From Amycolatopsis japonica (GTDB taxonomy: Bacteria; Actinomycetota; Actinomycetes; Mycobacteriales; Pseudonocardiaceae): a stretch of DNA of 64,000 nucleotides. The position numbers and the translations under genes were made by a program. A model generated the notes under the pieces. That model did not search any database and was not told where the DNA came from. It saw only the letters and a list, made by a program, of their open reading frames with translations. Location of the stretch: assembly GCF_000732925.1 (NCBI RefSeq), contig NZ_CP008953.1, forward strand, positions 7,867,001 through 7,931,000, read 5' to 3'. This document shows positions 1-64,000 of this stretch, piece after piece. The first letter of the stretch is position 1; each line of letters opens with the position of its first letter.

Positions 1-1251
1 CATCGAGGACGCGTAGTTGCCGGCGCCGATGAAGCCGACCCGCAGAGTGTCGATCTTCGGCACCGCGCGGGTAGTCACCGGCGCCGGGAGCGCGACCTCG
101 GCGACCTGCTCGGTGGCCGCGACGGCGCGCTTCTCGTACTCGAACAGCACCGCGACGGCCTTGAGCTCGCCCTCGTTCAGCTTCCGGTACGTCTCGACGG
201 CGTCGGAGAATTCCGAGACGTGCGAGATCAGCGGCTCGACGTCGAGACGGCCGCTGCCCATCAGGTCGACGACGCAGGCGAGGTTGCGGCGCTCGGTCCA
301 GCGGACCTGGCCGATCGGGTAGTCGCGGCCCTCGAGTTCGTACTCCGGGTCGTAGCGGCCGGGGCCGTACGAGCGGGAGAACCGGACGTCGAGTTCCTTT
401 TCGTAGTAGGCGTTCCATGGCAGGTTCAGCGAGCATTTGCCGATGTCGATCACGCGGCCGCGGTCGCGGGCCAACTTCGCGGCCAGCTCCACCGGCTCGT
501 TCGTGCTGCCGCCCGCGGCGAGGTACACCTGGTCGACGCCGTGCCCGGAGCTGATCTCCGCGACCGCGGTGTCGACGACGCCGGACGCCGGATCGCCGCA
601 CTTCAGGGCACCGAGCTGCTCGGCCAGCGCGCACCGGGACGGGTCCGGGTCGACACCGACCACGCGGACCCCGGAAGCGACCAGGAGCTGCACGACCAGC
701 TGGCCGATCAGGCCGAGCCCGATGACCAGCGCGATGTCGCCGATCTGCGGTTCACCCTGGCGGACACCCTGCATCGCGATCGAGCCGACCGTGCCGAACG
801 CGGCGTGCCGCGGGTCGACGCCGTCGGGCACCTTGGTGTACAGGTTCTTGGGCACCCAGTTCAGTTCCGCGTGCAGCGCGTGCTCGTTCCCCGCGCACGC
901 CACGTGGTCCCCGACGGCGACGTCGTCGATGCCCGCGCCGACCTCCTCGACCACACCGCACAGCGAGTACCCCAGCGGCGTGTACGAGTCGAGTTTGTTC
1001 ATCGCCTTGCGATAGGTGGCGCCCAGCCCGTTCGTGGCGACGCTCTGCATCACCTTCGCGACCTGATCCGGCCGGGCCTTCGCCTTGCCCACCAGCGAAA
1101 GACTCGCCTCGGACACCTTCATCATCTCGGTGCCGGTGGAGATCAGCGAATAGGCGGTGCGGACCAGCACACCCCCCGCTTTGCACGCGGGCACTTCGAC
1201 GTCGAGGAGCGCCAGCTCCCCGCTCTTGTAGTTCTGCACTACCTGCTTCAC
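1..1251 (-). CDS. Bi-domain oxidoreductase (zinc-type dehydrogenase + Gfo/Idh/MocA), 3' end beyond window
   Basis: The reading frame opens with GTG at 1251, preceded by a GAGGAG ribosome site, and stays open for 417 codons to the left edge. The N-terminal ~370 residues look like a medium-chain dehydrogenase without obvious catalytic zinc cysteines; its Rossmann motif is LVIGLGLIGQL. A second NAD-binding motif, RVGFIGAGNYASSM, begins at about residue 404 and marks the start of a Gfo/Idh/MocA domain that is cut by the window. This two-domain architecture is typical of exopolysaccharide and lipopolysaccharide clusters, where it is thought to modify a nucleotide sugar or glycan; the substrate is unknown. 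It is the last visible gene of the operon that starts at 8677, 15 bp after asnB. Confidence 0.85.
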   Translation of the reverse strand, partial: MKQVVQNYKSGELALLDVEVPACKAGGVLVRTAYSLISTGTEMMKVSEASLSLVGKAKARPDQVAKVMQSVATNGLGATYRKAMNKLDSYTPLGYSLCGVVEEVGAGIDDVAVGDHVACAGNEHALHAELNWVPKNLYTKVPDGVDPRHAAFGTVGSIAMQGVRQGEPQIGDIALVIGLGLIGQLVVQLLVASGVRVVGVDPDPSRCALAEQLGALKCGDPASGVVDTAVAEISSGHGVDQVYLAAGGSTNEPVELAAKLARDRGRVIDIGKCSLNLPWNAYYEKELDVRFSRSYGPGRYDPEYELEGRDYPIGQVRWTERRNLACVVDLMGSGRLDVEPLISHVSEFSDAVETYRKLNEGELKAVAVLFEYEKRAVAATEQVAEVALPAPVTTRAVPKIDTLRVGFIGAGNYASSM

Positions 1252-1266
1252 GTCGCTCCTCAGCGA

Positions 1267-3162
1267 TCAGGTGGTCCGGGCCGAAACGGCGCCGCGATAC
1301 CAGTACTCGAGGGTCAAGATGTGCCAGAGATGCTTGGACCGGTCCTGCTGCCCGGACGCGTCTTCGTCCACGAGCTTCCGCAGGGCCTCCCGGCGGAGGA
1401 ACCCGGCCTTCACCAATTCACCTTCGTTCGTCACCTCGCGCACCAGCGGCGCGAGGTCGCGGCTCATCCAAGCCCGCAGCGGTGCGCTGAACAGCCCCTT
1501 CGGCCGATGCACGATCTCGGCGGGGAGAATGGACAGCGCCGCTTCCTTGAGCGCCATCTTCCCTTGGCGCTTCACGATCTTCTTGTCCCCGGGGATCCGG
1601 AACGCGGCCTTCACGACCTCGATGTCGACGAACGGCGTCCGCACCTCGGTGGAGGCGGCCATGCTGGACCTGTCGGTGTAGGCGAGGTTGAGCCCGGGCA
1701 GGAAGAGCCGCGAATCGGCGAGGCACATGCGGTTCACGAAATCCGACAACGTGTTGTCGTGATAGGTGTCCGCGTGTTCGGTGATCACGTCGTCGACGGC
1801 GCCCGCGAGGTCCGGGTTCAGCAGACCGGCGAGTTCGGCCTGGTCGTACATCGTGTAGCTGCGCCGGAACGCGGTCTCCTCGGGCAGCTCCGCGAACGAG
1901 AGGAACCGCTTGGCGAACCGGACCGACCGGAACCCGCGCTTCGAGGTCGCCACCGGCAGTCTGTCCACAAGGGACTCGACGGGCCGCCGCACGAGACCGG
2001 GGACCCGTTGGTACTGGACGGCGATCTTGTTCGCGAGATGCTTGCGATATCCGGCGAACAGCTCGTCGGCGCCCATCCCCGAGAGCATCACCTTGACCCC
2101 GGCCTCGCGGGCGGCGGTGCAGATCAGGTAGCTGTTGATCGCCGCCGGATCGCCGATCGGCTCGTCGAGGTGATAGGTCATCCGGGGCAGCAGGTCGAGC
2201 ACCTGCGGCGCGATCTCGATCTCGTGCAGGTCGACGCCGAACTTCGCGGCGACCTTCTTCGCGTACATCAGGTCGTCCGGCATGGCCTCGAACTTCGCGT
2301 CCTCGGCCCGGAAACCGATGGTGTACGCGGAGATCCCCGGCCGCTCGCGCGCGGCGAGCGCGGTCAGGTAGCTGGAGTCGAGCCCGCCGGAAAGGAACGT
2401 CGCGACCGGCACGTCGGCGATCAGGTGCTTGCGCGTGGAGTCTTCGATGACGGCGTTGAGGTCGAACTCGCCCTCATAGGCGGCGCCCTCTTCGGCGACC
2501 TGGCGCAGCGACCAGAAGGTGCCGCGTTCGACGTCGCCGTTCGGCCGGAACCGCGCCCAGCTGCCCGGCGGCAGCTTCTCGGCCTCACGGAACGCGCAGC
2601 GGCCGTCCGGGACCCAGTAGTAGAGCAGGGAAGCGACGAGCGCGGTGTCGTCGACGGTCAGCGAACCGCCCAGCTCGGCGGCCAGCGCCTTCAGCTCGGA
2701 CGCGAACGCGACCCCCTTGCCGCGGCGCACCAGGAAGAGCGGTTTGATGCCCAGCTGATCGCGGACCAGCACCAGCTCACCGGAACGCTCGTCGAAGACA
2801 CCGAACGCGAACATGCCGCGGAGCCGGTGCAGCCCCTCGGTGCCCCATTCGCGCCAGGCTTCCAGCAGGACCTCGGTGTCGGACGTGCCCCGGAAGCGCA
2901 CGCCGGCGGCTTCGAGTTCCTTCCGCAGCTCTGGCGCGTTATACAGCTCGCCGTTGTAGGTGAGCGCGAGCCCGTCCTTGACCATCGGCTGCGCGCCGGT
3001 CTCGGTCAGGTCGACGATCGACAGGCGCCTATGTCCTAAATGGACTTCTCCGTGGTCGTACCTGCCGGAACCATCCGGTCCGCGGTGGGCGAGTGTCTTC
3101 GTGAGCCGATCGGTGAGCGGTCCCCCGTCCGGCCAGAAGTAGGCCCCTGCGATGCCGCACAT
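1267..3162 (-). CDS. asnB: Asparagine synthase (glutamine-hydrolysing), exopolysaccharide-cluster type
   Basis: This 631-residue AsnB-family amidotransferase begins MCGIAG, so Cys2 is the class II glutaminase nucleophile. The C-terminal synthetase domain carries the PP-loop motif SGGLDSS at residues 258-264. The family converts aspartate, ATP and glutamine to asparagine. Members inside polysaccharide clusters are suspected instead to amidate a uronic acid or another glycan carboxylate, which fits the AlgD-like GDP-mannose dehydrogenase upstream; that is inference. The start is preceded by GGGGGAG. It lies 15 bp downstream of the Wzz gene and 15 bp before the bi-domain oxidoreductase, so co-transcription is likely. 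Confidence 0.93.
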   Translation of the reverse strand: MCGIAGAYFWPDGGPLTDRLTKTLAHRGPDGSGRYDHGEVHLGHRRLSIVDLTETGAQPMVKDGLALTYNGELYNAPELRKELEAAGVRFRGTSDTEVLLEAWREWGTEGLHRLRGMFAFGVFDERSGELVLVRDQLGIKPLFLVRRGKGVAFASELKALAAELGGSLTVDDTALVASLLYYWVPDGRCAFREAEKLPPGSWARFRPNGDVERGTFWSLRQVAEEGAAYEGEFDLNAVIEDSTRKHLIADVPVATFLSGGLDSSYLTALAARERPGISAYTIGFRAEDAKFEAMPDDLMYAKKVAAKFGVDLHEIEIAPQVLDLLPRMTYHLDEPIGDPAAINSYLICTAAREAGVKVMLSGMGADELFAGYRKHLANKIAVQYQRVPGLVRRPVESLVDRLPVATSKRGFRSVRFAKRFLSFAELPEETAFRRSYTMYDQAELAGLLNPDLAGAVDDVITEHADTYHDNTLSDFVNRMCLADSRLFLPGLNLAYTDRSSMAASTEVRTPFVDIEVVKAAFRIPGDKKIVKRQGKMALKEAALSILPAEIVHRPKGLFSAPLRAWMSRDLAPLVREVTNEGELVKAGFLRREALRKLVDEDASGQQDRSKHLWHILTLEYWYRGAVSARTT

Positions 3163-3177
3163 CTGCTTTCGCTCCCC

Positions 3178-4776
3178 CTACAACGCTTCCGCGTTATCCG
3201 GTGACACAGGCGAGAATCGTTTGGTCGGCGCATCGGCGTTGTCGTCGGCGCGTTTGTACGGGGTCGGATGCCGCCGCGCGCTCTTCTTCTCCCGCGGGAA
3301 CATCTCGACCGGCTTCACCACCGGCCTCGGCGTCCGTCGTTCCGGCGGGGCCTTGCGCTCCGGCACGGCGCCGGCGCGACCGCGCAACGCGGTGTGCAGG
3401 CCGTCCCACAGCGTCCCGTCGGTGTGGTCGCGCGGATCCGGGTCCACCACGACGACGCCGATGATCGGGATCCGCCGGTCCGCCAGCTGACGGGCGACGG
3501 TGTGCAGCCATTCGGTGTTCGCGTGCCCGGTGCGCACGACGAGGATCGTCTCCTGGCCGAGGGATTCGAGGTCGGTCCACGCCGTGCCGGGCTCGATCGA
3601 GCCGACGCCGATGCGCCGTTCCTGCGCGGCCATCGGGGCGTCGCCGCGGTCCAGCACCTGGATCGGGCCTTCGCCCGCCAGTTCGCGGAGGTTCGTCTTC
3701 GGCAGGTCGTCGACGAGCGACACCGGCCCCTTTTCGGCCAGCTCGCCCGCCATGTCGACGGCGAGCGCGGCGGTGACCTGGCGGGCTCCGAGGTCGAGCA
3801 GCGACACCGAACCGCCCTCCTGGCGGACCGCGCGGACCAGGGTCGCCGCGACCCGCCGCCGCCGGGTCACCGCGCGCGAGCGGCGCAGGAACCGGGGTGG
3901 CTTGGGCAGTTGTGCGATCACGGAAGCGCCGAGGTGCTGCGAGATCTCGCGGCGCAGCACCGGCCGGTCCTTCACCACGCTCGTGATGGCCGCGAGCCCC
4001 AGCCCGGCGAGCAAGCCCAGCGCGAAGCCGATCCCGGCGTCGGTGGCGAGGGTCTTGAGCAGCGAACGCGGCAGGATCCGCGGCGCGTCCACGATCTGCG
4101 TCCCGGCGGCGACCTTCGGCGTGCCGATGCCCGCCTCCTGCGCGCGGCCGTCGTAGTCGGAGATCTTGGACGTCAGCTCCGCTCGGCGCGAGTACAGCCG
4201 CTCCAGCTGGGCGGGGTTGGCGTTGCGGCCCTTGGCCTCTTCGGTGACGATCGACGCTTCGATCGGGGTGAGCTCGTTCTGGGCCTGGTTGCGCTGGTCG
4301 AGCAGGGCCTTCTGCTGCGCCGCCGCGGCCGCCTGGTTGCGGCCGATGTACTCGGCGATGAAGGCGTCCGAGATCGCCTGCGCGCGGGCCAGCGCCTCGT
4401 CCTTGGTCTTGCCCTTGACCGTCAGCTGGAGCACGTTGTTCGTCAGGCCGAGCCCCTCGTAATCCTTGAGGAACTCCTCCGGCGGCTGCGTGCTGTTCAG
4501 CTTCTTGAGCGCCTCGCCCGCGGTCTTCGTCGTCTCGAGCACGGCGACGTCGGTCCGCATCAGCGTTCCGCTGTCGGTCGGCGAGTCGTCGGGGTGGATC
4601 ACGAGGATCTGCGCGACCGCGGTGGGCGGCGACGGCAGGAGCATCGCGACCAGCCCGCCGGCGATCAGCCCCAGCAGGGCGGTGGCCACCCACATCCGGC
4701 GTCGTCTCCGTACCGAGACGACCAGCCGCTGCAGATCGATGAGCGGTTCTGACTTCGTTTTTTCGGCGCTGGTCAC
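3178..4776 (-). CDS. Wzz-type polysaccharide co-polymerase with degenerate kinase-like domain
   Basis: The protein has 532 residues. A Wzz/chain-length-determinant N-terminus has a membrane segment after the Arg-rich stretch (about residues 30-50), followed by an extracytoplasmic region with coiled-coil character (about 130-220) and a second membrane segment near residue 260-280. The C-terminal cytoplasmic part resembles the ParA/BY-kinase fold but has no Walker A motif, so it is probably not a kinase. It ends in a basic, proline-rich tail. It should control chain length and export of the polysaccharide made by this cluster. I chose GTG at 4776 because it overlaps the upstream stop as GTGA, implying translational coupling; longer frames run into the upstream gene. 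Confidence 0.85.
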   Translation of the reverse strand: MTSAEKTKSEPLIDLQRLVVSVRRRRRMWVATALLGLIAGGLVAMLLPSPPTAVAQILVIHPDDSPTDSGTLMRTDVAVLETTKTAGEALKKLNSTQPPEEFLKDYEGLGLTNNVLQLTVKGKTKDEALARAQAISDAFIAEYIGRNQAAAAAQQKALLDQRNQAQNELTPIEASIVTEEAKGRNANPAQLERLYSRRAELTSKISDYDGRAQEAGIGTPKVAAGTQIVDAPRILPRSLLKTLATDAGIGFALGLLAGLGLAAITSVVKDRPVLRREISQHLGASVIAQLPKPPRFLRRSRAVTRRRRVAATLVRAVRQEGGSVSLLDLGARQVTAALAVDMAGELAEKGPVSLVDDLPKTNLRELAGEGPIQVLDRGDAPMAAQERRIGVGSIEPGTAWTDLESLGQETILVVRTGHANTEWLHTVARQLADRRIPIIGVVVVDPDPRDHTDGTLWDGLHTALRGRAGAVPERKAPPERRTPRPVVKPVEMFPREKKSARRHPTPYKRADDNADAPTKRFSPVSPDNAEAL

Positions 4777-6080
4777 GCGGTACCTGCCAGTGCTTCGTGG
4801 TCGGACGGGGTGGGCGCGCCGGGCCGGGCGCGGGTCGGCCGGACCGGCCGGATCAGCACGGTGCCCACCATGGCGAGACCGGCGTCGGCGATCGCTTCGG
4901 CGATCCCGACCAGCTCCCACGCGGACCGGGAGCCGAGGCTCGTCACGACGACGACCCCGTCCGCGTCGGTGTCCGCGACGACCGGCCGTGCCGGGGACAC
5001 CGTCACGACGGTGAGCCACCGGCCGGCGAGCGCGGCGAGCCGTTCGGCTGCCGCCTGCCCGGCGGGGTCGCCGTCCGCGGCGAGCACGAGCAGCCGCCGG
5101 TGCGGCAGCCGGGAGACCAGGCGCCGGTAGAGGACGTCGGAGTCGATCTCGTCGGCGGCGACATCGATCCGCGGGACGTTCCACGGCCTGTCGTCACGGA
5201 GGAGTTTGGCCCGCACCGTGGTGCCGGCGGGCGGCCGCTCCACGGCGTCGAAGGTGGCGAGCACCGGGCCGCCGATCGCCGCGGCGATCTCCTCCTCGTC
5301 CCGCAGCCGCCGGTCGGTGCGGGCGGTGAAGAGGTGACCGAACAGGCCGATGAGGAAGAACAGCGCCGCGCCGCCGAGGGCGAGCTGCGGGAGCGTGGGC
5401 GCCGCCGCCGAAGACGGCAGCTCGGCCGAGCCGAGGACGACCATGTTGCCGAGGCCGCTGGCCGTGTCGGCCGCGTTCAAACTGGACATCGCCGACTCGA
5501 TCGACGAGCGCAGGCCCTGCAGTTCGGTGCGGAGCTGGACGCTCTCCACGGTCGTCTTGCCTTCGTTGACCTTCGCGGAGAGTTCGCTGATGCGCTGGTT
5601 CGTCTGCTGGACCTGCTGGCGCAGCGTCTCGCGGCGTTCCTGCGCCAGCTGGACCGCCGCGTCACCGGAACCGGCGATGATCTGCGTCGAGTACTTCACG
5701 AACTCGCTCGCGATCTGATCGGCCATCCGCTGCGTCTGTTCGGCGGTGTCACCGGTGGCCTCGATGGTGATGACATTGCCCTGTGCGACCGAGGTGGCCA
5801 CCCTGTCCCGCAGCTCGGCGCCGGTCATCCCGTCGCCGAGGCCGGCGGCGGCCCGGTCGAGCACGACCGAACTGGTCGCCACCTCGGCCTGGGTGAGCAG
5901 TTCGTCCGCCTCGCGCGGGCCCTGCAGCAGGACACTGGACGTCGTCCGATAGCCGGGCGAAAGGATCACCGACGATCCCGCGCCGATCAGGGCGCCGAGC
6001 ACGGCGAGGACCACCAAGGTCCGCCATCGCCCGCGCAAGACCTGTCCGATCATGGACAGGCGCACCGTGTCGTCAGTCAA
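4773..6080 (-). CDS. Wzz-type polysaccharide co-polymerase, second paralogue
   Basis: This is a 435-residue membrane protein. Membrane segment 1 lies at about residues 18-38, the Wzz periplasmic domain with a Gln-rich coiled coil at about 140-200, and membrane segment 2 at about 230-250. A kinase-like domain follows in which the P-loop position reads ADGDPAGQ and lacks the Lys of GxxGxGK[ST]. It is paired with the next gene by a 4-bp GTGA overlap. The frame begins at a TTG (6080) with GGAGA nine bases upstream; ATG at 6053 is the alternative start. Paired co-polymerases may form a mixed assembly. The 112 bp to the upstream glycosyltransferase leave room for an internal promoter. Confidence 0.83.
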   Translation of the reverse strand: MTDDTVRLSMIGQVLRGRWRTLVVLAVLGALIGAGSSVILSPGYRTTSSVLLQGPREADELLTQAEVATSSVVLDRAAAGLGDGMTGAELRDRVATSVAQGNVITIEATGDTAEQTQRMADQIASEFVKYSTQIIAGSGDAAVQLAQERRETLRQQVQQTNQRISELSAKVNEGKTTVESVQLRTELQGLRSSIESAMSSLNAADTASGLGNMVVLGSAELPSSAAAPTLPQLALGGAALFFLIGLFGHLFTARTDRRLRDEEEIAAAIGGPVLATFDAVERPPAGTTVRAKLLRDDRPWNVPRIDVAADEIDSDVLYRRLVSRLPHRRLLVLAADGDPAGQAAAERLAALAGRWLTVVTVSPARPVVADTDADGVVVVTSLGSRSAWELVGIAEAIADAGLAMVGTVLIRPVRPTRARPGAPTPSDHEALAGTA

Positions 6081-6192
6081 AGCCGGGGTCTCCCATCGGT
6101 GCGTGCGGGTGCAGCATCAATCCCGTCGGAGCGACCGCGATGTTGGTTACAGGATTGCCCGAGTCTTGTTCAAAACGCGACCGGGATGTCGA

Positions 6193-7380
6193 TCACCGGA
6201 CCGCGGCCGCGTAGGCCGCGAGCAGGGCTTTCTGGGAGTTCTCCCACGAGAGCGGACCGGCGACGCGTGCCCGCCCCAGCTCACCCATCTCCGCCCGCTG
6301 CTCCGGCGAGTCGAGCAGATGCGCGATCAGCTTCGCGAACTCCGGTTCGTCGTTCGCCGGCGCGTACAGCGCGGCCTCCCCGGCCGAAACGCAGGCCTCC
6401 CGCAGTTCGAAGGAGACGATCGGACGGCTCATCGCCATGTACTCCATGATCTTGTTCATGGTCGACACGTCGTTGAGCGGGTTCAGCGGATCCGGCGACA
6501 GGCAGACGTCGGCCGAGGACAGGTAGCGCAGCAGATCCTCGTCGGAGATCCGGCCGGTGAACTCGACCTGATCGTCGAGCTTCAGTTCCTTGGACAACGC
6601 CACCATGGCGTCGAAGGCGTCACCGGAACCGATGAAGACGGCGTGCCAGTCGTCGCGGCCGACCTCGTCACGCAGCGAAGCGAGCGCGCGCAACGCGTAG
6701 TCGACGCCGTCCTGCGGGCCCATCACGCCGAGGTATGCCAGCAGATGCGGCTTGCCCTTCTTCAGTTCGGGCTCGGCAGGCACCAGGTGGAACCGCTCGA
6801 CCACCGGCGCGCTGCGCACGACGAAGACGTCGTCCGGCGACTTTCCGCCGCGTTTCACGGCGACGTCCTTGTAGCTCTCGTTGGTCGCGATGACGACGTC
6901 GGCCGTCTTGTAGGTGCGGCGCTCCAGCGCGCAGACCGCGCGGTACAGGAAGTCCTCGCCGCGGTCGAAGCGCGAGAGGTACAGCTCGGGACAGAGGTCG
7001 TGCTGGTCGAAGATGAACTTCGCGCCCTGGCGCTTGAGGTACAGCGCGACCAGGAACAGCAGGTCCGGCGGATTGCAGGCGTGCACCACGTCGACCCGGC
7101 CGACCTTGCGGGCGAGCCGGAGCGTGTGCCACAGCGCGGATCCGTACTCCTGGACGTATCCGGCCGGACCACCGGTGGCGGCCTTCAGCGGGTACCGCAG
7201 GATGTGGACGCCGTCGATGGTGACCTCGGCTTCGGTGTCCCGTTTCGTCCCTTGTGGACAGATGACGTGGACTTCCCAGCCGGCGTCGCGGAGGGTCTGG
7301 CACTCCTGCCAGACGCGGCGATCGAAGGGGACGGAAAGGTTCTCGACGAGGATGAGAGCTTTACCAGGCAAGACCGACAT
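6193..7380 (-). CDS. Glycosyltransferase family 4
   Basis: The protein has 395 residues. The GT-B fold is recognised from the N-terminal LILVENLSVPFDRRVW, the YLGVMGPQDGVDYAL start of the donor-binding half, and the C-terminal EYMAMSRPIVSF motif. It should transfer a sugar from a nucleotide donor to a lipid-linked acceptor in exopolysaccharide assembly on the cytoplasmic membrane face; donor and acceptor cannot be told from sequence. I chose ATG at 7380 because AGAGGG precedes it. It overlaps the 3' end of the upstream dehydrogenase gene by 20 bp, which argues for coupled translation. Confidence 0.88.
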   Translation of the reverse strand: MSVLPGKALILVENLSVPFDRRVWQECQTLRDAGWEVHVICPQGTKRDTEAEVTIDGVHILRYPLKAATGGPAGYVQEYGSALWHTLRLARKVGRVDVVHACNPPDLLFLVALYLKRQGAKFIFDQHDLCPELYLSRFDRGEDFLYRAVCALERRTYKTADVVIATNESYKDVAVKRGGKSPDDVFVVRSAPVVERFHLVPAEPELKKGKPHLLAYLGVMGPQDGVDYALRALASLRDEVGRDDWHAVFIGSGDAFDAMVALSKELKLDDQVEFTGRISDEDLLRYLSSADVCLSPDPLNPLNDVSTMNKIMEYMAMSRPIVSFELREACVSAGEAALYAPANDEPEFAKLIAHLLDSPEQRAEMGELGRARVAGPLSWENSQKALLAAYAAAVR

Positions 7381-8677
7381 ATCCCTCTTCAGCCCGGCGC
7401 TCGGCGGCGTCGGGTACGCGGACGAGATCGATGATGGTGTGGCCGCCACCGGCCGGGAGCGCCGCGAGAACCTCCGGGTCGGAGGAGCCGACGAGGCAGA
7501 CCTCGGCGTGGTCGACGACCTCGCCGATGGAGCCGGCCAGCAGCTGGCCGAGATGCGGCAGCCTGCCCTCGATGTACTCGCGGTTCGCGCCCATCAGCCG
7601 CGAAAGGCTGACGTTGGCGTCGTAGATGCGGAGGTCGTAACCCTTGCCGAGCAGCCGCTCCGCGAGCTCGACGAGCGGGCTCTCGCGGAGGTCGTCGGTG
7701 CCGGGTTTGAACGACAGGCCGAACAGGCCGATCTTGCGTTTTCCGGTGCGCGCGACCAGGTCGAAGGCACGCTGGAGGTGTTCGTCGTTGGAGGGCAGCA
7801 CGTGCGAGAGGATCGGGACGGCGACGTCCGCGCGGTGCGCGGCATAGACCAGGCCGCGTAGATCCTTGGGGAGGCACGAGCCGCCGAAGGCGAACCCGGG
7901 GCGGAGGTAGGCGGGGCTGATGTTGAGCTTGCGGTCGGCGAGGAAGACGTCGATCACCTGGTGCGAGTCGAGCCCCAGCGCGCGGCAGATCGCGCCGAGC
8001 TCGTTCGCGAAGCCGATCTTGAGCCCGTGGAAGGAGTTGTCGGCGTACTTCGTCATCTCGGCGACCGGGATCGCGACGCGGAAGACCTCGCCGGGAAGCC
8101 CTTCGTACAGCGCCGCGACGACGTCGCCACTGGCCGGGTCGAGCTCGCCGATGACGGTCTTGGGCGGGTCGAAGAAGTCCTTGACGCTGCTCCCCTCGCG
8201 CAGGAACTCGGGGTTCACCGCGACGCCGAAGTCGACGCCGGCGGTGCGGCCGGACGACTTCTCGAGGATGGGGACGAGCAGGTCCAGGCAGGTGCCGGGG
8301 AGCATGGTGCTGCGGAAGACGACCGTGTGGCGCTCGGTCTTGTTTCGGAGCGCTTCGCCGATTTCCTCGGCGACGCGCTCCAGGAACGCCGTCGACAGGC
8401 TGCCGTTCGGCGCGGACGGGGTACCGACACAGATCAGGGAGACTTCGCTGTCCGCGATCGCCTGTCTGACGTCGGTGGTCGCTCTCAGCTTGCCCTCGGC
8501 GACCACTTGCGCGGTCAATTCCCCGATCCGCTCCTCGACCACCGGCGCCTTGCCGCTGGAGACGAGTTCGATCTTCACCGGGTTCACGTCGACCCCGACG
8601 ACCTCGTGCCCGCGTCCGGCCAGGCACGCCGCCGACACGCAACCGACGTAACCGAGCCCGAAGACACTGATCTTCAT
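7361..8677 (-). CDS. GDP-mannose 6-dehydrogenase (AlgD-like)
   Basis: This 438-residue member of the UDP-glucose/GDP-mannose dehydrogenase family has an N-terminal Rossmann motif GLGYVG (residues 8-13), VNPEFLREGS near 155 and the catalytic GFAFGGSCLPKD with Cys at 268, the same number as in Pseudomonas AlgD. Shared stretches such as SFKPGTDDLRESPLVELAE make AlgD a better match than UDP-glucose dehydrogenase. The predicted reaction is two-step NAD-dependent oxidation of GDP-mannose to GDP-mannuronate. The start at 8677 follows a strong GGAGGAATTC ribosome site. It is the first gene of the exopolysaccharide operon. A UDP-sugar specificity is not excluded. Confidence 0.85.
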   Translation of the reverse strand: MKISVFGLGYVGCVSAACLAGRGHEVVGVDVNPVKIELVSSGKAPVVEERIGELTAQVVAEGKLRATTDVRQAIADSEVSLICVGTPSAPNGSLSTAFLERVAEEIGEALRNKTERHTVVFRSTMLPGTCLDLLVPILEKSSGRTAGVDFGVAVNPEFLREGSSVKDFFDPPKTVIGELDPASGDVVAALYEGLPGEVFRVAIPVAEMTKYADNSFHGLKIGFANELGAICRALGLDSHQVIDVFLADRKLNISPAYLRPGFAFGGSCLPKDLRGLVYAAHRADVAVPILSHVLPSNDEHLQRAFDLVARTGKRKIGLFGLSFKPGTDDLRESPLVELAERLLGKGYDLRIYDANVSLSRLMGANREYIEGRLPHLGQLLAGSIGEVVDHAEVCLVGSSDPEVLAALPAGGGHTIIDLVRVPDAAERRAEEGYVGLAW

Positions 8678-9038
8678 GACGAATTCCTCCAGCCGCATTC
8701 CGCTGCCCGTTGGTCGGCCGTGGGACCGGGTTCGTTACCGGTGTCCGTCGTTCGCCTGCTTTTGGCGGAATGCCTGTGCGGCAAGGGAATTACTCATCGT
8801 TCGAAGGGCGCGAAACGCTACAGGGCGCGCGTAAGGGACGCGTAACGATCTCGGGAGCGCGCGGGCGGCGGCGAGGGATGGGTCCGGTTGGTCGTGAGTG
8901 GTAAGTGACGTTCTAACGTCACTTACCACTCACGACCACCCCGCCTCGGTTATCCACAGCCACCGCCCTCCCCCGCTGCTTGTCCACAGATCCGCTTCGA
9001 GCCACCCGCCACGACCCTCCACCGGCGATCGTCAGAGG
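8678..9038. other. Divergent intergenic region between exopolysaccharide operon and AbiEi-like gene
   Basis: These 361 bp hold the promoter of the minus-strand polysaccharide operon and presumably that of the plus-strand gene. No confident -10/-35 pair was found. The only strong structure is the palindrome at 8889-8938. No RNA gene or further protein-coding frame with a ribosome site was recognised. Confidence 0.6.
8889..8938. repeat. Perfect palindrome, copy 1 of the GTCGTGAGTGG family
   Basis: Two 24-bp arms (8889-8912 and 8915-8938) match perfectly around a 2-bp centre. The arm reads TGGTCGTGAGTGGTAAGTGA and ends CGTT. The same sequence with a different central dinucleotide recurs at 10054-10099, so the two copies bracket the AbiEi-like gene. 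This copy lies in a divergent intergenic region and therefore is not simply a shared transcription terminator. Confidence 0.95.
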
Positions 9039-10040
9039 GTGCCCATCAACAAACGCTGGTCGGAAGAGTCCGTTCCAGCCGGACAACGCCCGAGCTGGCC
9101 GATCCTCCTGGCGGAGCAACAGGGAATCGTCTCGAGGCGGCAATTGCACGCCTACGGTCAAACCATGTCGGACATCAGGGCGAATCTCGCGGCCGGACGC
9201 TGGCAGCGGGTTCTCCCAAGGGTTTACTCGACATTCACCGGCGATTTGTCACGCTCGGCGAAGATCCAAGCCGCGCTGCTCTACGGAGGCGGGTACGCGA
9301 TCTTGAGCCATCGAACGGCCGCCGAAGAATGGAAAATTCTCCCTGTCATCGAAGGTCCTGTCGAAATCACGGTTCCGTACACCTTCTCCGCGATCTCGCA
9401 GGCTCCCTTTGTCATCGTGCACAGGTCTCGCGCGCTGCCGCACATCGCCGCGGGAACGAATCCCCCACGAAGCAACGTGACGGACACGATCCTCGATCTG
9501 GCCACCGCCCAGCGGACCCCGCACCAGGCGACGAACACCATCGTCGACTTGCTCGGCCGGACCAGGACGTCCGTGGCCGCCATGGAGGCGTGCGTGCTGG
9601 TCCGGCCGCCGTTCCGCTATCGGCCCGCCATTCGATACGGCCTCGCACTCGTCGGTGGGGGATTGATGTCGGCTCTCGAAGTGGCATACCTGGAAAAGGT
9701 CGAGGACGAGCACGGATTACCGCGTGGAAACCGGCAGACGCCGATCGAAGTGGACGGCAAAACGCTCTGGGAGGACGTCACCTACGACGATCACGGCGCC
9801 GCGATGACGGTCCGGCTCGACGGTCGGGCGACCCATGCGATGGCAGGCATCGCATTCCGGGATCGCCGACGGGACAACGCGGCCGAACTGGCAGGACGGG
9901 CAAGACTCGTCTACGGCTGGCACGACGTCCAGACCTCGCCGTGCGAGGTGGCCGCCGAGGTCCGCACCATTCTGGTTCGCGAAGGTTGGAACCCGGCAGG
10001 GGCACGGACGACGACTTGTTCGCAGTGCGGCGAACGGTAG
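9039..10040 (+). CDS. AbiEi-like winged-helix protein (type IV antitoxin-type N-terminus)
   Basis: The protein has 333 residues when started at GTG 9039; the frame remains open upstream into the palindrome, but that part reads like translated repeat. Residues ~20-65 (ILLAEQQGIVSRRQLHAYG, then IRANLAAGRWQRVLPRVYST) match the AbiEi antitoxin N-terminal winged helix common in actinobacteria. The C-terminal half resembles the DUF559/restriction-fold half of such proteins, but I cannot identify a complete catalytic set; it ends in CSQC. No AbiEii nucleotidyltransferase toxin is adjacent, so a toxin-antitoxin role is unproven. Near-identical palindromes flank it. The start is uncertain because the only purine-rich stretch abuts the GTG. 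Confidence 0.6.
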   Translation: MPINKRWSEESVPAGQRPSWPILLAEQQGIVSRRQLHAYGQTMSDIRANLAAGRWQRVLPRVYSTFTGDLSRSAKIQAALLYGGGYAILSHRTAAEEWKILPVIEGPVEITVPYTFSAISQAPFVIVHRSRALPHIAAGTNPPRSNVTDTILDLATAQRTPHQATNTIVDLLGRTRTSVAAMEACVLVRPPFRYRPAIRYGLALVGGGLMSALEVAYLEKVEDEHGLPRGNRQTPIEVDGKTLWEDVTYDDHGAAMTVRLDGRATHAMAGIAFRDRRRDNAAELAGRARLVYGWHDVQTSPCEVAAEVRTILVREGWNPAGARTTTCSQCGER

Positions 10041-10053
10041 AACGGTCACGGTG

Positions 10054-10099
10054 GTCGTGAGTGGTAAGTGACGTTAGAACGTCACTTACCACTCACGAC
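10054..10099. repeat. Perfect palindrome, copy 2 of the GTCGTGAGTGG family
   Basis: Two 22-bp perfect arms (10054-10075, 10078-10099) flank the dinucleotide AG. The arms are identical to those of the 8889-8938 copy. It lies between the convergent stops of the AbiEi-like gene (10040) and the chitosanase (10105), where an RNA hairpin on either strand could terminate transcription. No T-tract follows. Confidence 0.95.
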
Positions 10100-10104
10100 G
10101 TCTT

Positions 10105-10770
10105 TTACCCGACCCACTTCGCCGCGAGCCCCTCCCCAACGGAAGTCGCTTTCCCGTGGTTCTCGATGGGCGAGACCTTCGAGTTCTTGAAGCAGATGTA
10201 CGTGACGCCCGAGTCGACGCCGCCGTTCTTCGGGTCCGGGTTGATGCCCAGCGCCTTCGCGGTCGCGTAGGACGCTTCGCCGATGATGTCCTTCGGGCCG
10301 GTGTCACCGATGACGGTGTAGAGCACCTTGTTGTTGTAGATCACCGCGCACGAACCGGCGCCCTTGAGACCGGCCTTCTCGAAGTTCCACGTGCTGCTGA
10401 TGCTCGGCACGACGATGTAGGGCGTCTCGTCGGCGACCAGCGCCTTGCCGTCGGAGCGCGGGTACGCGGTGCCGTCCTGGAACCACGGGTCGGTGTTCTT
10501 GTTGCACCGCGCGGTCGGCTGCCCGTCGCAGTCGACGTCCATGTCGGCCTTCCAGAACACGGCGCTTCCCGCGTCGCAGACCGCGATAGTCCGGCCGGTC
10601 TCCTCGTCGGTCTTGTACTTGCCGTTCGAGACCTGCTTGCAGCTGGTGGTCTTCGCCAGCAGCTGCTGCGCCGTCGGACCCGCCTGGATCGAAGGGGCGG
10701 CCGCGGCCGTCGCCGCGGGGGCCAGTCCGGCGGCCACCACCATCGCCGAGAACAGGAGCAGTTTCCGCAT
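10105..10770 (-). CDS. Secreted GH75-type chitosanase
   Basis: This 221-residue protein has a signal peptide (MRKLLLFSAMVVAAGLAPAA, cleavage near Ala-rich residues 22-26). The mature part contains VFWKADMDVDCDGQPTARC and a following NTDPWFQDGTAYP block, characteristic of glycoside hydrolase family 75, whose acidic residues hydrolyse chitosan. Six cysteines are spaced as in secreted enzymes. I chose ATG at 10770 over the in-frame GTG at 10779 because GGGG sits 8 bases upstream of it. A putative carbohydrate deacetylase lies upstream on the same strand, suggesting chitin/chitosan use. GH75 membership is by motif recall, not a search. Confidence 0.8.
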   Translation of the reverse strand: MRKLLLFSAMVVAAGLAPAATAAAAPSIQAGPTAQQLLAKTTSCKQVSNGKYKTDEETGRTIAVCDAGSAVFWKADMDVDCDGQPTARCNKNTDPWFQDGTAYPRSDGKALVADETPYIVVPSISSTWNFEKAGLKGAGSCAVIYNNKVLYTVIGDTGPKDIIGEASYATAKALGINPDPKNGGVDSGVTYICFKNSKVSPIENHGKATSVGEGLAAKWVG

Positions 10771-10789
10771 ACCGTGCACCCCTTAGTTA

Positions 10790-10804
10790 ATAAAGCTTCT
10801 TTAT
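10790..10804. promoter_or_regulatory. Palindrome upstream of chitosanase, candidate operator
   Basis: ATAAAG-CTT-CTTTAT forms a perfect 6-bp inverted repeat with a 3-bp centre, 20 bp upstream of the chitosanase start. The AT-rich sequence stands out in this GC-rich genome and could be an operator overlapping the promoter. The regulator is unknown. Confidence 0.4.
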
Positions 10805-10876
10805 CGAGGGTGCTCAGAATGCCTTCGCCGATCGCTCAGCTCAAGGGTTATTTTCCCACAATACAAAGAAAACCGG

Positions 10877-11533
10877 TCAAAAGCGGGCAAGCCTGGCGAC
10901 CCGCGCCATGGCCCGTCCCGCTCGGCGGTACAGGCCATCCCGGTTACCGAGCACGCCGTCGATCCATTCCTGGTCGATGTCGTGCCGGACCTCCGTGCGC
11001 GGCCGCAGCCAGCTGTCGCGCGACACCGCCCCGCCTTCGTGCGTGTAGACCCGCGTCGCGCCGGAACGCCGGAGCCTGCTGAGCACCCGCCGGTCGTAGG
11101 CGCCGAACGGCGGCGCGTACGCGCGCACGGGTTCGCCGCTCAGATCCTCGAGCAGTTTCGGCGCGATTTCGAGTTCGCGCCGGGCGTGCCTGCCGTCGAG
11201 CCGCCGCCAGTCGCGGTGCTCCCAGCCGTGCGAACCGATCGACATGCCCGCCTCGACCAGTTCACGAAGGCCGTCGGCGTCGAGGAAACCCCGCTGCCCG
11301 ATCCGGCCGGCGAGCGGGAAGAACTCGGCCGTGAGATCGCGCTCCACCAGTCTGGGGAGCGCGATCTCGACGTCCGAGACGTTGCCGTCGTCGAAGGTGA
11401 GCCCGACGTCTTCGCGTCCGGCCACCGAGTCGAGCACCCGCTCGAACTGCTCGACGGTCACCCATGTTTCGTTTTCGCCTGGATCCAGCGCGCGCACGGG
11501 TTTGCCCACGCCGCCAATCGCCAGGATCACCAT
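10877..11533 (-). CDS. Polysaccharide deacetylase (NodB domain)
   Basis: This 218-residue protein has the NodB motif 1 GLTFDDG, the metal-binding SIGSHGWEHRDW (H-x3-H type) and the PPFGAYD motif. The family is metal-dependent and removes N- or O-acetyl groups from glycans such as chitin oligomers or peptidoglycan. No signal peptide or anchor is visible, so it may act inside the cell or leave by another route. ATG at 11533 is favoured because GAGG lies 7 bases upstream; the frame extends to 11617. It lies upstream of the GH75 chitosanase on the same strand, separated by 106 bp containing the operator-like palindrome. Confidence 0.83.
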   Translation of the reverse strand: MVILAIGGVGKPVRALDPGENETWVTVEQFERVLDSVAGREDVGLTFDDGNVSDVEIALPRLVERDLTAEFFPLAGRIGQRGFLDADGLRELVEAGMSIGSHGWEHRDWRRLDGRHARRELEIAPKLLEDLSGEPVRAYAPPFGAYDRRVLSRLRRSGATRVYTHEGGAVSRDSWLRPRTEVRHDIDQEWIDGVLGNRDGLYRRAGRAMARVARLARF

Positions 11534-11624
11534 CCGCGCCTCATTCGGGACCGAGTGTGTTTCCCGATTAATCGCGTTGGCGAATGGAGTAGTTACATGA
11601 TCCCGCAAGGTGTCCACTAATGGA

Positions 11625-12470
11625 TTACTTGCGGATCTCCAGGGTGCAGCACTTCGGGCCGCCGCCGGCCTTCCGCAGCTCGGAGATGTCCAGGAAGACG
11701 ACCTCGTAGCCGCGTTCGGTCAGCCGCGCCGCCAATCCGGTCGCCTCGACCGGCAGGACGACGTTGCGACCGTCGGACACCCCGTTGAGGCCGAAGCACT
11801 CCGCGTCGGCACGGTCCGCGATTACCGCGTCGGGGAACATCCGCTCCAGCACCTTCCGCGACCCGGCCGAGAAGGCCTCCGGGTAGTAGGCGATCTGGGC
11901 GGACGTCGTGTCGGTCGCCTCGGCGAGCACGAACAGCGCGGTGTCGAGGTGGTAGTAGCTCGGGTCGATCAGCCGCAGCGAGACGACCGGGACGCCGAGG
12001 ACCTCCTGCGCTTCGGCGTGCGCGGCCGGGTCGGTGCGGAAGCCGGTGCCGGCGAGGAGAACCTTGCCGGTCCACGCGAAGTCGCCTTCGGCTTCGTTGA
12101 TCTTCTCGGGCATGGTGATGTCGCGGTAGCCGTGCTCGACGAACCAGCGGCGGAAGTGCTCGGCCTCGGCGGTGCGCTGCGGGGCGCGGAACCGCGAGCC
12201 GAGGACCCGCCCGTCGACGACGGTGCCGGAGTTCGCGGCGAACACCATGTCGGGCAGGCCGGGCTGGGCGTCGATCTCCTCGACGGTGTGGCCGAGGCGT
12301 CGGTAGGTGTCGCGGAGTTCGGTCCACTGCGCCATCGCGGCGTCGACGCTGACCGGGACCGACGGGTCCATCCACGGGTTGATGACGTAATCCACCGCGA
12401 AGTACCGCGGCGGGCACATGAGGTAGCGGCGCGTCGTGGGTACACGGGGCTGCTGCTCCAGTTCCGGCAT
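11625..12470 (-). CDS. ddaH: Dimethylargininase / amidinotransferase family enzyme
   Basis: This 281-residue amidinotransferase-fold protein shows the catalytic elements PDMVFAANSG (substrate Asp/Asn), YYHLDTALFVL (catalytic His) and a C-terminal GGGPKCCTLEIRK carrying the nucleophilic Cys. This pattern fits dimethylarginine dimethylaminohydrolase, giving citrulline and dimethylamine from methylated arginine; a related arginine or ornithine role is possible. It is divergently arranged with an Lrp/AsnC regulator, a usual pairing for amino-acid catabolism genes. ATG 12470 (MPELEQQP) is chosen because the family begins shortly before TTRRYLMCPPRYF; the ribosome site is weak. An iron-box-like sequence overlaps the region just upstream. 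Confidence 0.82.
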   Translation of the reverse strand: MPELEQQPRVPTTRRYLMCPPRYFAVDYVINPWMDPSVPVSVDAAMAQWTELRDTYRRLGHTVEEIDAQPGLPDMVFAANSGTVVDGRVLGSRFRAPQRTAEAEHFRRWFVEHGYRDITMPEKINEAEGDFAWTGKVLLAGTGFRTDPAAHAEAQEVLGVPVVSLRLIDPSYYHLDTALFVLAEATDTTSAQIAYYPEAFSAGSRKVLERMFPDAVIADRADAECFGLNGVSDGRNVVLPVEATGLAARLTERGYEVVFLDISELRKAGGGPKCCTLEIRK

Positions 12471-12475
12471 ACCCG

Positions 12476-12494
12476 AAGGGTAAGGCTCACCTAA
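12476..12494. promoter_or_regulatory. Candidate IdeR/DtxR-type iron box
   Basis: Read on the minus strand, TTAGGTGAGCCTTACCCTT matches the recalled 19-bp IdeR/DmdR consensus (TTAGGTTAGCCTAACCTAA) at 14 positions. It ends 6 bp upstream of the dimethylargininase start and lies 50 bp before the Lrp gene. The last three positions are mismatched, so this is a moderate candidate. Confidence 0.35.
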
Positions 12495-12544
12495 TTCCGC
12501 AATCAATCGCTGTTCGCTGCGCATATACCTGCTAAACATTGCGT

Positions 12545-12991
12545 GTGAACACCATCGACCAGCGAATCGTTTCATGCCTGATGGCCAATGCGAGGTCCAG
12601 CTACGCCGACATCGGCAAAGTCGTCGGCCTGTCCGCGCCCGCGGTGAAACGACGGGTCGACAGACTGCTCGAAACCGGGGTCCTGCGCGGGTTCACCGCG
12701 GTCGTGGACCCCGAGGCGCTGGGCTGGGGCACCGAGGCCTTCGTCGAGATGACCTGCAACGGCAACATCACCCCGGCCCGGATCCGGGCCCGGCTGGAAC
12801 CGTTGCCCGAGGTCGTCGCGGCCTACACGGTGTCCGGCGCGGCCGATGCGATCGTCCATCTGCGCGCTTCGGACATCCACCACCTGGAGACCGCGCTGGA
12901 ACGGCTGCGCGGACTGGAGATCGTCGACCGCACGGTGTCCACCGTCGTCCTGTCCCGGCTACTGGAGCGCCCGCCGACGCCCGAAGCGTGA
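12545..12991 (+). CDS. Lrp/AsnC family transcriptional regulator
   Basis: The 148-residue protein starts at GTG 12545 (VNTIDQRIV; an in-frame TTG lies two codons upstream). The N-terminal winged helix spans about residues 3-60 (YADIGKVVGLSAPAVKRRVDRLLETG), followed by an effector-binding RAM/AsnC domain (about 65-145). Such proteins are octameric regulators sensing amino acids. The divergent arrangement with the dimethylargininase gene, with only ~70 bp between starts, suggests control of that gene and of itself. Confidence 0.9.
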   Translation: MNTIDQRIVSCLMANARSSYADIGKVVGLSAPAVKRRVDRLLETGVLRGFTAVVDPEALGWGTEAFVEMTCNGNITPARIRARLEPLPEVVAAYTVSGAADAIVHLRASDIHHLETALERLRGLEIVDRTVSTVVLSRLLERPPTPEA

Positions 12992-13004
12992 CACCCTCGA
13001 CCGC

Positions 13005-13757
13005 GTGACCGATCAGATCCACTCCAGCCATGACGGCGGCGTCGCCGTGCTCACCATCGACGCGCCCGCGACCCGCAACGCACTGACCCTCGACCTGTCC
13101 GCCCAGCTGGCCGAGGCTGTCTCACGCGCCGAAGCCGACGAGAGCGTCCACGCCTTGGTCGTCACCGGCGCGCCGCCGGCGTTCTGCGCGGGCGCCGACC
13201 TGGACACGCTCGCCAGCGCCCGGGAGGACGGGCTCCGCGCGATCTATGACGGTTTCCTCTCGGTGGCGCGGTGTTCCCTGCCGACGATCGCCGCCGTCGG
13301 CGGGGCGGCCGTGGGCGCCGGACTGAACCTCGCGCTCGCCGCGGACGTCCGCATCGTGGGACCGAAGGCGAAGTTCGTGGCCAGATTTCTCGATCTCGGC
13401 ATCCATCCCGGCGGCGGGATGACGTGGATGATCCAGCGGCTCGTCGGCCCGCAGAAGGCCACGGCGATGACACTCTTCGGTGAGGTCGTCGGCGCCGAAG
13501 CCGCTGTCGAATGCGGGCTCGCGCTCCGGCTCGTCGAAGGAGATCTGGTCGAGGCCGCCCGTGAACTGGCGAAACCCGCCGTCGACGCTCCGCGAGACGT
13601 CCTTCTGGCGACGAAGCGCACGCTTCGTCACACCTCCGCACTGACCGACCATTCGGCCGCCGTCGACGCCGAGATCGAGCCTCAGGTGGCGTCACTCACC
13701 GCACCCGCGTTCACCGAAAGGCTCGCCAGGCTGCGGGCGTCGATGACCGGCCGCTGA
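13005..13757 (+). CDS. Enoyl-CoA hydratase/isomerase (crotonase) family protein
   Basis: This 250-residue crotonase-fold protein has the oxyanion-hole segments CAGADLDTLA and VGGAAVGAGLNLALAADVRIV. The second glutamate of classical enoyl-CoA hydratases is not evident at the usual place (HPGGGMTWMIQRLVG), so isomerase or another acyl-CoA chemistry is possible. It starts at GTG 13005, 13 bp after the Lrp gene and on the same strand, so the two are probably co-transcribed. The substrate is unknown. Confidence 0.83.
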   Translation: MTDQIHSSHDGGVAVLTIDAPATRNALTLDLSAQLAEAVSRAEADESVHALVVTGAPPAFCAGADLDTLASAREDGLRAIYDGFLSVARCSLPTIAAVGGAAVGAGLNLALAADVRIVGPKAKFVARFLDLGIHPGGGMTWMIQRLVGPQKATAMTLFGEVVGAEAAVECGLALRLVEGDLVEAARELAKPAVDAPRDVLLATKRTLRHTSALTDHSAAVDAEIEPQVASLTAPAFTERLARLRASMTGR

Positions 13758-13796
13758 CCGTTCCCCGACCGGACTTCACTACGCTGGAAGGAGATA

Positions 13797-13950
13797 CGGC
13801 TCACAATCGAGCCGCATCGCCGACCGTTACCATCGGTAACAGATAAACCGGATAACCCCCGCTCAGCGACGAGCTCAGGACACTCGAGAAGTAGGTCCGG
13901 CCCGTTTTTACGGCAACCTGGGAAGTGTCCCGAGGACTAACCTCGGGACA
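13797..13950. promoter_or_regulatory. Three inverted repeats in the korAB upstream region
   Basis: The 290 bp between the crotonase and korA contain three small perfect inverted repeats. They are CGGCTC/GAGCCG (13797-13802/13809-13814), GTTACC-ATC-GGTAAC (13826-13840) and TGTCCCGAGG-ACTAA-CCTCGGGACA (13926-13950). The first may terminate the crotonase transcript, the second looks like an operator, and the third would form a stable hairpin about 100 nt before the korA start codon. Roles are inferred only. Confidence 0.4.
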
Positions 13951-14047
13951 TGGCACCTGTGACCTGGCCGACATCGCCGGGCGAGGCACGCCGATCTCCG
14001 GCACGGCCGGGGACGACGCACGTCGGGAGAGAGGGAATCCCTGTCCT

Positions 14048-15955
14048 ATGAGCACGAGTGCGAACGGCAACGGCTCCTTGTCGGCCGTCAGGCCCACCGA
14101 GGTCGCCAAGCTGGACCGGGTGGTCATCCGGTTCGCCGGCGACTCCGGTGACGGCATGCAGCTGACGGGCGACAGGTTCACCTCGGAAGCGGCCGCCTTC
14201 GGCAACGACCTGTCGACCATGCCGAACTTCCCCGCGGAGATCCGCGCACCACAGGGCACCATCCCGGGCGTCTCGAGCTTCCAGGTGCACTTCGCCGACT
14301 ACGACATCCTGACCCCGGGCGACCGGCCGGACGTCCTCGTCGCGATGAACCCCGCCGCCTTGAAGGCGAACCTCGCCGACGTCCCGGCCGGTGGGACGAT
14401 CATCCTCAACACCGACGAGTTCTCGAAGCGGAACCTGGTCAAGGTCGGCTTCGAGAACGACCCCCTCGACGACGACACCCTTTCGGCCTATCAAGTCCAC
14501 CGGGTCGCCATGTCGACGTTGACCAGGGGCGCGCTCGAAGAAACCGGACTGTCCAAAAAGGACGCCGAACGCGCGAAGAACATGTTCGCGCTCGGCCTGC
14601 TCTCCTGGATGTACCACCGGCCGACCGAAGGCACGGAACGCTTCCTGCGCGAGAAGTTCGCGAAGAAGTCCGACATCGCCGAGGCCAACATCCTGGCCTT
14701 CCGCGCCGGCTGGAACTACGGCGAGACGACGGAGTCGTTCGCGACGACGTACGAGGTCGCGCCCGCGAAGCTGAACCAGGGCACGTACCGCCAGATCACC
14801 GGGAACACCGCGCTGGCGTACGGGCTGGTCGCCGCCGGGCAGCAGTCGGGCCTGCAGATCCTGCTGGGCACATACCCGATCACCCCGGCGTCGGACATCC
14901 TCCACGAGCTGTCCAAGCACAAGAACTACGGCATCCTCACCTTCCAGGCCGAGGACGAGATCGCCGGTATCGGCGCGGCGCTCGGAGCCTCCTACGGCGG
15001 TGCCCTGGGCGTCACCTCGACGTCCGGTCCCGGTGTCGCGCTGAAGTCCGAGGCCATCGGCCTCGCGGTGATGACCGAACTGCCGCTGGTCGTCGTCGAC
15101 GTCCAGCGCGGCGGCCCGTCGACCGGTCTGCCGACCAAGACCGAACAGGCCGACCTGCTGCAGGCGATGTTCGGCCGCAACGGCGAATCGCCGGTGCCGA
15201 TCGTCGCGCCGCTGTCCCCCGCGGACTGCTTCGACGCGGCGCTGGAGGCCACCCGGATCGCGCTCAAGTACCGCACGCCGGTGTTCCTGCTGTCGGACGG
15301 CGCGATCGCGAACGGCTCCGAGCCGTGGCTGATCCCGAACGTCGAGGATCTGCCGGATCTGCGCGTGGAATTCGCCACCGAGCCGAATGCCGAGGACGGT
15401 TCCGGGGAATTCTGGCCGTATGTACGCGACCCCGAGACCCTCGCCCGCGAGTGGGCGCTGCCGGGCGCCGCCGGGCTGCAGCATCGCATCGGCGGGCTGG
15501 AGAAGGCCGACAAGACCGGCCACATCTCCTACGACCCGGACAACCACGACAAGATGGTCCGGCTGCGCCAGGCCAAGATCGACGGCGTCGACGTCCCCGA
15601 CCTCGTCGTCGACGATCCGAGCGGCGGCAAGGCACGGGTGCTGGCGCTCGGCTGGGGCTCGTCCTACGGACCGATCGGCGCCGCGTGCCGCCGCGTCCGC
15701 AAGGACGGCATGCCGATCGCGCAGGCGCATCTGCGCCACCTCAACCCGTTCCCCGGCAACCTCGGCGACGTACTCCGTTCGTACGACACCGTCGTCGTCC
15801 CGGAAATGAACCTCGGCCAGCTTTCGATGCTCTTGAGGGCCAAGTATCTCGTCGACGTGAAGTCGTACACGAAGGTCGCCGGGCTGCCCTTCAAGGCCGA
15901 AGAGCTGCAAGGCGTCTTCACGGAGATCATCACCAGTACGGAGGGGGCGAAGTGA
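14048..15955 (+). CDS. korA: 2-oxoacid:ferredoxin oxidoreductase, fused gamma-alpha subunit
   Basis: The protein has 635 residues. The first ~200 form the gamma domain (RFAGDSGDGMQLTGDRF), and the rest is the alpha pyrimidine-binding domain (LLGTYPITPASDILHELSK; VTSTSGPGVALKSEAIGLA). With KorB it makes the oxygen-tolerant actinobacterial KOR that oxidises 2-oxoglutarate (or a related 2-oxoacid) with CoA to succinyl-CoA and reduced ferredoxin. ATG 14048 (MSTSANGNGS) is chosen over upstream in-frame starts because they lie in the structured leader; a GAGAGAGG stretch is ~14 bp upstream. It overlaps korB by 4 bp (GTGA). Confidence 0.93.
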   Translation: MSTSANGNGSLSAVRPTEVAKLDRVVIRFAGDSGDGMQLTGDRFTSEAAAFGNDLSTMPNFPAEIRAPQGTIPGVSSFQVHFADYDILTPGDRPDVLVAMNPAALKANLADVPAGGTIILNTDEFSKRNLVKVGFENDPLDDDTLSAYQVHRVAMSTLTRGALEETGLSKKDAERAKNMFALGLLSWMYHRPTEGTERFLREKFAKKSDIAEANILAFRAGWNYGETTESFATTYEVAPAKLNQGTYRQITGNTALAYGLVAAGQQSGLQILLGTYPITPASDILHELSKHKNYGILTFQAEDEIAGIGAALGASYGGALGVTSTSGPGVALKSEAIGLAVMTELPLVVVDVQRGGPSTGLPTKTEQADLLQAMFGRNGESPVPIVAPLSPADCFDAALEATRIALKYRTPVFLLSDGAIANGSEPWLIPNVEDLPDLRVEFATEPNAEDGSGEFWPYVRDPETLAREWALPGAAGLQHRIGGLEKADKTGHISYDPDNHDKMVRLRQAKIDGVDVPDLVVDDPSGGKARVLALGWGSSYGPIGAACRRVRKDGMPIAQAHLRHLNPFPGNLGDVLRSYDTVVVPEMNLGQLSMLLRAKYLVDVKSYTKVAGLPFKAEELQGVFTEIITSTEGAK

Positions 15956-17016
15956 CCGCGATCGACCTGGGGATCCCCACCCTCGGCGGCTTGGACCTTG
16001 TGCCGACCGAGACCGAACCGCAGAAGGCCAAGGACTACAAGTCGGACCAGGAGGTCCGCTGGTGTCCCGGCTGCGGTGACTACGTCGTGCTCAACGCCGT
16101 GCAGTCGTTCCTGCCGACGCTCGGCCTCAAGCGCGAGAACATCGTGTTCATCTCGGGCATCGGATGCTCGTCCCGGTTCCCGTACTACCTGAACACCTAC
16201 GGCATGCACTCGATCCACGGCCGCGCGCCGTCGATCGCGACCGGGCTCGCGACCGCGCGACCGGATCTGTCGGTGTGGGTCGTCACCGGTGACGGCGACG
16301 CGCTGTCCATCGGCGGAAACCACCTGATCCACGCGCTGCGGCGCAACGTGAACATCAAGATCCTGCTGTTCAACAACCGGATCTACGGCCTCACCAAGGG
16401 CCAGTACTCGCCGACGTCCGGGCCGGGCATGGTCACGAAGTCCACCCCGATGGGCTCGGTCGACACCCCGTTCAACCCGCTTTCGCTGGCGATCGGCGCC
16501 GAGGCGTCGTTCGTGGGCCGCGCACTCGACTCGGACCGCAAGGGCCTCACCGAGGTGCTGGAAGCCGCCGCGAAGCACCGCGGGTCCGCGCTGGTGGAGA
16601 TCTACCAGAACTGCCCGATCTTCAACGACGGCGCCTTCGACGTCCTCAAGGACAAGGACGAGGCCGCCACCCGGCTCATCCCGCTGAAGGCCGGCGAGCC
16701 GATCAAGTTCGGCCCGCAGGGCGAATACGGCGTCACGCGCGGCAACTGGGCCGGGCTGGAGGTCGGGAAGGTCGCGAACATCGGCGAGGAGAACCTCGTC
16801 GTGCACGACCCCACGATCGAGGACACGGCGTACGCGTTCGCGCTTTCGCGGATCGGCGACCAGAACCTGAACCACGTGCCGACCGGCATCCTGCGGCAGG
16901 TCGAGCGGCCGACCTACGACGACCAGGCGCGTGCCCAGGTCGCGGAGGCGCAGGCCGCCCGCAAGCCGGACCTTCAGGGCCTGCTGCGCGGCAAGGACAC
17001 CTGGACCGTCGTGTAG
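15952..17016 (+). CDS. korB: 2-oxoacid:ferredoxin oxidoreductase, beta subunit
   Basis: This 354-residue thiamine-diphosphate subunit begins at GTG 15952, overlapping the korA stop. The cluster-binding motif WCPGCGDY gives C38 and C41; C72 (IGCSS) and a later cysteine in IYQNCPIF complete a probable [4Fe-4S] set. The Mg-ThDP motif reads GDGDALSIGGNHLIHALRRN. Together with KorA it yields low-potential electrons for ferredoxin, which fits the nearby respiratory genes. The 53-bp palindrome that follows is the likely transcript end. Confidence 0.94.
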   Translation: MTAIDLGIPTLGGLDLVPTETEPQKAKDYKSDQEVRWCPGCGDYVVLNAVQSFLPTLGLKRENIVFISGIGCSSRFPYYLNTYGMHSIHGRAPSIATGLATARPDLSVWVVTGDGDALSIGGNHLIHALRRNVNIKILLFNNRIYGLTKGQYSPTSGPGMVTKSTPMGSVDTPFNPLSLAIGAEASFVGRALDSDRKGLTEVLEAAAKHRGSALVEIYQNCPIFNDGAFDVLKDKDEAATRLIPLKAGEPIKFGPQGEYGVTRGNWAGLEVGKVANIGEENLVVHDPTIEDTAYAFALSRIGDQNLNHVPTGILRQVERPTYDDQARAQVAEAQAARKPDLQGLLRGKDTWTVV

Positions 17017-17033
17017 GTCACCGCTCCTCGAAC

Positions 17034-17086
17034 GCAATGAAAGGTCCTTTCCTCGCAAATTTTGCGAGGAAAGGACCTTTCATTGC
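17034..17086. repeat. 53-bp perfect palindrome (AAAGGTCCTTT family), bidirectional terminator candidate
   Basis: Two perfect 26-bp arms (17034-17059 and 17061-17086) flank a single base. Each arm contains its own small palindrome AAAGGTCCTTT. It sits exactly between the convergent stops of korB (17016) and the sunset-domain gene (17089) and could fold into a very stable hairpin on either strand. A diverged copy of equal length lies inside nuoG at 37925-37977 (44 of 53 positions identical by my alignment). Confidence 0.95.
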
Positions 17087-17088
17087 AC

Positions 17089-18402
17089 TCAGGTAAGGGG
17101 ACGGAAGCCCACTCGCTCCGCGTCGGCGGCGGTCCGGAACCAGACCTCCGCGACCATCTTCGGGAACTGCTGCGAGTCCTCGGTGCAGTACCGCAGAGCC
17201 GTCACGCTGGCCTTGACCGCGAAGTCGTCGGCCGGACGGCCACCACCCGGCCGCGGCATCGCCGAACCGGGACCGAACGGGCCCGGCGGAACGGACTCGG
17301 CCACCGGAGCGGAGACCTGCCGCGCGGGCGGAGGCTCCGGCGCCGGCATCGCGTCGCCCGGCTGGACGGCGGGTTCGAACAGCGAACCGCTCTGCCCACC
17401 GGACAGCTCCGGCTCACGGCGTTCGATCGCCCGCATCGACGGCTGGATCGGCTGAGGCGGCTCGAAACCGCCGCGGACCGCGCCCCGCGGCGTGCGCTTG
17501 GGCAGCACCTGCGTGGCTTCGGCGGGCGTCTCGGGCTCCGAGTCGAGGTGCCCGGCCTTCGCTTCTTCGTCCGACCCGAACGCGTACGCGGGCGGGTCGT
17601 GCAGCTCCTCTTCCCGCTCGAACCAGTTGGTCTCGACGGGCGCCTGCTCCGTCTCCACGCGCGACGCGGGGCTGAACAGCGACACCGGCTCCGGCTGCGT
17701 CTCGACGCCTTCGGGGTCCAGCTGCATCTCCAGACGGGACCGGTACGGCCCTTCGCCCGGCAACGGCGGCTGGGGTTCCGGCTCGGGTTCCGGCTCCGGC
17801 TCGAGGTCCAGCTTCGACGCGGGCTGGAGATAATCGGTCGCGGCTGCGACGTACGGGTTCTCCGGCTCGGGCTCGGGTTCCGGCTCCGGCAGGGCCGCCG
17901 GGATGTACTGCGTCCGCTCGGCCGCGGGCTCCGGCTCCGGGTCGGGTTCGAGCTCTGGCTCCGTCTGCTCCGCTGTGCGGTACTCGGCCTCGTACTCTTC
18001 TTCGGGCTCGAAGGTCTGCGTCGCGGTCGGGGAGTGCTCCGGCTCCTCGACAACTTCCTGAACAGGCTCCTCGGCAGGCTCGGTCCACTGCTGCGCGGGC
18101 TCCTGCTCGGTGAGCGTCTCGGGGTACGCGGGCTTCGGCTCCTCGACCGCCGCGAACTCCTCGTCCAGATCGTCGTGCGACGGCTTCGTGAGGTACGCGG
18201 TGCCGCCGGCGACGGCCGCGGCACCCGCGCCGAGGCTCACCCCGGCGGGCAGCCGGGACGTCTCGGCGTGCGCGGTGGCCAGCGAGCTTTCGAGCTCACG
18301 GATGCGCTTGCGCGCCGGGATCACCAGCACCAGCCAGGTGAGCAGCGCGCCGACGACGAACGCCAGCAGACTCCACAGCCAAACCTGTCCGAAAATGGAC
18401 AT
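17089..18402 (-). CDS. Membrane-anchored protein with Pro/Glu-rich linker and C-terminal sunset domain
   Basis: The protein has 437 residues. One N-terminal membrane helix (about residues 8-30) is followed by a short coiled stretch and a long acidic low-complexity region rich in PEPE repeats (about 85-360). The C-terminus (VKASVTALRYCTEDSQQFPK then AEVWFRTAADAERVGFRPLT) is a sunset domain, a short module of unknown binding function seen in ArfC-like channel accessory proteins. Role unknown; perhaps it spans the cell wall. The stop lies 3 bp from the palindrome shared with korB. It probably shares a transcript with the polyprenyl synthase upstream (15-bp gap). Confidence 0.8.
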   Translation of the reverse strand: MSIFGQVWLWSLLAFVVGALLTWLVLVIPARKRIRELESSLATAHAETSRLPAGVSLGAGAAAVAGGTAYLTKPSHDDLDEEFAAVEEPKPAYPETLTEQEPAQQWTEPAEEPVQEVVEEPEHSPTATQTFEPEEEYEAEYRTAEQTEPELEPDPEPEPAAERTQYIPAALPEPEPEPEPENPYVAAATDYLQPASKLDLEPEPEPEPEPQPPLPGEGPYRSRLEMQLDPEGVETQPEPVSLFSPASRVETEQAPVETNWFEREEELHDPPAYAFGSDEEAKAGHLDSEPETPAEATQVLPKRTPRGAVRGGFEPPQPIQPSMRAIERREPELSGGQSGSLFEPAVQPGDAMPAPEPPPARQVSAPVAESVPPGPFGPGSAMPRPGGGRPADDFAVKASVTALRYCTEDSQQFPKMVAEVWFRTAADAERVGFRPLT

Positions 18403-18417
18403 CTAACCTGCCCTTTG

Positions 18418-19449
18418 TCAATGCGTTCGCGCGACCAGGTAGTCGGCGACCGATTCGCAGGCGTCCCGGGCGGGCGACGCGGGCAGCGCCGCGAGCTCGG
18501 CACGCGCCCGACGAGCGTAGTCGGAAAGAGTTTCGCGTGCGCGTTCGAGTCCGGACGAGGCCCGCAGCAGGCCGAGGGCCTCGGCGACGAGCTTGTCGTC
18601 GGAGATCGGGCCGGACAGCAGCTCGACCAGGCGCGGGTCGGTGGCCGGGTCGGCCAGCGCGTACAGCATCGGAAGCGTGCGGACGCCTTCGCGCAGGTCC
18701 GTGCCCTGCGCCTTGCCGAGCTCGTCGGAAGCGGACGCGATGTCGATGACGTCGTCGGAGATCTGGAACGCCGTCCCGATGATGTCGCCGAAGCGGCGAA
18801 GCGCGTCGATGTAGTCGTCGGGCGCGCCCGACATCATCCCGCCGAACCGGCCGGAGGTGGCGATCAGCGAACCGGTCTTCTGCGCGATGACCGTGAGGTA
18901 GTGCTCGACGGCGTCGTCTCCGTCGGCCGGGCCGACCGTCTCGCGCATCTGACCGGTGACCAGCTCGCCGAAGGTCTCGGCGATGATCCGGGCCGCGTCG
19001 GTGCCGAGGTCGGCGACCAGCCGCGAGGCGTGCGCGAACAGGAAGTCGCCGGTCAGGATGGCGATGGTGTTGTCCCAGCGGGCGTTGACGCTCTCCGCGC
19101 CGCGGCGCATCGTCGCCTCGTCCATCACGTCGTCGTGGTACAGCGTCGCGAGGTGCACCAGCTCGACGGCCGCGGCGGCGGTGACCACCTGGTCGCCCTG
19201 CTTCGGCCCGAACTGCGAGGCCAGCAGCGTGAACAGCGGACGGAATCGTTTGCCCCCCGCCTCGACCAGGTGCGAAGCGGCGTCCTCGACGGCCTTGACG
19301 TCACTGCGGACGACCTCGCGGAGCAGGGTCTCGACGTCGGCGAGACCGGTCGCGAGGGTGCGCAGGAGCTGCTCGTCGGCGATCTGGAGCCCCACGGACG
19401 CGCGCAGGTCCTCGATGGCACCACCTGGGGCAGGTGAAGACACAGACAC
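18418..19449 (-). CDS. Long-chain polyprenyl diphosphate synthase
   Basis: This 343-residue trans-prenyltransferase has the first aspartate-rich motif DDVMD at residues 106-110 and the second, DDVID, at 232-236. The small/aliphatic residues before the first motif (HLATLYH) suit a long product, most likely the C45-type tail of menaquinone. Orthologues (GrcC/HepT type) sit beside menJ/menG in mycobacteria and near nuo in other actinobacteria, matching this neighbourhood. It starts at GTG 19449 with a purine-rich GAGCGGAG upstream. Confidence 0.9.
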   Translation of the reverse strand: MSVSSPAPGGAIEDLRASVGLQIADEQLLRTLATGLADVETLLREVVRSDVKAVEDAASHLVEAGGKRFRPLFTLLASQFGPKQGDQVVTAAAAVELVHLATLYHDDVMDEATMRRGAESVNARWDNTIAILTGDFLFAHASRLVADLGTDAARIIAETFGELVTGQMRETVGPADGDDAVEHYLTVIAQKTGSLIATSGRFGGMMSGAPDDYIDALRRFGDIIGTAFQISDDVIDIASASDELGKAQGTDLREGVRTLPMLYALADPATDPRLVELLSGPISDDKLVAEALGLLRASSGLERARETLSDYARRARAELAALPASPARDACESVADYLVARTH

Positions 19450-19593
19450 GTCGGCTCCGCTCTCTTTGACACCGTTCGGGGTTGGTCCCAGCGTAGTGGC
19501 TACCCGCTGAGGCCTGTTGACGTGCTGTCCTGCGGAAACGGTGACGAAGATGACACCCCCGCCGAGTATCCCGCCCGCTCGGGCGCGAACGGG

Positions 19594-19899
19594 TCAGCGG
19601 CGGCGGATCTTGATGTCGTCCATGCACGTCGCCTTGCCCGCGACGTCGCGATATGGATAGCCCTTGGCGTCCAGCAGTTCCATGACCTTCAGCTCGGCCT
19701 CGTCGAGCACGTCGCGTTCTTCTTCGCCTTGCAGCGTGATCCGGAAAGTGAACGCACCGAGGTGCGCGCTGTAGGTGAGCAGGCCGTCCTCGGTGAACCC
19801 GATCGCCTGATGGTCGTTCAACTCCGCGAGGAGCCGGGCACGGGTGTCGGCGTCGGGGTGGTCGAACTTGCCGTTGACGAGGACGCGGTAGGTCGGCAT
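19594..19899 (-). CDS. DUF6204 family protein
   Basis: A small 101-residue soluble protein (MPTYRVLVNGKFDHPDADTR) that I recognise as the DUF6204 family of actinobacteria; no function is known. It is predicted to be mixed alpha/beta. ATG 19899 is preferred because the frame upstream of it is an Ile/Arg repeat derived from the operator-like palindromes at 19910-19931. Confidence 0.75.
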   Translation of the reverse strand: MPTYRVLVNGKFDHPDADTRARLLAELNDHQAIGFTEDGLLTYSAHLGAFTFRITLQGEEERDVLDEAELKVMELLDAKGYPYRDVAGKATCMDDIKIRRR

Positions 19900-19909
19900 A
19901 CGCCCGAAT

Positions 19910-19931
19910 ATACAGACCTGTATCCGGATAC
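19910..19931. promoter_or_regulatory. Overlapping palindromes upstream of DUF6204 gene, candidate operator
   Basis: ATACAG-AC-CTGTAT (19910-19923) overlaps GTATCCGGATAC (19920-19931), both perfect inverted repeats, starting 11 bp upstream of the DUF6204 start codon. Further GAATCC/GAATATCC repeats follow. The arrangement suggests a repressor site covering the promoter; the regulator is unknown. Confidence 0.4.
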
Positions 19932-20079
19932 GAATCCGAATATCCAACGGGTGTCCATGATCCACGGTCGAGTGAAACGACCGTCACGCGCGCAACGGGC
20001 GAATCCGACACGCAGATAGTGATGACAAAGGAAGAACGGCCAACCGGCTCGCTCTCCGTCACGTGAGGAGGACGTGGAA

Positions 20080-20739
20080 ATGCGCATCACCATCGCAAGC
20101 CGGGCAGGCCTCGTCGGCGCACTGCTGCTGGCAGGTCTCGGCGCCGGAGTGTCTCCGGCCGCCGCGTCGAACCCGGCCGGAGTGGCTTCGCTCGGCTCCG
20201 CCGCCTTCACCAAGGGCACCTCGGCACCGATCTCGATCGCCTCGCTCGCCGACTGCGCGGTCGAGGGACCGACCAGCAACTCTTCCGGGGTCGTGACCAG
20301 GACCGGGATCACGTTCGGTGGCGGTACGACTACGTGCACGACCACCGTCGTCGACCCCGAAAACGACGTGACCACGACGAAGTCGGAAGCCAAGGGACAG
20401 AACTTCGAGCTGTCGGCGCTGGTGTCGTCGAGCGGGCCGCGGATCAAGATCAGGTCCTACTCGGTCAGCTGCACGGCGACCCAGACCAGCACGAACGCCA
20501 GCTGGACCTACGGCGGCGCGACCGGGCTCGGCACCCTGCCGTCGCCGGTGCCGGTCGGCTACGTCAAGCCGATCACCAAGTCCAACGGCACGCTGCTCGC
20601 CGAAGCGATCTTCAACGAGCAGCACCTGCCGGGCGACGGCAGCATCGGGCTGACCATGCTGCGGATCAAGTTCGCCCCGGCCTCGAACATCACCGGCGAA
20701 GTGGTCATCGGGCGCACGGCCTGCTCCCCCACTCCGTAA
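20080..20739 (+). CDS. Secreted protein of unknown function (possibly choice-of-anchor P type)
   Basis: This 219-residue protein has a signal peptide (MRITIASRAGLVGALLLAGL, AxA site near residue 30). The mature part is rich in Ser, Thr and Gly with four conserved-looking cysteines and predicted beta structure. It resembles the secreted 'choice-of-anchor P' proteins of actinobacteria, but I am not certain. ATG 20080 is chosen because AGGAGG lies 8 bases upstream. A hairpin terminator follows at 20751. Confidence 0.68.
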   Translation: MRITIASRAGLVGALLLAGLGAGVSPAAASNPAGVASLGSAAFTKGTSAPISIASLADCAVEGPTSNSSGVVTRTGITFGGGTTTCTTTVVDPENDVTTTKSEAKGQNFELSALVSSSGPRIKIRSYSVSCTATQTSTNASWTYGGATGLGTLPSPVPVGYVKPITKSNGTLLAEAIFNEQHLPGDGSIGLTMLRIKFAPASNITGEVVIGRTACSPTP

Positions 20740-20750
20740 GCCATCCCGCC

Positions 20751-20789
20751 GGGAAAGGGGCGTCCGGAACTGCCGGGCGCCCCTTTTCC
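20751..20789 (+). terminator. Hairpin terminator after secreted-protein gene
   Basis: A 16-17-bp stem (GGAAAGGGGCGTCCGG pairing with CCGGGCGCCCCTTTTCC, two imperfect pairs) with a short loop starts 11 bp after the stop at 20739. A T-rich run inside the 3' arm supports intrinsic termination. Confidence 0.75.
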
Positions 20790-20794
20790 ATTCT

Positions 20795-20808
20795 GGCTTA
20801 TATAAGCC
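20795..20808. promoter_or_regulatory. GGCTTATATAAGCC palindrome upstream of SRPBCC gene
   Basis: A perfect 14-bp palindrome lies 42 bp before the SRPBCC start codon. Genes of this family are often controlled by a neighbouring ArsR repressor; none is present here, so the site may be bound by one encoded elsewhere, or TATATAAG may serve as promoter sequence. Inference from position only. Confidence 0.4.
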
Positions 20809-20850
20809 TCTGCTGATATCTTGGCGGCAGCCGAGCAGAGGAGGGCACCG

Positions 20851-21486
20851 ATGGTCGACGTGACCAGCCAGATCGACTCCGTCCAGCGCAAACTGGGCAA
20901 GCGCGTGATCGAAGCGGGCGAGGCGGTGACGGCGACCGTCAGCCAGGTCTACGACACCGGCCTCGACGACCTTTGGGACGCCTGCACCAATCCCGAACGC
21001 ATCCCGCGCTGGTTCCTGCCCGTCAGCGGCGAGCTGCGCGTCGGCGGCAAGTACCAGCTCGAAGGCAACGCGGGTGGGACGGTCGAACGCTGCGACCCGC
21101 CCAAGAGCTTCGCCGCGACCTGGGAGTACGGCGGCGACGTCAGCTGGATCGAACTCCGGCTGAGCCCCGAAGCCGACGGCCGCACCCGCTTCGAACTCGA
21201 CCACACCGCCGTCCCCAACGAGCACTGGAACCAGTTCGGGCCCGGCGCGGTGGGCATCGGCTGGGACATGATGCTGAACGGGCTCGCGCTCCACCTCGCG
21301 TCCGGCGAAGCCGCCGATCCCGAGGCGGCCATGGCCTGGATGACCAGCGAGGAAGGCGTGCGGTTCATGACGCTGAGCAACGAGGCCTGGTACGAGGCCG
21401 ACGTCGCCAACGGGACGGACCCCGCCACCGCCCGCACGCGCGCCGACGCCACCTTGGCCGCTTACACCGCGCCGCCGGAGAGCTGA
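20851..21486 (+). CDS. SRPBCC (AHSA1-like) domain protein
   Basis: The 211-residue protein begins at ATG 20851 after GAGGAGGG. The central region (SQVYDTGLDDLWDACTNPERIPRWF through FELDHTAVPNEHWNQFGPG) is the START/Bet v1-like fold called SRPBCC or AHSA1. The family binds hydrophobic ligands or acts as a chaperone co-activator; the ligand here is unknown. Its 3' end overlaps the convergent HNH nuclease gene by 25 bp. Confidence 0.85.
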   Translation: MVDVTSQIDSVQRKLGKRVIEAGEAVTATVSQVYDTGLDDLWDACTNPERIPRWFLPVSGELRVGGKYQLEGNAGGTVERCDPPKSFAATWEYGGDVSWIELRLSPEADGRTRFELDHTAVPNEHWNQFGPGAVGIGWDMMLNGLALHLASGEAADPEAAMAWMTSEEGVRFMTLSNEAWYEADVANGTDPATARTRADATLAAYTAPPES

Positions 21487-22202
21487 AGATCTTCGGCGAG
21501 TTCCGGGGCGCGAAGCAGGTCGATGAGCTCGTCGTCCGCGCGGAACACGACGCGGGCGCCCGGCATCCGCGCCTGGCGAAGCATCGCGTGGAGGACGTCG
21601 GCGTGCGGCTGGTCGAGCAGGGTCCAGACCATCGCGCGCCGTTTCGCCTCGTCCCCCAGTTCGCGCGCGGTCCACCAGGCGAGGACGAGCGCGCTCACCT
21701 GGTTGACCGCGGTTTCCCGCCCCCGCGCCAATTGCGCGCGGTTCAGCCCGCAGACCTTGATGGTCTGTTCGCCCTTTTCGGTCAGGGCGCGGTAGGTCCC
21801 GATCGACAGCACCAGGAACAGGTGCTCCAGCGGATCTTCGGCGGTCGGATCGACGAGCAGGCTGTTGCCGTCCTCGTCCACCGGGAACAGGTCGCGTTTG
21901 TGGTGGCTGTTGCAGTATTCGCAGGCGAGCACGTGATTGAGCCAGTCGAAGACGCGTCCCGGATTCCTCGCGATCGGCTCGAAATGGTCCACAGTGGACC
22001 CGAGGCCGTCGCCGCAGTACATGCAGTAGCCGCGGCCGGCGGCCATGACGTCCAGCCCGGCCCGCAAGGAACGCCGCACGGCACGGGAAACCCGCCACAG
22101 TCGCCGGGCTTCTTTCGTGTCACCGGAAGGGATCCGCGCCGTCAGCTCTTCGAGATCGGCCACCACCTGCCCCGGCAGCGCGATCCGGCGGATCCCGATC
22201 AC
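21462..22202 (-). CDS. HNH endonuclease, PtuB-like effector of a Septu-type defence pair
   Basis: This 246-residue protein carries a central zinc-ribbon HNH motif: C60-x2-C63, D72-H73, N89, C94-x2-C97 and H100 (CMYCGDGLGSTVDHFEPI then NHVLACEYCNSHHKRDLFP). The flanks show no other known domain. It starts at GTG 22202, overlapping the stop of the upstream ATPase as GTGA, so the two are translated together. An AAA ATPase followed by an HNH nuclease is the Septu (PtuA-PtuB) layout, in which the nuclease degrades DNA on phage infection. The assignment is from architecture and gene order, not similarity search. Confidence 0.78.
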   Translation of the reverse strand: MIGIRRIALPGQVVADLEELTARIPSGDTKEARRLWRVSRAVRRSLRAGLDVMAAGRGYCMYCGDGLGSTVDHFEPIARNPGRVFDWLNHVLACEYCNSHHKRDLFPVDEDGNSLLVDPTAEDPLEHLFLVLSIGTYRALTEKGEQTIKVCGLNRAQLARGRETAVNQVSALVLAWWTARELGDEAKRRAMVWTLLDQPHADVLHAMLRQARMPGARVVFRADDELIDLLRAPELAEDLQLSGGAV

Positions 22203-23386
22203 CGATCGTCGGCCTCGAACCGCCTGGCCACCTCGTCGACCCGGCTCGGCGGTGAACTGCTCAGCATGCCGCGCAGGCGTTCCCATTCCCGGACGCCGTT
22301 CGCGTCCGCCCGGCCGGAAGCCACCTGGAATTCGAGCTCGGCGAGATGCTCCCGCAGTTCGACCGCCTGCGGCGAATAGGGCGTGTCCAAGCCGAAAAGG
22401 TCGGACAGCACCGCGTCGTCCCCGGAGCCGAACACGACCCGCTCGTACAGCTCCTCGGAGACCACACGCGGCGGAACCTCTTCGTCGGGCCCGGAAAGCC
22501 GGATGAGCCCGCCCGGGTCGGCGGCCTGGCAGACGTAGGGGCTGTGCGTGGTGACGATGAACTGGATGCGCGGGAAATGCGCCTTGAACCACGGCCCCAT
22601 GCGTTTCTGCCACGACACGTGGAGATGCGCGTCCACCTCGTCGATGATCACGACGCCGGGACTCTCGTGATCGAGGCCGGCGCCGTGGAGCTGCTTGAGC
22701 AGATCGACCACGAGCGCGGTCACCGTGCGGTAGCCGTCGCTCATCTCGCGCAGCGGGAACCGGTCGCCCCGGTACTCGACCCAGAGCCCGTCCGAATCGA
22801 CGTCCCGGATCCGGTAACCGCCCGGCAGGAGACCGTCCCCGAGGATCTCCAACGCCTTGTCCTTCAGCTCGCGTGCGCCCGCTTTTCCTTCCAGCGCACG
22901 GAGATGCTGATTGATCAGCCACGTGACCCCCTCGGCGAGCGAGGCGTCTTCGTGGAACAGGCTGGCCATCCGCGCCAGCGAACCCGCGCCGCGCATCCAC
23001 GACTCGGCCTCGCCACTGCCGCCCGCGAGCCGCCGGAACGGCCCATACGCCGCGCAGAACGGCTGGCCGGGAGGAAGTCCGGAGATCGGCAGGAGACCGG
23101 AGTCGAGCCAGCGGACCTCGACCGGCGCCGGGCCCTCCTCGCGCATCACCGAAAGCTCGATCGACCCGGACGTCTGGTCCGTCGAGATCCAGCTGCCGGC
23201 GTCCGACAACAGGCCCCACGCGACGTCCGGCGCCGCCGCGACCGCGATGGCGCGCAACAACGACGTCTTGCCCGAGCCGTTGCGCCCGGCGAGGACCACC
23301 CAGCCGGGGCCGGGCAGCCGGAGGTCGACGGCGCGGGCGCCGCTGAAGCCGCGGATGTTCTCCAGCCGGACCCGCTCGATGTACAT
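22199..23386 (-). CDS. AAA family ATPase, PtuA-like component of a Septu-type defence pair
   Basis: This 395-residue SMC/ABC-like ATPase has Walker A GRNGSGKT at residues 34-41, an ABC-signature-like REMSDGYRT at about 213-221, Walker B VVIIDEVDAHLH at 245-256 with catalytic Glu, and the switch THSP at 280-283. The insert between the lobes is short (~170 residues), as in small OLD/PtuA-type proteins. It is directly coupled to the HNH gene. In Septu the ATPase senses infection and restrains or activates the nuclease; for this pair that is inferred. ATG 23386 is preceded by GGAGG-like sequence and lies 26 bp after a lipoprotein gene on the same strand. Confidence 0.85.
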   Translation of the reverse strand: MYIERVRLENIRGFSGARAVDLRLPGPGWVVLAGRNGSGKTSLLRAIAVAAAPDVAWGLLSDAGSWISTDQTSGSIELSVMREEGPAPVEVRWLDSGLLPISGLPPGQPFCAAYGPFRRLAGGSGEAESWMRGAGSLARMASLFHEDASLAEGVTWLINQHLRALEGKAGARELKDKALEILGDGLLPGGYRIRDVDSDGLWVEYRGDRFPLREMSDGYRTVTALVVDLLKQLHGAGLDHESPGVVIIDEVDAHLHVSWQKRMGPWFKAHFPRIQFIVTTHSPYVCQAADPGGLIRLSGPDEEVPPRVVSEELYERVVFGSGDDAVLSDLFGLDTPYSPQAVELREHLAELEFQVASGRADANGVREWERLRGMLSSSPPSRVDEVARRFEADDR

Positions 23387-23412
23387 GGAGGAAGCTTACG
23401 ACGGCGTGGACG

Positions 23413-24561
23413 TCACCTGGGCCCCCGAAAGTGGGTCGCCATCACGAAATCCATCACAGCGAGCGCCTTGCCGACGTCCAGATCCGAAACGACCTTCGAG
23501 CGGTCCCAGTCCTTGATGCCTCGCTCATGCTCGGGCACGATCCGCAGCCGGACATGCCCGCGGACGTCGATGTTCCCGAGCGGTGAGGCGTAAAGGGCGA
23601 ATTCGCGGTCGTCCTGCGTACGGAACGTGACCCCAGGGCTGTCGCCGAACGTGATCAGCTGGTGGTCTTTGTAGGTCTTGTTCGGGTCAGCGTGCCATTC
23701 CCCCGGAGCGCCGCCGTTCGCGGTGGCCCCGGCCTCGATCTGCAACCGGTGTTTCGGCTCGACGAAGTAGCACGATCCCGGCGTGGCGATCGGCGCGAAG
23801 TCCGGGCCGAACGCCATCCGGACCGCGTCACGGAACACCGCGCATTCGACGTTCGGATCTGCGGCGCCTGCGGCGATGACCGCCTCGGCCCCGGTCGGCA
23901 CTTCGACCTCGACCGCCGGATCGCAGGTCTCACCCTCTTCAGTGGAGACCCAATCGGCGCAGGCCCCGACCCGGGCACTGTCTTGACCGTCCGGCGGGTA
24001 GACGAGGTCGCGGGGCAGTTTCGCGGCGCCCGCAGTGGCGAAGTCGCGGAGGAGGCCGCAGTCCTTGCCTCGACTGGCCCTACCGATCTCGAACGTGATC
24101 GCGCGCTCGAAGCTCACCGGCACCGTGATCTCGCAACCATCGAGACCACCCATGCGCCGGGTTTCGGTCTGATAGCCCTTCACCCCGCCCAAGTCGATGA
24201 CGGCGCCGTCGACCCGGTGGAGTACGAGGTGACTCGGGTCCATATCGCGGACCGAGATGAGGTCGTAGCCCCCGCGGAACAGCGAGCACTGCTTCCTGCC
24301 GTGCTTGACCTCCGCTTTCCTCTCGACCGGCCGGGTAACGTCTCCCCTTCTGCGGTCGTAGACGGCGAGGTCGATCAACTCGCAGAAGTCGAGCTTCTCG
24401 AGCACCGCACCGACAGCTGCTTCGTCACGATCCGCAGGGCGTGGTTGCTTCGGCTGCCATTTCGGAAACTGTGGTGGCGGCGGGGGCGTATCCACGGATT
24501 CCGCACAAGCCGTCAGCAGGGCGAGGAGTACTGCGCCGAGAATCACTCTTCGAAACTTCAT
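23413..24561 (-). CDS. Putative lipoprotein of unknown function
   Basis: The 382-residue protein has a lipoprotein signal (MKFRRVILGAVLLALLTAC) with lipobox LTAC and Cys at 19. After a proline-rich tether (TPPPPPQFPKWQPKQP), two similar halves seem to contain paired cysteines (CELIDLAVYD, CSLF; CADW, CDPA, CAVF, CYFV), recalling duplicated DUF3558-type modules. It would sit on the outer face of the membrane. It lies next to the ESX operon, divergently transcribed, and 26 bp upstream of the Septu-like ATPase; it may or may not share that transcript. Confidence 0.72.
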   Translation of the reverse strand: MKFRRVILGAVLLALLTACAESVDTPPPPPQFPKWQPKQPRPADRDEAAVGAVLEKLDFCELIDLAVYDRRRGDVTRPVERKAEVKHGRKQCSLFRGGYDLISVRDMDPSHLVLHRVDGAVIDLGGVKGYQTETRRMGGLDGCEITVPVSFERAITFEIGRASRGKDCGLLRDFATAGAAKLPRDLVYPPDGQDSARVGACADWVSTEEGETCDPAVEVEVPTGAEAVIAAGAADPNVECAVFRDAVRMAFGPDFAPIATPGSCYFVEPKHRLQIEAGATANGGAPGEWHADPNKTYKDHQLITFGDSPGVTFRTQDDREFALYASPLGNIDVRGHVRLRIVPEHERGIKDWDRSKVVSDLDVGKALAVMDFVMATHFRGPR

Positions 24562-24793
24562 TACGCAGAGTATGCGAATTCGGCGCGTCTCCTACCAGGT
24601 AGAACCCAGTTTCCTGGCGATCATTCACACGATCGGTTTTCACGGATAGTCACTGAGTTGTCCTCGGCTATTCAGCAGGGAACGTGGCTTTATGCAGTCG
24701 GGCTCACCGGCCCGGGAACCCTGGTAATCTTCCCGGCGTCGGATTACGCAGGGTGCATCGGGGAGACGCGCCTTGTAGCCACGGGAGGGGCAC
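24562..24793. other. Divergent intergenic region between lipoprotein gene and ESX operon
   Basis: This stretch is less GC-rich than its surroundings, as expected for divergent promoters. No confident -10/-35 pair, RNA gene or inverted repeat with long arms was seen. The plus-strand leader ends in a strong ribosome site (GGGAGGGG, 24783-24790) that serves the small frame at 24794. Confidence 0.5.
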
Positions 24794-24874
24794 ATGACGA
24801 CGGTGACTTCGGGGCGGCTTCGGCCATTCAGCGGGGAACGGTTCGGCGCCGCGGGGGTGCATGGCCGTGCCTGA
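24794..24874 (+). CDS. Possible 26-codon leader peptide overlapping the first ESX gene
   Basis: An ATG at 24794 with GGGAGGGG four bases upstream opens a frame of 26 codons (starts MTTVTSGRLRPF, ends VHGRA) that stops at 24872-24874, 14 bp inside the next gene. Overlap of the stop with the downstream start region suggests translational coupling. It has no recognisable domain. It may be a leader peptide, or an artefact of a misplaced downstream start. Confidence 0.35.
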   Translation: MTTVTSGRLRPFSGERFGAAGVHGRA

Positions 24875-25283
24875 GGGGACACCTGTCTATCAACCTGGCT
24901 TCGACCCGGGCTCTGTCTGCAAGGCCCCGCCCACCGGGGGCTCCTACGGGACGCCTGTCGCTGAAGGCGCGGGGTTCAAGTACGACGAGGCGACGCTGCA
25001 TGAGCTGGTCAAAGAGTGGTCCGCCCTCGCGCAGGAGTACAAAGACGACCTCGATGCAGCTGGCAAGATTGCGCGTGCCCAGCCGCCAGGACTCGAGTAC
25101 GCCAGCGGCAATAACGCTGACGTCACCCAGCACTCCGGCGGTGCGCTCACAGCAGCTCTAACGCAGCGCGTCAACTACTGTCAGAACATGGCCACGAAGT
25201 ACCGGGTCGCCCTCGGCAAGTACGCCACTGCGGAAGATCACGCCACCTCAGTCATCAACCAGCAGCCGAAGGGCATCGCCTGA
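24861..25283 (+). CDS. PE/WXG100-like type VII secretion substrate
   Basis: The 140-residue protein has two predicted helices (about 40-75 and 95-130) separated by a turn, in the size range of PE/EsxA-type helical hairpins. It has a YxxxE secretion-type motif (YATAE) near the C-terminus. The proline-rich N-terminus is typical of the Pseudonocardiales versions. It opens a tightly packed operon with a DUF3558 lipoprotein, a PPE-like protein and an EspG-like chaperone, and it probably pairs with the PPE-like product. Start at ATG 24861 or GTG 24867 is uncertain. It shares one base with the next gene (TGATG). Confidence 0.7.
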   Translation: MAVPEGTPVYQPGFDPGSVCKAPPTGGSYGTPVAEGAGFKYDEATLHELVKEWSALAQEYKDDLDAAGKIARAQPPGLEYASGNNADVTQHSGGALTAALTQRVNYCQNMATKYRVALGKYATAEDHATSVINQQPKGIA

Positions 25284-25900
25284 TGCGACGCACCATCCTT
25301 GTTTTTATCGCAGCAACCCTCGCCCTCGCCGCGTGCTCCACTCCCACCACCAATGGGACCCCCACCCCCACTGGCGGCGGATCGAACTCGAACCCGCCGA
25401 AGTCCACCAATCCGGCTCCTGAGGTGCCGAAGGTGGAAAAACCGATCGATCTGGCGCAGATCAAGCAGACGCCCTGCAAAGCTTTGACCGAGGCACAAGC
25501 CGCAGAGCTCCTCGGTCCTACCACTGAGACTGCCTCACAGCCAGATGGCCCGGCTGGCCCTGCCTGCAGGTGGTCCGTCCCCTCCACCACCCGGCCACGA
25601 GTCAACGTGATTTTCAGCAAGGCTCCGGATGGAGGGACGGCAAGTGTTTATCAAGCTAAGGGTGGCGCTTACGAGCTGGTTGAACCGCTAGAGACGATCG
25701 GCGGCTATCCACTGACCGCTTACGGCACAAAAGACGAACGCCCCTCAGGCAAGTGCTCCGTAGCTTTAGGGACCAGCGATAACGAGACCGTCGACATCGT
25801 CCTGGAGCAGTCCGAAGCCAACATCGGCAAGAAAGACCCCTGCGACGCTGCCCGCGAAGCCGCGATCAGGGTCCTGACCACCATCCGAGGGAGCAACTGA
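25283..25900 (+). CDS. DUF3558 family lipoprotein
   Basis: The 205-residue protein has a lipoprotein signal (MRRTILVFIAATLALAAC; Cys18), a Thr/Pro/Gly-rich tether to about residue 50, and a DUF3558 domain with CKALTEAQAAELLG and later CRWSV and CSVAL cysteines. DUF3558 lipoproteins recur next to ESX substrate genes in Pseudonocardiales; their function is unknown. Its start and stop each overlap the neighbouring genes by one base (TGATG), so translation is coupled. Confidence 0.82.
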   Translation: MRRTILVFIAATLALAACSTPTTNGTPTPTGGGSNSNPPKSTNPAPEVPKVEKPIDLAQIKQTPCKALTEAQAAELLGPTTETASQPDGPAGPACRWSVPSTTRPRVNVIFSKAPDGGTASVYQAKGGAYELVEPLETIGGYPLTAYGTKDERPSGKCSVALGTSDNETVDIVLEQSEANIGKKDPCDAAREAAIRVLTTIRGSN

Positions 25901-27144
25901 TGGTCGCCGAAGGACCGCTCACCGCGACCCAGATCTACGAACAGATCACCAAGGGCGAGGGCACTGGCTCGCTCTCCGACGCCCAGCGTGCAGCCCATGA
26001 GTTGACCCGGCGGCACCACGACCGGGCGCAGCGGCTCGCCGCCCTCACCCAGAAGACCCTGGCGGGTTGGCAGGGCGGGGCCAGCATGGCCGCGGTCGAC
26101 GCGACGATGCCGGTCGTCGAGGCGGCGGCGGACGACGTGACGCACTTGACGCGGGCCCAGACCGCCATCAGCTCCCAGATGGACGCGTTCGGCACGGCCA
26201 AGAACTCGGTCAAACCGGTGCCGCCCGAGCAGCCCGCGCCGACGGCCGAGGATGTCAAGGCCGTCATGGGTGGAGGCCTGGTCGGCTACTGGAGCAGGGT
26301 TCAGGGGTACCAGGCCGACAGCCAGCACAACATCGACACCTTCGCGTCCTACCACTCCGCCAGTACCGCCAACGGCGACGAGCTGCCTGCCCAGTACGCG
26401 CAGCTCAACGACCCGGGCGGCAGCGTCACCTTGGACGAGGGCGGCGCCGGGAAGCCCGCGGTGAGGGGATTCGGCGACGGCGCCGACGGGCGCGAGCACG
26501 GCACTGGCGAGCCCTACCGAGGGCCGAGCGGACCCAGTGGCCCCAGCGGTCCCGGCACTCCAAGTGGACCCAGCGGGCCGAGCGCCCCAGCGCCCGATAG
26601 CGGCCCTCAGCCCGGCCAAGGGCCTCAGCCTGGCCAGTACCCGGGCCAGCATCAGCCCGGCGCGCAGCAGCCGGACGACGGGACCCGCGCGAATTCGTAC
26701 ACGCCGCCCCAGACCACGCCGGTCGTACCGCCGGCGGCGAACCTCGACTTCGGGCCGACCGGCAAGCCGAGCCCCACATACAACACGCCCGGCGCTTTCC
26801 CGCCCGGGTACGGACCCGGGACGAGCGGGCCCGGCGTCTACGGCCCCGGCGCGACAGGCAGGCCCGGCGGGACTGGGCAGCAGCCTGGCATGGGTGGCCG
26901 TAGCGGCGCCGGGATGCCCGGCGAGGGCGTGGCCGGCCGCGGCACGGCGGGGGCGGCAGGCGCCGCCGGTCGTGGTGGGGCGAACGGCATGCCGATGGGA
27001 GCGGGCGCTGGGCGCGGCGGGAAGGGCGAGGAGGACAAGGAGAAGAAGGCTCCGGCGTACCTCCAGAACCCGGATCCCGACGAGACCTTCGGCGGCTACA
27101 TCGAAAAGCCGACCCCGCCGGTGATCGGCGAGAAGAAGAAGTAG
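25900..27144 (+). CDS. PPE-like type VII secretion substrate with Pro/Gly-rich C-terminus
   Basis: The 414-residue protein has an N-terminal helical domain (residues 1-~165) with ARRHHDRA-type heptads and WQGG at about residue 57, the WxG turn of PPE/WXG proteins. It is followed by a long low-complexity region of PSGPSGP, PGQ and GAG repeats (about 205-370). A conserved-looking acidic/aromatic tail (YLQNPDPDETFGGYIEKPTP) ends the protein. It is probably secreted as a dimer with the first gene product through an ESX system encoded elsewhere. One-base overlap with the lipoprotein gene. Confidence 0.78.
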   Translation: MVAEGPLTATQIYEQITKGEGTGSLSDAQRAAHELTRRHHDRAQRLAALTQKTLAGWQGGASMAAVDATMPVVEAAADDVTHLTRAQTAISSQMDAFGTAKNSVKPVPPEQPAPTAEDVKAVMGGGLVGYWSRVQGYQADSQHNIDTFASYHSASTANGDELPAQYAQLNDPGGSVTLDEGGAGKPAVRGFGDGADGREHGTGEPYRGPSGPSGPSGPGTPSGPSGPSAPAPDSGPQPGQGPQPGQYPGQHQPGAQQPDDGTRANSYTPPQTTPVVPPAANLDFGPTGKPSPTYNTPGAFPPGYGPGTSGPGVYGPGATGRPGGTGQQPGMGGRSGAGMPGEGVAGRGTAGAAGAAGRGGANGMPMGAGAGRGGKGEEDKEKKAPAYLQNPDPDETFGGYIEKPTPPVIGEKKK

Positions 27145-27171
27145 CACCACAGTCCCAGGGGAGGGAGGCAC

Positions 27172-27924
27172 GTGGTGCTCGCGCGCCCGGTCGAAATCAC
27201 GCTCGACACACTGTTGACCGCGTTCCGTCACGCCGGATGCGGAGATCCGCATCTGATCTTCGCGGGCGGGCTGCGGTACATCCCGCCGTCGTCGCGAAAC
27301 GGCGAAGACCGGGCGGCGTTCGAGGAGCTCGGCGGGCTCGGGTTCACCGAGGGCAAGCGGCTGACCAGCGACTTCGAGGACGTCCTGCACATACTCGACC
27401 GGCCGAACACCGAGTACTACGCGACGGTCCGCACGGAGACGGAGCAGTACAGCGTGCTCGTCGCCGTGCGCGGGCGCGCCGCGGTGACGGCGATCTGCGA
27501 AGGAAACCGGGTGTGGCTGAAAGGCGTGCGGACCTCCGACCGCGCGGCCGCGCTCGTGATGAACCTGCCCGAGTACCCGCCCGCGCGATTCTCCCCGTTC
27601 TCCTTGCCCCAGGACGATTTCAACGGCGACGGCGGCAACGACCTCTACGACGAACCCGCGTCGCGAAGCCGGGAGGCTCGGCAACTGGACGAGGTGTTCG
27701 AGCAGCCCTATTTCGGTGTCGGGTTCTTCGCCGCGGCCATGCGTCCTGACGGGGGAAGACGCACGGAGGCCACGGACGACCTGACCTATCTCGACCTCGA
27801 CGCCGGCCGGGTGGCCATGCACGTGAGCGGTTCTCCCCGGAACCGGTACATCACCGTCCTCCCCGGCGAACCCACGTTACTGGCGCAAAAGCTCGCCGCG
27901 CTGCGGGCGAGCCTCGACCACTGA
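27172..27924 (+). CDS. EspG-family ESX secretion chaperone
   Basis: The 250-residue cytoplasmic protein matches the EspG fold expected downstream of PE/PPE pairs (begins RPVEITLDTLLTAFRHAG; ends VSGSPRNRYITVLPGEPTLL). EspG proteins bind the helical tip of PPE partners and deliver them to the ESX machinery. GTG 27172 (or the adjacent GTG 27175) follows GGGGAGGGAGG. The last 48 bp overlap tail-to-tail with the convergent XRE regulator gene. No ESX core gene (EccB-E) is present in this operon. Confidence 0.75.
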   Translation: MVLARPVEITLDTLLTAFRHAGCGDPHLIFAGGLRYIPPSSRNGEDRAAFEELGGLGFTEGKRLTSDFEDVLHILDRPNTEYYATVRTETEQYSVLVAVRGRAAVTAICEGNRVWLKGVRTSDRAAALVMNLPEYPPARFSPFSLPQDDFNGDGGNDLYDEPASRSREARQLDEVFEQPYFGVGFFAAAMRPDGGRRTEATDDLTYLDLDAGRVAMHVSGSPRNRYITVLPGEPTLLAQKLAALRASLDH

Positions 27925-28653
27925 CTCGATCAGGCGCACCGACCGGGCGGGATCCAGCGCGACAGCGTCCACAGTGGACTGGACATAGGGTGCGACATCG
28001 CAGCGCCGGTGCAGGAACAGCCCGGTCCCCCGGTGTTTCAAGTAGACCAACGGCCGCGCGGGACCGAATTCCAGCAGAACGTAGTCGCCGCCGGGATACG
28101 CTCCGGCGGCGAAGGGGATGACCCGGAGTTCGACGGTAGGCCGTTCGGCCAGCTCGATGAGATGCTGGAGCTGATTCGTCATCACTCTCGGCCCGCCGAC
28201 CTGGCGGCGCAGCACCGCTTCGTCGAGGTAAGCGGCAAGTCTCTTCTGGCCCAGCACCGCGACGGAAGAGTTCGTAGCCCTCGCGTAGGCAGGCGTTCGG
28301 AGCGGCTCGGGAACCAGCGTGGTCCCGAAAGCGACGATCTTGGTGGCCTCCTTTCCATACTGTGCAAGCGTTTCCCGCTGGACGGCCAAGTCGGCGAACC
28401 ACCAGGGGCCGCTGTCGCGGGCCAACGCGAGCAAAGCCTCCCGACGCTCCCCCGTGACTTGATAGACGGCGAGCAGCGCCGAAACTTCCTCGGCGGACGC
28501 CGCACGCAGGCCGGTTTCGATCCGGCTGATCGTCGACTGGGACCACGCCAGCTTGTCGGCCACTTCGGTCGCGGCCAGCCTGGCGGCCTTCCGGGCGACA
28601 CGAAGTGCTTCGGCGAGCGCTCTCGCCTGGGGTGCGGGCTTCGACTTCGGCAT
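27877..28653 (-). CDS. XRE-type regulator with DUF5753 domain
   Basis: The 258-residue protein has an N-terminal helix-turn-helix (about residues 10-65: RLAATEVADKLAWSQSTISRIETG) and a C-terminal DUF5753 domain containing GPWWFADL, a typical landmark, and VYLKHRGTGLFLH. These regulators are abundant in actinobacteria, usually beside a small DUF397 protein; none is here. ATG 28653 (MPKSKPAPQ) is preferred with AAGGTG upstream. It lies 32 bp after the hydrolase gene on the same strand. Confidence 0.85.
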   Translation of the reverse strand: MPKSKPAPQARALAEALRVARKAARLAATEVADKLAWSQSTISRIETGLRAASAEEVSALLAVYQVTGERREALLALARDSGPWWFADLAVQRETLAQYGKEATKIVAFGTTLVPEPLRTPAYARATNSSVAVLGQKRLAAYLDEAVLRRQVGGPRVMTNQLQHLIELAERPTVELRVIPFAAGAYPGGDYVLLEFGPARPLVYLKHRGTGLFLHRRCDVAPYVQSTVDAVALDPARSVRLIESVVEARPQRGELLRQ

Positions 28654-28685
28654 CGCGAGCACCTTGCCCGGTGCGCCACGGCAAG

Positions 28686-29471
28686 TCATTCCCCGAGGCG
28701 GGCGACCTCGCGAACAGCCCCCGAAATAGCGGTGAAGTCCTTCTTCAGCAGGGCTCCGTGGTTGCTTTCGACCTTCGCGCTCACCTTGATGTTCAGGTTG
28801 CGGGCGGTCACCGCGTCGAGCCCGGCGCGGATCTGTTCCTGCTCGTTCCCCTTGCTGCCGAACGAGGTTCCCGACGCGACCACGTACCGGGCCGGGACCT
28901 TGATGTCGTCGAGCACCGGTCCCAGCTCCGACTCGCGCGAGAGCTTGCCGAGTTCGATGTTGCTCTCCGCCTGCTGGGCAGCACTCATCCGCGGCGTCAG
29001 ACCGGTCGGGCGCAGCAGCGGCATGACCAGGTTCAGTCGCTTGAACAGCTTGCGGATTCGTTGTTCCATGGCGTCGTCCAGCCAGTCGTAGGGAAACGCG
29101 CCGTCGACGAGCACCGCGCCGATGGTCCGCTCCGGGTTCCGGGCGGCCCAGTGCGCGGCTACGACCGCGCCGTAGGACCAGCCCACCACGACGGCCCGCT
29201 CCACTCCGCGGGCCGCAAGGACGGCGTCGACGTCGCGGACTGCGGCCTCGAAGGAGTAGTCGGCCGAACGCCGCGATTTGCCGCGGGCGCGCTCGTCGTA
29301 GGTGATGTGGCGGAAGTCCGTGCCCAGGTCGGCGAGGATCCGGCGCCAGTAGCCCTGGGTCGCGAACTGGCCGTTGAGATAAACGATGGGGATGCCGGGG
29401 CCGCCGGTGTCCGTGACGGCCAGCGCGGTGTCTTCGACGGGGAGCATTCCGGTCCAGGAAGAGGAAGTCAT
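28686..29471 (-). CDS. Alpha/beta hydrolase
   Basis: The 261-residue alpha/beta-hydrolase fold has the nucleophile elbow GWSYGA (Ser), oxyanion region YLNGQFATQGYW, DERARGKS strand, and a late His in VESNHGALL. It has no signal peptide, so it is cytoplasmic. The substrate is unknown. ATG 29471 is tentative because no strong ribosome site is visible; MLPVEDTA at 29447 is an alternative. It is separated from nuoN by a terminator and probably has its own promoter. Confidence 0.82.
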   Translation of the reverse strand: MTSSSWTGMLPVEDTALAVTDTGGPGIPIVYLNGQFATQGYWRRILADLGTDFRHITYDERARGKSRRSADYSFEAAVRDVDAVLAARGVERAVVVGWSYGAVVAAHWAARNPERTIGAVLVDGAFPYDWLDDAMEQRIRKLFKRLNLVMPLLRPTGLTPRMSAAQQAESNIELGKLSRESELGPVLDDIKVPARYVVASGTSFGSKGNEQEQIRAGLDAVTARNLNIKVSAKVESNHGALLKKDFTAISGAVREVARLGE

Positions 29472-29523
29472 GAAGGAACTATCGAGGTCCGGCCTGACAC
29501 CGCTCTGACGTCGCCCTGACACG

Positions 29524-29552
29524 AAAAAGCCCCCTCACGACAGCGAGGGGGC
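29524..29552 (-). terminator. Rho-independent terminator of the nuo operon
   Basis: On the minus strand, GCCCCCTC (29552-29545) pairs with GAGGGGGC (29536-29529) across an 8-nt loop and is followed directly by TTTTT (29528-29524). It lies 17 bp after the nuoN stop and is the textbook form rarely seen in GC-rich actinobacteria. Confidence 0.9.
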
Positions 29553-29568
29553 CTTCCGCGAACCGGGA

Positions 29569-31134
29569 CTACTTGAGGGCGAACCCGCCGGAGCCCGCCC
29601 AGTCGAGGGCGAAAGCCGGGAGCAACCCCAGCACCAGCGTGACGATGACGCCGAGCGTGATCGCCGTGGTGGTGAACGCGCCGGGCACGGTGACGGTCGG
29701 GCCGTCGGGCGCCGGCTCGGAGAAGTACATCAGCACGATCACCCGCAGGTAGAAGAACGCGGCGACGGCGCTGAAGATCAGGGCGACGACGACCAGCGGC
29801 GCCATCCCGTCGGACAGGGCCGCCGAGAACACCACGAACTTGCCGACGAAGCCACTGGTCAGCGGGATACCGGCCAACGCCAGCAGCAGGAAGGTGAACA
29901 CACCCGCCAGTACCGGAGACCGCTTCGCCAGGCCTGCCCAGGCGGACAGGTGCGTCGCCTCGCCGTTCGCGTCCCGCACCAGCGAGACGACACCGAACGC
30001 GGCGAGCGTGGTGAAGCCGTAAGCCAGCAGGTAGAACAGCGTGCTCGACAGGCCTTCCTCGGTCATCGCGATGGCACCGACGAGCAGGAAGCCGGCGTGC
30101 GCGATGGACGAGTAGGCGATCATGCGTTTCACGTCGGTCTGCGTCAGGCCCAGCACCGCGCCGATCAGCATCGAGATGATCGCGACGGCCCAGAGCACGC
30201 CGCGCCATTCCCAGCTGGTCGACTCGAACGCCACCTGGAACACCCGCAGGATCCCGCCGAACGCGGCGACCTTGGTGCAGGCACCCATGAACGCGGTGAC
30301 CGGCGTCGGCGCGCCCTGGTAGACGTCCGGGGTCCAGGTGTGGAACGGACCGACCGAACCCTTGAACAGCAGGCCGACCGCGAGCAGCCCGAGCCCGGCG
30401 AACAGCAGCGTGTCCGACCGGTCCGAACCGGCGGCGGCGTTGGCGATGTCCGACAGCTTCACGGAGTTCGCGTAGCCGTAGAGCAGCGCGAGCCCGTAGA
30501 GGAAGAACGCCGACGAGAACGCGCCGAGCAGGAAGTACTTGACCGCCGACTCCTGCGAGAGCAGGCGACGACGACGGGCCAGACCGCACATGAGGTACAG
30601 CGGCAGGCTCAGCACTTCGAGCGCGATGAACATGGTGAGCAGGTCGTTGGCCGCGACGAACGCCATCATGCCGCCGAGCGCGAACAGCGTCAGCGGGAAG
30701 ACCTCGGTCTGCATGCCGGTGGTGCCGACCTGCGCGCGGTCCTGGACCGTGCCGGGACGGATACCGGCCTGCGCGACGAACGCGCCACCCGGCTCGACCG
30801 AGCGGTCGGCGATCAGCAGCAGCGCACCCAGCGCGAGCGCCAGCAGCGTGCCCCACAGGAACAGCGACGGCCGATCGACGGCGATGGCGCCGCTGAAGGT
30901 CGTGACGCCGCCCTTCGGCGCGGAAGTGCTGGCGTACCAGGCGAGGAAGACGCCCGCCGCCCCGATCCCGACCAGGGACAGGAAGACCTGCGACGGCCAC
31001 CGCATGTGCTTGGGCAAGAAGGCTTCGAGCAGCACGCTGACACACGCGGCCCCGAGGATGATCAGGATCGGCGTGACGGCGAAGTAGTCGATCGACGGCA
31101 CCTGCACCGGTGGCGCCTGAGTCAAGAAGAGCAC
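29569..31134 (-). CDS. nuoN: NADH-quinone oxidoreductase subunit N
   Basis: The 521-residue antiporter-like subunit of complex I has about 14 membrane helices, including the proton-channel segments SAVKYFLLGAFSSAFFLYG and KRMIAYSSIAHAGFLL with conserved lysines. It conducts one of the coupled protons in the membrane arm. It is the last gene of the 14-gene operon, starts at GTG 31134 three bases after nuoM, and is followed by an intrinsic terminator. Confidence 0.96.
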   Translation of the reverse strand: MLFLTQAPPVQVPSIDYFAVTPILIILGAACVSVLLEAFLPKHMRWPSQVFLSLVGIGAAGVFLAWYASTSAPKGGVTTFSGAIAVDRPSLFLWGTLLALALGALLLIADRSVEPGGAFVAQAGIRPGTVQDRAQVGTTGMQTEVFPLTLFALGGMMAFVAANDLLTMFIALEVLSLPLYLMCGLARRRRLLSQESAVKYFLLGAFSSAFFLYGLALLYGYANSVKLSDIANAAAGSDRSDTLLFAGLGLLAVGLLFKGSVGPFHTWTPDVYQGAPTPVTAFMGACTKVAAFGGILRVFQVAFESTSWEWRGVLWAVAIISMLIGAVLGLTQTDVKRMIAYSSIAHAGFLLVGAIAMTEEGLSSTLFYLLAYGFTTLAAFGVVSLVRDANGEATHLSAWAGLAKRSPVLAGVFTFLLLALAGIPLTSGFVGKFVVFSAALSDGMAPLVVVALIFSAVAAFFYLRVIVLMYFSEPAPDGPTVTVPGAFTTTAITLGVIVTLVLGLLPAFALDWAGSGGFALK

Positions 31135-31137
31135 GGT

Positions 31138-32688
31138 TTACTTGCCTCCCTGCACGGACGACAGAGTCGCCTGCACCGACGGGGTGATCGTGTCGAGCAC
31201 CGGCTTGGGATAGAACCCGAGCGCGATGATCAGCACGACCATCGGCGCCAGGATCGCGATCTCCCGGCCGCCGAGGTCCTTGATGGCTTTGGTGGCACCG
31301 AGTTCCGGAGCCATGGCCGTGCCAGGGCCGCCACCGGCGCCGATCAGGGCGTCACCGCGGACGGGGCCCTGCATGACGCGCTGGTAGAGCCAGAGCACGT
31401 AAGCCGCGGCCAGCACCATGCCGACCGTCGCGATGATCGTGTACACCGGGTAGTCCACAAAGGACCCCAGCAGCACCAGGAACTCACTGATGAAGGAGTT
31501 CGTGCCGGGCAGGGACAAAGTGGACAGACCGGCGATGAGCAGCATGCCGCCGAGGAGCGGGGTCACCTTCGCCATGCCGCCGTAGTCGGAGATCCTGGTG
31601 GATCCGCCGCGCATCACGATCAGGCCGACGACCACGATCAGCATGCCGGTGGCGAGGCTGTGGTTCAGCATGTACGACACCGAGCCGACCATCGCCTGCT
31701 CGTTGAAGGTGAAGATGCCCAGTGCGATGAAGCCGAAGTGGGCGATCGACACGTACGCGATGAAGCGCTTCATGTCGCGTTGCCCGGCCGCGAGGATCGA
31801 TCCATAAAGGACACCGGCGACGGCGAGCACCAGCACCCATGGCGCGAGTTCCTTGCTGGCGTCGGGGAACATCGGGAGGCAGTAGCGCAGGAACCCGAAC
31901 GTGCCGACCTTGTCCAGCACGCCGACCAGCAGGACCGCGACGCCGATCGGCGCCTGGCCCGCGGCGTCCGGCAGCCAGGTGTGGAACGGCACCAGCGGGG
32001 CCTTGATCGCGAACGCGAGGAAGAACCCGAGGAACAGCCAGATCTGCGTGCCCAGCGGGGCGTCGCGGACGACCGTGACGAGGGTTTCCCAGTCGAAGCT
32101 GCCCTTGCCGAGTTTGTCCGACGCCAGCGAGTACGCCCCGATCGCCGAGGCCAGCATGATCAGGCCGCCGAGGAACGAGTACAGGAAGAACTTGACCGCC
32201 GCGTACTGCCGGTTCGCGCCGCCGTAGCCGCCGATCAGGAAGTACATCGGGATCAGCATGATCTCGAACAGCACGTAGAACAGGAAGACGTCGGTCGCGG
32301 CGAACACCGCGATGGTCAGCGCCTCCTGCACCAGGATCAGCGACAGGAACCCGCCCGCCGAGCGCCCGGCCGGGAGCTTGTCGGTCAGGCCCAGCGCGCC
32401 AACCACGATCGGCACCAGCAGGCCGATGACCGCGATCATCACCAGCGCGATGCCGTCGATGCCGAACGAGATGTGGATGCCGAAGTTCGGGATCCAGTCC
32501 ATCGAGGACTTCTGCTGGATGCGGTCCCCCGAAGGCGCGTAGCTCGCCCACATCGGGATCACCAGCAGGAACGTCAGGAGCGACACCACGAGCGCGGTGA
32601 GCGTCGCCAGCCTGTCGTTCTTCTTCATCCCCGCGACGACCGCGGCGCCGACCAGCGGCAGCAGGATGGTTGCGAGTACCCAGGTCAT
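31138..32688 (-). CDS. nuoM: NADH-quinone oxidoreductase subunit M
   Basis: The 516-residue antiporter-like membrane subunit has about 14 helices. Conserved elements are EIMLIPMYFLIGGYGG, PFHTWLPDAAGQAP and the lysine-bearing DMKRFIAYVSIAHFGF. It forms one of three proton-translocating modules. ATG 32688 overlaps the nuoL stop by one base (TGATG). Confidence 0.97.
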   Translation of the reverse strand: MTWVLATILLPLVGAAVVAGMKKNDRLATLTALVVSLLTFLLVIPMWASYAPSGDRIQQKSSMDWIPNFGIHISFGIDGIALVMIAVIGLLVPIVVGALGLTDKLPAGRSAGGFLSLILVQEALTIAVFAATDVFLFYVLFEIMLIPMYFLIGGYGGANRQYAAVKFFLYSFLGGLIMLASAIGAYSLASDKLGKGSFDWETLVTVVRDAPLGTQIWLFLGFFLAFAIKAPLVPFHTWLPDAAGQAPIGVAVLLVGVLDKVGTFGFLRYCLPMFPDASKELAPWVLVLAVAGVLYGSILAAGQRDMKRFIAYVSIAHFGFIALGIFTFNEQAMVGSVSYMLNHSLATGMLIVVVGLIVMRGGSTRISDYGGMAKVTPLLGGMLLIAGLSTLSLPGTNSFISEFLVLLGSFVDYPVYTIIATVGMVLAAAYVLWLYQRVMQGPVRGDALIGAGGGPGTAMAPELGATKAIKDLGGREIAILAPMVVLIIALGFYPKPVLDTITPSVQATLSSVQGGK

Positions 32689-34586
32689 CAGGAGAACCTC
32701 ACCAGCAGGAGTGCCGCCAGAAGCAGGAATGTGCCGCCCAGCATGGACAGTGCGTACGAGCGGACGAAGCCGGTCTGCAGGCGGCGCAGGCGCCCGGATC
32801 CGCCGCCGAGCGCGGCGGCGATGCCGTTGACCGCGCCGTCGACGCCGCGGTTGTCCACGTAGACCAGCGCCCTGGCGAGCCAGGTGCCCGGGCGGGCGAC
32901 CAGCGTCTCGTTCAGGGTGTTGCCGTAGAGGTCGTTGCGCGCGGCCTTGACCACGGCCGAGACCCGCTCGGGGCGTTCCACCGGAACGTCCTTACGGCCG
33001 ACGAAGAGCCACGCCGCCGCCGCGCCGAGCACCGACAGCGCCACGGTGAGGATCGGGACCAGCGCGTGCGGGATGACACTGTGGCCACCCTCCTCGAGTG
33101 GGCCGACCACCGGCGAAAGCCATTCGGCGAACCGGTCTCCGAGGGCGAAGAAAGCACCGGCGCCGACCGAGCCGATCGCCAGGATGATCATCGGCCACTT
33201 CATCACCGCGGGCGATTCGTGCGGGTGGAAGTCGCGGCCGTCGCTGCTCTTGATCTCCTTCCAGCGTTCCTTGCCGAAGAAGGTCATCACCATCAGGCGG
33301 GTCATGTAGAACGCGGTGAGCCCGGCGCCGAGCAGTGCCGCGCCGCCCATCACCCAGCCGCGCCAGCCGCCCTGCGACAGCGCCGCTTCGATGATCGCGT
33401 CCTTGGTGAAGAAGCCCGAGAGCGGCGGGATGCCGATCAGCGCCAGGTAGCCGAGGGCGAAGGTCCAGAAGGTGACCGGCAGATGCTTGCGCAGCCCGCC
33501 GAACTTCCGCATGTCGACCTCGTCGTTCATGGCGTGCATGACCGAACCGGCCCCGAGGAACAGCCCTGCCTTGAAGAAACCGTGCGCGACCAGGTGCATG
33601 ATGCCGAGCGCGTAGGCGATCGGCCCGAGGCCGACGGCGAGCATCATGTACCCGATCTGGCTGACCGTGGAGTACGCCAGGACCTTCTTGATGTCGTCGT
33701 AGGCGCAACCGATGATGCACCCGATCAGCAGCGTGACCGTGCCGACGAGGGTGACGATCAGGCGGCCGTCCGCGGTGGCGTTGAAGATCTCGTGCGCGCG
33801 GGCGACCAGATAGACGCCGGCGGTGACCATCGTCGCCGCGTGGATGAGGGCCGAGACCGGGGTCGGGCCCTCCATCGCGTCGGGAAGCCAGGCCTGCAGC
33901 GGGAACTGGCCGGACTTACCGCAGGCGCCCAGCAGCAGGAGGATCGCGATCGCGGTGACCGCACCGGTCGGGATCTGGCCGACGGCGCCGAAGACCTCGG
34001 CGTACCCGGTGCTCCCGACGTACTTGAACATCAGGAAGATCGCCAGCGCGAGCCCGACGTCACCGACGCGGTTCATCAGGAACGCCTTCTTCGCCGCGGT
34101 GGCCGCGGACGGGCGGTCCTGGTACCAGCCGATGAGCAGGTACGACGCGAGACCCACGCCCTCCCAGCCGAGGTACAGCGTCACGAAGCTGTTGCCCAGC
34201 ACCAGGATCAGCATCGAGGCGACGAACAGGTTGAGGTACGCGAAGAACCTCGACCGATCGCGGTCCTCGGACATGTAGCCGATCGAGTAGAAGTGGATCA
34301 GCATGCCGACGCCGGTGATCAGCAGCACGAACGTCAGCGACAGCGCGTCGATCCGCAGCCCGAAGTCGACCTGCAGCGCCGAAACCGGGATCCACGAGAA
34401 CAGCTTGACGTCCGCGGTGGCCTTCGTGTCGGCCGTGAAGAACAGGATCAGGCCGTACACAAAGGACAGTGAGACGGTCGCGCTGCCGAGGAGGTGTCCC
34501 CAGGGACGGGCGCGTTTACCGGCCAGCAGAAGAATCAGGGCGCCGAGGGCGGGAAAGGCCACCAGCAGCCACGATGATGCGGTCAC
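32688..34586 (-). CDS. nuoL: NADH-quinone oxidoreductase subunit L
   Basis: The 632-residue distal antiporter-like subunit has the expected extra C-terminal lateral helix region. Signature stretches are [35 protein letters not shown] and [20 protein letters not shown] 34586 is the start, 12 bp after nuoK. Confidence 0.97.
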
Positions 34587-34598
34587 TCTCGGTGCTCC

Positions 34599-34898
34599 CT
34601 AGTACTTCAGCAGGTTGGTGTCGTCGACCGAGGCCGAGCGCCGGGTGCGGAAGATCGCCATGATGATCGCGAGCCCCACCACGACCTCGGCGGCGGCGAC
34701 GACCATCACGAAGAACGCCATCACCTGGCCGTCCAGCGACCCGTTGATCCGGGCGAACGTGACCAGGGACAGGTTCGCCGCGTTCAGCATCAGCTCGATG
34801 CACATGAACACGACGATCGCGTTGCGGCGCACCAGCACCCCGACCGCGCCGATGGCGAACAGCAGCGCGGACAGGAGCAGGTAGTACGTCGGGGTCAT
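34599..34898 (-). CDS. nuoK: NADH-quinone oxidoreductase subunit K
   Basis: The 99-residue protein has three membrane helices, the normal size. It carries the conserved membrane glutamates in [12 protein letters not shown] and [11 protein letters not shown] that take part in proton coupling next to the quinone site. The start ATG (34896-34898) overlaps the nuoJ stop as ATGA. Confidence 0.97.
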
Positions 34899-35740
34899 TC
34901 CTTCTCCCCTTCAGACTTGCCGACCAGAGCGTGAGCGTCGGGGCCTTCGTCGGTCCCGGCGACCTGCTTCCGCTCGGTTTCCAGCTGTGCGGCCGAAGTC
35001 GACTCGATGATCTCCGAGAGCGACTCCCTGGCGATCGAGCCGTCGGGCAGCAGCGCCGGGGTGGCGACCGAGTTGGCCGTGGCGAACACACCCGGGCCGG
35101 GCAGCGGCGAAGGCCGGTCGTGCTTGCCGGTGAACCGGTCGACGACGAGTTCCTTCTGGTTCTTCTTGCCGCCCTTGGCGTGCCGGTCGGTGAACGCGAG
35201 CACCATCGCGCCGAGCGCGGCGGTGATCAGCAGCGCCGAGGTGAGCTCGAACGGGAACAGGTACTTGGTGAAGATCAGCCGTCCCAGCCCGCCGGGGCCG
35301 CCGCCGTCGAGGTTCGCCGGGTCACGCGGCAGCGCCGGGGTGACGTTGGCCAGCGCGCGGGCGAGACCCGCGGCGAGCAGGCCGCCGACGCCGATGCCGA
35401 GCAGGGTCGCCATGACCCGCTGCCCGCGCAGCACTTCGACGACCGAGTCGGAACTCTCCCGGCCGACCAGCATCAGCACGAACAGGAACAGCATCATGAT
35501 CGCGCCGGTGTAGACGATGATCTGCGTGAAGCCGAGGAACGGCGCCTGCTGGATCATGTACAGCGCGCCGAGGCACAGCATCGTGAGGACCAGCCACAGC
35601 GCCGAGTGCACGGCGTTGCGGGAGAAGATCATGCCGAGCCCGCCGAGCAGCGCGAGCGGGCCGAGCACCCAGAACGCGATGGTCTCGCCGGTGGTGATCC
35701 CGGCCGAAACGTCCGTCTGCGCGAGGAAAGCCGTGATCAC
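34895..35740 (-). CDS. nuoJ: NADH-quinone oxidoreductase subunit J, with long cytoplasmic tail
   Basis: The 281-residue membrane subunit has five helices, including the pi-bulge region [19 protein letters not shown]. It is longer than the ~170-residue enterobacterial subunit: a hydrophilic tail of about 95 residues (from [13 protein letters not shown] to the end) follows the last helix. I chose GTG 35740 because it overlaps the nuoI stop as GTGA; a longer open frame upstream lies inside nuoI. Confidence 0.94.
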
Positions 35741-36282
35741 TTGACGGCCTCCGCTTCGGTGGCCCCGGTGGGCTTGCGCGCGAGTTCGGGGCCGTTGACG
35801 TAGTAGTCCTGCTCGTTGTCGCCCAGCCGCATCGGGTGCGGCGGCTGCTCCATACCGGGCAACAGCGGCGCGAGAAGGTCTTCCTTGGTGTAGATCAACC
35901 GCTGCCGGTCGTCGTCGGCCAGCTCGTAGAAGTTGATCATCGTCAGGGACCGGGTCGGGCAGGCCTCGACGCACAACCCGCAGCCGATGCAGCGCAGGTA
36001 GTTGATCTGGTAGTCGGCGCCGTACCGCTCACCGGGCGAGTACCGCGCCTCTTCGGTGTTGTCGCCGCCTTCGACGAAGATCGCGTCCGCCGGGCAGGCC
36101 CACGCGCACAGCTCGCAGCCGACGCATTTCTCCAGCCCGTCCGGATGCCGGTTGAGCTGATGCCTGCCGTGATACCGCGGAGCCGCGGGGGCACCCGCCT
36201 CCGGGTACTCCTCGGTGGCGACCTTCTTGAACATCATGCCGAAGGTGACACCGAAACCCTTGATGGGATCAAACATCCCCAT
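35737..36282 (-). CDS. nuoI: NADH-quinone oxidoreductase subunit I (two [4Fe-4S] ferredoxin)
   Basis: The 181-residue protein has two cluster motifs, C53-x2-C56-x2-C59-x3-C63 and C98-x2-C101-x2-C104-x3-C108, binding clusters N6a and N6b. It connects the peripheral electron path to NuoB. ATG 36282 ([11 protein letters not shown]) with GGAGG six bases upstream is chosen over a second ATG two codons later. It overlaps the nuoH 3' end by 14 bp. Confidence 0.96.
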
Positions 36283-37606
36283 CGCCGGCCTCCCTTCCAC
36301 TGGAAACCGCCGCGGGCTTGCGCTTGGCAGCCCGGGCTTCGGCCTTCGCGAGGGCCTTCTGACGCGGGGTCTTCTCCGGGACCTGCAGGTCGAGCGGCGG
36401 CACGGGGAATCCGCCACCGGTCACCGGGACGTAGTCGTCGTCCGGGACCTTCTTGTCCGGCAGCAGCAGGCTCAGGATGACGACGACGAGGATGAGCGCG
36501 CCGCCGCCGATGAGGATCTGCGGGGTCGACAGGCCACCCGAGTTCTTGATCGCGCGGACCGTGACGATCACGACGATCCAGACCAGGTTGACCGGCACCA
36601 GGACCTTCCAGCCCAGCCGCATGAACTGGTCGTACCGCAGCCGCGGCAGCGTGCCACGCAGCCAGATGAAGCCGAACAGCAGGATGAACAGCTTCGCGGC
36701 GAACCAGATCAGCGGGAGCCAGCCCTGGTTCAGCGCGTGGTCCGCGCCGACGAAGGGGAACTTCCAGCCGCCGAGGAACAACGTGGTCGCGAACGCCGAG
36801 ACGATCACCATGTTGACGTACTCGGCGAGGAAGAACATCGCGAACTTCATCGAGCTGTACTCGGTGTGGAAACCGCCGACCAGCTCGGATTCGGCCTCGG
36901 GGAGGTCGAACGGCGCGCGGTTGGTCTCACCGACCATGGAGATCAGGTAGATCACGAAACTCGGCAGCAGCAGGTAGAAGTACCAGCCGCTCTGCTGCGA
37001 CTCGACGATCGCCGACGTCGACATCGAACCCGCGTAGAGGATGACGCCGACGATGGAGAGACCCATCGCGATCTCGTAGGAGATCACCTGAGCCGCGCTG
37101 CGCAGACCGCCGAGCAGCGGGTACGGCGAGCCGGACGACCAGCCGGCCAGCACCAGGCCGTACACACCGATCGAGGAGCAGGCCAGGATCACCAGCACAC
37201 CGACCGGCAGGTCGACCAGCTGGAGCACGGTCCGCTCACCGAAGATCGAGACGACCGGGCCGAACGGGATCGCCGCCAGCGCGATCAGCGCCGGCACCGC
37301 GGAGATCACCGGCGCGAGGAAGTACACCTTGCGGTCGGCGGTGTCCGGGATGATCTGTTCCTTGAACGGCAGCTTGATCGCGTCCGCGAGGGACTGCAGG
37401 TAGCCGCCGGGCCCGACCCGGTTGGGGCCGGGACGGTTCTGCATCCGGCCGACGGCCTTGCGCTCCCAGACGATCAGGAAGATCGTCAGGATCGGGCCGA
37501 TCAGCAGGATGACGACCGTCTTGAGCAGGACCAGCCACAACGGGTCGTCCGCCAGCAGCGCCGCCCGCTCGGCGGCGTCCGGCATCTGGCTGAGCAACGG
37601 AGTCAC
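36269..37606 (-). CDS. nuoH: NADH-quinone oxidoreductase subunit H
   Basis: The 445-residue membrane subunit lines the quinone tunnel and has about eight helices. Landmarks are [37 protein letters not shown] and [11 protein letters not shown]. The C-terminus is extended by a charged tail (from [13 protein letters not shown]) typical of actinobacteria. GTG 37606 overlaps the nuoG stop (GTGA). Confidence 0.97.
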
Positions 37607-40122
37607 TTCTCACCTCCGGTGAGGGTGACGGCCGAACCGTGACCCGCGCTCAGGGAAGCGCGGACGGCCGAGCCGTCGGAGTTGCCCGGGAGCCATACGA
37701 CGCCGTCCGGCAGGTCGGCGACCTCGATCGGCAACGTGATGGAACCGCGTTCGGTGGAGACCTTGACGCTGCCGCCCAGGCCTTCGGCGGTCTTCGCCGA
37801 GAGCTTGGCGACGACCTCGCGCTGCGTGCCCTTGAGGTGCGGCTCGCCGTCCTGCAGCGAACCGTTGTCGATCAGCTGGCGCCAGGTGGCGAGGAGGACC
37901 TGGCCGTTCTTGGGCTCGGCGCGTGCAATGAAAGGTCCTTTACTGGCAAATTCTGCAAGGAAGGAGCCTTTCCTAGCAGGCAGCTTGGCCAGATCGGCGG
38001 CGGAAGCGGCCGGGGTCTGGGTGAACAGGTCCGCGTCCATCTCGACGGCGAGGGTGTCGAGCACCCGGCAGTCCGGCAGGGCGCCGGTGCCTTCGAGGGT
38101 GACGGCGAACTCGCGGCGGCGGCCTTCCCAGTTCAGGTAGCTGCCCGCCTTCTCGACCGCCGGGGCGATCGGGAGGACGACGTCCGCGTGCTCGGTGATC
38201 CCGCTGTGCCGCAGTTCCAGGCTCACCACGAACTTCGCGTTCTCGAGCGCGCGACGGGCCAGATCCGGATCCGGCAGGTCGTCCGGGTCGACGCCGCCGA
38301 TCAGCAGGCCGTCGATGTCCTGACCCGAAGCGGCCTTGAGGATGGCGGTGGTGTCACGGCCCTCCGTGGCGGAAAGCGTGACGCCCCAAGCCTTTTCGAC
38401 CTCGGCGCGAGCCTCGGCGTCGGCGACCGAGCGGCCACCGGGCAGCAACGTCGGCGCCGCGCCCGCCGCCAGGGCACCGCGTTCACCCGCACGACGCGGG
38501 ATCCACGCGAGCCGGGCACCGGTGCGCTCCACCAGCCGGTGCAGGGCCGAGAAGAGACCCGGGACCTCGGCGGCACGTTCGCCGACGAGGATCACGGCTC
38601 CTTCCGAAGCCAGTGCCTGGTCGACGTCCTGCGCGTGCTGCGCGATGCCGTCGATCGCGGCGGCCTCGGCACCCGGCGCGCAGGCCAGCAGTTCGCCGAA
38701 GGTCTTGCGGACCGACGAGGTGGTCCACTGTCCCAAGTGGACGACGCGCGTGCGGTTCTTGCGGGCCGCCTTGCGCAGCCGCAGGAACACGATCGGCGCT
38801 TCGTCCTCCGGCTCGAACGCGACGCACAGCACCGTGCGCGCCCGCTCGATCTCGCCGAAGGTGACTCCGCTTTCCGGCGTCGTGCCGACCACGTGCGACG
38901 CGAGGAAGCCCAGCTCCTCGGCCGAATGCGGGCGGGCGCGGAAGTCGATGTCGTTGGTGCCCAAGGCGATCCGCGCGAACTTCGAGTACGCGTAGGCGTC
39001 CTCGACGGTCAACCTGCCACCGGTCAGCACCGCGGCGCCCTTGCCGTCGCGTGCCTTGGCCAGCCCTTCGGCGGCCGCGCGCAGCGCGTCGGTCCAGGAA
39101 GCCTCTTCGAGCACGCCGTCGGCGTTGCGGACCAGCGGACGGCGGATGCGGTCGTCCGCGGTCGAGTAACGGAACGCGAAGCGGCCCTTGTCGCAGAGCC
39201 ACTCTTCGTTGACCTCGGGGTCGTCGCCCGCGAGCTTCCGCATGACCTTGCCGCGGCGGAAGTCGGTCCGCTCGGCGCAGCCGGACGAGCAGTGCTCGCA
39301 CACGCTCGGCGAGGACACCAGGTCGAACGGCCGCGAACGGAACCGGTACGCGGCCGACGTCAGCGCGCCGACCGGGCAGATCTGGATGACGTTGCCGGAG
39401 AAGTACGACTGGAACGGCTGGCCGCCCGCCGAAGTAAGTTCTCCCGCTGAGGCGGCATCAGACACAGACGTGCGGGAAGCCAGGGTAAGCACATCCGCGG
39501 TCGCCGATGTGCCGATCTGCTGGTGGGCGCCGCGTTCGAGGAGCTCGATGAACGGGTCGCCGGCGATCTCGCGGGAGAACCGGGTGCAGCGCTGGCAGAG
39601 CACGCAGCGCTCCCGGTCCAGCAGCACCTGCGAGGAGATCGGCAGCGGCTTCGCGAACGTCCGCTTCGTGTCGACGAAGCGGGAGTCCGCGCGGCCGTGC
39701 GCGAGCGCCTGGTTCTGCAGCGGGCATTCGCCGCCCTTGTCGCAGATCGGGCAGTCCAGCGGGTGGTTGATGAGCAGCAGCTCCATCACACCCTGCTGGG
39801 CCTTGTCCGCGACGGCCGAGGTCAGCTGGGTCTTCACGACCATGCCGTCGGCGACCGTCATGGTGCACGAGGCCTGCGGCTTCGGCATCGGGCGGCCGCC
39901 CATTTCGACCTCGACCAGGCACTGGCGGCAGGCGCCCGCCGGGTCGAGCAGCGGGTGGTCGCAGAAGCGCGGGATGACCGTGCCGAGCCGCTCGGCGGTG
40001 CGGATCAGCAGCTCGCCCTTGGGCGCGATGACCTCTTCACCGTCGATGACCAGCTTGACGTGGCCCTCGGGGACCGGAGTGTCCTCTGTGGACGTCCCGG
40101 GCTTGTCGGGTGCGATCGTCAT
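37603..40122 (-). CDS. nuoG: NADH-quinone oxidoreductase subunit G, with in-frame repeat insert
   Basis: The 839-residue iron-sulfur subunit carries the N1b [2Fe-2S] ligands C54, C65, C68 and C86, His120 plus C124, C127 and C133 for N5, and a further set starting CVLCQRC and ending ICPVG. The rest is the molybdopterin-oxidoreductase-like domain. Residues 716-733 ([17 protein letters not shown]) are encoded by a diverged palindromic repeat at 37925-37977 without breaking the frame. A second atypical stretch (about residues 205-233) interrupts the region between QQIGT and [15 protein letters not shown] 40122 overlaps the nuoF stop as ATGA; an in-frame GTG-type start further upstream lies inside nuoF. 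Confidence 0.95.
37925..37977. repeat. Diverged 53-bp palindromic element lying inside nuoG
   Basis: This stretch begins with the same 17 bases as the 17034-17086 palindrome (GCAATGAAAGGTCCTTT) and keeps its exact length, with nine substitutions over 53 positions. The palindrome has decayed toward its right arm but arms are still recognisable. It lies wholly inside nuoG, where it contributes codons 716-733 in the open frame between conserved parts of the protein. Confidence 0.88.
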
Positions 40123-41399
40123 GCCTGCGCCCCCACCAATTCGCGCTTGTTTGCTTGACACAAAGCCAGGAATTCATCCCGGAAGTACTTGATACCGCTC
40201 TGGATCGGCGAGACCGCGCCGTCGCCGAGCGCGCAGAACGAGCGGCCGAGGATGTTGTCGCAGACGTCGAGCAGGGTGTCGATGTCCTCCTCGGTGCCCT
40301 TGCCCTCGACCATGCGCTCCAGGATCTGCGCCAGCCAGTACGTGCCCTCACGGCACGGCGTGCACTTGCCGCAGGACTCGTGCTCGTAGAACTGCGTCCA
40401 CTTCATCACGGCCCACGGCACGGAAACGGTCTCGTTGAAGACCTGCACGGCCGTCGTGCCCAGCATCGACCCGGCTTCCGCCGCGCCTTCGAAGTCCAGG
40501 GGAACATCGAGGTGCTCGGCGGTGAACATCGGCGTGGACGAACCACCCGGCGTCCAGAACTTCAGCGGGATGCCGTCCTTCATGCCGCCCGCCATGTCCA
40601 GCAGCTCGCGCAGCGTGGTGCCGAGCGGGCATTCGTACTGGCCGGGCTTCTCGACGTGGCCGGAGATCGAGTAGATCTTCGGGCCGGGCGACTTCTCGCG
40701 GCCCATCTCGCGGAACCAGCTCGAACCGCCGTTGACGATGTACGGCGCGCTGGCGATGGTCTCGACGTTGTTCACCGTGGTCGGCGCGGCGTAGAGGCCC
40801 GCGGCGGCCGGGAACGGCGGCTTGAGCCTCGGCTGGCCGCGACGGCCTTCGAGCGAGTCCAGCAGCGCCGTCTCCTCGCCGCAGATGTACGCCCCGGCGC
40901 CCGCGTGCACGGTGATGTCGAGGTCGAATCCGGAGTCGAGGATGTTCTTGCCGAGGTAGCCCGCTTCGTACGCCTCGCGCACGGCCGCGTTGAGGCGGCG
41001 GATGCAGTGCAGAGCCTCGCCGCGGACGTAGATGAAGCAGTGGTGCGAACGCATCGCGTACGAGGCGATGATGCAGCCCTCGATCAGCGAGTGCGGGTCC
41101 GCCATCATCAGCGGGATGTCCTTGCAAGTGCCCGGCTCGCCCTCGTCGGCGTTGATGACGAGGTAGTGCGGCTTGTCCTCGTTCGGCGGCATGAAGGACC
41201 ACTTGATGCCGGCGGGGAAGCCCGCGCCGCCACGGCCGCGGAGGCCGGAGTCCTTGACCAGCTGGACGATCTGCTCGGGAGTGGCCTTGAGCGCCTTGCG
41301 GATCGCGGTGTAGCCCTCGAGGGCTTCGTAGGACTGGATCGTCCAGGAGTTGGGCGAAAGCCAGCGCTTCGTGAGGACCGGAGTGATGGGATCGGCCAT
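40119..41399 (-). CDS. nuoF: NADH-quinone oxidoreductase subunit F (NADH/FMN/[4Fe-4S])
   Basis: The 426-residue subunit holds the NADH- and FMN-binding glycine-rich loop GRGGAGFP at residues 55-62 and a C-terminal cluster motif [13 protein letters not shown] for N3. It is the electron entry point of complex I. ATG 41399 shares a base with the nuoE stop (TAATG). Confidence 0.97.
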
Positions 41400-42271
41400 T
41401 ACTTCTTCTCCACTTCCGGAAGCGGAACGTCCTTCATCGCGGGAGCCGTCCAGCCGCGGTCCTGCGCGACCTGCGCGCCCCGCAGCGTTTCGACGGCCTG
41501 CGAAGGACCGTCGACGTCCGTGCGGTACTGCTGCGCGTCCTCCGGGAAGAACCCGGCGAGCTGCAGTTCGGCGCCCTTGAAGTTCGTCAGCGGCGCGCCG
41601 CGCGTCGGGGCAGGCTTCTTGCCCGCCTGCAACGCGTCGACCAGCGCGACGGCCTTGTCCTCGGTCTGGTTGTCGAAGTACTCGTAGTTGACCTGGATGA
41701 CCGGGGCGAGGTCACAGGCCGCGAGACATTCGGCGTGCTCCAGCGTGATCGAGCCGGGCTCGTTCGGCGTGCCCGCGGTCTCGTTGTGCCCCAACGGCTT
41801 CTCGTCGGAACCGAGATGCGTCTGGAGCTTCTTGTAGATCGCGTCGCCGCCCATGGCCGCGCAAAGGGTGTTGGTGCAGACGCTCACCAGGTGCTCGCCG
41901 CACGGGCGGCGCTTGTACATGGTGTAGAACGTCGCGACCGCGCTGACCTCGGCGTCGGAGAGGTCCAGGTTCTGCGCGCAGAAGGCGATGCCCTCCTGGC
42001 TCACGTAACCCTGCACCGACTGCACCAGGTGCAGCATCGGCAGCAGCGCCGACCGCGACTGCGGGTACCGCGCGATCAGGTTCTGGGCCTTGGCGTACGT
42101 GTCGGCGTCGAAGATGTCTTCGAGCTTCGCGTTCTCCAGGATCCCTTCCGCCTCGGCGGGATCCGGCGCGATCGCGATCACGTCGACGTCGCCACCGGCG
42201 GCGATGTGGGTCTGCTCGGCCAGGCTGGTGCCGGGCTCGGGCGTGGGTGTCGTTTCGGGCTGGGTGCTCAA
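41399..42271 (-). CDS. nuoE: NADH-quinone oxidoreductase subunit E, TTG start
   Basis: The 290-residue thioredoxin-fold subunit binds [2Fe-2S] cluster N1a through C132, C137, C182 and C186 (VCTNTLC; ECLAAC). It is ~120 residues longer than the enterobacterial protein, with extensions at both ends. The start is TTG at 42271: it overlaps the nuoD stop as TTGA and has GGAG seven bases upstream; no better ATG/GTG precedes the conserved domain. Confidence 0.93.
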
Positions 42272-43599
42272 CGGTCCACTCCCCCCATGACGGGGTCGAT
42301 CGAGGCGATGGCGGCGATCACGTCCGCCACGAGGCCGCCTTCGGCCATCGCGGGCATCGACTGCAGGTTCACGAAGCTCGGTTCGCGCACGTGGACCCGC
42401 AGCGGCCTGGTGCCGCCGTCGGAGACCAGGTGCACGCCGAGTTCGCCGCGCGGCGACTCCACGGAGGTGTAGGTCTGGCCCGGCGGGACCTTGAAGCCCT
42501 CGGTGACCAGCTTGAAGTGATGGATCAGCGATTCCATCGACTGGCCCATGATCTTGCGGACGTGCTCGAGCGAGTTGCCCATGCCGTCGCTGCCGATCGA
42601 CAGCTGCGCCGGCCAGGCGACCTTCTTGTCCTCGACCATGACCGGACCCGGCTCGAGCTTCTTGAGGCACTGCTTGATGATCCGCAGGCTCTGGTGCATC
42701 TCCTCGACACGCAGCAGGTAGCGCGCCCAGCAGTCCGCCTCGGTGGAGGTCGGGATGTCGAACTCGAACTCCTCGTAGCGGGAGTACGGCTCGGTCTTGC
42801 GCATGTCCCACGGGAGACCCGCGCTGCGCAGCACCGGGCCGGTGACACCGAGCGCGAGGCACGCGTCGACCGGCAGGTACCCGACGCCCTTGAGCCGGTT
42901 GCGCCAGATCGGCTGACCGGTGAAGAGCTTGTCGTACAAGGGAAGCCGCTCGTCCATCGTCTTGACGAACGCGCTGACCACCTCGTGGTAGTCGGCGGGC
43001 ATGTCCTGCGCGAGACCGCCGGGGCGGATGAACGCGTGGTTCATCCGGAGACCGGTGAGGTGCTCCAGCAGGTGCAAGACCTCTTCGCGCTCACGGAAAC
43101 CGAGCGTCATCGCCGTGGTGGCACCGAGTTCCATCCCGCCGGTGGCGATGTAGACCAGGTGCGAACCGATGCGGTTGATCTCCAGCAGCATCACGCGCAG
43201 CAACTCGGCGCGGCGCGGGGCCTGGATGCCGAGCAGCTTCTCGACGCCGAGGCAGTACGCCATCTCGGTCGAGAGCGGGGCGAGGTAGTCCATGCGCGTC
43301 ACGAAGGTGACGCCCTGGGTCCACGTGCGGTACTCGCAGTTCTTCTCGATCCCGGTGTGCAGGTAGCCGATGACCGAGCGGAGCTGGGTGACGGTCTCGC
43401 CCTCCATCTCCAGCACGAGCCGGAGCACGCCGTGCGTCGACGGGTGCTGCGGGCCCATGTTGATGACCATGCGCTCGTCGTGGCGGGAGTCCTCGATGAG
43501 GTCTTCCCAGTCACCGCCGGAAACGGTGTAGACGCGGCCTTCGGTCGTGTCGCGGGAGTCGGCTTCGGGAACTTCCGCCTCTTGGAATTCGGTGCTCAC
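42268..43599 (-). CDS. nuoD: NADH-quinone oxidoreductase subunit D (49 kDa)
   Basis: The 443-residue subunit shapes the quinone site. It shows [18 protein letters not shown] with the quinone-binding His, and [16 protein letters not shown] near the C-terminus. It starts at GTG 43599, overlapping the nuoC stop (GTGA). NuoC and NuoD are separate here, unlike the fused enterobacterial NuoCD. Confidence 0.97.
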
Positions 43600-44369
43600 G
43601 AGTACGACCTCCGCTGGTCCGGCGGCGGGATCTCCGCGCCCTTGTATTCGACCGGGATCCCGCCGAGCGGGTAGTCCTTGCGCTGGGGGTGACCGTCCCA
43701 GTCGTCCGGCATGAGGATGCGGGTCAGCGCCGGGTGCCCGTCGTAGACGATGCCGAACATGTCCCAGGTCTCCCGCTCCTGCCAGTCGGCCGTCGGGTAG
43801 ACCCCGACCAGCGACGGGACGTGCGGGTCTTCGATGTCGAGGGTGACCTCGAGCCGGATACGGCGCCGGTAGGTCATCGACGTGAAGTGGTAGACCGAGT
43901 GCAGCCGCTGCGGGACGTCGACGCCGTAGTCCACACCGGACACCGAGCTGAGCAGTTCGAAGCGGAGACCGGCGTCGTCGCGCAGGACCTTGGCGATCTC
44001 GACGAGGTGCTCGCGGGAGACGTAGAAGGTGATCTCGCCGCGGTCGACCGTCGTCTGCTGGATCGCGTTCGCCGGGATCTTGTTGTCCGCCAAGGCCGCG
44101 TAGAACTCGTCGGCGAACTCGTCGAACCAGCCGCCGTACGGGCGCTCCGCCGGGGGCGGGCTGTACGCGGGGAGGCGGACGCCGCCGTAACCGGAGGTGT
44201 CACCGGTGCCGCGGACACCGAACATGCCCTGGCGCTCTTTACCGGTGACGACCGGCTCGGCCGGGCGGGTTCCCTGCGGCTCGAGACCGCCTTCGGGCCG
44301 GTCGGCGCTGGACTGCTCGCCGCCGGTCTCCGGGGTTTCGGGGGAGTTTTCTTCGGGCACGTCGCTCAC
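43596..44369 (-). CDS. nuoC: NADH-quinone oxidoreductase subunit C (30 kDa)
   Basis: The 257-residue peripheral subunit has an acidic low-complexity N-terminus ([18 protein letters not shown]) and the conserved C-terminal signature [20 protein letters not shown]. It supports NuoD and the quinone module. GTG 44369 overlaps the nuoB stop. Confidence 0.96.
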
Positions 44370-44914
44370 TTCTTCGCGTACTTGATCGAGGAGGCGATCA
44401 GCTCGGTGCGCTCACCGCTGGCGGCGCGGATCGCGGCCCGGCGGGCGTTGATCGGCTCGTCCTGGATCTTGGCGTGCAGCTTCAAAATCGCGTCGAGCAG
44501 CATTTCGGGGCGCGGCGGGCAGCCGGGGAGGTACATGTCGACCGGGACGATGTGGTCGACGCCCTGCACCACGGCGTAGTTGTTGAACATGCCGCCGGAC
44601 GAGGCGCAGACGCCCATCGCCAGCACCCACTTGGGCTCGGCCATCTGGTCGTAGATCTGGCGGAGCACCGGCGCCATCTTCTGCGTGACGCGGCCGGCGA
44701 CGATCATCAGATCGGCCTGGCGCGGCGTCGCGCTGAAGCGCTCCATGCCGAAGCGGGCGATGTCGTAGCGGGAACCGCCGACGGTCATCATCTCGATCGC
44801 GCAGCAGGCGAGACCGAAGGTGGCGGGCCACATGGAGTTCTTGCGGGCCCAGTTCACCAGGCCTTCGAGGCTGGCCAGGAGGATGCCGTTGGGGAGTTTT
44901 TCTTCGAGGCCCAT
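44366..44914 (-). CDS. nuoB: NADH-quinone oxidoreductase subunit B (cluster N2)
   Basis: The 182-residue subunit has the tandem cysteines C37-C38 plus C103 and C132, the ligands of terminal cluster N2 that reduces quinone. ATG 44914 starts 6 bp after nuoA. Confidence 0.97.
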
Positions 44915-44920
44915 GCTTCT

Positions 44921-45334
44921 CTAGTTCCAATCCAGGCCGCCGCGACGCCACACGTAGGCGTACGCGAAACCGACCGTCGCGATGAACAGCACGATCTCCA
45001 CCAGGCCGAACATGCCCAGCGCGTCCGCGGAGACCGCGAACGGGTAGAGGAAGACCATCTCGATGTCGAACAGGATGAACAGCATCGCGGTGATGTAGTA
45101 CGCGACCGGCATCCGGCCGCCGCCGACGACCGGCTGCGGCGACGGTTCGATACCGCATTCGTAGGCCGCGAGCTTCGCCTTGTTGGCCCGGCTCGGGCCG
45201 ACGAGCGGGCCGAGCAGCACCGAAAGCACCGCGAAGCCGAGAGCGAGGACGAACAAGAGGACCAGGGGGAGGTACATGTCCAGGTTCGGCACCGAAGGGG
45301 TGCTCGCCTGGGACAGCACGGGCAACATCAGCAC
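44921..45334 (-). CDS. nuoA: NADH-quinone oxidoreductase subunit A
   Basis: The 137-residue subunit has three membrane helices, the loop YECGIEPSPQPV with the family cysteine, and ILFDIEMVFLYPFAV. It is the first gene of the 14-gene operon. GTG 45334 or ATG 45328 are possible starts. The Rex-type operators at 45475-45524 lie about 140-190 bp upstream. Confidence 0.95.
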   Translation of the reverse strand: MLMLPVLSQASTPSVPNLDMYLPLVLLFVLALGFAVLSVLLGPLVGPSRANKAKLAAYECGIEPSPQPVVGGGRMPVAYYITAMLFILFDIEMVFLYPFAVSADALGMFGLVEIVLFIATVGFAYAYVWRRGGLDWN

Positions 45335-45474
45335 GGGGTTTTCGCCATCCTTTCCGCGCCGCTGCGGTTTTCGAGTCGGGGTTCACCGCTTCCCTCGGTC
45401 GGCACCCTAAGTCACCTGGGTCACACCGCCGAGGGTTAGGCAACCCTTACGGGCCGTGCATGACGGCCCCCTTG

Positions 45475-45494
45475 CTTGTGAAATAGTTCACAAG
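45475..45494. promoter_or_regulatory. Rex operator (ROP) site 1 upstream of nuoA
   Basis: CTTGTGAA-ATAG-TTCACAAG is a perfect inverted repeat and fits the recalled Rex consensus TTGTGAA-N4-TTCACAA exactly. Rex is the NADH/NAD+-sensing repressor of actinobacteria and is known to control nuo in Streptomyces. Binding should relieve when NADH rises, inducing complex I. Confidence 0.88.
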
Positions 45495-45508
45495 CCTCCC
45501 GTCGAGGA

Positions 45509-45524
45509 TGTGAAGCGATTCACA
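45509..45524. promoter_or_regulatory. Rex operator (ROP) site 2 upstream of nuoA
   Basis: TGTGAA-GCGA-TTCACA is a second perfect Rex half-site pair. Its centre is 32 bp from that of site 1, about three helical turns, so two Rex dimers could bind the same DNA face. It is slightly shorter than site 1 on one side. Confidence 0.82.
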
Positions 45525-45766
45525 AAGCATGGGGCGAGTGTAGGACGTGACTCACATTCTTGTCCCTAGGCCCCGTGCTATAAGGCTGCCCTAACTTGGC
45601 CGCACGGCCAGTACGGTTTCTTCGCACGTGCGGTACCGGTGACCTGCGACGTCGTTCTCAAGATCGGCTTCAGGGGGCTGTTTGACCACATTTGTCCTGT
45701 GACCGATACCACTGCGCGGAGTACCCGTGACTGGTCCAGACGTGTGGTGGCGGGCCGTGGCACACA

Positions 45767-45829
45767 GCATTTCGTCCTCTGACTGCGGTGGTTCGAAGGG
45801 CGAACTACCGCAGTCAGAGGACGAAATGC
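45767..45829. repeat. Inverted repeat with 29-bp arms next to menJ stop
   Basis: Left arm 45767-45795 and right arm 45801-45829 match at 28 of 29 positions, separated by AAGGG. The arm begins GCATTTCGTCCTCTGACTGC. It ends 7 bp before the menJ stop codon on the minus strand and could act as the menJ transcript terminator; no T-tract follows. It differs in sequence from the other palindromes in the window. Confidence 0.93.
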
Positions 45830-45835
45830 GGGGCG

Positions 45836-47122
45836 TCAGCGCGGGGAGGGTGTGGCGCGCGCCAGGGCGGCGATCAGGCGGTCGACGCCGTCCCCGCCCT
45901 TGGCGTCGTAGCAACCCGAAAGTCCCTTGTAGACCAACGGAAGGATCGAGTTGATCCGCAGTCCGTACTTCGTCGCCGCGTGCATGACCTTCGGCTTACC
46001 GATCAGCTTCGCGAACACGTTGCCGAGCCGGTAGTAGCCGCCCATCAGCTCCGCGACGGCGCGCGGGTAGCCCTCCAGCGCCCGCTCACGCGAAGGTCCT
46101 TCGCGCCGCGCCAGCGCCTGCACGACGAACTCCGACGCCAGCTGCGCGGACTCCATCGCGGCCGAGATGCCCTCGCCGTTGAACGGGCTGACCATGCCGC
46201 CGGCGTCGCCGAGCAGCAACAAGCCGTCGCGGTAGTGCGGGGTGCGGTTGAAGCCCATCGGGAGACCGGCGCCGCCGACCTTGCCGATGGCGTTCTCCTC
46301 GCGGTAGCCCCATTCCTCGGGCGTCCCGTCGAGCCACTGACGCAGCAGCGCGCGGTAGTCGGTGCTGCGGAACGCGGCCGACGTCGACAGCATGCCGAGG
46401 CCGACGTTCACCGTGCCGTCGCCGAGCGGGAACGCCCAGCCGTAGCCGGGCAGCAGCTTCGGGTCGCGCGGGTCCGAGCGGTCCCACAGCTCCAGGTGGC
46501 CCTCGATGAACGGGTCGTCGTGACGCGGACTCTTGTAGTACTGCCGCACCGCGACGCCCATCGGGCGCTTCTCGTTCTTCTGGATGCCGACGCTCAGCGC
46601 GAGCCGCGCGGAGACGCCGTCGCAGGCCAGCACCAGCGGAGCGCGGTAGCTCACCGGCGTCTTCTCCGGGCCGACCTTCGCCTCGACGCCGATCACGCGA
46701 CCGGCCGGGCTGGTGATGGCACCGGTGACGGTGGTGCGCTCGTAGAGCCGCGCGCCCGCCTTCACCGCGGTCTTCGCGAGCAGGTCGTCGAAGTCCTGGC
46801 GGGTCCGCGAAACGCCGTACGGCGGGTAGCTCGTCAGGTCCGGCCAGTCCAGTTCCAGCGTGAGCTCGCCGGTGAGGATCCGCAGGCCGCGGCTGTGCAC
46901 CCAGCCCGCGTCCTCGCTGGTGTCGATCCCCAGGTCGATGAGCTGCTTGACGCCGCGCGGGGTCAGGCCGTCGCCGCACACCTTCTCGCGCGGGAACTCG
47001 GTCTTCTCCAGCAGCAGCACGTCGACGCCCGCGCGGGCGAGGTACGTGGCGGCGGTGGAGCCGGCCGGTCCGGCACCGACGACGATGACCTCGGCGTCGT
47101 GGTCTGCGTTGCGACGTGTCAT
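45836..47122 (-). CDS. menJ: Menaquinone reductase (geranylgeranyl-reductase family flavoprotein)
   Basis: The 428-residue FAD-dependent protein has [21 protein letters not shown] at the N-terminus (dinucleotide motif, about residues 12-32) and the second FAD motif [20 protein letters not shown]. It matches MenJ, which saturates one isoprene double bond of the menaquinone tail in mycobacteria. ATG 47122 overlaps the menG stop as ATGA, supporting joint function. It is the last gene of the menG-menJ unit. Confidence 0.92.
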
Positions 47123-47823
47123 AGCCGCGAGTTTACGGAGGGCTTTTTGGCGCGGTGGATGGCGACGACGCCGAACGTGAGGTTCAGCCACTCCACCTCG
47201 GTCCACCCGGCGCTCGCGATGATCTCGCCCAGCGTCCGCTGATCCGGCCACGCCAGCATGGATTCGGCCAGGTAGGAGTAGGCCTCGGGGTTCGAGGAGG
47301 TCCGGGCGCCGACCCAGGTGAGCAGCTTCGCGATGAACTTCCGGTGCAGGAACCGGATGGGCGGGAATGTGGGCGTCGACACCTCGCAGATCACCAGGCG
47401 GCCGCCCGGTTTGACCACCCGCGCGATCTCGGTGAGCGCGGCCTTGGTGTCGACGAAGTTCCGCAGCGCGAGCGAGATGGTCACCGCGTCGAAGCTGCCG
47501 TCGGCGAACGGCAGCTTCATCGCGTCGGCGGCCACCATCGGGACCCCGCGATGCTTGCCCGCCTTGAGCATGCCGACCGAGAAGTCCGCCGCGAGGCACC
47601 ACGCGCCGTTGCGCGCGTACTCGACGGTGGACACGCCGGTGCCCGCCGCGAGATCCAGCACCTTCTCCCCGCGTTTGGCGTCCAGCACCCGGCCGGTGAT
47701 GGTGCGCCAGCGGCGGTCGAAGCCGAAGGTCATGAACGAATTCGCGCGGTCGTAGCCGTCCGCGACGTCGTCGAACATGGCGGCGACTTCGTGCGGATCC
47801 TTGTCAAGACTCGCTCGGGACAT
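47119..47823 (-). CDS. menG: Demethylmenaquinone methyltransferase (UbiE/MenG)
   Basis: The 234-residue class I SAM methyltransferase has [16 protein letters not shown] (SAM motif I) and the UbiE signatures [17 protein letters not shown] and [15 protein letters not shown]. It performs the last ring-methylation step of menaquinone. ATG 47823 is the start; menJ follows with a 4-bp overlap. Confidence 0.95.
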
Positions 47824-47891
47824 ACCCGAACACTAACCCCGAGCCCCTGAGACAGGTCACCCAAGCGGGAGCAAAGCGACAGCCCGTAGGT

Positions 47892-48662
47892 TCACCTGGC
47901 CCGGTGAAGCAACGCCGGGGCACGGTGCGCACCGGCCCCCGCGACCTCGCCGGCGAGGATCCTCCGCTCCAGCAACCGCAGTTCCGGCCCCGGTTCGAGG
48001 CCGAGTTGATCGACCGAGATCCGGCGCGCGCGCCGGTACGCCGCCAGCGCGTCGGACGTGCGCCCGGCTCGCCACAGAGCGTCCATCAGGAGGTGCTGGG
48101 CACGCTGCCGCAAGGGGTGCCGCCGCACCAGATCGGCCAGCTCGACGGCCGCGCTGGCGTGCCGCCCGAGGTCGAGTTCCGCCTGGTAGAGCTCTTCGAG
48201 CAGGACCAAACGGTGCTCCGAGAGGCGCATCGTCTCGTCCGAGAGCAGGGGGACGTCCAAGCCCTCGTACGGCGCTCCGTGCCAGTGCGTGAGGGCCTGC
48301 CGGATCAGCGAGGCGCGCTGCGCGGAGTCCGCGGTCTTCAGCGCCTGGCCTGCCAGAGTCTCGAAGGTCTCGACGTCGAGTTCGCCGGGGTGGACCTCCA
48401 GCCGGTAGCCGCCGTTGTCGAAGGCGAGCCGGTCGCCCTCGGGCAGGGCCTGCCGCAGCTTGTGGACGTGCCAGTGCAGCTTCGGCACCGCTCGCGGCTC
48501 CCACTTGCTGTCCCACAGCGCCTCGGTGAGCACGTTCACCGGGACGAAGGTGTTCGCCCGGACCAGCAGCACGCCGAGGAGCGTTCTCCGCATCCGGCCG
48601 TGCAGGGGGACCGACCCCGAACCGGAAGAGATGCTGAACGTTCCCAGTACTTCGAACCTCAC
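47892..48662 (-). CDS. SARP-family (AfsR/BTAD) transcriptional regulator
   Basis: The 256-residue protein has an N-terminal OmpR-type winged helix (residues ~15-95, RRTLLGVLLVRANTFVPVNVL to GYRLEV) and a bacterial transcriptional activation domain (about 100-250). It lacks the NB-ARC and TPR parts of large AfsR proteins, so it is a small SARP like ActII-ORF4. SARPs usually activate secondary-metabolite genes, yet none is adjacent; it may control the neighbouring glycosyltransferase or men genes. GTG 48662 is the start. A direct heptamer repeat lies upstream. Confidence 0.88.
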   Translation of the reverse strand: MRFEVLGTFSISSGSGSVPLHGRMRRTLLGVLLVRANTFVPVNVLTEALWDSKWEPRAVPKLHWHVHKLRQALPEGDRLAFDNGGYRLEVHPGELDVETFETLAGQALKTADSAQRASLIRQALTHWHGAPYEGLDVPLLSDETMRLSEHRLVLLEELYQAELDLGRHASAAVELADLVRRHPLRQRAQHLLMDALWRAGRTSDALAAYRRARRISVDQLGLEPGPELRLLERRILAGEVAGAGAHRAPALLHRAR

Positions 48663-48709
48663 GTGCCGTCCTCTCGCTCGATGGCGTGAGGGGACGATGA
48701 ATGCCGGTT

Positions 48710-48727
48710 GTACAAAGAAGATACAAA
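48710..48727 (-). promoter_or_regulatory. Heptamer direct repeat upstream of SARP gene, candidate SARP box
   Basis: On the minus strand, TTTGTAT and TTTGTAC are separated by CTTC, giving an 11-bp pitch. SARP proteins are known to bind such heptamer direct repeats with 4-bp spacers upstream of a -10 element. The repeat lies 48 bp before the SARP start codon, so autoregulation is plausible. Confidence 0.45.
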
Positions 48728-48741
48728 TGATCTTGCGGTGA

Positions 48742-49845
48742 TCAAGTGTGCGCGGAGAGCATTCCCCGCACCGCCCGTGGCCAGGCGAATTCCTCCGCGC
48801 GAGCCCGCGCCGCCGCACGCCGCGCGTCCTCCGGGCTATCCAGTAGTCCGGTGACCGCACCCGCGAACGCGGGGGCGCGATCGTCGACGGCCTCGCCGCA
48901 GCCGGGCCGCACGATCTCCCGCAGCGCCGACGACGCCGAGACCACCACCGGCGTGCCCGAAGCGAGCGCCTCCAGTGCGGCCAGCCCGAACGTCTCGTGT
49001 GGACCGGGCGCGAGGGAGACGTCGGCGCTGGCCAGCAGCCGCGCGACGTCGCCGCGTCCGGAAAGGAAGCCGAGGAAGGTCACCGGAAGCCCACGCGCCC
49101 GTCGTTCCAGCGCCCGGCGGCGGGGCCCGTCACCCGCGATGACGAGCCGTACGCGGTGCCCCGCCTCGGTGAGCTCGGCGACGGTGTCCACGCTGCGCTC
49201 GACGTGCTTCTCCGGCGACAGACGTCCACAGTGGACGATCAGCGCGTCGGCGTTCCCGGTCAGCGTGTGCCGCCAGCCGTCGTCGCGCCGGGCCGGGGCG
49301 AAGGTCGCGAGGTCGACGCCGAGCGGGACGCGCCGCACGTTCGGCGCGGCGATCCGGTCGAACTCCGCGCGGGCGAACGCCGTCGTGCAGACCACCGTGT
49401 CGTAATGCCGCGCCATCCGCCGGTTCGCGACGTCCGCGACGCGCCGCGCGACGGGTTCGGGCATCAGGAACTGCTCCAGCAGCCGGTCGAGGCGTTCGTG
49501 CGAGATCACCATGCTGGGCACGCCGTTGCGCCGCGCCCAGACACCCATGCCTCGGAGGGTGAGCCTGTCGGACACTTCCAGCCTGTCCGGCTCCAGGCGT
49601 TTCAGCACCGCGCGCACGCGATGCGGATCGACCGCGCGGTAGCCGCCGGTGCCGGGGATCTGTGGCGCGGGAAGGGAAAACCGGCGTACGCCCGAGGGCA
49701 GTGTCTCGTCCGCGTAGCGCTGCCCGGGCACCACGAGGGTGACCTGATGGCCGCTGGCCACGTAACCGGCGCCGAGATGGTGCAGTGCCGTCCGCAGCCC
49801 GCCCGAGCGTGGTCCGTAGAAGTTGGCCAGCTGGACGATGTGCAT
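48742..49845 (-). CDS. Glycosyltransferase family 4 (PimB/MgtA neighbourhood)
   Basis: The 367-residue GT-B glycosyltransferase has IVQLANFYGPRSGGLRTALH with the acceptor-side glycine-rich loop, VHCGRLSPEKHVERSVD, and the donor motif GPHETFGLAALEALASGTPVV with the family E-x7-E. It resembles mannosyltransferases of glycolipid assembly; the acceptor is unknown. Start ATG 49845 is 4 bp after the mgtA stop, so the two are co-transcribed. Confidence 0.86.
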   Translation of the reverse strand: MHIVQLANFYGPRSGGLRTALHHLGAGYVASGHQVTLVVPGQRYADETLPSGVRRFSLPAPQIPGTGGYRAVDPHRVRAVLKRLEPDRLEVSDRLTLRGMGVWARRNGVPSMVISHERLDRLLEQFLMPEPVARRVADVANRRMARHYDTVVCTTAFARAEFDRIAAPNVRRVPLGVDLATFAPARRDDGWRHTLTGNADALIVHCGRLSPEKHVERSVDTVAELTEAGHRVRLVIAGDGPRRRALERRARGLPVTFLGFLSGRGDVARLLASADVSLAPGPHETFGLAALEALASGTPVVVSASSALREIVRPGCGEAVDDRAPAFAGAVTGLLDSPEDARRAAARARAEEFAWPRAVRGMLSAHT

Positions 49846-49849
49846 TTGA

Positions 49850-50968
49850 TCAGGCCGCGCGAGCGACTTTGCCTTGGACGGCTTCGTAGTGGCCGACCAG
49901 TTCGTGGCAGACCGCGGGCCAGGTCCGGCCGAGTACGACCTTGCGCGCCTTCTCCCCCAGCCTGGCCCGGAGTGCTTCGTCGCGCAGGTCGTTCACCTTG
50001 TCCACCAGCGCCGCCGCGAATCCGGCGCGGTCGGCGGGCAGCAGATAACCGGTGCGTCCGGGCAGGACCAGATCCTTCGGACCGCCCGCGTCCGGGGCGA
50101 GCACCGGGAGCCCGGACGCCATCGCCTCTTGGATGGCCTGACAGAACGTCTCGTGCGGTCCTGTGTGGACGAAGACGTCGAGGCTCGCGTATGCGGCGGA
50201 AAGCTCCTCGCCGTACCGAGCGCCGAGGAACGCCGCGCCAGGAATGCGTTCGCGCAGCATCGGCAGCTCCGGCCCGTCACCGACGACGACCACGCGGATC
50301 CCGTCGATCCCGGCGAGCGCGGTCAGCCGCTCGACCTCCTTCTCGGGCGCGAGCCTGCCGACGAAACCGACCAGCAGTTCGCCGTTCGGCGCCAGTTCGG
50401 CGCGCAACGCCGGATCGGCGTGGACCGGCGAGAACCGCTCGATGTCGACGCCACGCGCCCAGCGGTGCACCCGCGGGATCCCGTGCAGTTTCAGCTGTTC
50501 CACCGAATCCGTCGACGGCGCGAGCGTGCGGTCGGCCCGCGAGTGCAGGCGGCGCACCCAGCGCCAAGCGGCGCGCGCGGCGATGCCGAAGCCATACGCG
50601 GCGGCGAATCCGGCGATGTCGGTCTGATACACCGCGACACACGGCACGCGCAGCCGCCTGGCCGCGGCGAGCCCTCGCGCGCCGACCACGAACGGCGACG
50701 CCAGATGCACCACGTCGGGCCCGAAATCGGCCAGCGCGGTGAGCACCGTCCTGGTCGGCACGCCGACCGGGAGGGAGTTCACGCCGGGGAAGTCGAGGGC
50801 GGGAATGCGCACGACCGGGGCGCCGAGATACTCGACGGGACCCGGCCCCGGGGCGATGATCAGCACGTCGTGCGCGCGGTCGCGGAGGTGTTCCACGACG
50901 CGGAGCACGGAGTTGGTCACGCCGTTCACCTGGGGCAGGAAACTTTCGGTGACTATCGCGACTCGCAC
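49850..50968 (-). CDS. mgtA: GDP-mannose-dependent alpha-mannosyltransferase
   Basis: The 372-residue GT4 enzyme closely follows mycobacterial MgtA (Rv0557): [67 protein letters not shown], and [20 protein letters not shown]. MgtA adds mannose to glucuronosyl-diacylglycerol in lipomannan-like glycolipids. In mycobacteria it also lies beside menG/menJ, as here. GTG 50968 is the start; the frame is open further upstream, but similarity begins at RVAIV. Confidence 0.9.
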
Positions 50969-51079
50969 GCGGATCACTGTCGCATCCGGTTGTGACGGCC
51001 ACGCCAACAAAAACGGAACAGACGACATGTCATCTCAAGGTCGTGTTCCGTAAACCAGGCTCGGCCACACTAGGCAGGC

Positions 51080-51910
51080 ATGACCCTCCTGTCGTCTAGG
51101 CCGCCTCAGCCCGTCGAGCCCGGGCTGGTGTCGAGGGCCCTCGAAGTGGCCGGGCGGCTGGCCAACGACGCGACCGACGTGATCACCGCGACCGCCGGCC
51201 GGGGCGCCCAGCCCGATCCGAAGGACTCGCCCTTCGACTGGGTGACCGACACGGACCGGATCCTCGAACGCCACACCCGCCGCGTGCTGACCGCGGAGTT
51301 CCCCGGCGTCCCCGTCGTCGGCGGCGAATTCGGCGCCGACCACGGTGCCGACGTCGCCGAATACCGCTGGGTGGTCGACCCGGTCGACGGCACCGCGAAC
51401 TACGTCGCCGGGGTGCCCTGGTGCGCGTACAGCCTCGCCCTGATCGACGCTTCGGGGCCGGTGGTGGGCGTGGTCGCGGATCCGTACCGCGCCCAGATCT
51501 ACGCCGCCGCGCGCGGCCGCGGCGCCCGGGCGAACGGCAAACCGATCAAGCTGACCGATCGGTGCGGGACCGCCGGGGCGATCGTCTGCACGGAACTCAC
51601 GCGCAAGGGTGTCTGGCCCGGGATGGGCCAGTTCATCGAACGGGCCGCCGCCGCGCACGCCGGGGTCCGGGTGCTCGGCTCGGCGGCGCTGGCGATCGCG
51701 CAGGTCGCCCTGGGGCACGCGGCCGCGGCGGTGCTGCACAGCTACCGCGAATGGGACGTCGCCGGCTCGGTCGCGCTGGCCATCGAGGCCGGGGCCGTGG
51801 TGCTGGACCGGCACGGCGAGGACACCGCCCTACCCGTCGACGCCCTCCTGGTGGCTGCCCCCGGGGTGGCGGACGAGGTCCTGGGCTGGTGGCGGGAGTC
51901 GGTCGGCTGA
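51080..51910 (+). CDS. Inositol monophosphatase family protein
   Basis: The 276-residue Mg-dependent phosphatase has metal-binding GGE (E83), D100-P-V-D103-G-T and a second motif SYREWDVAGSVALAIEAGA. Family substrates are inositol-1-phosphate, histidinol phosphate, PAP and sugar bisphosphates; the divergent placement from the two mannosyltransferases suggests phosphoinositol glycolipid metabolism, as inference. A 105-bp array of 21-bp repeats begins at the base after its stop codon. Confidence 0.9.
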   Translation: MTLLSSRPPQPVEPGLVSRALEVAGRLANDATDVITATAGRGAQPDPKDSPFDWVTDTDRILERHTRRVLTAEFPGVPVVGGEFGADHGADVAEYRWVVDPVDGTANYVAGVPWCAYSLALIDASGPVVGVVADPYRAQIYAAARGRGARANGKPIKLTDRCGTAGAIVCTELTRKGVWPGMGQFIERAAAAHAGVRVLGSAALAIAQVALGHAAAAVLHSYREWDVAGSVALAIEAGAVVLDRHGEDTALPVDALLVAAPGVADEVLGWWRESVG

Positions 51911-52165
51911 GTTCCGCCCCCAATCACGCGAGTTCCGCCTCTAATCACGCGAGTTCGCCGTCTGATCACGCGAGTTCGCCGTCTGATCACGCGTGTCGTC
52001 CGTCTGATCACGCGAGTTCGCCGTTTCCGCACGCCGAGCCCACGTGCCGCATCGGACGACACATGTGATCAGACGGACGACACACGTGATTGGGCGCGGG
52101 ACTCACGTGATTGGGGACGGAACTCGCGTGATTGGGGGCGGGACTCGCGTGATCAGGCGGCGGAC
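51911..52165. repeat. Inverted pair of 21-bp tandem repeat arrays (5 + 5 units)
   Basis: The left array (51911-52015) holds five 21-bp units of the type GTTCGCCGTCTGATCACGCG plus one base, the first two with AATCACG and the next three with GATCACG. The right array (52061-52165) holds five units in reverse complement (TCGCGTGATTGGGGGCGGAC type). The 45-bp middle has one further degenerate unit. The arrays can pair to form a long imperfect cruciform. The left array follows directly on the inositol phosphatase stop; the last right unit runs through the stop codon of the convergent membrane-protein gene (52153). Confidence 0.92.
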
Positions 52166-52605
52166 TCGGCGAGCGAGCGCCGGTAGGCCAGCCGCTGCCG
52201 CCGGATCCACCACAGCAGCGGACCGGCGATCAGCCAGGTGAAGAAGATCATGCTGCCCAGCGGCAGCAGCGTGTTCGCCGCCGAGCGGCCGGCCACCCGC
52301 GCGAGTTCCGGGTCGCCGACGTCGTACTCGATGTTCACCAGCTGACCGGCGGCCAGTCCCGACGGGTAGAGCACGCCGTTGGCCGGGCTGTGCATGATGC
52401 CGTCGGGGGTGGCGTAGTTGATGATCGTGCGGTCGAACGTCACCGACTCGACCTGGGCCGTGGCCTGCCCGAGTTCCGCCTCGATCGCGTTGTCGTTGCG
52501 GATGGCGGCGAACAGCAGCGAGACACCGAGCACGGTGACGAGTGAGGCGACAACGAGGGCGGCATACCACCCGATGCGCCTCACCCGCTCCGTTTTGGCC
52601 GTCAC
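52153..52605 (-). CDS. DUF3592 family membrane protein
   Basis: The 150-residue protein has membrane helices at about residues 11-33 and 112-134 with an extracytoplasmic beta-rich domain between them (ESVTFDRTIINYATPDGIMH through VNIEYDVGDPELARV), which matches the DUF3592 family. Function unknown. GTG 52605 is the start. The terminal codons (SAA-stop) are supplied by the last 21-bp repeat unit, so the repeat may have altered its C-terminus. Confidence 0.78.
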   Translation of the reverse strand: MTAKTERVRRIGWYAALVVASLVTVLGVSLLFAAIRNDNAIEAELGQATAQVESVTFDRTIINYATPDGIMHSPANGVLYPSGLAAGQLVNIEYDVGDPELARVAGRSAANTLLPLGSMIFFTWLIAGPLLWWIRRQRLAYRRSLAESAA

Positions 52606-52627
52606 GCCGCGAGCGTATCGCTACCCG

Positions 52628-54148
52628 TCAGTGGGCGTGTCGCTCGGCGAGGAATTCGTGCGTCGCCTTGATCTGCGGGTAGGACTTCGGTGCGACCGGG
52701 GCCACAGCGGCCCGCTGAGCCGCGGCAGGAACACCGTTCGGGCCCACCGCGGGCTTGCCCTTGGTGTACAGCCACGTCTGGAACAGGTCGTACAGCGGCT
52801 TGCCCGAGATCTTCTCCGCGAGCGCGATGAACTCCGGGATCACCGCCGGCTTGGCCTTCTTCACCTGCTGCCAGGTCTGCAGGATCCGGAAGAACGTGTC
52901 GTCGCCCACGGCCTTGCGCAACGCGTGCACGGCGAGCGCGCCGCGGTCGTAGACGGCCGCGTCGAACTGGTTCTCCGCACCCGGGTCGGCGGGCAGGACC
53001 TGCCAGAACGGGTCCTCGGCCGGCACCGAGTCGTAGATGTACTGCGCGAGTTCGTCCGCCGTGCCCTCGCCGGTCTCCTCCGACCACAGGAACTCGCCGT
53101 AGGACGCGAAGCCCTCGTTCAGCCAGATGTCGCTCCACTTGCCGAGCGTGACGCTGTCACCGAACCACTGGTGCGCCTGCTCGTGCGCGACGACCGAGGT
53201 GTTGGAGCCGGACCGGAACGCCCGGGCGCCGTAGACCGGCCGCGTCTGGTTCTCCAGCGCGAAGGTGATGCCGGTGGTGACGACACCGCCCTGCGCCTCG
53301 AACGGGTAGGGCCCGAACTTCGAGGCGAGGAACTCGGTGATCTCCGGCGTCCGCTCGACGCTGGCCTTGGCCGCGCCGAGCGATTCGCCGAGGTCGGCGC
53401 CGTACGCGGTGATGAACGGCTGACCGTCCGGAGTGGTCTGCTGGTTCACCTCGACCTTGCCGACCTCCAGCGACGTGAGGTACGTCGCCTGCGGTTTGGT
53501 GCTGCGCCAGTTCCAGCGCGTCCACCCGGGCCGCTGCACCGTCTTGCGCACGAGCGTGCCGTTCGACAGCGCCGCGACGTCGTTCGGGACCTCGACCGAG
53601 ATGTCGTAGGTGGCCAGGTCGGTCGGGTGGTCGTTGGACGGGAACCACCAGGCCGCGCTCTGCGGCTCGTCGACGGCGAGCGCGCCGTCCGGGGTCTTCT
53701 TCCAGGCGGTGAAGCCGTCGATCTTCACCTTCGAAGGCGTGTCCGCGTAGGCCACGACGACGGTCGCCGTCTGGCCCTTCTTCAGCGGCGCCGACGGGGT
53801 GACGGTCAGCTCACCGGTGCCGTCGGTCGACGTCGCGAACTTCGCGGGCCGGTTGTTCACGCGGACGCTCGACACCTTCAGACCGAAGTCCAGGTTGAAC
53901 GCCGAGAGGTCCTGCGTCGCGGTGAGCAGGATCGTCGTGGCCCCGGACAGCAGGTCGGTCGCGGGCTGATAGGTCAGCCGCAGGTCGTAGTGACCGACGT
54001 CGTAGCCGCCGTTGCCGGCGTGCGGGTAGTACGGGTCGCCGATGCCGATCGAGCCGGGCGCGGGTGCGGCGGCCGCGCTGCCGGCGAGCAGCACCGAGAC
54101 GACGCCCGCGGTCAATCCGGCGAAGCCGGCGCGAGTCTTCAAGCGCAT
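52628..54148 (-). CDS. Secreted M1-family zinc metallopeptidase
   Basis: The 506-residue protein has a signal peptide (MRLKTRAGFAGLTAGVVSVL, cleavage near residue 28). The zinc site is H322-E-x2-H326 with E345 (HEQAHQWFGD... WLNEGFA), and the exopeptidase motif GAMEN is replaced by FALEN. It has the N-terminal beta-saddle and catalytic domain but lacks the large C-terminal helical domain of aminopeptidase N, a common shorter extracellular form. It probably trims peptides outside the cell. It lies 22 bp before the DUF3592 gene on the same strand. Confidence 0.9.
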   Translation of the reverse strand: MRLKTRAGFAGLTAGVVSVLLAGSAAAAPAPGSIGIGDPYYPHAGNGGYDVGHYDLRLTYQPATDLLSGATTILLTATQDLSAFNLDFGLKVSSVRVNNRPAKFATSTDGTGELTVTPSAPLKKGQTATVVVAYADTPSKVKIDGFTAWKKTPDGALAVDEPQSAAWWFPSNDHPTDLATYDISVEVPNDVAALSNGTLVRKTVQRPGWTRWNWRSTKPQATYLTSLEVGKVEVNQQTTPDGQPFITAYGADLGESLGAAKASVERTPEITEFLASKFGPYPFEAQGGVVTTGITFALENQTRPVYGARAFRSGSNTSVVAHEQAHQWFGDSVTLGKWSDIWLNEGFASYGEFLWSEETGEGTADELAQYIYDSVPAEDPFWQVLPADPGAENQFDAAVYDRGALAVHALRKAVGDDTFFRILQTWQQVKKAKPAVIPEFIALAEKISGKPLYDLFQTWLYTKGKPAVGPNGVPAAAQRAAVAPVAPKSYPQIKATHEFLAERHAH

Positions 54149-54220
54149 TGCGAATCCTCCCAGGATTTGTCAGCGCGCTCGAACGTAGCCAGCCGATCAT
54201 GCTCCAGACACGTCCAAAGG

Positions 54221-54237
54221 AGGGGTTCCTAACCCCT
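54221..54237. terminator. Small hairpin between menD and M1 peptidase gene
   Basis: AGGGGTT-CCT-AACCCCT is a perfect 7-bp stem with a 3-nt loop, about 20 bp downstream of the menD stop on the minus strand. There is no T-tract, so termination is only a suggestion; it could also be an operator for the peptidase gene. Confidence 0.35.
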
Positions 54238-54256
54238 GGACTGAGATCAAAATCGG

Positions 54257-55933
54257 CTAGACAGCCCGCACCGCGGAGGAAACCGCCGTACGGAGGCGCG
54301 CGTGCAGCTCGCGGTGGCGCGTTCGGTCCACCCGGACCTCCACCACCCGCAGCCCCGGCGCGGGCTTGAGCGCCTCGCGGAACTCGGCCAGCGTCTCGGC
54401 GACGACATGCGGCACGCGGTAACCGGCGCACAGCGCGCCCAGATCGGCCCCGTGCGGCGTCCCGAAGACGCGCTCGAAGCTGGCGTCGTGCTCCGGCGCT
54501 CCCTGCTCCAGCAGGGAGAAGATGCCGCCGCCGTCGTCGTTGAGCACCACGATCGTCAGGTCGGGACGCTGCTCGGCGGGCCCGGTCAGCAGGCCGCTCG
54601 CGTCGTGCAGGAACGTCAGATCGCCGAGCAGGGCGTACGAATGTCCCCTGTGGACGGTCGCGGCGCCGATCGCGGTCGAGACCATGCCGTCGATCCCGGC
54701 GACACCGCGGTTGCGGTGCACGAGGACGTCGGGCCGCAGCCGTCCGGCGAGCGCGACGTCACGCGTCGGGTTGGACGAGCCGACGACCAGCAGCGACCCT
54801 TCCGGGACCGCGTCAACGAGTTCGGTCGCCAGGCGCAGCCCGCTCGGCCACGGCTCCGCGGCGAGCGCCTCGGCCACCGCGGCCGACGCCGCCCGGTCCG
54901 CGCGCTGCCAGCTCGCGAGCCATTCCGGGTCGGCCGGTTTGGACGGCTCGTCGAACCACTGGCCGACCTGGCGGACGTTGTGCGCGGGCGCGGGCCAGTC
55001 CGAATCCGGCCGGACCAGCAGCACCTCGACGTCGGGATCGGACAGCACCCGCTGGACCTGCCGGAACACCGTCGGACGCCCGATGCACAGGACCTGTTCG
55101 GGTTTGTGCCGCGAGATGAACTCCTCGACACCGAGCAGCCACGCGCCGGACGAGATCGCCGTCGCGCCCGCCATCCCGATGCCGCCGGTCTCGGAGACGA
55201 CCGGCCAGCCGTGCAGTTCGGCCCATTCGCTGGCGGCCTGCACGCCGGTGTCGCACGCGATGACCAGACCGGACCGGGCCGAGGGCACCACGAACGAGGG
55301 AAGCGCGCCGAAGTCGGGAAGCTCGGTCCAGCGAGCGCCGTCGGGACGACCTTCGAGTGACTCGTACCACTCGCCGTCGTCGTCGATGTCCGGCACGAGC
55401 GGCTCGCGGAACGGGATGTTCAGATGCACGGGACCGCAGCGCCATTCGCCGTACGCGGCGTTCCAGGCGCGGCAGATCTGGCCGCGCCAGTACGAGTTCT
55501 GCCCGGCACGGCGTTCGGCGACGGCGAGCTCGTCGAAGTAGCGGATGGCGTTGCCGTAGAGCTGGTGCTGGTCGATGACCTGGCTCGCGCCGGCGGCCCG
55601 CATCTCGGGCGGCCGGTCGGCGGTCAGCACGATCAACGGGACCCCCGCGCGATCGGCCTCCAGCACGGCGGGGTGGAAGTTCGCGGCCGCGGTGCCCGAC
55701 GTGCACAGCACGGCGACCGGGCGGCCGGTGCGCGCGGCGATGCCGAGGGCGAGGAAGGCGGCGCCGCGTTCGTCGATGCGGACGTGCAACTGGAGGCGTC
55801 CGGCGGCCGCCGCGTCGTACAGCGCGATCGACAGCGGGGCGTTGCGTGAGCCCGGGCACAGGACGACGTGGGACACGGTGTTGCGGACGAGTTCGTCGAC
55901 GATGACCCTGGCCTGCGCGGTGGAAGGATTCAC
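54257..55933 (-). CDS. menD: SEPHCHC synthase (MenD)
   Basis: The 558-residue thiamine-diphosphate enzyme joins 2-oxoglutarate-derived succinic semialdehyde with isochorismate in menaquinone synthesis. Landmarks: LCPGSRNAPLSIAL near the N-terminus with the active-site Glu in IDERGAAF, TADRPPEMRAAGASQVIDQ, and the cofactor motif GDLTFLHDASGLL followed by NDDGGGIFSLL. It starts at GTG 55933, 57 bp from the divergent menB, so both may use one promoter region. Confidence 0.96.
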   Translation of the reverse strand: MNPSTAQARVIVDELVRNTVSHVVLCPGSRNAPLSIALYDAAAAGRLQLHVRIDERGAAFLALGIAARTGRPVAVLCTSGTAAANFHPAVLEADRAGVPLIVLTADRPPEMRAAGASQVIDQHQLYGNAIRYFDELAVAERRAGQNSYWRGQICRAWNAAYGEWRCGPVHLNIPFREPLVPDIDDDGEWYESLEGRPDGARWTELPDFGALPSFVVPSARSGLVIACDTGVQAASEWAELHGWPVVSETGGIGMAGATAISSGAWLLGVEEFISRHKPEQVLCIGRPTVFRQVQRVLSDPDVEVLLVRPDSDWPAPAHNVRQVGQWFDEPSKPADPEWLASWQRADRAASAAVAEALAAEPWPSGLRLATELVDAVPEGSLLVVGSSNPTRDVALAGRLRPDVLVHRNRGVAGIDGMVSTAIGAATVHRGHSYALLGDLTFLHDASGLLTGPAEQRPDLTIVVLNDDGGGIFSLLEQGAPEHDASFERVFGTPHGADLGALCAGYRVPHVVAETLAEFREALKPAPGLRVVEVRVDRTRHRELHARLRTAVSSAVRAV

Positions 55934-55990
55934 CGGCAGACCTCGGGTTTCACACTACGACTCACGGCCACACGTCCTATTCTCCCAAAC

Positions 55991-56914
55991 GTGGATGACG
56001 CCCAGGTTTCCGAGCTGTTCGACCCCGCCTTGTGGACCGAGGTCGAAGGTTTCGACTTCACCGACATCACCTATCACCGCTCCTCTGAGAGCCGCTCAGG
56101 CAAACGTGTCGTACGTGTCGCGTTCGACCGTCCCGAGGTCCGCAACGCCTTCCGCCCGCACACCGTCGACGAGCTGTACCGCGCGCTCGACCACGCGCGG
56201 ATGAGCTCGGACGTCGGCTGCGTCCTGCTCACCGGCAACGGCCCGTCGCCGAAGGACGGCGGCTGGGCGTTCTGCTCCGGCGGTGACCAGCGTATTCGCG
56301 GACGCTCCGGGTATCAGTACGCGGACGGGGAGACCTCCGACACGATCGATCCGGCCAGGGCCGGCCGGCTGCACATTCTCGAGGTCCAACGGCTGATCAG
56401 GTTCATGCCGAAGGTGGTCATCGCCGTGGTCCCGGGCTGGGCGGCGGGCGGCGGGCATTCGCTGCACGTGGTGTGCGACCTCACGCTGGCCTCGGCCGAG
56501 CACGCGCGGTTCAAGCAGACCGACGCCGACGTCGGCTCCTTCGACGGCGGCTACGGCTCGGCGTACCTGGCCAAGCAGGTCGGGCAGAAGTTCGCGCGGG
56601 AGATCTTCTTCCTCGGGCGCGAGTACACGGCCGAACAGATGCAGGCGATGGGCGCGGTCAACTCCGCCGTCCCGCACGCGGAACTCGAGGCCGAGGCGCT
56701 GGACTGGGCGTGGGCGATCAACGGCAAGTCGCCGACGGCGCAGCGGATGCTCAAGTACGCGTTCAACCTCACCGACGACGGCCTGGTCGGCCAGCAGCTC
56801 TTCGCCGGCGAAACGACGCGGCTCGCGTACATGCAGGACGAGGCCGTCGAAGGGCGCGACTCCTTCCTGGAGAAGCGCTCCCCCGACTGGTCGGCGTTCC
56901 CGTACTACTACTGA
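55991..56914 (+). CDS. menB: 1,4-dihydroxy-2-naphthoyl-CoA synthase (MenB)
   Basis: The 307-residue crotonase-fold enzyme closes the second ring of the naphthoquinone. MenB-specific stretches are CSGGDQRIRGRSGYQY, VPGWAAGGGHSLHVVCDLT and DADVGSFDGGYGSAYLA. GTG 55991 is chosen; it lies only 8 bp after a TATTCT hexamer, so the message could be leaderless. Divergent from menD. A hairpin follows the stop. Confidence 0.95.
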   Translation: MDDAQVSELFDPALWTEVEGFDFTDITYHRSSESRSGKRVVRVAFDRPEVRNAFRPHTVDELYRALDHARMSSDVGCVLLTGNGPSPKDGGWAFCSGGDQRIRGRSGYQYADGETSDTIDPARAGRLHILEVQRLIRFMPKVVIAVVPGWAAGGGHSLHVVCDLTLASAEHARFKQTDADVGSFDGGYGSAYLAKQVGQKFAREIFFLGREYTAEQMQAMGAVNSAVPHAELEAEALDWAWAINGKSPTAQRMLKYAFNLTDDGLVGQQLFAGETTRLAYMQDEAVEGRDSFLEKRSPDWSAFPYYY

Positions 56915-56916
56915 CC

Positions 56917-56938
56917 CCTTTTCGACCAGGCGAAAAGG
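56917..56938 (+). terminator. Hairpin after menB
   Basis: CCTTTTCG (56917-56924) pairs perfectly with CGAAAAGG (56931-56938) over a 6-nt loop, two bases after the menB stop. No T-run follows, but the position suits transcript end formation. Confidence 0.5.
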
Positions 56939-57013
56939 CCTGGAGCAGGGCATTCGGCGGCGCTTACGTTCCTCCTCGAAAGAGAAACCCGACTCATTCG
57001 AGGGGGAACGACC

Positions 57014-57388
57014 ATGAAGAAGTCTCTACGGAGAGCGGCGCTGACGCTGCCGGCCATCGTCGCGGCCGGGCTGGTCGGCGTCGGCGGGGCGGCGCCCGCC
57101 CAGGCCGACCCGATCCAGACCCTGAGCTGCAACCACGGTCACACGAACAAGGACAGCGGCGAGGGCCGGACGAAGACGCGGATGCGTTACCGCACCGGCC
57201 CGCACACCAGCTGCTCCGCGTACGCCTGGGTCGACAAGGGCACGCTGATCTACTACCACTGCTGGACGACGGGCGAATCCATCGAAGGCAAGCGGACCTG
57301 GACCTGGGGCCGGATCGCGGGCACGCAGAAACAGGGCTGGTTCTCGGACTACTACCTCAGCGACGGCGGCGCCACGAAGCAGTGCTGA
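57014..57388 (+). CDS. Small secreted cysteine-containing protein of unknown function
   Basis: The 124-residue precursor has a signal peptide (MKKSLRRAALTLPAIVAAGL, site after AQA near residue 31). The mature ~93 residues contain four cysteines (LSCNHG, TSCSAY, HCWTT, C-terminal QC), probably two disulfides, and many Trp/Tyr/Thr, suggesting a small beta-barrel such as an SH3-like fold. I do not recognise the family. ATG 57014 follows GGGGGAACG. It interrupts the menB-menE run and probably has its own promoter in 56939-57013. Confidence 0.72.
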   Translation: MKKSLRRAALTLPAIVAAGLVGVGGAAPAQADPIQTLSCNHGHTNKDSGEGRTKTRMRYRTGPHTSCSAYAWVDKGTLIYYHCWTTGESIEGKRTWTWGRIAGTQKQGWFSDYYLSDGGATKQC

Positions 57389-57420
57389 GCCGGGCGTCCC
57401 GTCGGCGTTAGGGTCGTGGG

Positions 57421-58545
57421 ATGCGTGCGGTAGGGGTGGACGGGAGTCCGGAGTCGATCGTCGAGCTGACCGCGGCACTCGCCGGGGCGTTCGACGGCGG
57501 CTCGCCCGTCCTCCCCTACTCGTCCGAGGCCCTGCGGGACGCGATGGAACCGGCCCGCCCGGCCGAGCCGGGGACAGCGGTGGTCATCGCCACCTCCGGG
57601 TCGACCGGCGAACCCAAGGGTGTGCTGCTGTCGGCGTCGGCGCTGACCGCGTCGGCTCACGCCACCCACAAGAGGCTCGGCGGGCCGGGACACTGGTTGC
57701 TCGCGACCCCGGCGCAGTACGTCGGCGGCCTGCAGGTGCTGGTCCGCTCGCTACTCGCCGGGACGACCCCGGCCGTCCTGCACGCCGCCGGTTTCCGGCC
57801 GGACGACTTCGCCGAAGCCGCCGCGCCGCTGCTGTCACTGGACGGCCCGCGCTACACCGCGCTCGTGCCGACTCAGCTCGGGCGGTTGCTCGACGCGGGC
57901 GGCCCGGGTCTCGCGGCCGCCCGTGCTTTCGACGCGATCATCGTCGGCGCCGCGGCGACCACCGCCGAGCTCCGCGAGCGCGCGGCCGAAGCGGGCGTGA
58001 AGATCGTGCCCGCGTACGGCATGAGCGAGACCGCGAGCGGCTGCGTCTACGACGGCGTACCGCTGGACGGAGTACACGTCGAACTCGAGGACGAGCGGGT
58101 CTGTATCACGGGTGACGTCCTCGCGCACGGCTACCGGCTGCGACCCGACCTGACCGCGGAGGCCTTCGAGGGCGGCCTGTTCCGTACCTCCGACCGCGGC
58201 CGGTGGACGACCGGCGGGCGGTTGGAGATCCTCGGGCGGATCGACGACATGATCAACACCGGTGGGGTGAAGGTGGCCGCCGCGGCCGTCGAGCGGATCC
58301 TGACCGCACAGCCCGGAATCCGGGACGCGTGCGTGGTCGGAGTACCCGACCCGGAGTGGGGCGAGGCCGTCGTCGCGCTCGTCGTCGGCGCTGGTTGCGA
58401 CGTCGAAACGCTGCGTGCCGCGTGCCGTGAAGAAGCCGGTGCGGCGGCCGCTCCGAAGCGGGTCGAATTCGCCGAAGAACTCCCTCTGCGGGGCCCGGGG
58501 AAGGTCGACAGGGCGGCCGTCAGGAATCTCCTACGAAGGTCGTGA
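57421..58545 (+). CDS. menE: o-Succinylbenzoate-CoA ligase (MenE)
   Basis: The 374-residue adenylate-forming enzyme has the P-loop TSGSTGEPKG at 59-68, YGMSETASG, TSDRGRW and a C-terminal RGPGKVDR catalytic lysine region. At 374 residues it is shorter than typical AMP ligases (~450+), as in mycobacterial MenE. It activates o-succinylbenzoate for MenB. ATG 57421 lies 32 bp after the secreted-protein gene with a weak ribosome site. Confidence 0.93.
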   Translation: MRAVGVDGSPESIVELTAALAGAFDGGSPVLPYSSEALRDAMEPARPAEPGTAVVIATSGSTGEPKGVLLSASALTASAHATHKRLGGPGHWLLATPAQYVGGLQVLVRSLLAGTTPAVLHAAGFRPDDFAEAAAPLLSLDGPRYTALVPTQLGRLLDAGGPGLAAARAFDAIIVGAAATTAELRERAAEAGVKIVPAYGMSETASGCVYDGVPLDGVHVELEDERVCITGDVLAHGYRLRPDLTAEAFEGGLFRTSDRGRWTTGGRLEILGRIDDMINTGGVKVAAAAVERILTAQPGIRDACVVGVPDPEWGEAVVALVVGAGCDVETLRAACREEAGAAAAPKRVEFAEELPLRGPGKVDRAAVRNLLRRS

Positions 58546-58571
58546 ATTCCCCACCGATTACCGGGACGTTG

Positions 58572-58601
58572 TTGACACGATCATTACCCGCGGGTTTACG
58601 T
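58572..58601 (+). promoter_or_regulatory. Candidate promoter for a leaderless small-protein mRNA
   Basis: A perfect -35 TTGACA (58572-58577) is followed after 17-18 bp by TTTACGT (58595-58601) as a weak -10. The expected start point falls at or within a base or two of the ATG at 58608, and no Shine-Dalgarno sequence precedes that ATG. Confidence 0.5.
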
Positions 58602-58607
58602 CTACAT

Positions 58608-58766
58608 ATGACGCGCTGGACACGCACAGTATTGGCCTGCACCGCCGTCACGATGGGACTGGTCGCTTTGGCCGGGCCCGCGCTGGCGGACGAACCGGAG
58701 ACCGCCGTTCCGAACAGCGGCACCCTCACCTGGACCCTGGAAGACACGATCAACGACCTGAAGTAG
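58608..58766 (+). CDS. Small secreted peptide of unknown function
   Basis: The 52-residue precursor (MTRWTRTVLACTAVTMGLVA) has a typical signal peptide ending GPALA at about residue 29. The predicted mature peptide has about 23 residues, is acidic and ends LEDTINDLK. No domain is recognised. It sits between menE and menA, has its own promoter-like sequence and a strong hairpin just after the stop, so it looks like an independent small transcription unit. A longer frame upstream overlaps menE and is less likely. Confidence 0.6.
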   Translation: MTRWTRTVLACTAVTMGLVALAGPALADEPETAVPNSGTLTWTLEDTINDLK

Positions 58767-58770
58767 GGCG

Positions 58771-58811
58771 GTTCGTCACCTGCTCGCGATGGCCGGGCAG
58801 GTGACGAGCCC
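58771..58811 (+). terminator. Stem-loop after the small secreted peptide gene
   Basis: The arms 58771-58786 (GGTTCGTCACCTGCTC) and 58796-58811 (GGGCAGGTGACGAGCC) pair with two imperfections over a 9-nt loop, starting 5 bp after the stop at 58766. No T-tract follows, but the position and stability support termination. Confidence 0.65.
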
Positions 58812-58850
58812 CGCATACCGGCCGGTAGTGGCCAGGGCCAGAATGGCGGC

Positions 58851-59720
58851 ATGGCGACTGCTGGTGAATGGATCGAAGGGGCGCGCCCGCGGACGCTGCC
58901 CAACGCGGTGGCGCCGGTGGTCGCCGGAGTCGGCGCGGCGATCGCGCTCGACGGCTTCTCCTGGCCCCGCTCGATTCTCGCGTTGCTCGTTTCCCTTTCC
59001 CTGATCGTCGGCGTCAACTACGCCAACGACTACTCCGACGGCATCCGCGGCACCGACGAGAACCGCGTCGGCCCGCTCCGGCTGGTCGGCTCGGGGGTCG
59101 CGAAGCCGAAGGCCGTCCTCGCGGCCGCTCTCGTCGCACTCGGGCTCGCCGGAGTGCTGGGGCTCGTGCTCGTCGCGATCAGCGGATTGTGGTGGCTGCT
59201 GGCGATGGGCGCGGTCTGCATCCTGGGCGCCTGGTTCTACACCGGCGGCAAGAAGCCTTACGGCTACTACGGTTTCGGCGAGATCGCGGTCTTCGTCTTC
59301 TTCGGGCTGGCCGGCGTGCTGGGCACCGTGTACGTCCAAGCCGGACAGTTGAGCTGGACCGCGCTCGGCTGCGCGGTGGCCGTCGGCTCGTTCTCGACCG
59401 GTGTGCTGACCGCCAACAACCTCCGCGACATCCCGACCGACATCGAGTCCGGCAAGCGCACCCTCGCCACCCGGCTCGGCGATGGCGGCACGCGGCGGCT
59501 TTACCTGGTGCTGGTCGCCGTCCCGTACGTCGTGAGCGTGCTGCTCGCCTTCGTGACGCCGTGGGCGCTGCTCGGCCTGCTGACCGCGCCGTTGCTGCTG
59601 AAGTCGGTCAAGGCCGTCGGCGGCGGCGCGCAGGGGCGAGCGCTGATCCCGGCGTTGCGGGACACCGGATTCGCGATGCTGGGGTGGGCGGTGCTGACCG
59701 CGGTCGCGCTGGCGCTGTGA
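58851..59720 (+). CDS. menA: 1,4-dihydroxy-2-naphthoate polyprenyltransferase (MenA)
   Basis: The 289-residue UbiA-superfamily membrane enzyme has about eight to nine helices. The first Asp-rich motif is NYANDYSDGIRGTDE (N59-D60-x2-D63) and the second is NNLRDIPTDIESGKRTLATR. It attaches the polyprenyl tail to dihydroxynaphthoate, and so uses the product of the synthase encoded at 18418-19449. ATG 58851 is the start. The 3' side is crowded with palindromes. Confidence 0.95.
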   Translation: MATAGEWIEGARPRTLPNAVAPVVAGVGAAIALDGFSWPRSILALLVSLSLIVGVNYANDYSDGIRGTDENRVGPLRLVGSGVAKPKAVLAAALVALGLAGVLGLVLVAISGLWWLLAMGAVCILGAWFYTGGKKPYGYYGFGEIAVFVFFGLAGVLGTVYVQAGQLSWTALGCAVAVGSFSTGVLTANNLRDIPTDIESGKRTLATRLGDGGTRRLYLVLVAVPYVVSVLLAFVTPWALLGLLTAPLLLKSVKAVGGGAQGRALIPALRDTGFAMLGWAVLTAVALAL

Positions 59721-59729
59721 CCCCTGAGG

Positions 59730-59820
59730 CGTCACCGGACCTTTGATGCGCGACTGTGTGGATTTCGGGTCGTTGGATGACCCGAAATCCACACAGTGGG
59801 CGCGAAAGGGTCCGGTCACG
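59730..59820. repeat. Long inverted repeat with 42-bp arms after menA
   Basis: Left arm 59730-59771 and right arm 59779-59820 surround GTTGGAT. The inner 19 bp (ACTGTGTGGATTTCGGGTC) and outer ACCGGACC blocks pair well, with a mismatched section between. It starts 10 bp after the menA stop, where it could terminate menA transcription. Confidence 0.88.
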
Positions 59821-59923
59821 GTTTCTCCGCGCCGCGTTCGGTCACTGGGGATGAACGGGCCGTTCATACCTTGAGTTTTTCGCTTCGGGGCACTATCTGT
59901 TGTGGTCTGGGAACGGCGCGGTC

Positions 59924-59969
59924 ACCACATGTAGCCCACGTGGTAGCAAAGGTCCCTTGCTCCCTTTGG
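59924..59969. repeat. Two small imperfect hairpins in the menA-desulfhydrase intergenic region
   Basis: ACCACATG-TAGCC-CACGTGGT (59924-59944, one mismatch) is followed by GCAAAGG-T-CCCTTGC (59946-59960) and an adjoining CCCTTTGG. The core AAAGGTCC recalls the 17034-17086 element, so this may be a decayed relative. Confidence 0.5.
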
Positions 59970-60004
59970 TGATCCGGCGCCACTTGAGGTAGACCGCCCA
60001 CCCG

Positions 60005-60061
60005 GCGTTGCGAAAGCCACTTTCGCAACGTTGAAGGTTGCGAAAGTGGCTTTCGCAACGC
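60005..60061. repeat. Perfect inverted repeat with nested palindromic arms
   Basis: Two perfect 25-bp arms (60005-60029 and 60037-60061) surround GTTGAAG. Each arm contains its own inverted repeat, TTGCGAAAG...CTTTCGCAA, so single arms or the whole can fold. It lies 29 bp before the convergent desulfhydrase stop. The palindrome-within-palindrome design matches that of the 17034-17086 element although the sequences differ. Confidence 0.94.
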
Positions 60062-60089
60062 CCCGACAAGCCGCCCCCGACCGAGCCCC

Positions 60090-61172
60090 TCAGGCTTCCG
60101 GAGCGAGCTTCCCGCTCACCAGGAACTCCCGGTACTTCTCCAGATAAGGCGCGATGTCGATGTCCTTCTGCGCCAGCCAAGCGTCGTCGTAGTACGTGTT
60201 CGCGTACCGCTCACCGCCGTCGCACAGCAGCGTGACGACACTGCCCGCCTGCCCCTCCGACACCATCCGCGAGATCAGCGTGAACGCGCCGAACAGGTTC
60301 GTCCCGGTCGAGCCGCCCGCCCAGTGCCCGGTCCGCTCACGCAGCACGCGGATGGCCGCCAGCGAAGCGGCGTCCGGCACCTGGAGCATCTCGTCGATCA
60401 CGCCGGGCACGAACGACGGCTCGACACGCGGCCGCCCGATGCCCTCGATCCGCGACGGCATGCCGGTGCTGTAGTCGAGCGCCCCGGTCTGCCAAGCGCC
60501 GAAGAACGACGAGTTCTCCGGGTCGACGACGGCGATCTTCGTGGTGTGCCGCTTGTAGCGCACGTAGCGGCCGAAGGTGGCGCTCGTGCCGCCGGTCCCG
60601 GCGCCGACGACGATCCACGTCGGCACGGGGTGCCGCTCGGACTGCATCTGCGCGTACACGGATTCGGCGATGTTGTTGTTCCCGCGCCAGTCCGTCGCGC
60701 GCTCGGCGTAGGTGAACTGGTCGAGGTAGTGCCCGTTGCACTCCGAGGCGAGCCGCTCGGCCTCCGGGTACATGTCCGGCGCGCGGTCGACGAAGTGGCA
60801 TTCGCCGCCGTAGAACTCGATGAGCGCGATCTTCTCCGGCGACGTGCTGCGCGGCACCACGGTGATGAACCGCAGCCCCAGCATCCGCGCGAAGTACGCC
60901 TCCGAGACCGCCGTCGAGCCGCTGGACGCCTCGACGAGTACGGTGTCCTGCCCGATCTGGCCGTTCACCAGGCCGTACAGGAACAGCGAACGCGCGAGCC
61001 GGTGCTTGAGCGAGCCGGTCGGGTGGACGGACTCGTCCTTCAGGTAAAGATCGATGCCCCATTCGGCGGGCAGCGGGAAGACGTGCAGGTGCGTGTCGGC
61101 GCTGCGGTTCGCGTCGGCCTCGATGATGCGGACGGCTTCGCGGACCCAGCTCCGGCTGTGCAGACGGCTCAC
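60090..61172 (-). CDS. cds1: PLP-dependent L-cysteine desulfhydrase (Cds1-like)
   Basis: The 360-residue cysteine-synthase-fold enzyme has the PLP lysine in [11 protein letters not shown], the phosphate loop [15 protein letters not shown], and [13 protein letters not shown]. It resembles mycobacterial Cds1 (Rv3684), which releases H2S, pyruvate and ammonia from cysteine; cysteine synthase activity cannot be ruled out. GTG 61172 overlaps the stop of the DUF4229 gene (GTGA). Confidence 0.85.
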
Positions 61173-61447
61173 GCTGCGCCGTCCACCCGGTCGCCGCGCA
61201 GCTGAGAGCGCAGTTCGGCACGGGCGCGAGCGCGCTTTTCGTTGCGGCGGGCGAGTCCGGCGGTCACGCGCGCGTTCAGCGGGCGGAACAGCAGCAGACC
61301 CAGCGGCAGCCCCACGACCAGGCCGATCAGCAACGCGACCAGCAGCGGGACGTTGACCAGCAGCAAGCCCCCCGCGATGACCCCGACCAGGACGAACCTG
61401 GCCAGCACGTACAGCGTCAGGTCACGGGGCAGGTGATTATCGCTCAC
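61169..61447 (-). CDS. DUF4229 family small membrane protein
   Basis: The 92-residue protein has two membrane helices (about residues 9-30 and 33-55) followed by a strongly basic cytoplasmic tail ([15 protein letters not shown]). It matches DUF4229, an actinobacterial family of unknown role that is often found near menA. It is translationally coupled to the desulfhydrase gene. GTG 61447 start. Confidence 0.82.
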
Positions 61448-61458
61448 ATCAACGCAGG

Positions 61459-61932
61459 CTACGCGTTGCCGTTGCGGCCCTCGTCCAGGCCCGCGTTGTT
61501 GGGCCGCCCTTCGAAGCGGGTGGAGAGCACGACGGTGGTGTTCGTCCGGCCGACGCCGGGGATCCGCCGCAGCCTGCCGAGGGTCTTCTCCAGATCGTCG
61601 ACGGTCGCCACCCGCACCTTGACGACGAAGGCCTCGTCACCCGCGACGGCGTAGCAGCTTTCGACCTCGTCGAGAGCCCCGAGCGCCGCCGCGACGTCAT
61701 CTTCGGTCGCGGTGTCGGTGGGATGGATGCCGACCAGCGCCGTCACCCCGAGCCCGACCGTGTTGGGGTCGACCATGGCGTGGTAACCGGTGATCACGCC
61801 GGCGGCCTCGAGCTTGCCGACGCGCTCGTGCACTGATGAAGCCGAGAGCCCGACAGACCGGCCGAGGTCGGCGTAGGTAGCCCGCCCGTTCTCCCGCAAT
61901 GCCGCGATGATCTTCCGATCCACCTGGTCCAC
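61459..61932 (-). CDS. Lrp/AsnC family transcriptional regulator
   Basis: The 157-residue protein has an N-terminal winged helix (residues ~2-58, YADLGRSVGLSASSVHERVGKL) and a C-terminal RAM domain with GDEAFVVKVRVATVDDLE. GTG 61932 start. It lies 11 bp upstream of the DUF4229-desulfhydrase pair on the same strand, so it probably senses an amino acid, possibly cysteine, and controls this operon; the ligand is inferred from position. Confidence 0.9.
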   Translation of the reverse strand: MDQVDRKIIAALRENGRATYADLGRSVGLSASSVHERVGKLEAAGVITGYHAMVDPNTVGLGVTALVGIHPTDTATEDDVAAALGALDEVESCYAVAGDEAFVVKVRVATVDDLEKTLGRLRRIPGVGRTNTTVVLSTRFEGRPNNAGLDEGRNGNA

Positions 61933-62180
61933 CGCTACACCTTAGGTGCCACGGCCCGATTCGCGAGATCAGGGCGCGTTTTCATACATCCGTGACAAGA
62001 CCGGGGTGCCCGCGCACGCATGTCGCGGTTGTCGGTTTTGACCTTTAAGGGCTCTTTACCTATGGACAACCGTTCGAGTACCTGACGGGTGAGATGCAAC
62101 GATTGCCGTGTTGGCTACCCGGCACGACGGGCATCGGACCCGCCTCCGGTTTAGCACCGAAACCGTGAAGGAGGCGGAAA

Positions 62181-62393
62181 ATGACCGCGACCATGGGCGG
62201 AAGGTTGCTCACCCCCGGTGAAGTGGCGGCCCTGTTCCGGGTCGACCCCAAGACCGTGACCCGCTGGGCGACCGCGGGCCGGATCGGCTCGATCCGCACT
62301 CCCGGCGGGCACCGCCGGTTCCGCGAGGCCGAGGTGAACGAGCTCCTCGCCGAGCTGACCACCGACGCCAGCGAGCCCGCTCGCAAGGTCTGA
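62181..62393 (+). CDS. bldC: Developmental regulator BldC (MerR-like HTH)
   Basis: The 70-residue single-domain MerR-type winged helix (LLTPGEVAALFRVDPKTVTR, then PGGHRRFREAEV) is nearly invariant in actinobacteria. In Streptomyces BldC binds DNA as head-to-tail oligomers on direct repeats and delays the switch to sporulation. ATG 62181 follows AAGGAGG. A TTGACC at 62038-62043 with TATGGA 17 bp downstream may be its promoter, giving a ~110-nt leader. Confidence 0.93.
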   Translation: MTATMGGRLLTPGEVAALFRVDPKTVTRWATAGRIGSIRTPGGHRRFREAEVNELLAELTTDASEPARKV

Positions 62394-62421
62394 CCAGGAA
62401 TTTCCCCTAAAAAGGACTCCA

Positions 62422-62453
62422 GTGACGAAGGGCTCGTAACCGCCCTTCGTCAC
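62422..62453 (+). terminator. Hairpin terminator after bldC
   Basis: GTGACGAAGGGC (62422-62433) pairs perfectly with GCCCTTCGTCAC (62442-62453) over an 8-nt loop, 28 bp after the bldC stop. Without a T-tract it is of the actinobacterial hairpin type. Confidence 0.7.
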
Positions 62454-62542
62454 ATTGGGGTATCCATGAGTCCCCCCGCGCGCGGCAAAGAGGCTAGCCT
62501 CGTGGGACTGAGCAACGTCCTCCACGCGGAAAGGGACCGAGC

Positions 62543-62725
62543 ATGATCTATCTGCTCGCGGCCATCGGAGCGCTCACCGTCGCCGTGGTGTTGTGGCGCG
62601 CGTTCGGGATCGAGCGTGTCGGGGTGCCCTCGTCGCGACCGACCTTGGCCCCGGACGACGACCCCGACTTCCTGCGCAAGCTCGGTGAGCAGCAGCGCAA
62701 AGGTAAAGACGAGGACAAAGACTAG
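62543..62725 (+). CDS. Small single-helix membrane protein
   Basis: The 60-residue protein has one N-terminal membrane helix (residues 2-20), then a hydrophilic tail ending in a charged stretch (LRKLGEQQRKGKDEDKD). Such proteins follow bldC in related genomes; the role is unknown. ATG 62543 is preceded by GGAAAGGGA. Its TAG stop shares the tetramer CTAG with the stop of the convergent MinD-like gene. Confidence 0.72.
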   Translation: MIYLLAAIGALTVAVVLWRAFGIERVGVPSSRPTLAPDDDPDFLRKLGEQQRKGKDEDKD

Positions 62726-64000
62726 GGCTGAATGGGCTGGTACTGCTGGCCGCCGAAGCCGTCCGCGACGGTGGCCGCCAGTTCCAGCAGCGCCAGACGC
62801 GTGTCCTCGTCGAGCCGGTCCAGTTCGATCTCGGCGCCCTCTTCCAGGTGCGGGTCGAACGGGATGCGGCATACCGAACGGACACGCGCGCCGAAGTGCG
62901 CGGAGAGCTTGTCGAGATCGACCGAGCCGCCCTTCGGCCGCACCGAGTTGATCACCGCGACGGACCGTTTGACCAGGTCGCCGTAGCCGTGCGCCTCCAG
63001 CCAGTCGAGAGTGGCCGACGCACTGCGCGCCCCGTCGACGGAGCCTGACGAGACCACCACCAGCGCGTCCGCGACGTCCAGGACGCCCTTCATCGCCGAG
63101 TGCATCAGACCGGTCCCGCAGTCGGTGAGCACGATGTTGTAGAAGTGCTCCAGCAGGTTGACCGTGCGCCGGTAGTCGTCCTCGGAGAACGCTTCCGAGA
63201 CCGCCGGATCCTGCTCGCTGGCGAGGATCTCCAGCCTGCTCCCGCCCTGCGAGGTGTACGAACGGACGTCGCTGTACCTGGTGATCTTGTCCGCGTCCCG
63301 CAGCAGGTGCCGCACGGTCGCGGTGGTCTCGATCGGGATCTTCTGCGACAGCGTCCCGCGGTCCGGGTTCGCGTCGACGGCGACCACCCGGTCACCCCGC
63401 AGCGACGCGAACGTCGAGCCCAGCGTGGTCGTCGTGGTGGTCTTGCCGACGCCGCCCTTCAAGCTCAGCATCGCGATCTTGTAGCACCCGCGCAGCGGCT
63501 GGTTGATCTGCGCGATCAGTTCGCGTTTGCGCGTGTCCTTGGGGCTCTCCCCCGGGTTGACGAGCTTGCCGGTGCCGACGTAAAGCGCCTTGCGCCAGCC
63601 CGACTGCGGCTTGCGCTTCTGCGGCTTCACCAGGCTCGCGGTGGCGAGTTCGTCCGGGAGCGCGTGCCTGCCCTGCGGCTGCGGGAGGCCGGGCACCGCC
63701 TGTTGTTGCTGTGGCGGCGGCGCGTACTGCTGCTGCGGCGGGTACTGGGCGGCCTGCTGCGGTGGCGCCTGCGGCGGCTGAGGCTGCAGCGGAGGCAGGT
63801 TCTGGTCGTAGGGCTGCTGGTACTGCTGCCCTTGCGACGGCTGCGGCAGCGGAGGAGCGGGCTGCTGCTGCGGATACTGACCCTGCTGCGGGTATTGAGG
63901 CTGGACGACCTGGGTCGGCTCGGCCTCGAAACCACTCGCGGCCGGATGCGGCGCCGAGTCCGTCCTGTCCTCGGAGAACAACTCCGAGGGCTGGGCGCTC
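62722..64000 (-). CDS. MinD/ParA-like ATPase with Pro/Gln-rich N-terminus, 5' end beyond window
   Basis: The frame is open to the right edge (further in-frame residues SAQPSEL precede a possible TTG start at 63981), so the true start is probably outside. The visible ~425 residues begin with a Pro/Gln/Tyr-rich disordered region (to about residue 105 from the TTG) and then a deviant Walker A ATPase, LSLKGGVGKTTTTTTLG, with VDANPDRG. This architecture matches EspI-like/MinD-like proteins linked to type VII secretion and polar organisation in actinobacteria. Nothing else of an ESX locus is visible on this side. Confidence 0.85.
   Translation of the reverse strand, partial: SAQPSELFSEDRTDSAPHPAASGFEAEPTQVVQPQYPQQGQYPQQQPAPPLPQPSQGQQYQQPYDQNLPPLQPQPPQAPPQQAAQYPPQQQYAPPPQQQQAVPGLPQPQGRHALPDELATASLVKPQKRKPQSGWRKALYVGTGKLVNPGESPKDTRKRELIAQINQPLRGCYKIAMLSLKGGVGKTTTTTTLGSTFASLRGDRVVAVDANPDRGTLSQKIPIETTATVRHLLRDADKITRYSDVRSYTSQGGSRLEILASEQDPAVSEAFSEDDYRRTVNLLEHFYNIVLTDCGTGLMHSAMKGVLDVADALVVVSSGSVDGARSASATLDWLEAHGYGDLVKRSVAVINSVRPKGGSVDLDKLSAHFGARVRSVCRIPFDPHLEEGAEIELDRLDEDTRLALLELAATVADGFGGQQYQPIQP

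Follow-up and report, generated by a model that had tools for sequence, protein, structure and literature searches.

The gene for subunit G of NADH-quinone oxidoreductase (nuoG) in the 64,000-nucleotide stretch of DNA analysed here, which we call the window, contains a 53-bp palindromic sequence that has a copy of the same length between genes elsewhere in the window. This raises the question of what kind of element can occupy both places and how its copy in an essential gene relates to the others. The window belongs to a 9.05-Mb genome of two contigs (G000), assigned to the genus Amycolatopsis by its nearest named NuoG relatives, and 79 further genomes of the same genus were searched alongside it (80 in all). 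The following features of the window are considered.

37603..40161, minus strand: nuoG, NADH-quinone oxidoreductase subunit G, an open reading frame of 852 residues
37925..37977, minus strand: coding copy of the paired palindrome within nuoG, boxes at 37928-37944 and 37958-37974, 30 bp apart
17034..17086, no strand assigned: intergenic copy, boxes at 17037-17053 and 17067-17083, starting 18 bp past the TAG (17014-17016) that ends the gene labelled korB
60004..60062, no strand assigned: paired palindrome whose boxes belong to a second family (B, GCGAAAGCCACTTTCGC), in the same 30-bp layout as family A; RNA hairpin of -52.2 kcal/mol

Direct comparison bore out what the initial annotation had reported of the two 53-bp copies, namely that 44/53 positions are identical and that the first 17 bases (GCAATGAAAGGTCCTTT) are the same. 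The copy at 17034, which lies behind what is presumably korB (a name taken from that annotation), is an inverted repeat with 26-nt arms that are 100% complementary around a 1-base spacer, and its predicted RNA folds reach -45.8 and -49.1 kcal/mol on the two strands. In nuoG, the copy forms an imperfect palindrome, which agrees with its own reverse complement at 36/53 positions and is predicted to fold more weakly, at -23.6 kcal/mol on the coding strand and -26.7 kcal/mol on the other. As had been claimed, the nuoG reading frame crosses the copy without a frameshift, and it meets no stop there; the residue numbers given for it, 716-733, hold for a count from the ATG, and become 729-746 when the protein is counted from the GTG start 13 codons earlier. 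No known RNA family was recognised, with 0 Rfam matches at gathering score within the window.

The element consists of two boxes of about 17 bp, each palindromic or nearly so, whose starts lie exactly 30 bp apart and which usually form one long hairpin. In a contiguous 584-kb block of G000, 16 box pairs were spaced at 30 bp and at most two at every other spacing from 20 to 41 (box similarity of at least 14 of 17), and a single simulated sequence of equal length, which served as the control, gave 1 pair in all; the spacing table for a close relative, G023, was left out for its runs of N. The 584-kb block contains at least four box families with this layout, A (GAAAGGWCCTTTC), B (as at 60004), C (TGAAGGCCCCCTTCA) and D (CCCAATGTGGCATTGGG), and a fifth, F (GAAAGGGTCGTTC), was met among orthologous loci. 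Elements are 43-59 bp long and single boxes around 17 bp (13-23 bp). A search of the whole genome, which the initial annotation had called for, revealed many copies in G000: besides 191 sites of GAAAGGWCCTTTC, there were 371 half-site matches at up to two mismatches (reversed control, 1), and a loose two-box pattern (two occurrences of GAANGGNCCNTTC, at most one mismatch), which also captures some neighbours of family A such as GAAGGGGCCCTTC, was matched 167 times, against 0 for its reversed control.

Having found that the element is common, we considered where its copies stand relative to genes. Among 86 elements in sampled stretches of G000, G023 and G052, 48 were convergent, 35 tandem and 2 divergent and 1 lay in a weak open reading frame, as judged with a simple, crude codon-score gene caller and leaving out elements that lacked a called gene on both sides; the intergenic bases of G000, for comparison, are 12% convergent, 57% tandem and 31% divergent. 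The median distance to gene 3' ends was 25 bp, with quartiles of 12 and 115 (131 distances). A coding test applied to 97 elements in seven genomes scored 93 as non-coding and 4 as coding, all four of them in nuoG, the nuoG copies of G000, G023 and G052 themselves falling below the similarity cut and hence outside the 97. Since the elements mostly adjoin gene 3' ends, nuoG excepted, a typical copy resembles a bidirectional 3'-end hairpin and nuoG is the exceptional coding site. Judging from position and folding, the hairpins may act as bidirectional transcription terminators or 3'-end protectors, a role that would explain their place behind gene 3' ends. They share with intrinsic terminators the strong hairpin (two intergenic elements were folded), the short distance to 3' ends and the mostly convergent or tandem setting, but the copy at 17034, the only one scored for this, has no run of T on its 3' side, where ACTCAGGTAAGG stands, and the sequence is common to many copies and differs in concert between species.

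These differences between species are evident from genome-wide counts. GAAAGGWCCTTTC was present in 22/80 genomes (reversed control in G000, 0), with 191 sites in G000, 173 in G034, 77 in G042, 67 in G063, 53 in G052, 42 in G074, 21 in G033 and a single one in G023. The spelling GAACGGWCCGTTC had 104 sites in G052, 103 in G023, 45 in G013, 30 in G002 and 7 in G000, and 10 or fewer in 70/80 genomes. A third spelling, GTTATGAACGGNCCGTTCATAAC, counted at up to one mismatch, was found at 138 sites in G013, 21 in G037 and 2 in G076 and at none in the other 77 genomes, and it also occurs in both nuoG boxes of G013. G052 uses both of the first two spellings (53 and 104 sites), and G042 and G063, judged by locus, likewise have more than one type. 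A genome-wide species dialect that differs between related species is thus clear for G000, for G023 and for the arms of G013. Avoidance of the site CGGWCCG was not seen in G000, in which 457 occurrences outside boxes compare with 453 expected.

The same contrast was followed at orthologous loci. We compared 19 pairs between G000 and G023 and 12 between G000 and G052, with mean flank identities over all pairs of 96.0% and 93.0%, respectively, and restricted the tallies to family A (11 and 9 loci), setting aside family B (3 and 0), family C (2 and 1), family F (1 and 0) and pairs in which the match was to a neighbour or to another element (2 and 2). All four symmetric half-sites are C in G023 at 10 of the 11 readable family-A loci, and the eleventh (L257) is a hybrid that is identical in both genomes; tallied by hand, the 44 half-sites of each genome are 38 A, 2 G and 4 C in G000 and 42 C and 2 A in G023. 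G052 has C at four half-sites in 8 of its 9 loci and at two of four in the remaining one, so that 36 half-sites each read 34 A and 2 G in G000 and 34 C and 2 A in G052. Many of the compared stretches had been picked for listed elements of either spelling and therefore the 10/11 is not a random sample, a bias of which the genome-wide counts are free; the contrast between A and C is a difference between species, without polarity. The half-site position was unchanged at the readable G023 loci of family B (3/3), C (2/2) and F (1/1). Another 14 rows held no pattern element readable at the orthologous place, four of these being family-A loci in G023. Family-A loci are partial in G023 at the 17034 site (half deleted), L005 and L264 (N-interrupted), with C wherever they can be read, and at L261 (8800) no element could be read in that genome. 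Several loci differ solely in the half-site bases, often with the centre base as well, and agree in the rest of the element. At L011, one whole box, along with an adjacent G/T, departs from its G023 counterpart, while the other box is unchanged.

Over a wider range of species, more than single bases vary. Site 7976909, behind a gene, carries GAAAGGTCCTTTC in G000, GAAAGGACCGTTC in G052, GAAGGGGCCTTTC in G033, G042, G063 and G015, and GTTATGAACGG in G013; boxes like GAAGGACGCCTTC stand there in G060, G044 and G025 and GAAAGTCCCCTTC in G049, and the element is absent in G002 and G076 (G014 and G023 were unmatched by the script, and the G023 copy at C16:233645 was found by eye and lies outside the 11 loci). 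At site 7978593, some species have family A or variants of it and G015, G044 and G025 have family C. Positions therefore persist at these two sites, while spelling and at times the whole family changes. The 17034 site holds family C in G033 and no element in G013.

We then turned to nuoG across the genus. The element makes up the greater part of a variable linker that follows the molybdopterin-oxidoreductase domain (residues 338-686); the closest solved chain, 8e9g_G, aligns through this linker, with different residues there. The comparison with relatives that the initial annotation had proposed turned up element-free relatives: the parsed linker has 38 residues in G000, whereas its length is 34-35 in ten close relatives that lack the element (G014, G060, G044, G007, G002, G025, G076, G049, G034 and G037), and the gain of about 18 codons that had been suggested shrinks to a net 3 to 4 residues. 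Of 45 same-genus loci, 41 had a readable linker. Related box types occur at the same place in G000, G023 and G052 (GAA[A/C]GG), in G033, G042, G063 and G074 (ATGAAGGACGC) and in G013 (the spelling seen there at site 7976909); G015, G068 and G073 have boxes like those of family C, and G016, G020, G010, G009 and G048 have three D-type boxes in a row, as seen by eye. No recognised box was present in the remaining 25/41 readable linkers. Outside the genus, the nuoG of Prauserella endophytica (L033) was observed to carry two boxes of a further spelling (CCCAAGGCCACCTTGGG type), 30 bp apart, in the same linker. In a wider set, 72/125 nuoG loci could be parsed and 19 had boxes at 30-bp spacing in the linker, the background elsewhere in nuoG frames being 3 matches in 187,471 bp; two of the 19 (G032 and L041) appear to be chance matches in GC-rich sequence, and L031 duplicates G016. 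The 17 convincing carriers have linkers of 38-50 residues and element-free loci 34-39, except L044 and L065 (40) and L068 (51).

On a tree of nuoG without the linker (24 loci parsed of 27 supplied from the 45, with 8/21 inner branches well supported), carriers were not grouped, and box types and empty linkers were scattered. A single gain in one clade is weakened by this scatter, which therefore points to repeated gain, loss or recombination, and could also come from recombination of nuoG between species. The presence of different box families in one linker would be compatible with repeated insertion or replacement there. Between G000 and G052, the sole differences in the nuoG element are the four symmetric half-site bases, and half-site differences give lysine in G000 and asparagine in G052 and G023 at two residues of NuoG. 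The nuoG spelling is, however, the commonest counted one of its genome in only 3/8 carriers of related types (G000, G023 and G052). The nuoG type of G033, G042, G063 and G074, ATGAAGGACGCTTTCAT, has 23, 34, 17 and 8 exact matches on both strands, respectively, and is rarer than or about as frequent as GAAAGG-type boxes (21, 77, 67 and 42). In G013, the nuoG core (GAACGGWCCGTTC) has 45 sites and is outnumbered by the A/C hybrid core on the same GTTATG arms (138 sites for the two cores combined). G037 has GTTATG arms at 21 sites genome-wide, yet no element in nuoG.

Taking these data together, we lean towards reading the nuoG stretch as a rare coding copy of REP-like paired 3'-end hairpins that evolve in concert, and copying between copies is probably the cause. 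Dialects would spread by non-reciprocal copying among family members, through short-tract conversion or hairpin-templated repair, possibly assisted by symmetrisation of the two arms within one element. The nuoG copy would be a weakened one (about -24 to -27 versus -46 kcal/mol or lower) whose residues follow the dialect, and nuoG may tolerate it because the linker is variable in length and the hairpin is weakened. Short tracts are favoured because the L011 box differs as a unit and because hybrids of another subfamily persist. What argues against conversion of whole blocks is that G000 and G052 share bases specific to the nuoG copy (e.g. GAGCC in one of its boxes) but differ in the adjoining half-site bases, and that one nuoG half-site of G000 is G, not A. 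Matches to the Y1/RAYT transposase profile (PF01797) were absent from 8/8 genomes including G000, with control matches in 5/14; the machinery is thus not a recognised REP-associated (Y1) transposase, and a REP-RAYT system proper is weakened as a candidate. More tentatively, and with somewhat less confidence than we place in the reading of the nuoG stretch itself, Amycolatopsis may possess a trans-acting, RAYT-independent system that rewrites hundreds of dispersed paired 3'-end palindromes in place and overrides coding sequence in nuoG.

That the odd bases of the nuoG copy are kept while its half-site bases differ fits recognition of half-sites better than block conversion. We considered a recognition dialect, in which a putative sequence-specific DNA-binding factor whose specificity varies by species reads the boxes, and selection or biased recombination drives them to a new spelling. 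Each box is palindromic, as would be read by a dimeric protein, one half-site position is affected at many loci, and within the nuoG element nothing but the half-sites separates G000 from G052. A parallel exists in the DNA uptake sequences of Neisseriaceae, whose dialects vary by species and which occur as inverted pairs at terminators and as dyads (PMC3630211). We nevertheless regard this explanation as rather unlikely: hybrid boxes persist in G000 and one of them, L257, is the same in G023, which means that some half-sites escape such a drive, and the copies number hundreds rather than thousands. The Pfam 'Competence' family PF03772, which we take to be ComEC, was found in 4/4 genomes, but it also matches 10/14 control genomes.

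Turnover of mobile elements, by which new-type elements insert at the same 3'-end sites and in the nuoG linker and displace older ones in the manner of MITEs or Rickettsia palindromic elements, would account for the different families seen at one site across species (17034, 7978593 and the nuoG linker) and for the scatter of nuoG carriers on the tree. It appears improbable to us given the loci at which only half-site bases, often with the centre base, differ: the remainder of the element is unchanged there, therefore no fresh insertion is needed, and no Y1 transposase was found in the eight genomes searched. Least credible, and in our estimate very improbable, is that arm complementarity is kept by replication template switching and that the dialects reflect drift and shared ancestry. 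At base 6 of the 59-mer, the arms are paired in 64% of 42 elements in G000, against 33% expected for independent arms, as replication template switching or selection for the hairpin would give; the figures are 57% against 36% in G023 and just 32% against 25% in G052, and at base 27 pairing did not exceed expectation in any of the three. Orthologues with a flipped centre base point in the same direction. Template switching within one element, however, cannot align unlinked loci on one base, and it is disfavoured by counts of 191 versus 1 and 7 versus 103 sites in two species with flanks about 96% identical.

Concerted evolution by copying, the reading we prefer, was set beside known repeat systems; in the open-access literature we found no description of these elements. 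REPs, as an excerpt of PMC12306157 defines them, are extragenic palindromic repeats with many similar copies and are short, e.g. 14-40 nt in E. coli. The Amycolatopsis elements are likewise extragenic, nuoG being the exception, with many similar copies, and their single boxes of about 17 bp fall within this range, although the two-box element of 43-59 bp is longer. REPs, BIMEs and REPINs are described, in PMC12306157 and in published abstracts, as short palindromes with more than 100 copies per genome, extragenic, near gene ends and paired in alternating orientation, which our elements resemble. They differ in having Y1_Tnp/RAYT in 0/8 genomes, a fixed 30-bp spacing across several unrelated box families, spelling that differs in place at orthologous loci and one copy in an essential gene. 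A GTAG or CGTC tag is described at one end of REPs in PMC3733652, and none was seen by eye at the foot of the copies inspected (584-kb block and orthologous loci).

The DNA uptake sequences (DUS) of Neisseriaceae have species dialects that extend over the genome and are set apart by one or a few bases, form inverted pairs at terminators and are tolerated in genes (PMC3630211). They are the closest parallel for the pattern, without our claiming membership. The Amycolatopsis boxes, in contrast, are palindromic, 13-23 bp long, paired and nearly all extragenic where scored, and DUS have thousands of copies, unlike the 167 two-box or 371 half-site matches of G000. The initial annotation had likened the nuoG copy to Rickettsia palindromic elements, which, according to an extract of PMC10969869, are about 150 bp long and mainly lodged in genes. 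A palindromic repeat in frame at a tolerated place of a conserved gene is indeed common to both, but the likeness ends with the length of 43-59 bp and with the 93/97 elements that scored as non-coding. Its further proposal of a mobile or copied palindrome with codon-compatible length stands as far as the many copies go; most of them, though, lie behind genes, and orthologous boxes, including those in nuoG, differ in concert. Neither of the outcomes that it had named as refuting its reading was observed. Repeats are expected to spread by new insertions; in these species it is the old copies at conserved sites that differ jointly, often in the symmetric half-site bases and little besides, with flanks about 4% diverged. 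If copying is the cause, this would be a strong example of very short dispersed bacterial repeats evolving in concert in place, with an essential protein altered through the nuoG copy; if recognition is, it would be a dialect system outside Neisseriaceae. Many orthologous loci exist in the sequenced Amycolatopsis genomes, which makes the question directly testable either way.

Several further observations concern the structure of these and other palindromes. Family-A orthologues often have opposite centre bases in the hairpin (AAAATTT versus AAATTTT), as would result from an inversion of the whole element or of its tip. Hybrid family-A elements, in which half-sites with C and with A are arranged mirror-symmetrically across the boxes, coexist with the pure type in G000 (C1 199723, 1042327, 1096706, 1141523, 1324583 and 1333334). 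Within the window, 8886-8941 and 10054-10099 are two near-alike inverted repeats of other sequence (GTCGTGAGTGGTAAGTGACGTT and AACGTCACTTACCACTCACGAC), with arms of 27 nt at 96% and 22 nt at 100%, and form another family of palindromes, missed by the 30-bp box scan. Long imperfect inverted repeats lie at 45758-45838 and 59730-59820 (arms of 38 and 42 nt, 87% and 79% complementary), and at the former the alignment with G023, G052 and G013 is interrupted at the repeat. Finally, intergenic runs of degenerate ACTCGCGTGATCA-like units were seen near palindromes at about C1 7941498 of G000, outside the window, and at about C16 197868 of G023.
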